In this document: positions 1 to 64,000 of the stretch, piece by piece
How the letters are laid out: the number at the start of each line of letters is the position of its first letter
Position numbering within the stretch: the first letter of the stretch is position 1
Origin: Arabidopsis thaliana
Taxonomy: Eukaryota > Streptophyta > Magnoliopsida > Brassicales > Brassicaceae
Direction of reading: 5' to 3'
Assembly: GCF_000001735.4 (NCBI RefSeq)
Contig: NC_003070.9
Span: forward strand, 1,240,001 to 1,304,000
Length of the DNA stretch: 64,000 nt
Notes under the pieces: generated by a model
The model's input: the letters and a program-made list of their open reading frames with translations, nothing else
Database searches by the model: none
Told to the model about the DNA's origin: nothing
Made by a program: the position numbers and the translations under genes

Positions 1-581
1 GAAAAATGGTATTTAAAACAGAGACTCTTCATCCTAAAGGCTAAAGCAATACAATTTTTGGTTAAGAAAAGAAAAAAACCACAAGCGGAAAAGAAAACAA
101 AAAAGAACTATATTATGATGCAACAGCAACACAAAGCAAAACCTTGCACACACACATACAACTGTAAACAAGTTTCTTGGGACTCTCTATTTTCTCTTGC
201 TGCTTGAACCAAACACAACAACGATATCCCAACGAGAGCACAACAGGTTTGATTATGTCGGAAGACAAGTTTTGAGAGAAAACAAACAATATTTTATAAC
301 AAAGGAGAAGACTTTTGGTTAGAAAAAATTGGTATGGCCATTACAAGACATATGGGTCCCAATTCTCATCACTCTCTCCACCACCAAAATCCTCCTCTCT
401 CTCTCTCTCTTTTACTCTGTTTTCATCATCTCTTTCTCTCGTCTCTCTCAAACCCTAAATACACTCTTTCTCTTCTTGTTGTCTCCATTCTCTCTGTGTC
501 ATCAAGCTTCTTTTTTGTGTGGGTTATTTGAAAGACACTTTCTCTGCTGGTATCATTGGAGTCTAGGGTTTTGTTATTGAC
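1..581 (+). promoter_or_regulatory. Promoter and 5' leader of the IAA12 gene
   Basis: No gene lies before the IAA12 start at 582. An AT-rich stretch with a TATA-like run near 290-300 is followed by a long pyrimidine-rich tract with (CT)n at about 391-410 and 430-460, typical of plant 5' leaders. If transcription starts just after the TATA-like run, the leader is about 250 bases and contains an upstream ATG at 334. The transcription start is inferred, not seen. Confidence 0.5.
334..531 (+). other. Possible upstream ORF in the IAA12 leader
   Basis: An ATG at 334 opens a 65-codon frame that ends at 531, 50 bases before the IAA12 start. The predicted peptide is rich in Leu, Ser and His because it runs through the CT-rich leader, and it resembles no family I know. 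It is listed only because, if the transcript starts upstream of 334, it would be met first by scanning ribosomes. It may be chance. Confidence 0.25.
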
Positions 582-1810
582 ATGCGTGGTGTGTCAGAAT
601 TGGAGGTGGGGAAGAGTAATCTTCCGGCGGAGAGTGAGCTGGAATTGGGATTAGGGCTCAGCCTCGGTGGTGGCGCGTGGAAAGAGCGTGGGAGGATTCT
701 TACTGCTAAGGATTTTCCTTCCGTTGGGTCTAAACGCTCTGCTGAATCTTCCTCTCACCAAGGAGCTTCTCCTCCTCGTTCAAGGTTCGTCCTTTTTCTT
801 ATTAAGAAAGCTCAAATCTTGTGATGTGAGTGTTATGCCATCTCAGGACAGAATTGTGTAGGTGCTTTTGTTTTAGTTTACCCTGAATAAGAGTTAGGTA
901 TCTATCTCCATTGATGAGCTTGTGCTTGTCCTGTGCTATAGATTTCTCTATGGAGTCATGCAAATGCTAAGATTTGTTCATTTTAATGTCTGTTTAGATG
1001 ATTACATCTGAATTTCGAGAGCCATTGAGTGGAAATTTCTTGGTTTGTTGTGGCAGTCAAGTGGTAGGATGGCCACCAATTGGGTTACACAGGATGAACA
1101 GTTTGGTTAATAACCAAGCTATGAAGGCAGCAAGAGCGGAAGAAGGAGACGGGGAGAAGAAAGTTGTGAAGAATGATGAGCTCAAAGATGTGTCAATGAA
1201 GGTGAATCCGAAAGTTCAGGGCTTAGGGTTTGTTAAGGTGAATATGGATGGAGTTGGTATAGGCAGAAAAGTGGATATGAGAGCTCATTCGTCTTACGAA
1301 AACTTGGCTCAGACGCTTGAGGAAATGTTCTTTGGAATGACAGGTCTGTACTGTTTTCAAATGCGTACACTATAAACCCGATGTTTTCTATGAATCTACT
1401 GATAGTTTCTGTTTTATCTATCAGGTACTACTTGTCGAGAAAAGGTTAAACCTTTAAGGCTTTTAGATGGATCATCAGACTTTGTACTCACTTATGAAGA
1501 TAAGGAAGGGGATTGGATGCTTGTTGGAGATGTTCCATGGAGGTAAGATTCGGATATTAAGCAGTATTGCAGTAGTTCAAAACCTGATTAGTCTCTTTTC
1601 TCTCTTTTTGTTTAGAATGTTTATCAACTCGGTGAAAAGGCTTCGGATCATGGGAACCTCAGAAGCTAGTGGACTAGGTAAGTTTTAAAGATCATCTTCT
1701 GGTTTCTTGATTTCTCGTCTTGACTAATGAAAAAGACTGATTGAATCATTTTTAATGCAGCTCCAAGACGTCAAGAGCAGAAGGATAGACAAAGAAACAA
1801 CCCTGTTTAG
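582..1810 (+). CDS. IAA12: Aux/IAA auxin-response repressor IAA12 (BODENLOS)
   Basis: Five exons join as 582-784, 1057-1343, 1425-1542, 1616-1677 and 1761-1810, giving 239 aa. Domain I holds the LxLxL repression motif (LELGLGLSL, about residues 20-28), which recruits TOPLESS co-repressors. Domain II is the VVGWPPIG degron (residues 70-77) read by TIR1/AFB receptors with auxin. Pro74, the residue changed in the stabilised bodenlos allele, is present. The C-terminal PB1 domains III/IV run from about VKVNMDG to MGTSEASGL, with the conserved GDVPW and the basic KRLRIM segment, and mediate pairing with ARF factors, classically ARF5/MONOPTEROS in the embryo. The last exon encodes a short basic tail. 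The protein acts in the nucleus. Splice sites are all GT-AG and the frame is intact. Confidence 0.96.
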
Positions 1811-2742
1811 CTTCCCTTCCAAAGCTGGCATTGTTTATGTATTGTTTGAGGTTTGCAATTTACTCGATACTTTTTGAAGAAAGTATTTTGGAGAATATGG
1901 ATAAAAGCATGCAGAAGCTTAGATATGATTTGAATCCGGTTTTCGGATATGGTTTTGCTTAGGTCATTCAATTCGTAGTTTTCCAGTTTGTTTCTTCTTT
2001 GGCTGTGTACCAATTATCTATGTTCTGTGAGAGAAAGCTCTTGTTTATTTGTTCTCTCAGATTGTAAATAGTTGAAGTTATCTAATTAATGTGATAAGAG
2101 TTATGTTTATGATTCCAAAGAATGAATATTTGTTCCTTAATATGGTTTGTTGTTTTCTGTCTTTTTGAAGTTTCCATTGACTCGAGTCAAAACGTTTTGC
2201 AGAAACAGAGAAGAGTGTGTCATTAAAAAAAACAGAGAAGATGTTTATTTTTTTTGGTCGAAGAGAAGATGTTTCTAAGACCATCAAAATCATATATTGA
2301 TGATTGATGACAAGAAAAGTTTTGACCATCAAAAGTTTTGTCCTTAATTGTTCTTAAATTCACACAAAATACGTTAAGAGTTATCTTTTAAAACTGCAAA
2401 CTACTTTAAATTGATAAACTTTGAAAAGTAAAGATTTTATTCTTAATCTGATAGTTGAAGACAAAGAAAATAACAAATGTTTGGATTCACGTCACCAAAT
2501 CAAAATATAATAAGGTTATGGATTGTTTAGGTAATATTTAACTTGTTACCTAGAAAAGGAGATACAGTGCTTAGCAAGTCCAACCAAAGATTAAAGGATA
2601 AGTAGTAAAGTCAAAAGACCAGTAAATTAAAGTCTTGTAGAGAAAGGAAGAAGGAAGATTCATGATCCTTGATAAAATTCAAGTTTGGTGAAATTCTAAA
2701 GACCACGGTTTAGATTTTTGGGGTTTGCTTTGGAATAAGATA
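1811..2742. other. Intergenic: IAA12 3' region and next promoter
   Basis: AT-rich sequence with IAA12 3' UTR candidates at the left and the promoter of the next gene at the right. Several short reading frames occur on the minus strand, but none has coding character. I see no RNA gene or mobile element here. Confidence 0.5.
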
Positions 2743-3263
2743 ATGGATCATCAATGGCGCATGAGGTTTTCGTTCAAGAACGCAACAATTGCTCTCACTG
2801 TCATCAACGTTCTCATCTTCCTCTTCCTCCTTCAGGGCTTTTTCACTTCCTCCTCTTCTCCATCTTCTTCTTCTTCTTCTCGCCGACTCATTTCAGGTCT
2901 GTAACTTTTCTGAATTCCTTGTGGGTATATCCTGATTTTGCGTAATTTCTCTGGATTTCATCGGAATTTGAGCAAAGTTTGGTGCTTTAGGGATCATCTT
3001 CTGATGGGTCTTTCTCGGATCTGCTCATAACAAAAAGCTTGTTGACTCGTTTTTAGATTTCTGGATCCTGTGGTCACTTCAATTCGATCTTTGTAGATTT
3101 AGGGCTTCTACACTGATATGATTCGATTTCGAAAAAGTTTAGATTTTTGCGTATTGAACAGATAATTCAATTGCATAAGGCACTTGAAAGTTAAGCTCTT
3201 TCCATGGAACTGTTGATATCAAAGTTGTTACATATTCACATTCTAAGCCTTGTAGAGATGAAG

Positions 3264-3305
<42 letters not shown>

Positions 3306-3949
3306 GTTTAATGAGATGAAGAACTTTGAGAGATTGTTGATGTTTTTTTCTACATTACTGCAGAGCTTTGTCTTCTTTTTGGGTACTTGAAAAAGTTTCT
3401 TCTTTCATCATACATAACCATTACCTCTTTGATAAATGCAGCTCAGCTTCGGTATATCAAGGAAGCCGAAGAACTTAGGCTCAAGATGCAACCTTTAGAG
3501 CTCATCAGAAGAGTAAGCACATTATGCTTTTTGTAGCATTAGATATTTACAAGTATCTATGCTTTCGAGAGAGTGATTTGGCCTTATGTTCTTGAAATGA
3601 ATGATAGGTCCGAGAAATCGAACAAGAGGCATCTGCGGGACAAGAAACCGAGCAGCAGAAAGATGTGAAGCAGACTACAGCCGTTGATCTCTCTAAACGA
3701 CTGAAGGATTTCCGTGCGCTAAACGATGCATCGAGCTTGAAAGGTACACATAATAGCGAAATCGTCTTGTTTATGCTATGGAATTCAGATCAGAAACAAA
3801 ACTATACATGAAGGTTTAGGTATGTAACAAATGTTTTTGTTATCCGCTCAGCATTGGAAGAATGGCGAAAGCGGAAAATGGAACGAGCAAGACAACGGGA
3901 TCTTGAGAAAACCGGAGGAGTTTCTTCGTCCACCAAAACATCATCATAA
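2743..3949 (+). CDS. Small single-pass membrane protein with charged coiled tail, unknown function
   Basis: Four exons join as 2743-2896, 3442-3512, 3608-3743 and 3852-3949, giving 152 aa with no frame break. A short basic N-terminus precedes a hydrophobic segment at about residues 15-33 (IALTVINVLIFLFLLQGFF), then a serine run, so an uncleaved anchor is likely. The rest is very charged and probably helical (KEAEELRLKM, EEWRKRKMERARQR). The ATG at 2743 is chosen because it gives the anchor and is the first in frame; a second Met lies six codons on. By position I believe this is AT1G04555, annotated only as a transmembrane protein. Intron 1 carries a 38-base T run with flanking duplication, listed separately. 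No function can be assigned from sequence. Confidence 0.85.
3255..3327 (-). mobile_element. Minimal retroposon: poly(A) tail with target-site duplication
   Basis: A run of 38 T (3267-3304) plus eight further bases is bracketed by the direct repeat GAGATGAAGAACTTT at 3255-3269 and 3313-3327. On the minus strand this reads as duplication, a few bases, long poly(A), duplication, which is the signature of target-primed reverse transcription with almost the entire element lost at its 5' side. It sits in intron 1 of the membrane-protein gene. Replication slippage alone would not create the 15-base flanking repeat. Family cannot be told. Confidence 0.6.
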
Positions 3950-4840
3950 ACGTCACTAATTCTCTAAATATCATAAAATTATTGAACATTATAAGTCTCA
4001 TAGAAAAAATTATACTTACTAGTGTAAAGACAGACAGAGATGCTGGAAACCTGTCAAAACACAGGAAAAGAAAAGAAAGGATATGTATGTTACTCAGTAA
4101 GATTTTTAAACACACTTGTGTTTTGGTCAATTCATCAAATATACCTTAATCATATAGTCTGGTGCCCAGTGCAGCTCAAGTTTATGGTCATCACCATTGT
4201 GGCCTGTATCAGTCATCTTTATTACATAAATTTGATTCATATTTTACAAAACAAAAAAACATGTAAATTATCGGTTTGTTCTTACTTCTTAGAAACATAT
4301 GTGAAAACAGCCATGCGGTTACGACCGACATGTTTGTGAGATGCGGTTTTCCTTTTTGGTGCCAACCCAATATAGGCCCATGAAGCAATAGTATGCAACT
4401 GATTTTTTTTTTCGTTTTTTCATACAACTAAATTTCGTTGCAAACAATTCCGGATATTAACAACGCCTTCGTTATTAAGATAAAAGAGAAAAAAAGAAGT
4501 TCTAGATACTCGGTGGTTAATCACTTGTCCTCTTTCATTATCCCCAACCTTCCTCAGATAACTTTTTACCAAATGAAAAGAAACTTGGCAAAATTATGAA
4601 AATTTTAAGCTAATATTTCATATTTAAGCAATATGAATAAATGATATTCTACCAATACATGGCTATTTTCATTGATTCCAGGTGGATTATCATAAGTAAT
4701 TAATTGCTGACCCCAATATATGGTAGCTTTGGAACATTTATTATGATAAAACATAAGGAGATAATATAAAGAAAGCGGTTTGGAGATTCGAGCTCAATGA
4801 CAACACTGGCTATATCCAACACTTTAAAACAACGTCAAGA
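3950..4840. other. Intergenic, no gene seen
   Basis: AT-rich DNA between the membrane-protein gene and the AWPM-19 promoter. Two overlapping ORFs on opposite strands at 4040-4427 lack any recognisable motif or compositional sign of coding and are probably chance. Confidence 0.45.
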
Positions 4841-4937
4841 CACGTGTCCCACCACCTGTAAGTAGCTAAACACAAAGGTCCTCTTCGCATGGCACGTGCT
4901 CCTTGCCAACGAACACATAAGCTCGGTGTATATAACT
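4841..4937 (+). promoter_or_regulatory. ABA-type promoter: two ACGT core elements and TATA box
   Basis: Two ABRE/G-box-like cores, CACGTGTC at 4841-4848 and GCACGTGC at 4892-4899, lie upstream of a TATA box (GTATATAAC) near 4928-4936. The AWPM-19 start codon is at 5070. Paired ACGT elements are the usual ABA-responsive arrangement recognised by ABF/AREB bZIP factors, and AWPM-19 proteins are known as ABA-inducible, so the motifs and the gene fit each other. Function is inferred. Confidence 0.6.
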
Positions 4938-5069
4938 ATGTCTCACATAGCCCTTCCATATAGATCATCACCGAGCAAGTTAGTTTACGTGTTGTTGCAA
5001 AGAGAAGAAAGGTTTCGAGTAGCAAAAGAGTAAAACTAGATCTTTAGGAGAAGGTAAAAGAAGCAATTG

Positions 5070-5888
5070 ATGGCGACGACAGTGGGAAGAAACATAGCAG
5101 CACCATTGCTGTTCTTGAATCTTGTTATGTACCTGATTGTGCTTGGTTTTGCAAGTTGGTGTCTCAATAAATACATCAACGGCCAAACTAACCACCCAAG
5201 TAAATTTATTTTTCTCTTTCTCTCTAGCTATTTATATGGTCATGTAGCTGATCTAGTGGAATTACTAAGAATATTAGTAATGTTTGAATAGGTTTTGGAG
5301 GCAATGGAGCAACACCGTTCTTCTTGACGTTTTCGATATTGGCGGCTGTGGTAGGAGTAGCGTCGAAGTTGGCCGGAGCAAATCATATTAGGTTTTGGAG
5401 GAATGATAGTTTAGCCGCTGCTGGAGCTTCTTCCATCGTTGCATGGGCTATCACAGCTCTTGCCATGGGGTAATTACTTTATTTATGATGTCCTATTAAA
5501 TCTCATGAAGTGCTAATTTTTGACGACTATTTTTCTTTAAAACTTGGTTTTGGATATTTTGTGAACTTCTTTATATAGATGCATGGAAGTGTCAGTGTTT
5601 GGTAAATGGTATAATAAACTTAATTTTGATGAAAGGTTGGCATGCAAACAAATAAACATAGGAGGATGGAGAGGATGGAGACTGAAGATGATTGAAGCCT
5701 TCATTATCATTTTGACGTTCACGCAGCTTCTCTACCTCATGTTGATCCATGCCGGTTCACTCAGCAGCAAATATGGTCCTGGATACAGAGACCAAGACTA
5801 TGCTACAGGCCAAGCTCATGGTCATGGTCATGTACCACACACTGTGGGAGAGCACAAGGCTGGTGTTGGATCTACCATGGCAGTCTGA
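5070..5888 (+). CDS. AWPM-19-like plasma-membrane protein
   Basis: Three exons join as 5070-5199, 5292-5469 and 5636-5888, giving 186 aa. The family is recognised from the N-terminal segment IAAPLLFLNLVMYLIVLGFASW and from RFWRNDSLAAAGASS and the LACKQINIGGWRGWRLK block. Four hydrophobic segments are visible at about residues 10-30, 50-68, 83-102 and 124-146, as expected for the family. The C-terminus is hydrophilic and rich in His and Gly (GQAHGHGHVPHT). AWPM-19 was described as an ABA-induced plasma-membrane protein of wheat, and rice PM1 is reported to import ABA; transport by this protein is inference. The upstream ACGT elements support ABA and desiccation regulation. Probably AT1G04560. 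Confidence 0.93.
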
Positions 5889-6510
5889 TGAAAATCTGTG
5901 TCTTTTAATTGTGTTTTGACGTTTGGTTAAGAAGTACTTATTATAGTTTATGTTTTTTCAAGTTATGTAATAATGTAATTCCTATCCATCTGACAAACGA
6001 ACGAATCTTGTGTGTTCTTTTGTTAATTAGTTAAATGGAGATGTGTTTCTTTGTGTTCTTATTTGTCGCTCTTTGCAATTTGCTTTTGAACAAAATCAAA
6101 TCTACAAAATTTGGATCCGAGTCAATACAAAATCCAAATGAAGCGATCGGATGTGAGTGAATCCGATGAGTACTCCAATTTGGGTCCAGGTTGCATTCGG
6201 TTTGGTTGATGTCCAATATTAACGTAACCGAACTTTGGGGCTAAAATGTAAAGCACAATAAAAGTTGGGGTTTTACTTGTAATTTAAATACTCCAACTGA
6301 AAAACAGAGTGTTCTGTTCATAGCACAAGAGAATTGGTGTCTCTAATGAGATCATTGATCATCGCGCACGTGAAGACGTGGTTTTTTATTCTCTAATGAT
6401 CCCAGGAATTGCGTAATGCATCTGTTCCGTTTCGCCAGATATAGGGTTTGCGTCAGCATCAAATGTTGATTCTTAGTAAAAAAAATATTGAATTTTTGGT
6501 TTTCTTTCCA
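5889..6510. other. Intergenic between AWPM-19 and a PPR fragment
   Basis: AT-rich 3' flank of AWPM-19. A stretch at about 6110-6230 is richer in GC and has a CACGTG-like site near 6366, but no gene, repeat or RNA could be recognised. Confidence 0.4.
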
Positions 6511-6624
6511 ACATGTTATTGTGGTTGTGGAAAGTTTTCTGAAGCCCAGAAAGTGTTTGATAGCATGCCTAGGAGGAGAAACGTAGATTCGTTGAACCTT
6601 ATGATTTCGATGAAGAGTTTATAG
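6511..6624 (+). pseudogene. Orphan PPR-motif fragment
   Basis: Reading from 6511, one frame gives about 37 codons that include GKFSEAQKVFDSMPRR followed by a NxMIS segment and then a stop at 6622-6624. This is one recognisable plant PPR repeat (the A-helix GKxxEAxKVFDxMP signature) joined to part of the next. No start codon, presequence or further PPR repeats are visible on either side within a few hundred bases. It looks like a relic of a PPR gene, perhaps of the PLS/PCMP type. It lies tail-to-tail with the transporter gene at 6859-8600. Confidence 0.6.
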
Positions 6625-6858
6625 GATGGTTGGTTAACACATGCAAATTGAAGCATTGTTTCTTCATATGTATGTATCCCAATGTAGGAGCCTAGCTTTT
6701 CCAAGAAAAAAGTATCGGAACATGATTCGTTTTCGAACATATCCAAATAGGATGATATCGCAAGAAAGAGAGAAAAAGGAAAATCTCAGTATATAGACAA
6801 AGTATACATCCTTCGCTATACACAACTATTCTAATTTGTGATGTAACTATACTTTACA

Positions 6859-8600
6859 CTACCTTTGTGCTTCTTCTGACTCTCTTTCCCGTCGGTAAGT
6901 AACACTTTCTTTATCGACTACTCTCCCGACTCGTCTGTTTCTCCTGCTTCTCTTACTAATACCTCTCTTGCCTTCTTTCTCAATCACAGGTTCTGACATT
7001 GGCACAAGGTGCATGAAGCACAAAGGTGCCAGAGCTGCTAGAGACTGTATGAGAATCCCTGAAGACAAGTTTGAATAGTTACTTGATGTTATACCGATCA
7101 GATTAGCCAATCCGACGCCTAAGAATGCACTAACTATTTGTGATAGACACAGAGTTGAAGCAAGAAAAGATGTGACTGATCCTTCACACCCCTGTGGACA
7201 CATACTTGCTAATCTGACTGCAAATGGAAGGATCTTAAACTGTGCTAGGATTTCTGCTAGGCTGGAAAAACACAGCACATAAACCTCGTTGGAGATTCCA
7301 AATCCGAGATTTATTTGCTTCACCAAGATGTAATCGAGGAGAATCGATAAACCGTACAAGAGTTGGATGATATGGATCAGTGGTCTCATGGGAAGTGTCT
7401 TCAAGTATCGATCATAGACCACGGTTAGACAAAGAAGCATCAACTGTCCAATCACTTTCGACATTCCAATAACCGAAGGATCAAGATTCAGAACTTGAGT
7501 TTGGTAACAGAAGACTGATCCTGAGAGAAGAGGGACCATTGCAATGGATACTACTGCCCAAATCAGAGGCTGGGAGATTTCATCTGCCTGAATTGCTTCC
7601 TTAAGATTCGATATCTGTTTCTTGACGCTCTCCAAAACCGAGCTTGTCTCTGCTATCCGTGGTAAGCCGAAAGATTCTTCTTTGGAAGATAAAGAAACAA
7701 CGAGCTGCAGAGACAACAAAGCAGAGAATACAAGAAAGGAGATCTTAGGAGGTGTTGTGAGTAAGAGATATCCTCCAAGTAAGTTTCCAAGGACTCCACC
7801 AGCTGCTGAAGCCATGAGCGCATAAGACTGGAGACCGTTTATTCGGTATCTCAGACCGTATTCCGCAACAAGAGCGTCTTTTGCAACCTCAGTGATGGAT
7901 GCTCCAAGGTTACTAAGCAGGACACATGCCACAAGAGAAGGAAGAACTTCTCTAGCTCCTTGAAATATCCCCATTGAACCCCATGCTAAAACCTGCAGAA
8001 ACACTGACACAGAATCGCCACAATCAGCAAGCTTCTTCATTTCCTAAATTTGGTTCTAAAAATCTCATGTTCAAGGCATTGGAGCTGGCACAAAGAGAGA
8101 CTTTGGAAAAACTAACCTCCAATGGCGATGTAAGGAACTCTACGACCACTTCCAATGTAAAGAACATCTGAGAGCACACCGTAGAGAGGTTTAGCCACCA
8201 TGGGAAGACTGCAAGAGTATTGCACAAGCTGAAGCGTCGATGGTTGGAGTGCGAGGCTATGAACCATATGGAAGTTAAGTGCAAGCCATGGGAAACATCT
8301 TGATCCTTGTACCCAATAACCTAACCCGCACAAAACCGAGATTCCTTTACCACCCACTTGTTCAAACCTCGCCGTTTCTTCAAATTCAGACACACCATTG
8401 TTGTTTCTCCTTCTCCTTATCGAGAGACATGCGAATGTGGTCGCTCTTCTTGGTCTGGCTTCCCCCATGAAAAGGGTATTGTTATTGCTCTGCCTCTCTT
8501 GTTGTTGTTGTTGCCTGTGAATGGACGAAAGTGGTGGTTTCAAGAACTTGGTTGGGGAGTTTTGAATTGATAACAATGGATTTATCATAATTCTTTCCAT
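6859..8600 (-). CDS. Folate-biopterin transporter family protein (major facilitator fold), probably plastid
   Basis: Two exons, 8600-8117 and 8003-6859, give 542 aa. The splice join restores the family sequence VPYIAIG-VFLQVLAWG; the exon 2 acceptor is set by frame at the CAG before 8003. The N-terminal ~90 residues are rich in Ser, Arg and Gln and look like a plastid transit peptide. After that come about twelve hydrophobic segments with family hallmarks QPSTLQLVQYSCSLPMVAKPLYGVLSD and ACVLLSNLGASITEVAKDALVAEYG. The C-terminus is a charged Arg-rich tail. Related BT1/FBT proteins move folates or pterins; the substrate here is not shown, and the family also has members with no proven substrate. 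The start at 8600 (MERIMINP) is the first true ATG in frame. Probably AT1G04570. Confidence 0.9.
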
Positions 8601-9679
8601 TGTTTCAGAGAGATGAAAACAGAGGAGAAGAAAGGAGGAAGCTTTACTCTTGAAGAAACGAATTCTAGTCACAAGCTTTGTATGTATCGACGAGTTTATA
8701 TAATTTTGGGGCAAACCCTAAGCATCGTTGAATTGAGGAAGGAGACGAAATAGGATTAAGTCATTTCTCAATATCAACAAGAAAAAAGAAAAATGAGATT
8801 TTGACGAAGGAAGAGGGATCTAGAAGCGTGTAGCAAAGAGTAAATTAGAGGCAGACAAAACTCATAAAAGGTATTTAAGTACAAAGGTTGTCTGTCTTCC
8901 ACTAATAATCAAGCTTCTAATGAGTTTTTAAGTAATTAATCAACGGTTACAAAAGCTTTTAGATATTTATTAATATATTTATTTTTTAAGGGGTCCATAT
9001 GAAAAATCCACTGTCCTAGGAAAATTGGAAAATGATGAGTCATCTGATTTTGATTATGACTTGTCACTAAAGTTTGTTATAAATTCTCTATCAAAAAAAG
9101 AATTAGTAAATTATTTTTCTAAATATATTTCAGGTCGACCCATAAATTGTTGATTCACGTGTATGCAATTTTGTTTTTTTCTGGACTTTCTTGTTTCCAT
9201 AGAATCAACGGTTCGTCGGTAACGAGTAACGACCACACTTTCAGAGACGGACAGGAATCTTACGTGAATTATGTGGCTTACGATTTATTAGCTTTTGGTA
9301 ATTTTATATGTAATTGATTTATAAATAAGTATCTACCATAGTTCAAAACTTCAAATAATATCTGAGCCGACTTCTTTGCGCAAAACTTCACTTTCGAGAG
9401 ATTTTTTATTATTGGGATTGGTCTGTATTTAACTTTCATGAAAATATGGTAGCTAGTTTTTTTGGGAATGGTTTTTGGGGAATGGTAATTAATTATGTTT
9501 ATAATTTACTCTTCTTTTTTCGGTTTTCGGTTTTTGTTTGATTTTTGATTTGATTCTATTCCATTTGTTTGTTTCTGCTAATTTTATCCACCCTGAAATA
9601 GAAAAACTTTTTAAAAAATCAAAATAAGAAAAGAAAAAAAGAAACAGTTAAAAACTTTTTAAAAAAAAAATACTAAATA
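8601..9679. other. Intergenic, AT-rich
   Basis: Promoter side of the transporter gene followed by AT-rich DNA leading into the repeat array. No coding frame of note and no recognised RNA gene. From about 9590 the sequence becomes A-rich and similar in style to the spacers of the array, so the array boundary is fuzzy. Confidence 0.45.
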
Positions 9680-10925
9680 CACATGAAGATTTGTGAAAAA
9701 CATGTTGGATTTATAAAATCCTTAATGACCACGGTTAAATGGCAGGATCCAAAATTCGGTTAGAATTCATAACGTCATATTAATTTAATATTTATAAAAC
9801 TTTTAAAAAACGAAAAAAGAGTTGAAAATCTTTTAAGAAAAAAAAATTAAAAAAATAAATGTTAAATATACATGAAGATGTGAAAAAGATGTTGGATTTG
9901 TGGAATTGCTAATGACCACAGTTAAATGGCGGGATCCAAAATCCGGTTAGATTTCACAACGTCATATTAATTTAGTATTTATAAAACCTTTAAAAAAATA
10001 AATAAGGAGTTGAAAACCTTTAAAGAAAAAAAAACACAAATGCTAAATACATGTGAAAAATATGTTGGATTTGTGCAATCGCTAATGACCACGGTTAAAT
10101 GGCGGGATCCAAAATCCGGTTAGATTTCACAACGTCATATTAATTTAATATTTATAAAACCTTTACAAAAATAAAAAAATAAAAGAGGAGTTGAAAACCT
10201 TTAAAGAAAAAAAATAAAAACATAAATGCTAAATACACATGAAGATGTGAAAACATGTTGGATTTGTGGAATCGCTAATGACCACGGTTAAATGGCAGGA
10301 TCCAAAATCCGGTTAGATTTTACAACGTCATATTAATTTAGTATTTATAAATCCTTTAAAAAATAAAAATAAAATAAAAAAGGAGTTGAAAACCTTTAAA
10401 GAAAATAAAATAAAAACATAAATGCTAAATACACATGAAGATGTGAAAAACATGTTGGATTTGTGGAATCGCTAATGACCACGGTTAAATGGCGAGATCC
10501 AAAATCCGGTTAGATTTCACAACGTCATATTAATTTAGTATTTATAAAACCTTTAAAAAAATAAAAAAAAGAGTTGAAAACCTTTAAAGAAAAAAAATAT
10601 ACAAATGCTAAATACATATGAAGATGTGAAAAACATGTTGGATTTGTGGAATCGCTAATGACCACGGTTAAATGGCGGGATCCAAAATCCGGTTAGATCT
10701 CACAAAGTCATATTAATTTAGTATTTATAAAATCTTTAAAAAAATAAAAAAAGAGTTGAAAACCTTTAAAGAAAAAAAAATACAAATGCTAAATACATAT
10801 GAAGATGTGAAAAACATGTTGGATTTGTGGAATCGCTAATGACCACGGTTAAATGGCGGGATCCAAAATCCGGTTAGATTTCACAACGTTATATTAATTT
10901 AGTATTTATAAAACCTTTAAAATAA
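9680..10925 (+). repeat. Seven-copy tandem array of a ~185-bp unit (left array)
   Basis: The core AATGACCACGGTTAAATGG occurs with its GACC at 9727, 9914, 10087, 10280, 10477, 10660 and 10841, so intervals are 187, 173, 193, 197, 183 and 181 bases. Each unit has a well kept ~110-base core (ATGTTGGATTTGTGGAATC through GGATCCAAAATCCGGTTAG to TTTAGTATTTATAAAACC) and a variable poly-A-rich spacer that accounts for the length change. The first copy at the left is the most diverged. Most units hold a BamHI site (GGATCC). The same unit occurs in inverse orientation at 49015-49545. The core is not coding. Confidence 0.92.
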
Positions 10926-11154
10926 TAATAAATATATTAAAAAAGAGCTTTTGAAAAAATCCAATCATCAAATAAAAAAAAACATTTTACAACTAAATCA
11001 ATTATTATTTTTTGTAAGAAAGAATAAGAAACAGAGTATAGAAAGTCGTTACCAAGCTATAGCAAAATATGTTGTCTATCACGAATCCAAACAAACAGTT
11101 TTGCGGATGCACCCACTGATTTGGCGAATCAAGAATACGAACCTACAATAACAA

Positions 11155-11725
11155 GAAGAAAACTAAAGGTCAATTTGTCCTAAATGAAACAAAGTGATAA
11201 CAGACAAGAAAACCGCAAATTAGGTCAATTTCGTAAAACTGACTACAAGAGCAAACCCTAGTTCCTCTTATGAAATTGCGTTTAGAAAACTAATTATTGA
11301 TTGACCTACAACCTAAAGAGACTTTCTTTATGCAGCAGCAAGTTGCGCTAAAATTATAAATCTAAGGTTCCAAGAGATCAAAATAGGACTTAGGCTAGAA
11401 GCAACAAACCTGAATCTCGTCATAACGACGCATATGCTGCATCATCCATGGTTTGCGTCACCACCTCCGACTGTCGGTCCATGATTTGGTAAAGATCGTG
11501 AAACGCAAAAACAGAGACGGAAAATAAGAACGGTGGTGAAATCTTTAATCGTGTGATCAAACGGATCCGATGACATTGGCGCGGATGATCATCGACCTTT
11601 TGACGTTCTCGTGATCGGTGAGTTCTCTTTGTAAGAGAGGAATAGAACTTGATCAAGAAGAAACAGAGACTAAAAAGAAAAAAGAAGAAGAAGAAGAAGG
11701 TGGATTTTTGTTTTCGAAAAAAGAG
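11155..11725 (-). mobile_element. Left arm of composite repeat: gene-5'-end-like, non-coding
   Basis: On the minus strand, from 11725, a pyrimidine-rich leader-like tract leads to a short segment ending GAGATTCAG followed by GTTTGTTGC, which looks like an exon end and 5' splice site, then intron-like T-rich sequence. The same order is found on the plus strand at 47694-48155 and 48801-48840. Similarity is strong in blocks such as CACCGATCACGAGAACGTC and GATCTCTTGGAACCTT. Reading frames are not kept between copies, so I do not call a gene. This arm adjoins the seven-copy array. It could be a captured gene 5' end carried by a DNA transposon. Confidence 0.55.
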
Positions 11726-12211
11726 GACTTTTGATATATAGAGAGAAAGGTTGCCAACGGAAAAAAAAAATGTTAGGTTAAATTGTTCCAAGAGAAGGAA
11801 ATTACTCATACCAATATAAAAAAAGGAAATTGTTTATATCAATAATAAAAAGTGACCGTTACAAGAATCATATATTTATTTTTTACTGCCCTTGATCTGA
11901 ATTGAGGTGACTTGCGTTTGTTGTAGTTAATTAGAGATTCAAAAAATTGATTACTGCAGAATGTAGGTTCAAAAAATTGATTACTGCGGAATGTAGATGA
12001 TTAAAAAAAAGGTAAGATTAAAACGCAAACTTTAACGTTGCTTCGATTCCGGTTAAGACTATTCGCACTTTCGATTCCTTGATTTAGGGGTTTTCTTTGT
12101 TTGTGGTACAAGCCTTTTGATGCATATAGTACATAAATTTGCATAATATATTTATATCATAAGAAAAATATTATTTTGATTTTTCCATCATCTCTGAGTG
12201 ACTCTGTTATT
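11726..12211. other. Intergenic with a 30-bp tandem duplication
   Basis: The 3' flank of AAO4. At about 11938-11997 a 30-base unit beginning TTCAAAAAATTGATTACTGC is present twice in tandem with two or three differences. Nothing else is recognisable. Confidence 0.5.
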
Positions 12212-15200
12212 TTAAGGATATGTTTTCCATTCTAAGTACTTCTCTATGCTTTCAAGGCCACAAAGCTGCTTCACCACCGGCATAGTCGCTGGAACCGGTA
12301 ACTCAAAACCAAGATCACATCTTTCTCTATGATCATCATCAATGCAATTCCATGATAGGTACTGTTTTCGAGCTTCTCTAATGGCTGATCTTGTTGCACA
12401 GTGCACTGAAGCCGCCACAAGCAACGGAGGCTCACCTGAAGCTGTATCAGAAGACCATTTCAGCTCAACAAAAAGTAAGATTAAACAAGATAAAAAAAAG
12501 AGAGAGAGAGAGCGATGAATCTCATTGATTCTTAGCTAAACCTTTAGAGGAGAGAACGCGGTTCTTGTGATGACCACTGTTGAGAATCTGAACGTTGAAT
12601 TGTTTGGGAATTGTGTCTATTGTAGGTATTTTGTAGTCCCATGTACCTTCTTCATTCACAAGCCCGTTTTCATTTGTCGTGTACTCCTCATACATGAAAA
12701 ATCCGATTCCTTGAACAAACGCTCCTTCAATCTTCTCAAAGAAAACAAACATAAACGCCAATTAACCAACCTGTTATAGAACATCAAGTGCACATCCAGA
12801 ATCCGGACCAAAATCAAGCGAATTACCTGTCCTAAATCAACAGCAGGATTAAGGCTTTTTCCACAGTCATAGATAATATCTGATCTTATAATTTCTGTTC
12901 TTCCTGTCACAAGGTCAACCTCCACCTGCATATTTTTACATATATATATATATTCAAGTTTTACTGATTTTATCTCAGGGAATGGTTTAAAATATTGGCT
13001 ATGAGATTCACCTCACTCGCTCCAACTCCATAGTTGAGATATTCTGCAGAAGAGGACTCTGGCTTATAAAAGGTTCGAGCTGATAGGTCCACAGATTGAG
13101 CATTCGCCTGCAGTTTCACATATGGAGATATTTCCTTGAAATCTGGATCAATATAAGGAGAATTATCCAGTTTAGTTATACCTGTTGAATGAGCATGTCC
13201 CATGTCACGGATCGAGCATTCTCCAGAATCTGATTCATGGTAGGTCTCAGCCTCTCCACCAAGATACCGCAGCAAAGCCTCACTGCTTCACAACAGTTCT
13301 CTGATGTTGTGCTACCCGCAGTGTAACTGCTTTGAGACATACTGAGCGTGTCAGTCTGAAGAAGCCGTATTCTTTCAAGCAGATCATCACTTCCCTCGCA
13401 TTTTATCATACCAAGACCATAAGCAACCATCTGTTGTACCTTTGTCCATAACCCTTGTCCCACCTCAATCCCTGCAACCTCAACCGCAACTGAACCATCA
13501 TTCAAAATGCTTACTTTTCCTGGAGTTGGCCTATGTATAACTAGATGGATGATTGGTACTCGAGAAATCCCCCTTTTGCGCCATATGTTACATCGGTTAA
13601 ACTCTTTCACAGATTCAGCCCTTCGCCTGAAATCTGCAGATACCTCCAATTTGTCCCACAATAAAGGCAAAGTATATTCATCAGGCTCACCAGCAGCTTG
13701 CTTATAAAACTTGCGGAGGCTTTCGTACGTATGAAGATTTATCCTTCTCACAACATCCACGTCCATCTTCAGGGAAGATGCTACGTTCTCAATAATGGAT
13801 TCAGCAATGTATGAACCTTGTACTTCACCGGGTGCCCTCAAAGACGTTCTGCTCGGAAGGTTTGTCTTACACACTTTGATGTCAAATGACAATGCACCCC
13901 AGTCATATTTCCTCAGGGAGTTCATTATATTCTGTGGCATCACTAGACTTACATCCACATCTGACCCTGCATCTATAAACAAATTTAGGTCTAGTGCTGT
14001 GAGTTTACCGTCAGATCTGAATCCTACACTGTAAGTTATTTTCAGGGGATGCCTTCCTCCAGCCATTATCATATCAGTCTTACGGTTGACGTATATCCTT
14101 ACAGGACGCTGCATTTTTTTTGCAGCAAGCGCACATGCTGTCGCAACCTGAAATCATCTTCAGCAGCATTAGTATCAAATCACAAAGGACTTTTATTCAG
14201 AGAAGAAACTATTACTTACAGGCATAGACTTTATAGCTTTTCCACCAAAGCCACCTCCAACTCTTCTGGTGATGACTCGAACGTTATGCTCCGGGATTCC
14301 AAGACATGTAGCAATTACTGTTTGTGTGAACTCGGGTGCTTGAGTTGAACTGTAAACCACTAAACAGTTGTCTTCATCTGGCAAGGCAAGTGCTGTTTGT
14401 GTCTCCATATAGAAGAAGTACTGTGACCCAAGTCTCAACTGCATAACCAAAATCAACAGCAAACATAGTGTAAGAATGTATTTTTTTTTATTTTTTTTTA
14501 ATATATCAAAGATTAAGAGAGAGAAAGAGAATTTTAATACCTCTACTGAGCGTATCTTGCGATCAGCTTCAGCCATTCCTTTTGAAATATCGCCAACAGG
14601 TTCGGGCTGATACTCGGGAGGAACCTCAAAAAGGCTGGACCTTTTGACTGCATCCTCCACAGATAATACTGGTGTTCCTATATTCCTTGAATCGTACTCA
14701 ACTACTGCAAGGTGTGCTGCCATATCTGCATGCTTTTGTGTGTCTGCAACCTGATAGGTCATAAAAAATGGACTAAGAGTTAGAAGAAAGACGAGAAAGT
14801 TGATAGAGATGCAGGAATTATTTCGGTGGTGGATGGATTGGGAATGTATTAGAAATTGGACTTACCACAAGAGCAATTATTTGTCCGGCAGATATAGTAA
14901 CTTCATCTGCAAATAGAAGCCCTGTGCCAAACATCGTTATGTAACCAATGTTTTGCCCCACTTCAGGTATATCTTTGAAAGTAATAACTGCCAAAACTCC
15001 AATTGGTGTCACATTTCCTGAGAAACCAACGCTCTTTATCCAAGCCAATGGCTTTGTGCTATAAATGAATGCTCCATGTAGACAATGGGGTAAGGATGGA
15101 ATATCATCAACGTAAACAGCTTCACCTGGAAAGATAAACGCTCCTGTAAGGTCTGATATTACTTAGCTAAATAAGCATATGACTAAAGAACTAAAAGCAT

Positions 15201-17510
15201 TGCTGCTTGAGCCTTTTCACAGCATTGAAAATATAAAGGTATTTAAAAACGATCCAACGAAAAATATAGTACTAACCAGAAGCCTGCATTTCAGCTCCAA
15301 ATTTGATAATGGCTTCACCAACAGGGTGATATTCTTTACTTTCAAACACCTGCTGCGCAGATGACAGCAAAGGTAGACATATTGTTGGATCGATGTGCCC
15401 ATCGATATGCTTTCCTTCGGAATCCCAACTGCCACTCTCGATCAGAGGATAGAGAAAATCAAAGAGAAACCCAACGGCCAAGCTTTTCTTATACTCAGAA
15501 TATGAGGTATCTATGCTGGGAACTATGATCCCTTTAAGTAACCTCACAGCTTCATATAAAACACTGTGGCTGAGTATTTTACCCGTCAAGAAATCCTCAA
15601 CTTCCCTCGCCCTGATGGAATGATACCCACCATAAGAACCAAATGCCAACCGGCATTTATCCACAATGATGCCGCTTGATGATGCATCGTGAGAGACTAC
15701 TGCTAAGAAAGCAGCGTTGATATAAGGCAATGCACTTCCAATAGGGCGAAGTGCAGCCCGATAGGTTTCGAAAAGCAAACCAGTAGTGGAAGAAGCAATC
15801 CACCTAGGAATATGAACCTTTAAAAGAACAGTTTTAGTGTCTAATATTGGAGGCGACACAAGATACTCTCCCATCCTAAGCTTCTCGTGTCTCCCAGCAT
15901 TTATCATATGCACAGATGCATCTGCAGCGAGCAAAAGTGTGGTTATGTCAGAAGGAAAACTTTTGCTCTGTGCCATCACTAGATTACCACCGATACTCCC
16001 TGAGTTTCTGATAAAATGGTTAGCCACCTTCTCCATATGGACACCGATTTTCTTGAAAACATAAGCAGATGTATTTTCCTCCATCAAAGCATCAATAACT
16101 TTAGATATGGTAACAACTGCTCCAATTTCAATTTCTCTGTCATCTTTCTTGATCATTGACATCTCTGGAATGTGGCTAATATCAATATATCTACCATATT
16201 GTTTCTCTTCTTTGTAGTAACCTGTTCCCGTGTTGCCAACAACTAATTTTATCAAACCTCTATCTTTGCCAGGGTTGGTTGTTGCCAATATTTCCTGAAG
16301 CTCTGCGACGCTACCAGGAGTGCTCCAATGATACCTCGTCTGATCCAAAACATTGTGTTGACACTTAATCTTTTCCTTCAAGAAATCCGGAAAAGTGATA
16401 AGATCTTTCTCAGGGTTGTAAGGAGGCAATTTCTTTAACATCTCTTCTCTGCTTTCTCCTTTCCTCCAAAAAGAGTTGAAGCCCAAATCCTCTATATCGA
16501 CATCGGAAGCAAAACTCTTACAAGCATCAGCAATGGGACGATACCCGGTGCAGCGACAAAGATTTCCAGCAATGGACTTCTCTGCTGCAAGAGCAGTCAG
16601 GTAGTCTGGAGAAGATTGTGAGTTATGGGCTTTTGAAAGAGCGGAGTAGAGAGAGATGCACATCCCTGGGGTACAGAAACCACATTGAGAGGCATGGAAC
16701 CCCGCAAATCTCTTGTGAATTGGGTGGAACCCTTTTTCAGTGTTTCCGAGTCCATCGGATGTAGTTATGGAGCACCCATTTAAGCTGCAAAGAAGGGTCA
16801 GGCAAGAGTTTATAGAATACTCCTCGACTTGGTCTAACACAGGATCGTATTTTGATAGAATTACGATGCAAGCACCACAACCCCCTGTGAAAATTGAAAA
16901 ATATAGCTGAGTCAGTGAGAGAAACACACACTGAAAATGCCGGACAGGCAACAAAAGAAGACAAAAATATCAAGTTCAAAGACACATGAAACAAGGAAAA
17001 AGAAACCAAGTTCCAAGCCTCATTTCAGTTTGGTAAACACTTGTCAGACAAGTGGTATACTAATTCAGGTAAATATGAGTGGCACAAAACCAAAACACAA
17101 CAAGATTGATTTCTGAAAAGGAAGGAGTAAATAAACATAGATTTTAACTATTTGTATGATCGTTCACAGATTCAAATAATAAATCATGACTTTTACGTTC
17201 TGGTGGAGACAAAAGAGTTAATCATCCAGGTCCTCGAAATTGAAGGATCTTCATTCATAAGCAAAATAGTTGTTGATACGAATTAGAGATTCAAACAGAG
17301 AAGTGTATATAAACAAAATAAAACCACAAAAGATATTGACATTCATCGAAAAATATCACAGTGTGTGTGTGTACCTTCGCCACAGCTGAGCTTGACACTC
17401 TTAAAGCAAGTATTGGAACGCAAGAACTCGAGCAAAGTCGTAGAAGGATTAACTGACAAGACTTCAAATTTCTCTCCATTAACAGCAAACACCAAATCGT
17501 CACCCGCCAT
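12212..17510 (-). CDS. AAO4: Molybdenum-cofactor aldehyde oxidase AAO4
   Basis: Ten exons, read from 17510 down: 17510-17375, 16884-15277, 15125-14866, 14750-14541, 14438-14220, 14147-13182, 13107-13012, 12925-12827, 12731-12542 and 12441-12212. They keep frame and give 1337 aa, the usual length. An N-terminal plant-type [2Fe-2S] domain has GEGGCGAC, the second cluster has QCGFCTPG and CRCTGYRP, the FAD domain follows (LVVGNTGTGYY, SIGGNLVMAQ), and the Mo domain has RRVGGGFGGKA, LRAPGEVQGSY and VGQGLW with the catalytic Glu of SGEPPL. The enzyme oxidises aldehydes to acids with O2 in the cytosol; Arabidopsis AAO4 is reported to make benzoic acid from benzaldehyde in siliques. The family also includes AAO3 (abscisic aldehyde). 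All expected Cys and cofactor motifs are present, so the gene looks active. Confidence 0.96.
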
Positions 17511-18759
17511 TTTCTTCCCAAACTAACCAAAAAGTAGTTAATCAATCAATAGGCAACAGTTAGCTGCACGAAGAGCTCAAATTTAAGAAAAGTCTGAAAG
17601 AGAAAATTGGCAGAATTCATTTATGTAATTTATAAGAAAATGTAAGCTCTTCGTGACATTTATAAGAAAACCAGTTACTGAACTGTTTTCAGGAACATAA
17701 AAACACAACAGCAAGTGATTGGCAAAAGAGTTTCTTATAGTCAATTACGTTATCAATTTCGATACGAAACAAGGTAAATAGAAAGTAGAGAATTGGACGC
17801 AAAGCTATCTATCTAATCGAGTACACTCTAAACGTCAAATACTAATTACTGAGTGATAAAGCAATGCCTGATTTTTAAGAGTTGATGGGTAAGAGATATG
17901 GTTTGTAGTCTAGTCGTAAAGGTGTGAGAGATTTCAAACTGGAAAACTGTAACTAAAATGAGAAAAAGTTTCTTAAAATGGAATTATAGTGTTGGTGAGA
18001 AATAACGTCACTGATCATCTTCTATCAAGTTTACCAAATTACGATATCTCATTCGTGTCCGGTGAAAAAGAGTAATTTATCTCTTTATTTCAAAGCTTTA
18101 CCTAAATCGGAAGGTGACTTTGGCCTTGGAGGTCTGATTGATATCTCCTAAACCTTTCCTCTTCCGTCTTCCCATTCCGTTTGGTTCCCACTTCCCACAA
18201 ATCAACCCATCCCGAAAGATTCCCTCTTTGGTCGAGAATCGAATGGCCATTAGAGACCGGACGCAGATCTGGAATCGAAGCATCTCTGTACTGTATTTCG
18301 AATGAACATACAATCTCCCGCAATCTCTAAATTCGAATACTAGTTATTTTCTTAACTTTCAAATGAACTTGTTATTAAACCAAATGTAACCGAAGACTCT
18401 ATTTTCGGTAGGGGTCCAATCTCATCTAACCAATTCAAACCGTACCGAACCACTATGATACCTTCCCTAGCTTATCTTTTTATTCAATCAGTTTGTAGGT
18501 TTTAGACGATGTTATTGGTTTGGTTGGTAGTTGGTTCAGACCGTTGGATGTTGAGTGTGTCGAAAACTTCAGATGTAGATGTGATTTTGTTATCTTATTT
18601 CTCAGTAATACTAGTGCCGCACTCAAACCCTAAACTCTATATCCATCCATTGCGACAAATCCCAAGGGATGTGAGCATTGTCAACAATCCATCGATTAAA
18701 TACATCCTTACAGTCCATGTTTCTCTTGCAGTGATACTTTATCGATTAAATACTACAAC
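17511..18759. other. Intergenic: AAO4 promoter and 3' flank of the PPR-like gene
   Basis: AT-rich sequence upstream of AAO4. Minus-strand frames at 18098-18323 have some coding-like composition (rich in charged residues) but no ATG-linked family match and could be leader sequence. I see no element with clear boundaries. Confidence 0.4.
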
Positions 18760-21411
18760 TTACGCTCCATGTTCGAATTGTTTTTCAGTGGCAGCTTCTG
18801 ATTCTTGGTGATTATCCAGATTTTCTTTTCGCTCTTCTTGGATTTCAGCTTTTGCTGCATCAACTGCGCCTTCTGTCGTTGCTTCTGGAATCCTCAGTTC
18901 TGAAATCACAAGTTAGACAGTTTAAAACTTATCCTGTTTTGCGCAAGAATCTATAGCACATGAGTTCAATATCAAACGGCTTTAAAGATGGTTGAAGATA
19001 TCAATGGCTAAATCGCAGTCACCTACCTGGTTTCTTCTTCTTCCTCGAAGATCTACTTGGTTTATCATCGGATGGTGTACCAAGTAAAAGATGGCTATAC
19101 TTCGTCACTACCCGTTCTTTCTCATCAAGCATTCCCAAAAGCTCATAAGCATCAGCCACGGTCTGCACAATGTGCTTGTCCGGAGGCTTACGGTCATAAC
19201 TCTCCAGATCCTTGAATAGCTTCATAACCCACATAACAAAATAAACACAAGTTTGAGGTCACCACGAAATAAAGTAACTTACTAGTTCAGTTAAGTATCA
19301 ATGTGCAATGTTTTCTTATTTAGTTTTCGGTCAGTGAAGACAAGGGGGAAAAAGAACCTTAACAAGTTCCTGTAACATGTTGTTCCGGAAATATATGCGC
19401 ATCATTTGTAAGCATAATTGCCAAGGCACAGAATGCAGATCGTTCCCAACTTTCTTTCGCCAGATAACATGAGCCTCTTCTGCTCTACGATCCATATCTA
19501 ACGCCCGTATCAACTGTCCGTACGTCCCCATCGTGTTCCCTTGTCCCTTACTTAGGATCCACTTTATCACCTACAAACGATTAAACAGGGGAAAAGAAAT
19601 AAACACCTCCCCAAGATTCTATTCTACTTTTTCAGTTACTATAGCAATAGACATATGTTCTTGGATATTTGATTATTCATGGTTCATGAGTCCCAGAAAA
19701 GAGATAGAACACTCAGGTGATAGATACCTGGACCATTCGATGCCATTGATGTTCCTTTTCAAGACTAGCTATTACTATTTTGAGGGAAGCAATGGGGAAA
19801 TTGCGCTCCCAAGCAACCCAAGCATCCAGAGCTCCATAAACAGCCTCTTTATTATCTTCAATATCAAGAAGCTGCATTCACAGATGAGAGCAAAATAAGA
19901 ACCATAAGAGTAAAAAACTAAGGTTAAACAAGAATATGAAAATTCTCATAATCGACAAACCATTAGAAAGGCAAAAAGAAATAGCTTAGTGTACAAAAAA
20001 ATTCTGCTTACAGTGTTCACAAGAAACTTTATTTTATCCTTCTTGGGTATGTTCTCCCCAATTTGATGTTTCCTAGGGTTTTCAGCGTTTCCCTTCTTTG
20101 ATGAATCAGAAAAATCTTCCTCATCCTACAACAAGATGAAAAATATGCATCCTAAGGATCTCTCGTTGGTGAAAAATAACGCAAGAAATATAATTGATGA
20201 AAGGCACAATTCTCAGGAATTTACTAACCAAAAATACATGGAAAACAGAAAGTAATTTGATCATCAGATATATCAGTGATGTGTTTGACTATATGAACTA
20301 CTGAGATCGACAGGCCAGTGAATGAGAACACACACTTTAGTTATGTGCTATGAACTACTGAGATCGACAGGCCAGTGAATGAGAATACACACTTTAGTTA
20401 TGTGCTATAACTTATATCTAGGTGAAGATGTATAAGATCTGTCTGCAAGAGAAACATAAATTGAGCTCACACTAAGACTTGGACAGCAAAACACAAAGCC
20501 GATCTTCAGTGTAATCTATTGTACCTCATTCTTCACAATACGTTTAGGAGATGAATGAGAATCAGCGACAAACTGATAGCTCATAGATTGGACCCTTAAA
20601 AAGGCGGGCTTGTTTGTCTGGTTGACCTGAGAAATAACATGTATCACAAAATGAATAAAAGGAATCTGAAATATACGTGTGCACCTTTTATTTATTGGGG
20701 TTTTTGAAGTTTAAGATGAAAAACATTTCACAACTGAAAACTTACCCCAAGAAGATGATGAAATGGACCAGTTAGTGCGCCAGCATTACCAACGGTGTTG
20801 TACTTTCTGTAGAAGAATGGTAAAGTATCAGATTCAAATCAATACACCAAGACTCAAGATGCAGCTTGTTTTTGGCAGTACAAAAGCGAGACTTGGAGAG
20901 CAGAAAGAAATGAAGCTAATTGATCCAATCTGAGCTTTTACCTTATTCCATTGGAATGAGAAAACACTCCTGGCTCACCTACAATAAGTTTCAAATCATA
21001 AGAGACTCCGACTATATGAAGACCTCAACCAGGTTACACAATCTAGCATTTCACATTTGTATGCAATTTAATCAACTTATCAGAAGAAAAAGAGAGACCT
21101 TTCAAAGTTTTACAGAAATTGTCTACTTAATTAAATGACCATTTTTACAGAAATCAGCTCCAAATTCGAAACTTAGAGATTCCAAGTCAGTAACCAAACA
21201 TTAGAGTGCTATCTTCTTCCGCATTAAACTTTTAAGTATACAAACGAATTTATCATGAGCAATACTAACCATAATTTTCGTCACATCCTCCTCCAATGAA
21301 GAGATTTCTTGCTGCTGAAATAGAAGCTAACGGCGCCGTTAGATTTCTTGTTGCGCTACTAACGGCGCGTTTCAGAAGCGTTCTAGGAATTAGAGAACTG
21401 AAACCCGCCAT
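18760..21411 (-). CDS. EMB2748: PPR-like organellar protein (EMB2748)
   Basis: Nine exons, read from 21411 down: 21411-21270, 20978-20942, 20816-20756, 20626-20525, 20125-20012, 19871-19728, 19570-19358, 19219-19027 and 18899-18760, give 381 aa with phases matching throughout. The first ~40 residues are rich in Ser, Arg, Ala and Leu without acidic residues, a mitochondrial or plastid presequence. A central helical region from about residue 180 (LDAWVAWERNFP, HRMVQVIKWILSKGQG, GTYGQLIRALDMDRRAEEAHVIW) resembles degenerate helical PPR repeats. The C-terminus is Lys- and Glu-rich. By position this is AT1G04590, which I recall as EMB2748 (embryo-defective, PPR-like); molecular function is not shown by sequence. 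Divergent from the myosin gene across a duplicated Site II promoter. Confidence 0.85.
20292..20406. repeat. 57-bp perfect-type tandem duplication in an intron
   Basis: The unit starting TATGAACTACTGAGATCGAC begins at 20292 and again at 20349. The two copies differ at one base that I can see (AACACACAC against AATACACAC). It lies in the intron between exons 4 and 5 of the PPR-like gene. High identity points to a recent event. Confidence 0.85.
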
Positions 21412-21489
21412 TGGAGACGGTGCTACGAGAACCAACGAAGACGGAGGCGTATTAAGGGAGGGGTTTTCAGAAATGATACTGTTACAATT

Positions 21490-21670
21490 AGCCCATTAAT
21501 AAAAAAAATTGGCCCATTAATAACAAAAAGAAGCTTCTTCTCTATGTAGTAGTAGATCCGTTGAAATAGAGATGATAAAACGTGTAGCCCATTAAGAAAA
21601 GAATTGGCCCATTAACGAGAAAGACGCTTCTCTCTTTTCTATTAGATCCGTTGAAAGCGAGATAGATAAA
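21490..21670. promoter_or_regulatory. Duplicated Site II promoter module between divergent genes
   Basis: A ~96-base module is present twice. Each copy carries a pair of TGGGCY-type Site II elements read on the minus strand (AGCCCA at 21490-21495 and 21586-21591; GGCCCA at 21511-21516 and 21606-21611), each followed by ATTAA, then a CT-rich stretch and GATCCGTTGAAA. Site II elements bind TCP factors and are typical of genes for mitochondrial, ribosomal and growth functions, fitting the organellar PPR-like gene that starts at 21411. The myosin start codon is at 22123, so the module may serve both. Confidence 0.65.
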
Positions 21671-22122
21671 CCGGATCGGTTTAATGAAAAGGGGTAACAT
21701 CGGAATTACAAAGTTTCATGATTCTTCTTCGTTCGCTTTCCAAGTTCCAACGTCCGTTTTGGGGGGAAATAAACCAGGGGACAAGAAAATCCAAGAAAAA
21801 AAAAATTCAGGTTTCTGCGAGAAAATCTGGATGAAACAGACCTATGTGTTCTGGGATTTTTTTTCAAAGGGAAAAAAACTCAAGGGTTTAAGATCCTCTG
21901 CAATCGTCACGAAATTTTGCGCATGTAGCCTCGTTTATGTTTCTATGTTGTTGACGTCGATCAGAAAGTTTTGAAGCTGGGAAAGTGAAATTTTGGTTCT
22001 TGATTTTATCATGGATCCGTTGTGATTGGATTTTCAAAAGTTTGTGTTGATGTTTCTCCCGTTGTTGGGTATTGTCGAGCCGGGATCGTTTTAGAAAAAT
22101 CTGACCAAATTCCATCATAACA

Positions 22123-32376
<10,254 letters not shown>

Positions 32377-35300
32377 GAAATTGTGTTTCGGCCTTGGTAT
32401 AACATGTATATTCCATTCCTCTTCGGGTTTTTTGTAGAAATCTCCATAGCTTTCTTTTTGTACACCTCCTCGTTCTCTTCTTTTGATCTCTTCATGCTAA
32501 TTTACTTGTGGGATAAGAAACCCTAAAAGGCAGTATTTGACTGTGTGATACAAATTTTGATATATAAATACAATATTATGAGACCGCCAAATAAATGAGT
32601 GCTTATTCTGATTGCCACGTCATTCGGTCGGAAATAGTCAGAATGGTTCAGATAAATGAGTGCTTATTACGAAAAAGCCCGGTTACAAACCGGTTTTGTC
32701 TTTGGTCAGAATTTACGCATATAACATGAGATTGATACATGAACATAGATTTTTTTTTTCTTTTTTTTTGTCAACTCCTTGGGTAAAACTTAAATAAAGA
32801 AACAGTGACAATGGACAACCACGTATGAACCATTTTTAAAAACTAATGAATACTGCTGAAGCAAAAACAGCAAATCATAACAGTAATAATTGAGCCATAT
32901 TATAATTAAAATAGGTCATTAAAATAAGAGGTAAAAAGAGAAATGAGAAATTTTTGAGGCAAAATGCAATGTACATCTACAAGAATCTTGGGAGACGGCA
33001 TAATTTTACCCGTTTTTCTAAGCATTCAATTCTATGACAATCAAAGTTGTAATAACACCTTCTCTTTGCTATAATTAGCTACTAACATCCATGTTGTATA
33101 TATATAAATAGTATTACCACAAATAAACAATAATAGCATAAAGAAAAACTCACTCTAATACACTTCTATTTTCTAAGCCTCTCTCTGGTGGGTTGACAAT
33201 TATTAAAAATTAGTAAGCCTACCAGTAATTTACTTTGAAAATATCATAAATTGTAAGAAACGGGAGAAATGATATTCTTTTTCATGATGAGCACATACAA
33301 CATTTTTCGTTAAAAATCATTCCCTCCATAATTAGTCGGCGCTACGGCTTTATTTAGTGCAAAATAAGAATGACAATAACATGAATCTCCTTCTTCTTTA
33401 ATACAACTCATCGAGTTGACTAATATTTAGCAGATCTCTATTATACACTTCTTTCAAATATGAATATAGGAAAAGATTCATTAACGAATAATATATATTA
33501 GTAATTCAAATTTGAATTAAAAAGGAATCTCGTGACAACATAAAATAGCCCATAAGCCATTGCTAAGAAAAGTATTTATCGATCATATTGTGATTTATTC
33601 TGTTAATAATGATTTAATCACATTGATTTGTTAGCTACCACATGCCGCTTATTATGTGTGACACACGATACATGACGCTTATAAATCAAACCAAACTATT
33701 CCCATTGGCCATTGATACATATTAGTAGTCCTTTTTCAATCAGAACATTAATATTCTAAAATACAGATCTTATCAGAAATTAAGTTGTTAAACCTGGATG
33801 AATTGATTCGGACTAAAAACTGTTTGGGAAAACCGAAAAAAACAATGTTTTTAATTAAAACTTTAGTTTTCGTGGTTTTTTATAGTTTCACTATTATGTT
33901 ACCATCCGGATTCAAATTTCACATAATAGATAGATGTTCTAAATAAATAAAAAACTTATTAAAATTTTTTTGGTAACGTCTATTTTTTCACTTAATTTGG
34001 AAACTAAAAAATGAAATTTTATTATATTATTCCAATAAAAACCAGAATAGTATCCGGAAATATGAATAAAATCAGAAAATTACGACAAAAAAAAAATCAT
34101 CAGAAAATACGGATCATATTGAAGGGGTTGACCAGTAAACCAAAGGTCCAGAAGACACCTGAGGGCCTGAGGCTGATGGTATAAATTAAATCAGAAAAAC
34201 ATGTGATCACATGGACTTCCCATCTTTCACTATCACAATTTTTTTGAGGGAACCATTTGACTCGAATCATTTATTATATTTCCATACCCTTTCAGTTATT
34301 ACAGTTATGGAGTTAGTTGCATCTCTATCTTCTTCTTTTTTTCTCTCTTTCTTATACATAGCTATATTTGAGTCATCCATGTTGTGCCAAAAAAATTCCA
34401 AGAAAACTCATTATAGATATCTTTCTGAAGATTCTTTTTCACATGAAATCCATTGTTTTTGAGATTTCTATCATGTGTAATCATTGATGATGTCTTAAAT
34501 AATAAAAATATTTCGGTTCTTTCACTACTTCAAAAAGTTATTATGTGTTTTATGAAGAACTTCTCGTTAACAAATATGTAATCCATTGTTTTTCTCTTAG
34601 CGTCTTCTTTATTGGAATAGTGTGATACCTAACTAAGAATGTGAAAAATGTACTTGGCCTAGCTAGATTGATCCGCTAGTGGATAGGTTAAAGTTGGGGA
34701 GTTTTTGATATAAGTATATGTTAAGTTTCTTAGAATGCATGCAAACTCGAAAAATAAATGAGAGTTAATCATATCCTTTATATATATTTACTGCTGTGAA
34801 TCTTTTCTCATTTACGGGAATTCCTAACATGTATGAGTGAAAAGTAAAAACAAATATAGTTTGGTTTTTAAATGTGATAACTGATACGAGGAGCATGGAG
34901 TCACAGTCACCGATCCCTAATTATCAACTTTGTATGCTTTTCTCGTTTTATGATATATCAATAACATAAACTATACATTCGTTGGTCAAGCACACAGTAA
35001 TTCACATAAAACAGTTGAAAAGAAATAAATGTTAGAATATTTTCATGTTACCAACATATTTTCAACTATTATGAGAAAGTCATAAACAAAATATAGGACG
35101 GCATGAAATTAGGTAGGCTTTTATGCTAAGTTTAAAATTGTAACATGGAATTTTGGGTTATTAATGAGTTATATTTGTAGAAAAACTAATTAAGTCACAT
35201 GATTAAGTAGCTGACTGCGATCGAATCTGGTTAATAAAGTAAAAAATAACGTATTTATATATAATTTAGCAAAAACAAAAAAAATCAGAAATTCCTCTTT

Positions 35301-35793
35301 TGCAATAATTTGTCCTCTCTTCTCGTAATATATGTTTAATGACTTATTATTTTGCTTTGCGGGATTCTCTGGCAATAATTACACTTATTGGACAAAAAGA
35401 GTTGTTATTTAGTAAACTAAAATAAAAATATCATTCTTTTTGTCATATCAAATAATTTTCAGATGTTAGAAATGATTGGCATTACATATATACCCACCAA
35501 AAGATTTTGACCAAAATTTGGCGGATAGTGTCGCATTTGTTGATTATGTTATGTCAGTTTGTTTTATTTAGTCCACTTATGGTCTTCATTTATGGGAAGC
35601 AAATATGAGTTGCTATTTGCTAATGGTCAATGAGAGATCACAAAGTCAAATGAAAATTATCTAAAAGAAAAATTTCGGCTTAGCATAAAGTAGTTTATAA
35701 TTCCAATTCCCATGTTTCCATGTGATGTGATATACACAAACTCTGCTTCCCAATTGTATTCGCCATGGATATTTCTCTTCTTTATTATTTTTA
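32377..35793. other. Gene-poor AT-rich intergenic DNA
   Basis: The 3' flank of the myosin gene and 3 kb of AT-rich DNA. Homopolymer-rich bits at 32748-32770 could be remnants of retroposon tails, without clear duplications. A short frame at 34211-34462 has no motif. I see no gene. Confidence 0.5.
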
Positions 35794-36612
35794 CTAGATG
35801 ATCACCCATGCTATGCATGGGTTTTTGTTTTTAAAATTGTCAGAAAAATATGATTATGGCTTTTTGTTGATTTTGATGTTCATTTTGATAAATTCATCTA
35901 TTTAATATAATTATTATTTTTTATGATTAGATTCATCTATAACTCGAAATATCAATTCTACTACAATATAAATATTTCTATATTTATTATTCTAATATTT
36001 CACTATCATTATCACATACTACAACAATATATGATATACTTATACAATGTATGTAGTTATATTACTTATGAGTTTTGAAACTTGCTTAACTTAATTGTAA
36101 CGAACGATTCTTTATTCCAATATATTCATATAGAGTCTCATGTTGTTGTTGTTTTTGTATGTCTAATGTCTTGGATGACTATTACGTGAAATGTACATAA
36201 AAAATGTCATATGATAAATCAAATTCACAAAACGTAATAATAAAAAAATATCCAACTAAAATTACTAAATTAATATGAGGTTAGGTAGCAAACATCTAAA
36301 CTACAACACAAGCAAAATTTTAGCCATTATGGGTTAATGACTATTGATAAAACAAAATTAATAAAATAAGTAGAAAAGAATGAAAGTAATGCTTGGTACA
36401 TTATTATGATTTTTTATTTATTGATTATTTTTAGAAAATTCATTTAATAGTGAGATTAATGGAGAATTTAACACAACAAAAGACTTTTGATTTTTTCTCA
36501 ATTATTTTTGCTAGTTTTTTTAATTTAACTAATGTAGAATGACACATGTCATTTTCTTGTGTGATGATGTGTCACTCATATGGAAAGTGTTGGCCAACTT
36601 TTATATATATGA
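35794..36612 (-). mobile_element. Short non-autonomous Helitron (ATREP-like)
   Basis: Read on the minus strand, the element begins with TC at 36612-36611 and ends CTAG at 35797-35794. Ten bases or fewer from the end lies a perfect hairpin, ACCCATGC-TAT-GCATGGGT at 35804-35822. The host bases are A at 35793 and T at 36613, that is, insertion into an AT dinucleotide with no target duplication. These are the three defining Helitron features (5' TC, 3' CTRR with subterminal hairpin, AT target). The 5' end region includes the segment TTGGCCAACACTTTCC near 36580-36605. It is 819 bases and has no Rep/helicase coding, so it is non-autonomous. Confidence 0.75.
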
Positions 36613-39523
36613 TTCTGAGAAAGCACAAGCAAAATTCAATATTCTCTCCGTCGCTAAAATTTTATTGTCCACTAATAAACTAGTTGTAACTGAATTTTTT
36701 TTTTTGGTGAATCAAATCTTTTTATAATATATATATTTCCATTATAGTATAAACTACTAGCTACTCTGTTTTTCTTAATGAGGATAAAATACATTAAATT
36801 TATGAAGATTTGTGGAGATATATACGAAAAAGGAAGCGTTGTCCGTAAGTATAGGTATGCAATGCATATGATATGATCATACATATATGGGCTACATAGC
36901 ACGTATGATGTATGCACGTAAATCAAAACAGTACATCGAACATTTTAGTTAAATTTAAACCAACATACCGTAAGAATGCTAAGATATGTGTAATCGGTGC
37001 ATTAATGTTAGCTTTCGAGGTTTCTAGGAAATGTGACCACACCACTAACCAAGTCTTGGAATATGGTGAATGTGAGCAATTCCCCAAGTCTTTTTAGTCT
37101 TCACTTCTCACTTTATGATCTCTCAATCAACGAGAATGGAACACGCCTTCAATTTCGATTCTCTATATATATGCATCAAATTAACCAAAAAATAGTGTTT
37201 ATTCCAAGAAATGTTCAGCAACCACGTACCCGTTATCCACATGTAGAGCTTATTTCACTTTGATAGTTTATAGTTATAATGATATGTGACTTTTTGTGTT
37301 AAATAATAAATTGTGCCTTTTTCAATATGCTGACTAGCAAAAGTGTTGAGTTACGATATACTTTTTGGTAAACGAGTTATGACTACAGAAATGGTCGGTG
37401 AAACTAAAAGGTAAGAACTTCCGAATATTCTCGAGAATTTCTATTCAATTGTTCGTCGATTATCCGATTATATATGGAAATTAACACTAACTTCTCTGCC
37501 AAAGCAAGCGCATATTGGTTTTCCTCTAGATTGGTGCATATTATTCTACATTTTCCTCCGATCATATTTAAGTGAAAAAATTATTGGTATAGTTTAGAAT
37601 AAAGTTAACGTCAAATATTTTTTCATTAATATGCATATGAGCTAAGAATTCTTTTTCATTTTTTTTTGGTAACACTATATATACAATAAAGTTACTAATT
37701 TTGTAAACTTCTAGTAGTAAATTGCCTATTTATCACCATTCACCACTGGTAGGTTTATTGATACAAAAAAAAATGTTTAGCTTCTCATTAGAAATCGACG
37801 TTTGAATCGCAAATGGGAGTTTTGAGCAATCATTTAATTTGGATATATGCAACATCCCAATGAATGTCTTAACAACCTAATTATATAGATAGGTTCACTG
37901 GATCTTGATAACAATTTATCTTCACCACCAATAACAAAAGCTAGTACAAATGTTTATAAGTATATTTATTAAAAATTTAAGATTCTCTTCGTACTAATAT
38001 ATTGAAAAAACCCGGAAATTACATATAAAATTATTACAAAATTGTTATTATCTTATTATCATTTAAAACCAATATATATTTCTCATGAACCCAAGATATC
38101 TTGATGTGGCGATATCTGTTGACCCAATACGTCAAGCAAAACCCATAAATTATCATTATATACATTTTTATTTTATTTTTATTTTTTCTAACATATTTAT
38201 GAAAAAAAAGTTAATTAGTCTGTGGATTGAGGAAGTCTGTGGGATGTGTAGCCACACCTGATGGAAGGTTTAACCACGTTGCCTCAAATTCCACAGCCGT
38301 CTATACACATTTATTTACTTTTCTAAGAAAAATAATAATTATTAGCTTATTAAATATTACACCTACCAACAAAAGTAATATAATCTGATACCAAAAAAAG
38401 AGTAACATAAACAGTTATATTTTGTCTTTAAAATTTCCCCTGCGTAATTTCTATGTTTTTCAACTTAACTCTTTTTCTATACATTTTTCTCCATAAACTC
38501 TGTCTATGTTATAATCGTCGCAAAATGTGAATAAAATGTATATAAAGTTTTCTTTAGCAAAAAAAAATACTATATAAAGTGTAGCTCATTAAAATCGTAT
38601 AACAGTTACATAACTAGTATGCCTAAAATTCTTGTATTTCTCTAAAACTAGACCAAAGAGGAGCAAAAGAGAAACTCCGAAGTCCCAATGGACCTTTCAT
38701 GTTTATGTATATACATGATCGTGAAGCAAAATGCGTTGTCATGTCTCTTCAGTGTAATCGATCAATGTAAGCAACATATAAGTATCACTTTTTTTAACCC
38801 TAAATGATTCCCACGTTGGCAGCAACCTGACATCAAATTTAATTATCTTGCTTTCTTTCTCTTCTCAAGTGTATATCCAAAGTCATGTATATCTTCTCTC
38901 TCAATACGCTTTAAATTTTCTATTTTATCTGGTTTCGACTTGGACTATAAGATTTTGGCAACTAAAAGGAGATTAAAAATAGTCTCTTTAATTCGGTCTG
39001 AACCGACCATAATCTCTCTTAATGATTTTAAACATTTTGGTAGTTCTTTTCCTAATTAAAAGAGTCAATCTTCATCTTGTATATTTGTTGTATACGTAGT
39101 TGATATTTGCCATGCAAAGAAAAGAAGATGCAAAATATTGAACCACTTTTCTTGTGACTAATTATTGTATTTGTTGGACGAGGATTAATTTATTACCAAT
39201 AAGTAAGGGACATATGAAAAAAAAAAAATAAAGAAATAATGGTGGGCTGCAAAGCTTATCATTTGAGATATAAATAACATTCAGAAGCTAAATATATAAT
39301 AATAATATTTTTACTAATTTTACAATTACCAATTTGCATCAAGTCGTCTTCTCTATTTATACATCTCCTTCTCCAATCCAACAGAACACACACATACACT
39401 TACATCTCCATCCTCTTGTCTTAAAAAGTTTCCAAAATCTTTCTTTTTTCTTCTTCTACATTCTTAAAATTTCTTCTGTTTTCTCCTCACAACCAGACAA
39501 GCAAACTCTAAACTCTGTGGAAG
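36613..39523. promoter_or_regulatory. Upstream region of YUC3
   Basis: Nearly 3 kb of AT-rich DNA ahead of YUC3. A TATA-like TATTTATA at about 39354-39361 and a CT-rich leader to 39523 mark the likely core promoter. A GCCACGTTG-like site lies near 38811. No ORF with family features and no clear mobile element was seen. Confidence 0.45.
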
Positions 39524-41331
39524 ATGTATGGAAATAATAACAAGAAGTCTATCAACATCACGAGTATGTTTCAAAACCTCATCCCCGAAGGCAGCGACAT
39601 TTTCTCCCGGCGTTGCATCTGGGTCAATGGACCCGTCATCGTCGGAGCTGGCCCATCAGGTCTAGCCGTTGCTGCGGGCTTGAAACGTGAAGGGGTACCA
39701 TTCATAATCCTCGAGCGAGCTAACTGCATTGCTTCATTATGGCAAAACAGAACCTACGATCGTCTCAAACTCCATCTACCTAAACAGTTTTGCCAATTAC
39801 CCAATTATCCTTTCCCGGACGAGTTCCCTGAGTACCCTACCAAGTTTCAGTTTATTCAGTACCTTGAGTCCTACGCAGCCAACTTTGACATCAACCCTAA
39901 GTTCAACGAGACAGTCCAGTCCGCTAAATATGATGAGACGTTCGGGCTGTGGCGGGTTAAGACCATTTCAAACATGGGTCAGCTCGGTTCTTGCGAGTTT
40001 GAGTATATATGCAGATGGATTGTGGTGGCAACGGGAGAGAACGCTGAGAAAGTTGTGCCGGATTTTGAAGGTCTAGAGGATTTTGGCGGCGATGTTCTCC
40101 ATGCTGGTGACTATAAATCCGGTGGAAGGTACCAAGGGAAAAAGGTTTTGGTGGTGGGATGTGGAAACTCCGGTATGGAAGTCTCTCTCGATCTCTACAA
40201 TCACGGAGCAAACCCATCGATGGTCGTTCGTAGCGCTGTAAGTACCAAAAGTCTTAAACCAAAAAAAAAAAAAAAGTACCAAAAGTTCAAATCTTTATAG
40301 CCCCTAAAACAGAGCATCCTCTGTTTCTGTTACTCTGTTTTCTAAAACAGAGCAGTATCTAATAGTCTGTGTTTTTTTTTCCTTTCTTGATTTTATCAGG
40401 TTCATGTTTTACCAAGAGAGATTTTTGGGAAATCAACGTTTGAATTAGGAGTTACGATGATGAAGTATATGCCCGTTTGGCTCGCGGACAAGACTATACT
40501 CTTTCTGGCGAGGATTATCTTGGGGAATACCGATAAATACGGTCTAAAAAGGCCGAAAATTGGACCGTTAGAGCTAAAGAACAAGGAAGGCAAAACTCCG
40601 GTTCTTGACATCGGAGCGTTACCCAAAATCAGATCGGGAAAGATCAAAATCGTCCCCGGAATCATAAAGTTCGGCAAAGGCAAAGTTGAGCTAATAGATG
40701 GCCGTGTTCTTGAGATTGATTCCGTTATTCTAGCTACTGGATACAGAAGCAACGTCCCTTCATGGCTTAAGGTAATAAATAAAACATCTTTCATTCATTG
40801 TTTCTTCTCAAGGTTTAGCTTAAATTTTAGACATTTAATGATGTCGGAAGACAAAACACACAAAAAAAACCACCCGACCCGGTCCTAGTTTAGTGAAAAC
40901 CCTACTCAAATTGTGTTTCGAATGTGAGCAATAAATGCAAATGAACCATTAACATTTATATTTTCATCGAAAAGGATACAAAAACGTGGTACTAGTTTTT
41001 GGTTAGAAATAGAAATCCGGTAATGACAGTTAGGACTAAGAATTAGGTCAATAAATTCGTATGTGTACTAATTTGGTGTGTTGAATTTTAATTGTATTAA
41101 CAGGACAACGACTTCTTCTCCGATGATGGGATACCAAAAAACCCGTTTCCAAACGGATGGAAAGGAGAGGCGGGATTGTATGCGGTAGGGTTCACGAGAA
41201 AAGGATTGTTTGGTGCGTCGCTTGATGCTATGAGTGTGGCTCATGATATTGCTAATAGGTGGAAAGAAGAGTCTAAGCAACAGAAGAAAACTGCTGCTGC
41301 TCGTCATCGTCGTTGTATTTCACATTTCTAA
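39524..41331 (+). CDS. YUC3: YUCCA flavin monooxygenase, indole-3-pyruvate to auxin
   Basis: Three exons, 39524-40237, 40400-40771 and 41104-41331, give 437 aa. The FAD motif GAGPSG is at residues 41-46 and the NADPH motif GCGNSG at 212-217. The YUCCA/FMO signature [11 protein letters not shown] comes near the end of exon 2 and the C-terminal block [26 protein letters not shown] in exon 3. YUCCA enzymes convert indole-3-pyruvate made by TAA1 into indole-3-acetic acid, the rate-limiting step of auxin synthesis. The paralogue is assigned as YUC3 (AT1G04610) from its place beside myosin XI-A and its length; other YUC paralogues are close in sequence. No hydrophobic anchor is visible at the N-terminus. 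All catalytic motifs are intact. Confidence 0.94.
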
Positions 41332-42868
41332 TCATCATTATCAAATTTAGGGAAAAAAATATTCAAAAAAAGAAGAAGATAATTAAGCCCTCTCCTCGGA
41401 AGAAAATACCCCCAAAAAAAAGAGAATTGTGAAAAGAAAAAAATAATAGGGGGATTTTTCTTTGTTTTTTTAGGAAGATGTGGCTTTTTTATGTATTTTT
41501 ATTTTAAGAGTGCTTTATTTTGTTGTTGTATTTTTTTTAAATCTTCATTTTAGATTTTGAACTCTTGTAAGAAGTTTTGCTTAATCTAATATGACAAATA
41601 TATTTTACGGTTTTGTAATTCTTTTCTCAACGATGCATGTTGTGTTATCTCTATGATGATGTTGTTGATCAGGAAAAGAAACAACTAATTTCATGCTGTT
41701 TCATTATTGGAAGAATACTCTCACAAGTTAGAGCTGTTATTTAACTGATTAAGGAATTATTAGCCATTTTGTAATCATTATATTTGGCAAATGATTGATT
41801 TACACATGATTGTCTTGGACAGTCCATATTAAAGTTGTTTCATGGATTACAACCTCCAGGGAACACAAGTTGAAAATACTGAAACATGCATTTCTGTAGG
41901 ATATGCAAAATCCATTAGGGATGAACAATGTATCTAATTTGAAACACAGATGGATAATAAATATAACATTATACAACTTTCTCAGAAAAACTTGAGTGAA
42001 ATCATATATTATATATGATGTTGGATCTAGTTATAAATATATATATACTGAAACAGATACAGATACAGATCCAAAATATGCAATACGTAAATGAATTCTC
42101 TAACATTGTTATATGTCAAATTGCAACTCAAAATTAATTCAAGGTACCAAAGTAAGCTTTATTTCACTTAAATATATTATTAGAAAAAACGTTTACATGC
42201 TCTGTATTAGGACAATGCCTCTGGTGAGAAAAAATCAACTATGGTGCAAAAGAGCAGAGACATTTATGAGTTTCACTTGAGGTCTGAGAGTCTCTGCAGC
42301 AAAGTCATTGAACGAGCAGAGCAGAGACTTGACTAACAAAAAGACAAAAAAAGAAAAAAAGAGAGAGAGTAAAATTTGAAGTTTCCAATGTGTGAAATAT
42401 GGTGATGAGTAAGTTAGTGAGTGAGTGAGTGAGTGAGCGAGCGAGTGAAGCTTAACCATGGTTCCTTCTTCTTTGTCCAAGCAAAAAAAAGACATTAAAA
42501 GCTAATTCCCCCCAACTGTGTAAATGTCTGGTTCCCATCCTCTTAAAACAGTTATTCATGTTCTCATGCAAAACCCTGCAACCTTTTACTCGGACATCAC
42601 CTTAACCTAAAGATATGGAGGAAGGAACCCACATGGGTTGATTTGGATTCAGCCGCTGATTTAGACTGTTTCTTATTCTCTGTTCTCTGCCAAAAAACAC
42701 CAAACCGACCCATCTTTTCTTGCCGGTGTCTTACCAAATTCACGAGGGAAATAGTTTTGGATATTACTAACATACTACAAGTTGAGAAACAGTAGGACCA
42801 ATGTACATTTACTCACTTGTAGGATGAAATATACATTTGGAAACTTACATGAGAAAGGCCTAAAATGT
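41332..42868. other. Convergent intergenic region with (GTGA)n microsatellite
   Basis: YUC3 and HCAR converge here. An irregular (GTGA)n/(GCGA)n microsatellite lies at about 42416-42449. On the minus strand a frame at 42235-42495 reads His-Ser-Leu-Thr repeats from the microsatellite and is not taken as a gene. The patch 42235-42340 repeats GCAGAGACT-like words, perhaps part of a transcript end. Confidence 0.45.
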
Positions 42869-45800
42869 TCATTTCTTGGAGAGCATTTTATCTATTTGGC
42901 CGTTTTTGTTGTACATTTCCACTATCTTTTTGGCATATGATGGCATGTGGGTGTTTGCTCTGTAGATGGTAATGCAGCTTTGGTCATTAGAGAACGATCC
43001 AATAGTATAGAAATACACAGTTGATCGCAATAAACTTTTATCTCTAGGAGTGTGTTTCAGATCTTACCTTTGCTTTCCCCATTTGCGGTTTACGTACAAA
43101 TAGTTTCTGATGGTATGGTAGTCCAACGAGTACCGAGCAAATTCTAGACCCTTAGGACCAACCTGAAGCAAGAATGGTTTTGCAAGTTAAGAAACTCTTT
43201 GACTTTTTATGCAATGAGCTTGTTTCTCGGTTTGTGTTCATAAGGAAATAATCTTACCAAATTTAGGATGAACGCAATAATGTTTCCAACAAATAGTGGC
43301 GCTGGCTGAGCAGGACCTTGACCTAAGAAATTATAGACTAGTTAGAAGACTTTAGCACAATGTTAGTTGCATGCATTTGCTGAGAACTTTCTTTTTGGCA
43401 TCTAGCTTTGCTTGAAACTGAATGTCTTTAAGCAGAGACGATTCAAGAAACAAAAGAGTTTCGAATACGTTTGAAAACATACCAAACTTAGCAGCATCGT
43501 CTGCCTTAACAGTTTCTGTCACAAAAGGTCGCCGATCACCCTGAAACAACAACAAAAGGTGTGTTTGTTCATGTTATTTGTTAAGTGGACTCTTAAAGTC
43601 TTAAATATAACAACAAATATAAATGTTAGAAACTTTACGCTGCTGATTGTTGGAGTGATCTCCAAAAGGTTTTCTACCAAGCTGAGCATTTCTTTCCCAC
43701 GTTCATTTCTGTGGTTTAAGGCATAAACAAAACTAATTTTATCCAACCACGAGAACCTATATGGTCCATGTCAAAATACGTAGAAATATTGACCTCACTG
43801 TAATATACTGTGGATGGTCAGTCATGTTCAGACCTGAATACTTCGGAACACCCATGTAACCGATAACCAAATCCTAGATAAACAAGCTCATACATATCAG
43901 GAAATGTTTGAAATTGGCAGAATCAAAATTAAGTGAAAAGACATCTTAATTGCTAGAGAAACACTCACCGCTAATGCATTTGTGTAATCAAAGCAGCTGC
44001 AGAATAAAAAAGATAGGGTTTGTAATTGTAGACAAGTTTTAAAAATTTCCGACAGGTTATCTATTTCAAGGTATAGAGACAATGCAGAGACTTGTATTAC
44101 CTGTAACACGATGGAGCTATGACATCTACTAAATCGTTTGCAGGTAGAGAGAAATAGGGAACCTGCTTTAGCCAAAAAAAGTTTTTTAAAAACGGCTTTC
44201 AGCTGCAATTGCAGAGCAACACAGTATTTTAAGCGAATTTACCTCTTCAATGTGTCCATCCAAGTGTTTGAGTTGGACCTATAAGAGAAATTGAACAAGA
44301 TTGGCATCACCAAAGAAAATGCACAGATAAGTGATGGTTTTGTATTAATGCTAACCTTGTAATCTTGCATAAATTCATAATGGAGAACAGTCTCTGGCTC
44401 TTTACTAGCTGCTTTCAGAAACTTGTCTAGTCCATCTCGTGTTCCGTTGTCCACTATTAATCAAAGATGTTCTTTTTACTTGTTTAAAAATGTATAAGCA
44501 TTTCTAGACCTAAGCATACAAGACTCCGAAATAACATATACAACATGGAATGTTCAAAAGTACAACACAAGAACTAGTTGTGAAAGTTCTGGAGAAAAAA
44601 CAAATCTAGATAGGATGAGGAAAATACCACAATTGGTGCCTAGTACATACAACTTTTCCAGATTCAGATGCTGCTCCACTGATCTCAATGCTGCAGTATA
44701 AGAAATCACTCTGCATTACAATACTATGAGAGTCACGATATGGAGAAACTTGAAATATACGTCCACAAAAAAGTATGTTGAGCCCATACCTTGCACTTGG
44801 CAACCCACACCGCAAAACAGAAGACGCTTCACTCCGGAAGCCTGTTACAATACAAATTCTAAGTTCATGTGAAATGGATTCAGTGATTGAAAACACAAAC
44901 AAGAAATAAGGGTTTGGCAAATAACCTCGATTAATTCAAGAGTATTCAGATTAGGAGACAGAGTTGGCTTGACACCTCTTGCAGCCAAAACTTCTTCAGG
45001 TGTCCTTAGAATGAAAAGAAATGAAACATCAATACGCTTCTATATCCAGAGTAACAGCAAAATATGGATCCACATCTAAAAAATGGCGACTTGAAGAAGA
45101 ATGGACTCAAAATAAACCACATTAGGAAGGTGGAAAACCTGGCTAATACTGGTCTTGGAGATAATCTGTCTTCAGGATCACTGTAATATTTCAATAAATC
45201 AGTTACATGGATAGATGGAAAAATCTACAGCATGGTCGATAAATGTAAGCCTAGTCCATTTCTGAAATTCAACAGTAGTTTTACCTCTGCACACAAACGA
45301 CAGCTTCAACCATATTAGATTTCAGCATCTCAATGGCTATGGTTGTGACAATTCCAGTCCACTGAGCTCCTGCAACCGAAAATAGAATGAAAAGTAAACA
45401 ACAAAGCTAAGCTAAATTCATCTTGAACGAGACACAAAAGTGCCCTAGCTTAGATTGAGCCAGGAAAAGAAGTTAGTAGAAAATGTGGAACAGTGGAAGG
45501 GAAGTGTCTATTTACCTTCGACAGGCTTCAACTTACGAGCATAGAGCTGCTCTTGATGCACCCCAAAATATGTATCTTGTAAGGAATCTGCTTTCCTTCC
45601 TCTACCATGCACAACAGGTTCCAAGCTCTGCACAAGAACTTAAAATATTAACAAAATAAGAATCTTAGCCCATCAATTAAAAAGAGTATCAAATCTTATC
45701 CATTTATATGGACATTACCTCAATCCTTGACATTCCATCTCCAAGAAATGCACATGCCTCCTTCACATGGGCAATGTAGTAGGTGTCGCATAGCCCGCAC

Positions 45801-46492
45801 TGACTGCAAACCCATCAGAACACCAAGGATCTTGATAAGAATGAGACAAAAATAGTGAGGTAAACAAACAAACAAACAAAAAAGAAAGAAAAAACCTGCA
45901 ATGGTCTTTAGCTGGATAGGTTCCTCCGGGTGGGATAGGTCTGGACTTTTCTCTCCAGTCTTCTCTTAATTTAACCTTCTTTTTTGGCTCTAGATTCATA
46001 TCTGCAATTAAAGCCATAAGAGAAGGGTTCATGCAGGCTTCAGAGAGAAGATAAAAACACACAAGACAAAGATCGATGCTATACGAAACAAAAATCTGTT
46101 CCGAAATTCTGATGCTTTCAAACAGAATTGACATTATGCAGTAATACATACTAAGTTAACACAAGATTTCTATCTTCAAACTCGATAGTGACAGCTGTGG
46201 AAGACCAAATCAAGCATTCGACAAACATTACCACTATGTTCGAAAAGAAAACTCCGAATCTTAGATAAAATTTCATCCCTTTAACGAATTTCAGGGATCG
46301 GTTACACTGAAATTTTGTATAAGACGGGTCTTTTAAAAAACTGAAGAATCAACGACGTGTGTAAAACAGAGTGCTATAAAGAGAAGACGTGGCAGAAATA
46401 AATTGAGCACCTTTGGAACGCGAAGAAGAAGAGTTAACGACGGAGAAGACTGGAGGAAGGAGAGAGAGCCTGGAGGTGACGACAGTAATCAT
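42869..46492 (-). CDS. HCAR: 7-hydroxymethyl chlorophyll a reductase, chloroplast
   Basis: A multi-exon gene from the ATG at 46492 to the stop at 42869-42871, with exons 1-4 at 46492-46411, 46001-45896, 45803-45719 and 45627-45516 checked for frame. The Ser-rich, hydroxyl-rich N-terminus is a transit peptide. An iron-sulfur motif CSQCGLC with a further Cys in KEACAFL follows. Later blocks include GAQWTGIVTTIAIEMLKS, FCGVGCQVQALRSVE, LYVLGTNCVDNG and PSCYSCFDYTNALADLVIGYMG, as in the FrhB-like [4Fe-4S]/FAD family. The C-terminus ends QIDKMLSKK. The enzyme takes electrons from ferredoxin to reduce 7-hydroxymethyl chlorophyll a to chlorophyll a, the second half of the chlorophyll b-to-a step of the chlorophyll cycle and of breakdown. 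Cys residues that would bind clusters are all there. Confidence 0.93.
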
Positions 46493-47693
46493 GGTTGCCC
46501 AGCCAGAGAAGAAGAGAAGAAGAGAAGAAGAGAAGAGAGTAGAGAGAGAGAAAAGAAGATATTTTTTTGCTTTTGAACTTGGATATCTTTTAGGAACCAA
46601 ACTTGATAACCAATTCTTAACCGGACTGAATGGTTTTGGTTCGTAAGAGCTCTTTCACGGGCTTTCTCCATTTTTTTATTATTAAAATTTTTAAAAAGTT
46701 ATAAGAGAGTTTTAATTTTTTTTCATATTCTAATGGTAAGCTCTCTTATAAGAGTTTTCTGAAAAATAAAATAAAATTTAAAATAATTATATTTCATATA
46801 ACTTAATAACTATTGTAAATCAGAAAATATTAAACATATATTATTTTGAAACATTTTAAGAAAGATATGAAAATAAAAACACGGAATAACGATAAGTTCT
46901 GTCGATTGTTGCAAAATTTAAAGATTGAAAATAAGAACAAATTGTTTTAAAGAATAACAAGATTGTCGATTAAATCGGTTTTAATTTAAGGACTAAAGTG
47001 ATAATTTGTATAAAGTATAAGCTCTGATATGATTATAAGTGACTCTATTGCTATATATCTGAAATTCATCTTCTTGTTTCTGTCTCCTTAACTGAATCCA
47101 TAATGTGTTTATATAGTTATTCATCATATGTTCACAGAATTCTGTGTTTCTTTCATGTGCTAATTGGTACAATGTTAGTTTAATTTTAAGAGTTAAAAAT
47201 ATTTGTACACAAATTAAAGTTTTCACATAATAGTTTTCAGTCTCATATATTGCAACAAGTCTCTATGCAAGCTAACACAAAGGCAGTCTTCCTATGCAAG
47301 CTCTTTAGCACATCATTCAGATTATCTGATCGAACTACATACATGGCCACTAACACATAGTCACATACTAACCATCTCCTAACTTGTATTGGTTAAAACG
47401 CTCAATTTATAACACCACAACATCGACAAGAAATCGAGAGTAACAACTAAAACATGCTTCCACGACTCTCTATGATTCTACAAATAAACAACAGAGACTA
47501 CAATAGCATTACTCTAGTTACAAGCAGAACCTAGACAACATAACAAAAGCCAATTCTTGATTCAGAACAAGGAATGATGACTAACTCAAAATGATTGTCA
47601 AAGAAACCCATTTCAATACTCTAAAATTGGAAAGCATCAATATAGCAAATGATCATAAGTGGCTGATACAAGGTCCAAAGCATGGATTACGAG
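46493..47693. other. Intergenic: HCAR promoter and AT-rich flank with a small hairpin
   Basis: Promoter side of HCAR. At 46699-46709 and 46741-46751 an 11-base inverted repeat (TTATAAGAGAG / CTCTCTTATAA) surrounds about 30 bases, of the kind found in short MITE-like AT-rich elements; no flanking duplication was established. No gene is seen between 46500 and 47690. Confidence 0.4.
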
Positions 47694-48155
47694 AAGAAAA
47701 CAAAAAATCCACCTTCTTCTTCTTCTTTTGTCTTTTTAGCCTCTGTTTGTTTCTGTTCCTCTCTTACAAAAAGAACTCACCGATCACGAGAACGTCAAAG
47801 CTCGATGATCACCATCCATTTTCACCACCGTCAGAACCGTCGGAACTGTAACTCGGTGATCACACCATCAATGATCTCGCCACCGTTTGTCTCTCTGTTT
47901 TCTTGCGTTTCACGATCTCTCTAGCAAATCATGGCGGATCTCACCGAGAGTCCCAAGTATTGACGCAAACCACGCGCCGTTGTCACGAGACTCAGGTATG
48001 TTGCTTCTCGCTTAAATTCCTATTTGATCTCTTGGAACCTTGGATTTTTAATATTTAGTTTCTGCACAAAAAAGGTCTCTTTGAATTAGGTCAATCAATA
48101 TTTAGTTTTCTAACCGCAATTTCATCGGAGGAACTAGGGTTTGATCTTGTAGTTT
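47694..48155 (+). mobile_element. Right arm of composite repeat, first part
   Basis: Plus-strand homologue of the left arm at 11725-11250, in the opposite orientation. It has the same order: AACAAAAAATCCACCTTCTTC, pyrimidine-rich leader, CACCGATCACGAGAACGTC, a segment ending GAGACTCAG before GTATGTTGC (splice-donor-like), then intron-like sequence with GATCTCTTGGAACCTTGG and AGGTCAATCAATATTTAG. A short frame starting ATGGCGGATCTC near 47931 stops within about ten codons. The block continues at 48801-48840 after the LINE insertion. No conserved reading frame between the two arms. Confidence 0.6.
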
Positions 48156-48800
48156 TTTTTTTTTTCCTCAAACATCAGCTTTATTAATAATTTGCTGTAG
48201 CAAAGTCGCGATGTAAAAAATCAGTTATTACAAACGGGATATAGTTATAGCAATAAAACTGAGTGTTCAAAGGAAGTTGTTGTTTTGCCAGAGCATCTGC
48301 AGCCATGTTTGAAAATCGCCTTGTCCAAGTAAACTTGCATTCTTCAAATTTTGATCTCCAAGCGCTTATATCTCTTATCCAATTAAAAACTGCAAAATTT
48401 GAAGACCGACCATTGACAATCTCTGAGACTTCTTTATTGTCACCTTCAAAGTAAATTTTCCTATAGCCCCTACTCCAACAATGTTGCATGGCCATGACTA
48501 AAGCTTGGAGTTCACTTTCCATCGGATTGGTAGTAATAGAGCCTATAGCATGAGCTGCACCTAGAAAGGTTCCTCGATCATCCCGTAAGAGCCAACCCGC
48601 TTTACTCGGAGCGTTGCTGTGGTAAGTGCCGTCATAGTTGCATTTCGTCCAACCAATAGGGGGTGTTGTCCAGAGATTAGCTGTTGGTTCTTGTGACGTT
48701 ACTCTGTCAGGTTTTGATGATAAACGGTGGGTGTACTCTTCTGCATCTTGCCATTCTTTGGCGTCTTGTCTTGCATATCGGAGAGAAGCTTCCCATGGAA
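48156..48800 (-). mobile_element. 5'-truncated LINE insertion with target-site duplication
   Basis: The 14-base direct repeat TGATCTTGTAGTTT at 48142-48155 and 48801-48814 encloses this segment, with a T run (to about 48165) directly after the first copy. On the minus strand it therefore reads duplication, partial coding sequence, short 3' end, poly(A), duplication. The paralogous left arm near 11245-11270 lacks the segment, showing the site before insertion. The content is the RNase H end of a LINE ORF2-like protein, described separately. Removal of the element restores continuity between the arm sequences on either side. Confidence 0.85.
48184..48796 (-). pseudogene. RNase H domain relic of a LINE-type reverse transcriptase
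   Basis: From 48796 the minus strand is open for about 200 codons to the stop at 48184, with no start codon at the 5' end because the element is truncated. The product is an RVT_3-type RNase H: KCNYDGTYHSNAPSKAGWLLRD, then MESELQALVMAMQ, FEGDNKEV and NMAADALAKQ, so the Asp-Glu-Asp-Asp catalytic set is complete. An internal ATG at 48522 (MESELQAL) could start a shorter protein, but this would lose the first catalytic Asp. I believe this is the locus annotated as AT1G04625 (RNase H-like). Best seen as a piece of a retrotransposon rather than a host gene. Confidence 0.75.
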
Positions 48801-49014
48801 TGATCTTGTAGTTTAGTTTTACAAAATTGACCTAAAATTGGTGGATAATGTTACGACAGAGCTACACTAGGACTTTGGAATGGGCTTTGCTGTATGAGGC
48901 CTTCGTTACACTAGGACTTTCTTCATTCTAACTTTTTTTCTTCTTTTCTTTAAAAATTATTTTAACCAAAACTAAAACTTTCACTAAAACATTTAAATAA
49001 ATAATTTTTTAAAG
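48801..49014 (+). repeat. Right arm, second part, and spacer to the array
   Basis: After the second target-site copy, AGTTTTACAAAATTGACCTAAA continues the left-arm homology (AGTTTTACGAAATTGACCTAA on the minus strand near 11230-11250). From about 48845 to 49010 the two copies no longer align by eye; this spacer contains ACACTAGGACTTT twice (near 48866 and 48908). Confidence 0.5.
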
Positions 49015-49545
49015 GTTTTTTATAAATACTAAATTAATATGACGTTGTGAAATCTAACCGGATTTTTGATCCCGCCATTTAACCGTGGTCATTAGCGATT
49101 CCATAAATCCAACATATTTTTCACATCTTCATGTATATTTAGCATTTATTTTTTGTTTTCTTTTCTTAAAAGTTTTTCAAATTTTTTTTGATTTTTTTAA
49201 AAGTTTTAATAAATACTAAATTAATATAACGTTGTGAAATCTAACCAGATTTTGGATCCCGCCATTTAACCGTGGTCATTAGCGATTCCACAAATCCAAC
49301 ATGTTTTTCACATCTTCATGTATATTTAGCATTTAATTATTTTTATTTTATTTTTTTAAAAATGTTTTCAACTCTCTTTTTTTTTCCTTTTTCTTTTTTT
49401 TAAAAGATTTTATAAATACTAAATTAATATGACGTTGTGAAATCTAACCGGATTTTGGATCCCGCCATTTAACCATGGTCATTAACGATTTCACAAATCT
49501 AACATATTTTTCTCATTTTCATGTACTATATTTAGCATTTAATTT
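49015..49545 (-). repeat. Three-copy array of the ~185-bp unit (right array, inverted)
   Basis: The same repeat unit as at 9680-10925 but read on the minus strand: AACCGTGGTC (the last copy AACCATGGTC) occurs at 49081, 49268 and 49471, intervals 187 and 203. The conserved core and the A/T-rich variable spacer are as in the left array. Order relative to the arm is the same as on the left, so the whole unit is inverted rather than only the array. Confidence 0.9.
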
Positions 49546-49920
49546 TATTTATTTTCTGAAAAGGTTTTACTCTTTTTTTCATTTTCAAGAACTCTTGTTT
49601 TCAAAATTTTATTGTTTTGGATATTAAATTCACATATAATTATATATGATTTGGTTCGATTTCACTCGGTAAGCTTTTTCGAATATTTTTCACCTGGAGC
49701 TGTCAAATAAGCCAATTTCTTGCAGCTTGCTGATGAATCATGAAACTGTTTTTGCCTCATATTACGATTGAAACACTTAAGAGAAAACCAATACAAGAAG
49801 AATACTGTCTGTTGAATCATTCTCTTATTACCCGAAGAAAAAAAGATATAACAAGAACATATCAATCCTCAGCGAAACATCATTCATCATCATCATATGC
49901 ATTTGAGAGAAACTAGGAAA
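49546..49920. other. Intergenic: repeat edge and 3' flank of the GRIM-19 gene
   Basis: AT-rich outer edge of the right array followed by the 3' flank of the GRIM-19 gene. A minus-strand frame at 49662-49865 is probably untranslated sequence. No other feature is seen. Confidence 0.4.
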
Positions 49921-50986
49921 TCACCACACATCAGGACGGAGTTCCCCAGTAGCCGGAGGCATCCAGCGACCAGAATTGTACACATTCTCGCCAACTTTCC
50001 ATCCCGGAACATCTTTCATTACATCAGCCTCATATTCCAGATACTTTTTCCACTCAGACACAAACCTAGAATGCAAAACGGGGATTGAAACAAGATTGCT
50101 ATCTGAAGGTTGCTGCAGGCACATTGACTTAAATTTGAGAATATGGTTTACCTTTCATCTTCTTCTGCTTGAAGAATGGGAAGTATTGTTCTACGAGCAG
50201 CATATTTCTCTTCCTTCAATGCCCTAAACATCACATCAATCTTGATAAGAGCATTAATCTTGATACTTACTGATATCAAATCAGACTTGTTTAGGACCAT
50301 TGTAAATGCATAAGAAGTTAATGATCAAGCCAGATATAATACTAAAACAATCTATCTACATAGAAACAGTATCCCGATAACTACTATCAAAACATGCAAC
50401 TAGATAATTGCTTTCATCATAACAGATTCTCACATCTTTGCAATTGTGGCTTTAAGAGTTTACAAATTGTTGACGAACTTTATATTCGTTTAAGGCTAAA
50501 CTCATGCTGATTAAGCTTCAACCAAAATGTCGGGGAATACTAATAACAGAATACATAACAGTGATTCAACAAGCCTATGTTTCCATAGGTTAATAATATT
50601 AACCAATTCCTACGATAAACATACTCAAGTTTCAACAATTATTAACCAAAATGTATCCTTCACTACATTACTATGGTCATCAATCACTCCACAACACTAA
50701 TTTTACCAAGGCGATCTCGAATTTTAGAGGAAAAATTGAAATGTGAACGAGCTATTACAAGTCGTTCTTACCTGCGGATTTTGTTTCCCTGGCCGACCTG
50801 GTACATTCCCCAAGCAAAGGCACCAGAAACGGCAAGGAACATGGCCATTGCACTAGGACCCGTATTGGATATCCGGCGGGCATATCGGACCGGTGCGAAC
50901 CCACCCGGTGGCGGACCATCCTGAAGCAGCGGCATATCCTTCACACTCGCCATTCCTGGCTTATTTCTTATCATCGCCTCCGTCAT
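49921..50986 (-). CDS. MEE4: Mitochondrial complex I subunit, GRIM-19/NDUFA13 family (MEE4)
   Basis: Three exons, 50986-50772, 50223-50152 and 50065-49921, give 143 aa, the family's length in plants. The GRIM-19 pattern is clear: [24 protein letters not shown], then the single membrane segment [21 protein letters not shown] at about residues 45-65, a charged helix ([23 protein letters not shown]), and the C-terminal block [21 protein letters not shown]. The protein is an accessory subunit of the membrane arm of NADH:ubiquinone oxidoreductase and lies in the inner mitochondrial membrane. It has no cleavable presequence, as usual for this subunit. The start at 50986 is the first ATG. The name MEE4 (maternal effect embryo arrest) is recalled for AT1G04630. 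Confidence 0.95.
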
Positions 50987-51349
50987 CTTCAACGCTCAAT
51001 TTCTTCTCGACCAAATTGACTTTTGATCACTGAATCCGATTTGATTTTGCTGAAATCGAGTGTTCTAGGGATTCCGATGAACAACGAAGGGAACGTTGGA
51101 GATTAACTAGGCTAGGACCATATAACTAAGCCCATTAGTTAGCAAATCACGGAGTCGTATGAGATGAAATGGGCTATAACTAAGCCCATTTCAGATATGT
51201 TCAAAGACCCAAGTCCATAAGTAAGCAAGTCACGTGGAGTCACGTGATTATCTTCTTCTTCTTCTTACATATAAAATGCCCTAACTACATGTTCAGAATA
51301 TCTTTAGCCGCCGACTTGGTATCATCAAATCGAGGAGATTCGAAGAAGC
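50987..51349. promoter_or_regulatory. Bidirectional promoter with Site II elements
   Basis: Only 363 bases separate the start codons of the divergent GRIM-19 and POP5 genes. Three Site II (TGGGCY) elements are clustered: AGCCCA at 51129-51134, TGGGCT at 51170-51175 and AGCCCA at 51183-51188. An ACGT-containing site (CACGTGG near 51231, CACGTGA near 51241) and a CTT repeat follow on the POP5 side. Such clusters are typical for nuclear genes of the respiratory chain and of RNA processing. Confidence 0.65.
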
Positions 51350-51805
51350 ATGGTGGGATTTAAGAACAGATACATGTTAATGGAAGTTTTTCTGGATCCG
51401 GACAAGGATCTTCTCGGAGAAGGAACACCGATCATTCTTACACAATTCAATCTCTCGAAAGCAATCAAAGACAGTATCCTCGTCAATTTCGGCGAGTGTG
51501 GTCTAGGTTCGTCTCTCGGTTCCTTCCAAGTGAAATATGTGAATCCAATCACGAAGCTATGCATTGTAAGATCATCAAGAGAAGAACACAGACAAGTTTG
51601 GTTAGCAATCACATTGGTCAAAAGCATCGGAAACTGTCCGGTGATCTTAAACTTGCTCGATATTAGCGGTTGCATCAGAGCGTGTAGAGACACAGCCTTG
51701 AAGTGCGACAAGGAGAAGTTTGAGCAGTGTAGCAAAAGCTTGTCTGAAGAGGAGATTAGGCAGATGAATACTTCTCTTGAGAAGATCAAACTATTGGAAA
51801 ACTGA
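51350..51805 (+). CDS. EMB1687: RNase P/MRP protein subunit POP5
   Basis: An intronless gene of 151 aa. It starts MVGFKNRYMLMEV, the usual POP5/Rpp14 opening, and continues with QFNLSKAIKDSILVNFGECGLG, the family's GxxG region and FQVKYVNPITKLCIVRSSREEHRQVWLAI. The C-terminus is LSGCIRACRDTALKCDKEKFEQ-like followed by a charged tail (SLSEEEIRQMNTSLEKIKLLEN). POP5 is part of the nuclear RNase MRP/P ribonucleoprotein that processes pre-rRNA and pre-tRNA. I recall AT1G04635 as EMB1687. In Arabidopsis, organellar and nuclear tRNA 5' processing is done by protein-only PRORP enzymes, so a role in RNase MRP is more likely; that is inference. Confidence 0.92.
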   Translation: MVGFKNRYMLMEVFLDPDKDLLGEGTPIILTQFNLSKAIKDSILVNFGECGLGSSLGSFQVKYVNPITKLCIVRSSREEHRQVWLAITLVKSIGNCPVILNLLDISGCIRACRDTALKCDKEKFEQCSKSLSEEEIRQMNTSLEKIKLLEN

Positions 51806-52540
51806 AACTTTTCTAGACCTTTTTTCCTTCGAATTTGACCCCTAAGTTTTGAAATTGTACAATCTTTGTATTTTTCTTAATTCTGAAATACAAAGGGATA
51901 AGAAACAGCATCATTCCCTGAAAAGATTGTTTGCGATTTGAATCACTGGGTTTTTATATGTTGGAATTAAAATAAGAGGGTGTGAATTGTTGAGATATGT
52001 TCTAGATAAGGCGTAATTCTGTGAAAATTGAAAACTTAAGGGTACAAGTGCAAAGTCGTTGAATTTTGAAGCTTTTAATAAATCCAAAATTTCTAATCTG
52101 GAGAGAACCTATCTCTGAGGTCCAAACTCTTCGGTGGAGGAGAAGAACTGAAACGGTAATCTAGCTCTTCAAAGCCTCTTACTTTACCGATTACTTGCTC
52201 TTGTACCATGTATACGATCATTTATATGGGTTTTTATCGGTTACGGTAATCCTCCGTGTCTTTTTCTTTGTGTATGCATGTTAAGTGTTCGATAAAATAC
52301 CTCAAAGACCTGGTACCAAAAACTATTCATAGGGTTTGTATCCTAGCTCCTCAGATTTTTATTCCTAATTTTAGGTTTGCTGCCTTTGGAAATTTTTTGT
52401 TGTGTTAGTCATGCTTTTAGACCCCCATCAGTAGTATTAAGTTTGTGTGGAAAAAAAGGTCGTGTTTGGAATCTTCCTATATAACCTAAGTAGTTAGAGA
52501 TAAAGTGATCAATTATGGAGTCTGTGTTAATGTGCAGGAA
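51806..52540 (+). promoter_or_regulatory. 3' flank of POP5 and spliced 5' leader of LIP2
   Basis: After the POP5 stop, a leader for LIP2 probably begins near 52080-52160. A donor-like GGTAATCTAG near 52157 and an acceptor TAATGTGCAG ending at 52537, four bases before the LIP2 ATG at 52541, suggest a leader intron of about 380 bases. An in-frame ATG at 52505 lies inside this intron and is therefore not used if it is spliced. Confidence 0.5.
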
Positions 52541-53248
52541 ATGAGATCCCCTAGAACCTTGGAGGTTTGGAAGCTAGGCACTGTCAACTATTTGAAATCC
52601 CTTAAACTGCAGGAGAAATTAGTTTCAGAGAGAAAAGCTCATCAGATTCCAGATACCCTCCTCTCGCTTCAGCATCCACCAACTTATACGCTCGGAAAGC
52701 GTAGAACCGATCACAATCTACTTATCCCTGAATCTGAACTTACAAAAATCGGAGCTGAACTTCATTATACTCAAAGAGGAGGAGACATCACCTTCCATGG
52801 CCCTCATCAAGCCATCTTATATCCCATCATTTCCTTACGCAGCATTGGTTTTGGTGCTAGGAACTACGTGGAGACATTGGAGCGGTCAATGATCGAGTTT
52901 GCTTCGATTTATGGCGTGAAAGCTCGAGCAGGAAACAAATGTGAGACTGGGGTTTGGGTTGGGGATAGGAAGATCGGTGCTATTGGGGTTAGGATATCTT
53001 CTGGAATCACTAGTCATGGTTTGGCCTTAAATATAGATCCTGATATGAAGTACTTTGAGCACATTGTGCCTTGTGGGATTGCTGATAAAGAAGTTACATC
53101 TTTGCGAAGAGAGACGGATACTCTGCTTCCTTCAGAAGAAGTGATTCATGAACAGTTGGTTTCTTGTTTAGCCAAAGCGTTTTCTTATGATGATGTTGTC
53201 TGGAAGGAAGATCCTTCACTCATTTTGGACACCCAAGATAAAGAATAA
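52541..53248 (+). CDS. LIP2: Lipoyl(octanoyl) transferase LIP2, mitochondrial
   Basis: A single coding exon of 235 aa. LipB family blocks are present: QHPPTYTLGKR, the RGGDITFHGPHQAILYPI core at 79-96, the Lys of GDRKIGAIGVR (Lys144) and the Cys of VPCGI (Cys178), which form the catalytic Cys-Lys pair. The enzyme transfers the octanoyl group from acyl carrier protein to the E2 and H-protein lysines for lipoate synthesis, needed by pyruvate dehydrogenase and glycine decarboxylase in mitochondria. Its presequence is short: only MRSPRTLEVWKLG precedes conserved sequence. The start at 52541 is set by the acceptor just upstream. Assigned to AT1G04640. Confidence 0.94.
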   Translation: MRSPRTLEVWKLGTVNYLKSLKLQEKLVSERKAHQIPDTLLSLQHPPTYTLGKRRTDHNLLIPESELTKIGAELHYTQRGGDITFHGPHQAILYPIISLRSIGFGARNYVETLERSMIEFASIYGVKARAGNKCETGVWVGDRKIGAIGVRISSGITSHGLALNIDPDMKYFEHIVPCGIADKEVTSLRRETDTLLPSEEVIHEQLVSCLAKAFSYDDVVWKEDPSLILDTQDKE

Positions 53249-53375
53249 TCCGGTTTGATCCGGTTTTGATTTATTGTCTACAAAAAATGTTATTATTTTT
53301 TGACGTGATGTGGATTTCTGATATTGTCTTATTCATTCTCAAATTTTCATTAAAATCAGTCATATGAAAGTATTT
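53249..53375. other. 3' flank of LIP2
   Basis: Short AT-rich stretch, presumably LIP2 3' untranslated sequence. No feature of its own. Confidence 0.4.
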
Positions 53376-53510
53376 CTAAGGAAAACATTTATGCTCTTTA
53401 CCAAGCCTGCAAGCACCATCAGCTTTGACAGTCCAATTACATAGATAACATACATCTTGATCTCTGAAAGCATCAAATATCTCAAACTGTTTGAATTGCT
53501 TTTCCTATTT
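53376..53510 (-). pseudogene. C-terminal relic of an S1/SPH-type gene
   Basis: On the minus strand, the frame from 53493 to the stop at 53378-53376 reads QFKQFEIFDAFRDQDVC, then CNWTVKADGACRLGKEHKCFP. This matches the C-terminus of the intact gene at 53853-54239 (QFKSFDIYDAQRDQGIC, CQWEIKPDGPCRLGKKAKCFPWK). Upstream in the same frame a stop (TAG) takes the place of the Trp in the QWD segment, and no N-terminal half with signal peptide can be seen. It is a truncated tandem partner of the intact gene. The Cys residues of the fold survive in the remaining part. Confidence 0.75.
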
Positions 53511-53802
53511 AACAAAATGAGTTGGGTCAACCCATGAAGCCTAAACTCATTGGTAATGAGTTGTGTTGAATTGGGTTAACCATTTTGACATCCTTAGTGA
53601 GAAGAGTATGCAACAACAAACCTTAAGAGAGAAAACCAGTGAAGATAACGAATAATTCTCGGTTTACTCCGGTTTTGTGTCTACCAAAATATGTTTGTTT
53701 CTTACTCTAAGCATTCCGATGTCAATGAGTATCTTTAAGAAACAAATCTTTAAATAGTAAGAAATGCATAAATATTCTGTTTATTGATTTTATTGAATTT
53801 GA

Positions 53803-53828
53803 ATATATATATATATATATATATATAT
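53803..53828. repeat. (AT)n microsatellite
   Basis: Thirteen AT dinucleotides in a row, just past the 3' end of the SPH gene. Confidence 0.9.
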
Positions 53829-53852
53829 CTTCATCATCGCAGGAGTACAAAC

Positions 53853-54239
53853 TTACTTCCAAGGAAAACATTTCGCCTTTTTACCGAGCCTGCATGGACC
53901 ATCAGGTTTTATTTCCCACTGACAGTCATCACATATACCTTGATCTCTCTGAGCATCATATATATCAAACGACTTGAATTGACTGTCCCATTGGAAACTG
54001 CAAAAGAACAATGTTGATTTCCAAAGATTTGGTTGAAACTTGAAGTGGTACTCTTGCTTGAAAGGCACCACGTGAATTCCTAGATCGTCTTGCTTGGATT
54101 TGCAATGTATGGTAAGAGGTGGACCGCCAATCAAGTTTGTCATCGTGACAACCGTAGCGCGCCAGAACGGTGGGAGGCCCCCATAACCCGAACCAAATAA
54201 AAGAAAGAAGAAGAAGCAAACAATAGAAACTTTTTCCAT
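53853..54239 (-). CDS. Secreted S1 self-incompatibility-like (SPH) protein
   Basis: An intronless gene of 128 aa. The N-terminus MEKVSIVCFFFFLLFGSGYG is a signal peptide. The mature part has the plant self-incompatibility S1 fold pattern: VTMTNLIGGPPLTIHCKSKQDDLG, a VVPFKQEYHFKFQPNLWKSTLFFCSFQW middle block, FDIYDAQRD and paired Cys near the end (ICDDC, PCRLGKKAKC). The family is named after the stigma S protein of poppy, and Arabidopsis has many SPH genes with unknown roles; these proteins are secreted and small. This one likely corresponds to AT1G04645. A broken partner lies 360 bases downstream in the same direction. Low codon conservation and recent duplication are usual for the family. 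Confidence 0.9.
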   Translation of the reverse strand: MEKVSIVCFFFFLLFGSGYGGLPPFWRATVVTMTNLIGGPPLTIHCKSKQDDLGIHVVPFKQEYHFKFQPNLWKSTLFFCSFQWDSQFKSFDIYDAQRDQGICDDCQWEIKPDGPCRLGKKAKCFPWK

Positions 54240-54892
54240 TTTGATGTTTGTATTTATGAATGTGGCTTTTCAGGTTGCTCTTGGAGTTGATTTTATAGTA
54301 TTCCAAGGGCTCGACGGTTTCTTCACATAGTAACTATCCCATTGACTATTGACCAAACAAACAAAGAAATCAGTGTAAAAGTCATGTGACCAAACAAACA
54401 TCCAAATCAGTAAAATGAGAATTTAGTGTGGTTTTGACCCAGACAAAAAAAATAAAATAATAATATTAAATCTTAATGGATTATGCGAAATTGATCGTCC
54501 AAAAAAACATGGGCTTTGGCCCCACATTTTCTGATGAAATTAAGCAAAATATATTACAAAGAAGTCCCAATTTTATTAATATTTTTACAATAATGTTTTT
54601 AAAATATTTTAATGTTACCTTGAGAAAATAATTAAGCCTTTGGCCCCAAAAATCTTATAGTCCGTTGTCGACAACTTAACCTCGTTTGTTCAAAAATTTC
54701 GGTGGTAAGAGGTAAATCCGCTACTATTTCAACTTTTTATCATGTTATAAGAGGAAAGTTTGTCAAGTTCCTCTTGTGAAAGTGTATTTGAGAGAAGCGC
54801 TTTGTTCTTTCTTAAAGAACATCTTTAATCCCAAACATCTGTTAGCATAAAAGTCTTTTAACAGTGTGTGATAGATAGCCACTGAAGATACT
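54240..54892. other. Intergenic, AT-rich
   Basis: Promoter of the SPH gene and 3' flank of FLIP. The segment ATTAAGCCTTTGGCCCC near 54630 and ACATGGGCTTTGGCCCCAC near 54509 share TTTGGCCCCA, a short repeated word of unknown meaning. No gene is seen. Confidence 0.4.
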
Positions 54893-57800
54893 TTAGTCCG
54901 AAGCTGCGGTGAGGCTTAACAAATGAGAGACCAAATCTTCAAGACACGAAAACTGATTCGATAAACTCTTTTGAAACTCTTCACTCTCATTTTCATCTGA
55001 CCTCAATTCGTTTAAACCCTCGTTAATCCTCTTCACTCCATTCTGCAATAACTCCATTCCTCTGCAAATTCCTTCTGGAAGTTTCCTTTTCTTGTTCGGT
55101 CGTTTCTCTACTTCCATTGACCTCTGGCTTCTTCCTTCTAGAAGCTTCTGCACTGTTGCCTTAACCTCGGTGCCTTCTTTCGAAAGTAACTCCAGTTCTT
55201 CTTCTGAAGGTGTGATTGAAAGAAGCGCTTGTTCTTTCTCCAAAAACATCTTTAATTCCGACATGAACCGCTCTGTTTTCGCTTCTTTTCCAGAAGCTAT
55301 ATCGAAGGCTAGAGCCGCGTCTTCAGGTACGAATCTCCATAGCTGATTACAGCTTGTACGTGCACAGAAGTATCCAAACGCAGTAACCGCGTGGTGTACC
55401 AAAGCCCAGTGGCGTTTCCTGAGAAGCATATGGTAGAGTTCCCAAACCGCAATGCTCTTTGGACACTTTTTGGTTTCAGACATCTCGTATTTGCTGAGTC
55501 CTGACAAGAAGAGAGCAAGGTTTGGCTTGGACTTACGAAGATGATTATGATGATGATTAGTTTCTGAATTGAATAGCTTTTGAAGCTCTGTTATGACATT
55601 ATCCATCTCTTGGCAAGTGTATAGCTGTTCGCTTCTTGAGATGATAGATAATGTTTCGCTGAGAATCTCACTGTAACGTTCCTTCGTCGTTTCATCTTTG
55701 GAGTTTCTGTACTTTTGAATGAGAGCGACGACAAAGTTCAGAGTTTTGGCATCAATCTCTGATATGCTCATCTTTCTACACGGAAGAAAAACAACAACAG
55801 TCAATAATATCCACAACACAAAAATTGAAAATGTACCCTTTCGCTCACACTATTTTCAGTTACTATTATCTGACTTTTGCTATCTCGTGTAATAAAATCC
55901 CCAGAGAAGTCTCAAGAATAGATATATTATCATTACTTACAGTATCCGAAGGCAAGCAGATACTGTGAAAACTGGAGCTCCAAGCAGAGTGTATCTGGAG
56001 GAATTTGACGGTTTCTCATCGAATTTCTCGATGAAGTTGAAGAAATCTGCAAATATCTGTCTCTTTGCGTCGTTTTTTATTCTGTCTGGAAGAAAATTCA
56101 GTGGAAACCCGTCTAACAGCAATGCTAGATATACATCAGGTGCATGGTCAGATCTGCTCTCAGTAGAAATATGTTTGTAAACTTGAACTGTTAAAGATTT
56201 GGGGCTATGGGTAAGAAGAAAGCAGATGGACTTTGTAGTTCTTCTGAGAACGGAATCTGGACAAAGAGGTGTTTCTGATGATGGCATTGACATAATGAAT
56301 GTACAAAGTTGATTAATCATATCGACCACCAAATCGTCAGTGGCATGACGAACCCAGAAGCACCAGAGTTCCATGACTATCTGCCAACACAAGAAGTGAG
56401 GATGCAAGAGATTCTGAAGTAGGAATGTTTCAAGCTCTTCCCAGGCAGGAGTTGAAGAGAGTATGATCATAAGGGTTTTGAGAGACAGAAGCAGAGCTGA
56501 ATACATTGATTCCCAGATTACTATCTTCCCAGAACCATCTGCCATTGGTAGCTGAGAGGAAAGAACTGAAGAGTAAACCTCTTTGTCTGCTAATATGTCG
56601 AGAAGCCATTGCAGCTTTGTGGTGATTGCAAGCTTTGCATCTTTGTCAAGCTCGAAAGAATACCTCATGACAGACTGGAACAATACAACTCGGGCCAGGA
56701 GCAAATCTCTAGCACTTGTCGCAGATTCAACAGATAAAGACAAGATATCCACCAATGATGTTTTTGTGTGAGAATCATGGCTCTGCTTCTTACAGATTTG
56801 GTTTGAGAATTCATCAACGAACAATGAATCAAGAAGTGTGAGCCTGAATTCCTGTGTTAGTTCAGCTGCATTTAACAGTGCACCTAGAAGATCTACAGTT
56901 GTTTTCTCCAGAAGATCAGTCATTACTTCACTTGCGGATTTTCCATGAGTTTGTTGGCTCAGTGAAACTTTGAAAGCAGAGATCATCAAGATGCATAGTG
57001 CTATATCCTTGGACACCATAGACGCCTGGCTTGGAAACAGCGCCACAACTTTAACAGCATTGATAAGATAAAATTTCACAGGAAGAAAGACCCTTCTGGC
57101 TTCCGTTGCAGATATGTTTTCCTTCACCGAGCAAGACCAAGCCTCAGCAGCAAATCTCAGGGAGTCCTTGATCAGTGATATTAGCTTTAAGATAATTTCT
57201 CCTACATCTACCTTAGATACCAATGTCTGCTTGTCTAGTTGAAGCAATGTAATCACACCCTTCCAAGATGTATTAAGAATGGCCACAAGATTTCCACCAT
57301 CTCTTGCAGCAAGCATACCCAATTCACTCAGAGATTTAACTCCCAGCGTAATCATGCTCACCAAATTACCCACAGCGTTGCCTTCCTCCATCCTTGCCTT
57401 TCCTACATGTCCACTCGTCTTCATTTCACTTACCTCACGATTCACTGTTTGAGAGTATTCTTTGCACAGACGAACAGTAGAATCAATTACCACTTGCACA
57501 GCCTTAAAAATCTCCGAGGAAAAGGATTCGACTTTCTGTCTCATAGAAAGGTGAAAGTTATTAACAGATGACAACAAGGCAAAACAATAATCTCAAGTTG
57601 ATTCTCAACCTACAGTAGTAATTTCAACAAAACAAATGTTAAAAATGTTTCATGATATGGTACGTGTAGTTACTAGCGAAAGATAAAGATGATTTTCAAA
57701 GATACCTTGGAATTCATTATCAACTCCTTTGTCAAATTGAGCTGCTCTGAAACAAACTTATGAACTGTAACAGCTGAGGCATCATCAGTCATGAAACAAG

Positions 57801-58903
57801 TTTTTCCAATAGCAGTAAAGCTTGAGGCAGAAAAACGAAGATAATCCAAAAGAAGCTGCATAACATTGATTGAATAACTCAGTCCCTTCGAAACCATAAG
57901 CTGCGACAGAATCCTACTTCCAGAACCAAAAAGCATCAAATAACCTGAAAGAAAATGTTGGAATGCTCTTCCTCTTGAGACTCCTCCATGGACATAACAG
58001 ACATGTTTAAATGTTTGGCACACCATTGGCTTACCTAGAAGAAGTGGAATAAGAAAAGATAATACAACACCCCTCCAAAATTGAGGTTGAGCAGTAAGCA
58101 ATAAAAATGAAAACATTGTACCTTAATAGCAAAAGCAAGAAAGTAGTGTGAGCAATCAGGCCGATCCAAAGCGAGGTATTTTGAAGCCACAGGCAGAATC
58201 GCCTTGTTCAACAAACACAGGGAAACGTCAAGACATGTGAAATCTTCCCAGAGTGTCTATACAGCTGTCAAGGAATACTTGGAAACAAACAAACAAACCA
58301 CTTAAAGCATATATGAATCCAAGTGAAACATGCAAATAAGCAGATATAAGTTCGTCACTTCATTATCCTGAATCCAACCGTCACATAATGGATATCCACA
58401 TCTCAATTTTAAACATAGTATAACTGAAGATATTGAAAATCAGCAAAACTGATGAAAAGACTGGGGATACAGTTAGGCTCTCCACAAAAGAAGGCAAATC
58501 AGAATTCTCTTCAACATCTAACTGACTGAGCCGCGTGAGTAATTGAGCCCGATTCTCGATAAGCTGTTGAGCGAACAATGAAGAAAACGAAGCTCGTTAG
58601 ATCCATGAGCTACAGAACTCAACTGAATCCTAATCACTCTATATATACATTAAGCTGCAGAAACTTAATCGGAAGGGAAATTGATAAGAAACATCACAAA
58701 ACCCAAAGCAATCAGAAGAAATTTCTCGATTTAACAGAGAGGATTCGTAGAAATGACTACCGGAAGCGATAAAATCCACCAGAAGATTTTAGTTGGAAAA
58801 AATATACAGAAACCTAGAAAATCAAATCAAAGGTGGAAATCAAAGAGAAGCTTACATCAGAAGATTTGATCTCTTCGAGTAACTTCATCGCATTCTTCTC
58901 CAT
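54893..58903 (-). CDS. FLIP: FIGL1-interacting protein FLIP, meiotic crossover control
   Basis: Seven exons, read from 58903 down: 58903-58856, 58563-58471, 58256-58122, 58034-57945, 57855-57706, 57535-55941 and 55775-54893, give 997 aa with matching phases. The product is mostly alpha-helical with no enzymatic motif; conserved patches include TLWEDFTCLDVSLC, ASKYLALDRPDC, the SQWCAKHL segment and a C-terminal basic patch (EKRPNKKRKLPEGICRGMELLQ) that could be a nuclear signal. Based on location (AT1G04650) I assign it to FLIP, which forms a complex with the AAA-ATPase FIGL1 and limits class II meiotic crossovers by controlling RAD51/DMC1 filaments; the human counterpart is C1orf112/FIRRM. 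The exon 4 acceptor is set by frame (VSQWCAKHL), which shows that the longer frame running through the intron before it is not used. Confidence 0.88.
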
Positions 58904-60115
58904 CACTCACTCTTTCTCTCTCTCTCTACAGGGAAATTTTGTTTTGGCAGTGTGAGAATCTCTCTCTAGGCTTTAGCTTCCCGCTCTTTACATTTCGCCT
59001 ATATTGGAAATTTTCTCTGCCTTTCGCTTTTCAATTTTTGATTTATTAAACAAAAACAAATTAAAAAAAATGGAATATAAAAGATATTTTGAGGCCCGTT
59101 GGATCTAATTGGGCTTTGTAAGTAGCTCAATTTTCACTCGATGATTTTCAATTCGGTCCACCATTAAAATTGAAACCCATATCAAATCCTTAACAAAATT
59201 ATTAAAAAAAATACCACAAACACCAACCAGTTCAGTTTTCTTTTCTATTTTTTTTGGGTTTTGCTTTTTTTACTACAATATTTTTAATGATTACAAAATT
59301 ATAAATTGTGATTAATTTTACTAGCTAATATATATGTATATATATACAAATGCAAACGAATAAAAATTTGAAGGGTGTATGTATACGTCGTAATAAATTG
59401 CATGAGATGTAAATTTAGAGGTTGTGACAGCGAAATAGACAATAGAGAGGACGATGCATGAAATGGGACAACAAGTGTTTGACATGCAAATCCTATCTTC
59501 TTTAATTTGTGTCCCTCTCATCCCAACGCAATTATTACGTCATTTATTAGTGCTTCCTTTTTGTGGATTCTTGCTGTCTTCCTCCCACAATTAATGTATT
59601 TTTCCTATATATTTTGGATTAATATACACTAGATCATTTGCAAAGAAATTTCCAACCATGATGAACCATGCATAGTAATTAGTAAATAGGCGTTATTTAT
59701 AGGGGTAGTACAATCTCAAGTTCTGAACAAATGTTCATTGTTACGTCCATCTTAAATATGTAAATTAAAAGTATGAGTTCAAACATTTCATACGAAATTA
59801 CGAATCATATGTGTCAGTGTGTAGTAGATGGCTGAATGCATTATTGTGATCATCAACGAGGAAGTGTGTAGTAGATGGCTGAATGCAATATTGCGATCAT
59901 CAACGAGGAAAATAATCCGGATATACCAATATCCAATGTTTTGGTTAGTTTTATAATATATTAATCTTCTATATAGTTAACCTTTGGTTAATAGATTAAC
60001 ATTTTTACTCAATTTTACTATATATTAATTCGTTTCTAATGATTATCGAAGGACTTTTTGAACCAAAACTCATATGTCTTCTCTTAGTCGAGATCTTTCA
60101 AAACCCTTGACCAAA

Positions 60116-60153
<38 letters not shown>

Positions 60154-60667
60154 AATTTTACGGGTTTTACCACTTGGATATATATACTAACTTTTTTTTT
60201 TTTTTACTATATACTAACTTTGATATCCGACTTATTTAGAGTTAGACAGTGCAACAAAAACGAAATCTATACACTTTTTACATGTAATGTATATATAGTG
60301 GAAAAAGTTTGTACTCCATCCATTTTTGAGTGATGTTTTCATATTTTAAATATCATTACAAGTTCAAACCAATTTCATTTTCAAAAAATATCTCGTCGGA
60401 AACCTTGATAATTCCTCTTAATTAAAAATTTGTCTTTGAACATGCAAAAGTATGGAAGAAGAGAACCTCCTAAACCAAAACGATTCAAACATAGAGAGTC
60501 GCACATTTCATAACACCACGGCCGAAATCAAAGCAAACGTTACAAAAGCCCAAACTAGAAAATAGATCAAAAGTCACCCTAATGATCACAGAATTAAAAG
60601 ACCAACAATAACATCGAAACTAATTAATTATTCCTTAATTAAAACCCTAACCAACAAATACTCTCTA
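58904..60667. other. Intergenic with 47-bp tandem duplication and (AT)n
   Basis: FLIP promoter and the 3' flank of the glycine-rich gene. A 47-base unit (GTAGTAGATGGCTGAATGCA and onward) occurs at 59821 and 59868 with about two differences. A pure (AT)n run of about 15 repeats lies at 60119-60150. The remainder is AT-rich with no gene; a CTAG at about 59322 has no hairpin and is not taken as a Helitron end. Confidence 0.5.
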
Positions 60668-61306
60668 TTAAGGATGTGGATCGATCACACCACCGACCAC
60701 GCCGTGTCCACCACCGATACCACCACCAACACCAATACCACCAGCCTTACCGAGACCACCAACTCCACCTAAACCACCTCCGGCTCCGCCTAGACCACCT
60801 AAACCGCCAATACCACCGGCTTTACCAATACCACCGCCAACACCACCTACACCGCCTAAACCAGCTCCACCTAGACCGCCAACGCCACCTAGACCACCAA
60901 CACCCCCTCCAACACCGCCTAGACCGCCAACACCTCCTCCGACACCGCCTAGACCGCCAACACCGCCTATACTATGAAATCCACCGATTCCAGCTGCACC
61001 GCCTATGCCACCATACTTACCGATCCCGCCAAGACCACCGATGAGTGGCATCCCTAGACCTCCCACGCCGGCAACACCACCAACTCCGGCGAATCCACCG
61101 ACTCCAGCAACTCCTCCGATGCATTTTTTGTCGCCGACGCTCTTTGGTGGTAACTGATCAGCTGCTTTTGCATGCATGGGCATTGTTGTTGTATCGTCAT
61201 GTCCCGTCGTCTTTCCCTCATCAGACTCTCCCGGCACCTGACGAGCACGTGCACAGACGAAGGATATGGCGAGCAAGACACAAACGACTGACAAAGCTCT
61301 CGACAT
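60668..61306 (-). CDS. Secreted glycine-rich protein
   Basis: An intronless gene of 212 aa. The N-terminus MSRALSVVCVLLAISFVCARA is a signal peptide. A short acidic-to-neutral linker (QVPGESDEGKTTGHDDTTT) leads to a single Cys (KKCIGG) and a ~145-residue domain built of GG-V/I/L-G repeats (GGVGGLGGVGG), as in class I glycine-rich proteins of the cell wall. The domain ends in GGVIDPHP. Such proteins are structural parts of walls or extracellular matrix; the specific role is unknown. The plus strand also stays open here because the repeat codons exclude stops, and those frames are shadows. Likely AT1G04660. Confidence 0.88.
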   Translation of the reverse strand: MSRALSVVCVLLAISFVCARARQVPGESDEGKTTGHDDTTTMPMHAKAADQLPPKSVGDKKCIGGVAGVGGFAGVGGVAGVGGLGMPLIGGLGGIGKYGGIGGAAGIGGFHSIGGVGGLGGVGGGVGGLGGVGGGVGGLGGVGGLGGAGLGGVGGVGGGIGKAGGIGGLGGLGGAGGGLGGVGGLGKAGGIGVGGGIGGGHGVVGGVIDPHP

Positions 61307-61984
61307 TTCTCTCTTCTCTCTTCTTTTTTTTTTTCTAGATTATATTGATCGTCTTTTATGTTGTTGAAGTTTATAATGAGTTTCTTAGGGTTTATATAGC
61401 AAAATGTAAGGTTGGTGACAGTTGAAAGTCATAAATTTGGCCACGAACCCAATTTATAACATTTTTCCTTAGTAAAGGCTGTCTGATGATACAACTATAC
61501 CATGGACGATTGATTGGTCGAGTTTAAAATTTTTTTCATTTTTCATTTTTTCGTAAGTTGTATTGGCTAGTGATATCAGGGTACTACAGTCAGCGAGCGA
61601 GCATTTGAATTCTATTATTAATTTATATGTCGAGCTATATCATCATAATTCATAACTAATGATATACAATGTACTTTAGACAATATATTATTGAGTGATT
61701 AAGACAAAAAAAAAACGAAGATCGAGTCTATAGGCGAACAATCAGGGTTTGAGAAATTTGGGTTTTGTTAAAGACAAACCACAAAGAAACCTACAAATGC
61801 TCATAACCGGACAAATTTAATACTCTCATTTATAAATAATAAGAGAAAATAAAGCTTCTTATTAGAGTTTGCGTCTTAGGATATTAAACAAAAGATCTGA
61901 TTTGCGATAAACTTAATTCTCTCGAACATATTCGTTCTATTACCTCGTAATTGTCTTCAACACTTTGATTCTATAGAAGTTAAG
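61307..61984. promoter_or_regulatory. Divergent upstream region of the glycine-rich and LEA-like genes
   Basis: The two start codons are 678 bases apart and face outward. A TATA-like GGTTTATATAGC near 61390 serves the glycine-rich gene. On the other side the start region is AT-rich with no distinct ABRE that I can be sure of. Confidence 0.45.
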
Positions 61985-62532
61985 ATGTATGCATCAAAAC
62001 TGGGTAAAGTTCTGATCTCTAATGGTAAAACGGCAAGGAGTGTTCCACTATATAGGACATTCGTTTCAGCGTCACCGAGGCCCTTACAGGTAAGAAACAA
62101 TGTAAAAAAAGTCCTCAAGCACAACGTTATTTAGTTATAATTAAACTCAAATTGGAATAGGGAAAAGAAGAGGCAGAGCAATGCCAAAAGGTGAAAGAAG
62201 CAGCAGAGGCAGTGAAAGAAGGAGCGAAGCAAGTGAAGGAAACTACTGAGTACATCCAAGATGTCGCTTCCACTACTGCTGGCCGAGTAATTAATTGATC
62301 AATCCACATTTTCTAGATATAAATTGTGAATTGATGATATTATCACATTTATAATATCGGATTAGTTAATTTGGTAAAACAGGTGACTAAGATGACAAAA
62401 GATGTAACGGAGAAAGTCACTGAGACAACGGATACCATCACTGAAAAAGCTAAAGGTTCTGTCTCTGGTGTTTTAGGCACCGCTAAAAACGCTACCGATA
62501 TCATCAAGAACAAGATCCTTGGTGGTGATTAG
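61985..62532 (+). CDS. Small LEA-like protein, probably mitochondrial
   Basis: Three exons, 61985-62089, 62161-62286 and 62383-62532, give 126 aa with matching phases. The first ~35 residues (MYASKLGKVLISNGKTARSV and on) are basic, hydroxylated and lack acidic residues, a typical mitochondrial presequence. The rest is a hydrophilic amphipathic helix of LEA group 3 style: VKEAAEAVKEGAKQVKETTEY and VTEKVTETTDTITEKAKGSVSG, with regular Lys/Glu/Thr and no Trp. LEA proteins of this kind protect membranes and enzymes in drying seeds. A paralogous role here is inferred from composition only, and no gene symbol is given. It faces away from the glycine-rich gene. Confidence 0.8.
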
Positions 62533-64000
62533 TTAAAATCTACCCATTTATATATCATATTATTTATGTATGTCTCAATAAAGTAATATATTGAAAATTT
62601 AAAGTTTTGATTTGGTAATTATTATGATATATCTGATTACGTTATAAATCTAAGTGAAGATTGTATTATGGTTAAAAAGTCTTTGTTTTGTAGCTGAAAA
62701 GCTAAAAAAGCTCTGAACTGTTACAAAACCCCATTGGAAAAGCTCTCGACTATGTAGAGAGTTTGTCTCAGCTTTTGGAGCATAATAATGGAAGATACTA
62801 TGTGTAGTCTCTTTAGATATGATTGAGCTTCGAGTTGGAGAAGGAATAGAGATTGATGTTAATTGATTTGGTTGGGTAAAGCCATAAAGGTAATTACAGA
62901 AATGTTTTTAACATAGTAAAACGTGTTATCCACCAGTGTATAAATCATTCGATTTTTAAAGTGATGTTGATGAATTAACATTTATCGTTTACAGAGTTGT
63001 GAAAATGATATTTTTTTTTATAGATAATCATAATTATCCTGAATGAAAACCCTAACTAATGATGGTGGATATAAAAAGGTTATCATTATTTGTCGGAACA
63101 TTTTACTTGTGGATTTTAAACTCTTTTGATCTTTTGTCATGTGTGGGCACATGGGGTCAATTTAGCGTGTTTTAGGCTTCTCTTGTTTTTTATGTTAACG
63201 TACGATCTACTTTCCAATGCAAAAAGCCAAATAAAAATAGATATGCTAATTTGTTCTTCCCAACAAAAATATATATGCTTTTAAGAAGAAAAATACATAA
63301 CCAACTTGATCTAATATTACACCTTTTTAGATTAGGGACTTCTCACACTAAAAATACTAATAACAAAATTAATATTTTTAGAATTAATAGTTTTGTTACT
63401 TTTCTAAAGTTACGCATGATAAGGAAAGCATATTGAAAACAAGTGTGGGTGATAAAATAGCTGGCTATTCGAATTTGTCGCAATTAAGATATTTCTTTGG
63501 AATTTAAATAACATTAATGCAAACTTTTAATAAACTAACAATTACTACTATTGCTTGCTTCAATCGCTACAAAGCTAAGTACTAATCATGACAAGTTACA
63601 ACCACATGGGAAATTAAAGCTAAAAATCCAGCCAACATTTATAATACAATGAAAAGTAAAAAGATTCACAAATCATTTATAGACCCTATATTAATTTATA
63701 AACCTCAAAAATTACAAGAAGAAAAGAAAACAAGAGATAATATTCTTGTTTCTCTGGATAGAAGACAGGGACAGACGAAGAACAATCTGAGTTGATCAGA
63801 TAGAACCAAACAACCAACAACACTTCGGGGATTTCTCTTTTTTCATGAAAGGTTGGTTCTTTTCCCTTTTCTTGTGTTAACTTGCGGTTGAAGCAAGCAA
63901 ACCCGAGGTTGAGAAAAATCGACACAAACACACACACCGAAAAGACAAAAAAAAAAGATAATTGGCTTTTTAAATGACAAATGTGTGTAAATTTACACTT
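62533..64000. other. Intergenic to window end
   Basis: 3' flank of the LEA-like gene and AT-rich DNA. Near 62690-62780 words such as AGCTGAAAAGCT and AAAGCTCT recur and may be an old MITE piece, without termini. A minus-strand frame at 63686-63937 near the right edge might belong to the untranslated end of a gene beyond the window. I cannot support a gene. Confidence 0.4.

Follow-up and report, generated by a model that had tools for sequence, protein, structure and literature searches.

Introduction

MEA-ISR of Arabidopsis thaliana, which is built of tandem units of about 183 bp, is the described locus with which the repeats reported here are best compared. The name stands for MEDEA-INTERGENIC SUBTELOMERIC REPEATS (PMC3820799) and denotes repeats arranged in tandem near MEDEA or downstream of it (PMC2582956, PMC1297646) that serve as a standard assay locus for RNA-directed DNA methylation (RdDM) (PMC2965745, PMC3820799, PMC2582956, PMC1297646). 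It has been reported that drm2 and rdr2 lose non-CG methylation at MEA-ISR (PMC2965745), that an NRPD1 transgene restores methylation in nrpd1, and that Pol V dependent transcripts were measured at the locus (PMC3141008). The Siren/HyperTE loci (CLSY3/4, REM factors) are likewise sequence-specified Pol IV loci in Arabidopsis, and their motifs are given as tandem TTTTGCTTAT (motif 1) and triple AAGCGGAT (motif 2) (PMC12270911). Allowing one mismatch per repeat, we found neither CLSY3 CLSY4 motif in 277,044 bases comprising the window (defined below) and loci L009-L052, and a reading of the arrays as REM/CLSY3-motif loci was rejected on that ground. The pairing centres of C. elegans are near-end repeated motifs in family variants; the ISR families described below share these traits, but their variants are common to several chromosome ends.

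Here we describe two arrays on chromosome 1 and the families to which they belong. Our overall best reading, to which we assign a probability of roughly 0.65, is that they represent a chromosome-end satellite whose array and adjoining module spread by end-to-end exchange and which is silenced by RdDM.

Two inverted arrays of the MEA-ISR family

The window, a stretch of 64,000 nt (C1:1240001-1304000), contains two arrays of a family that we call ISR1. The arrays and their flanks are as follows.

9663-10932, plus strand: W1, ISR1 array of seven palindromic units in a single orientation, 173-197 bp from start to start
10939-13083, no strand assigned: segment in common with the region downstream of the MEA-ISR array, running into an aldehyde oxidase gene
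11145-11943, minus strand: W1 right module, promoter-like, profile hit of 419 bits, predicted transcription into W1
47695-48194, plus strand: W2 right module, leader and exon-like part only, 193 bits, predicted transcription towards W2
48819-49005, no strand assigned: W2 flank, common to the right flanks of arrays at C1:423 kb (80%) and C2:19.16 Mb (72%)
49005-49568, minus strand: W2, ISR1 array of three units in the orientation opposite to W1, spacing 187 and 203

An earlier reading made from the sequence only had noted seven direct units with three inverted partners about 38 kb away, and both TRF and a listing of inverted pairs agree with it. TRF placed W1 at 9663-10932 (period 181, 6.8 copies, 88% matches) and W2 at 49005-49568 (period 187, 2.9 copies); unit starts in W1 were spaced 187, 173, 193, 197, 183 and 181 bp. 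Inverted pairs between the arrays were 80-96% complementary over 82-249 nt and lay 38.1-39.6 kb apart (25 of 31 pairs listed; three outside the arrays). W1 and W2 are 1.25 and 1.29 Mb from the chromosome end, respectively, an outer-arm (subtelomeric) position like that of MEA-ISR.

A search of the genome with W1 gave 47 matches, W1 itself counted, in keeping with the expectation that copies exist elsewhere. The second best, after W1 itself, was C1:549668-550891 (locus L034), with 85% identity over query positions 2-1246 of 1246. This array has seven units and seven core matches, spaced at 169-195 bp with a partial first unit set aside (173-203 bp in the window), and starts about 650 bp past the end of a gene. 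The exons of this gene encode a CXC domain and SET-domain sequence in two pieces, one of them below cut-off (Pfam). From these domains and its position we take the gene to be MEDEA, and the array is thus MEA-ISR. Judged by sequence, W1 and W2 are almost certainly members of the MEA-ISR family and paralogues of the MEDEA copy, so that the repeat, left unassigned by the sequence-only reading, falls into a described family. W1 and MEA-ISR share homologous units, a similar period, a count of seven units, a chromosome arm and the right flank (86% over 10939-12282 and 95% over 12725-13083), whereas the W1 locus lies elsewhere, next to an aldehyde oxidase gene and upstream of a gene of the BT1 family. 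MEA-ISR probes may cross-hybridise with paralogues such as W1. RdDM silencing has been reported by others for the MEDEA copy only; the window arrays would be silenced by extension. A tRNA gene lies beyond the MEA-ISR module (L034:5141-5212; Rfam).

W2 is not a simple inverted copy of W1, since its adjacent flank resembles those of other arrays while its module resembles that of W1, matching 11242-11715 at 73% in inverted orientation. A reverse-transcriptase-like remnant (Pfam RVT_3; window 48184-48522, minus strand) lies between this module and W2 and was probably inserted later.

ISR1 and ISR2 units

The ISR1 set consisted of 151 units from 32 arrays, and within each array the units kept share one orientation. 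Besides the MEA-ISR group, the family contains several others, which have diverged from W1 to 64-79% identity. A 25-base core pattern (up to three mismatches) had 52 matches in the genome versus none with a reversed-pattern control, so the W1/W2 repeat is not a product of chance; the 19-base ISR1 core GGATCCAAAATCCGGTTAG (up to two mismatches) had 123 matches versus none in the control. A constant core and a freely varying spacer, as proposed earlier, were confirmed in 43 of 47 MEA-ISR-type units with spacer (four of odd length were dropped): identity was 0.89 in the core and 0.75-0.79 in the spacer, and the gap fraction was 0.02 and 0.11, respectively. Core identity in this group was the same within arrays (0.891, 90 pairs) as between arrays (0.890, 813 pairs), while spacer identity was 0.793 within and 0.754 between arrays. 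For 13 of 43 units the closest match belonged to the same array as the unit itself, whereas 1000 shuffles gave a mean of 4.2 and a maximum of 14. Together with the equal core identities, this indicates that units of one array resemble each other somewhat more but that the core is hardly homogenised. The suggestion of unit exchange, or of selection on the core, fits these figures, for which selection, block copying or inter-array exchange may each account.

Unit intervals across ISR1 had a median of 181 bp and a 5-95% range of 133-226 bp (116 of 119 intervals; three above 300 bp were dropped). The near-nucleosome spacing noted previously therefore holds for W1 but not for the family at large, and strict nucleosome spacing was rejected because this range is too wide. 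A GGCGGGA-type site, which is E2F-like, was not kept across the family: the MEA-ISR group consensus has GGCGGGAT, while other groups have GCTGGAT, GACGGGAT, GACAGGAT or GATGGGAT. Since the site is confined to one group, amplification of an E2F site was rejected as an explanation. Group consensus figures (dyad scores and the E2F-type site) were computed with L012 in group F, and the arm-distance test described below with L012 regrouped. At C4:15.22 Mb, ISR1 units adjoin a 244-bp sequence that is repeated in tandem about eight times, with copies 84-93% alike (L029:1-1950).

A second outer-arm tandem family, ISR2, first noticed as a repeat beside some ISR1 arrays, is also palindromic and has a period of 143-192 bp at the three loci examined. 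It occupies about 31 places. Chromosome 3 carries it at either end, and one place, C1:9.10 Mb, is interior. Loci at which ISR2 was seen are:

L035:1868-2532, L039, L040 and L044-L052: ISR2 tandem repeats

A direct profile match between ISR2 and ISR1 was not significant. We regard the families as related on the basis of the module that they have in common and of units at two loci: those of L044 fit the ISR1 and ISR2 models at identical places, and at L048 an ISR1-like unit adjoins ISR2 units.

Distribution along the chromosomes

ISR1 and ISR2 are nearly restricted to chromosome ends. Together they occur at 61 places (hits merged within 5 kb and listed by hand, some of them single or partial units), of which 59 lie no more than 3.4 Mb, and 53 no more than 2 Mb, from a chromosome end; these zones make up 29% and 17% of the genome, respectively. 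When places were merged at 1 Mb, which allows for local copying, the 3.4 Mb zone, whose limit was picked after the data had been seen, contained 14 of 16 (p = 1.5e-6) and the 2 Mb zone 10 of 16 (p = 5e-5). Weak short matches at C3:2.02, C2:9.82, C2:11.76 and C2:6.60 Mb (37-67 bp each) were left out of the 61 places. The pattern searches gave the same picture, with all 52 matches of the 25-base core and all 100 listed matches (of 123) of the 19-base core in the outer arms, and 48 of 49 matches of an ISR2 pattern there (the other at C1:9.10 Mb; none in the control).

The restriction is not absolute, as one unit was found at C1:7.85 Mb and three at C1:9.10 Mb; older interior copies may be too degraded for detection. 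When weak matches were checked, three further places proved to carry relic units, one of these places being interior; the degenerate copy at C4:2.61 Mb falls inside the 3.4 Mb zone. Short matches at C5:13.21 Mb (about 81% over 72 bp by blastn) and C3:14.24 Mb had no model support. Chromosome 3, the left arm of chromosome 2 and that of chromosome 4 yielded no ISR1 array; relic units at C3:23.03 and C4:2.61 Mb were all that was found there. The unit length is similar to that of the centromere satellite CEN180 (178 bp, the figure given by the sequence-only reading), but no centromeric ISR1 arrays were present among the W1 matches, the 52 core matches and the 100 listed matches of the 19-base core. 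The earlier view that the repeat is not the centromere satellite was supported by location.

A promoter-like module beside the arrays

Similarity among the arrays extends to one flank. Right flanks of up to 2 kb matched the right flank of another array in 28 of 32 ISR1 arrays (E up to 1e-3; ISR2 units contribute to the matches of L009 and L023), whereas left flanks matched on the same strand in six of 32, plus one inverted, mainly through ISR2 copies. The resulting flank groups span chromosomes, joining C1 left with C5 right and C1 right with C4.

A profile built from the right flanks, applied to whole loci on both strands, detected a module beside 17 of 32 ISR1 arrays and six of 12 separate ISR2 arrays, and did not detect it beside the other 15 and six, respectively. 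Among the 15 module-less ISR1 arrays, five (L010, L011, L013, L037 and L038) have a different right flank in common. By eye, the W1 module has a TATATA element near 11740, a CT-rich leader, an exon-like stretch and a splice-donor-like site; in the module alignment, TATAAATA-like elements, CT-rich leaders and splice-donor-like sites all point into the array, and some copies carry AAACCCTAA boxes. A conserved reading frame was not seen in the alignment. The side and orientation of the module were equal in all 23 arrays with a detection, in 22 of them by assignment to the nearest array; the 23rd module, on the plus strand of L046 and present in L021 too, lies closer to an ISR1 array facing the opposite way and was assigned to the co-oriented ISR2 array 1138 bp away. 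As many of the module loci are related by copying, these are not 23 independent cases. The module is best described as a TATA-bearing, promoter-like stretch on a fixed side that points into the array, and this architecture around the arrays is more interesting than the arrays themselves.

In L046:2425-6392, an ISR2 array (plus strand) and an ISR1 array (minus strand) flank two back-to-back modules, each of which faces outward into its own array. A weak module fragment at C4:16.87 Mb (L041:2314-2417) has no array detected beside it.

Palindromic units

The units are imperfect palindromes whose arms have changed together between groups. The unit model hit both strands of most ISR1 units, group consensus units showed 77-84% dyad matches, and the dyad score of the MEA-ISR group was 72, whereas 1000 shuffles averaged 31 and reached 64 at most. 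Across nine groups, some of only two units, the distance between the left and right arms of the same group was 0.213, compared with 0.255 when arms were permuted (117 of 100000), which is about as close as the same arm is across groups (0.215-0.220). ISR2 units also matched their own model on the opposite strand, and two of them folded well.

Selection of the palindrome as RNA would be one cause of such symmetry: the arrays would be hairpin RNA genes, transcribed from the module, with units that fold and are cut by dicers into small RNAs. The direction of the module into the array accords with this, as do the folds, which gave z-scores of -2.3 to -9.2 against shuffles in 12 of 12 cases (10 hand-picked units, two of them on both strands); folding was good on both strands, however, as expected for any palindrome. 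With one unit taken from each of 32 arrays, 83.6% of paired cells paired (81.4 shuffled), 12 pairs had changed on both sides versus 7.8 (one of 500 shuffles as high), and covariation was 0.120 versus 0.081 (0 of 500) and 0.023-0.073 when the structure was slid, although that structure was drawn from the same sequences and relatedness inflates the shuffle test. Mismatches also leaned to the predicted RNA strand (94 A.C versus 47 G.T cells in unit sense), but this lean stems from few columns (about 17 pairs versus 7, by eye). Hairpin RNAs would moreover have no need of RDR2 or NRPD1, yet non-CG methylation of MEA-ISR is reported to be lost in rdr2 (PMC2965745) and to depend on NRPD1 (PMC3141008). 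With the missing reading frame and the absence of Rfam families, tRNA in L034 excepted, from the 14 loci searched, we consider hairpin RNA genes improbable, if the strongest of the alternatives.

Still less probable is that the units are dyads bound by a protein and serve as marks of chromosome ends in homologue pairing, end clustering or replication, so that function keeps both core and symmetry. Outer-arm restriction, the recurrence of the 19-base core against an empty control, the joint evolution of the arms and a core equally alike between and within arrays would all follow from it. ISR1 arrays were nevertheless not found on chromosome 3 or two of the left arms, the E2F-like site is confined to the MEA-ISR group, and hairpin-templated conversion could equally keep the symmetry. 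Indeed, dyad selection and hairpin-templated conversion each explain the co-variation of the arms.

Proposed spread and maintenance of the arrays

The chromosome-end satellite favoured here would have arisen and persisted as follows. ISR1 is a satellite found in the outer arms of A. thaliana chromosomes, and its array and module would have been copied together between chromosome ends through ectopic recombination or segmental duplication. The arrays would be transcribed inward by RNA polymerases and kept methylated and silenced by Pol IV, RDR2 and DRM2, as the MEDEA copy is reported to be. Likeness of the core may be kept by unit exchange among arrays or by selection on the dyad. To this account of spread and silencing we give about an even chance; the co-variation of the arms exceeds what a neutral satellite needs and counts against it.

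A bolder reading, which we hold to be quite unlikely, takes some 60 ancient palindromic outer-arm loci, many with an inward promoter, as elements of chromosome-end identity or pairing, in which the dyad is a selected binding site or RNA hairpin and RdDM regulates the loci instead of only silencing them. MEA-ISR, used as a single RdDM test locus, is one of many end arrays, a good number of them with a directed promoter-like module, that offer natural replicates for the study of Pol IV recruitment, and the array set makes a role of outer-arm repeats in chromosome-end contacts or meiotic pairing directly testable. The sequence-only reading had noticed neither that the units are palindromic nor that they keep almost entirely to chromosome ends, nor had it noted the promoter-like module; palindrome, module and ISR2 are not described in the titles, abstract openings and passages of the literature searched, which does not prove their absence from it.

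A transposon family biased to insertion at chromosome ends, with the array as its internal part, is more doubtful still. Array and module do recur at many sites with unrelated left flanks, and the units resemble foldback elements. Yet no transposase was found in the seven ORFs scanned with Pfam, flank comparisons revealed no common element ends, and the shared right-flank segments differ widely in length (about 0.2-2.1 kb), unlike those of one element; the assignment to transposon termini raised earlier thus gained no support. A local segmental duplication inside the window, to which the inverted match of the two modules might point, can be dismissed as the source of the pair, given the genome-wide copies and a W2 flank that matches arrays elsewhere and not W1.

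Short tandem repeats with periods in multiples of three, possibly coding, were also observed elsewhere in the window, at 30865-31065 (period 27 bp) and 60687-61122 (periods 9-36 bp).
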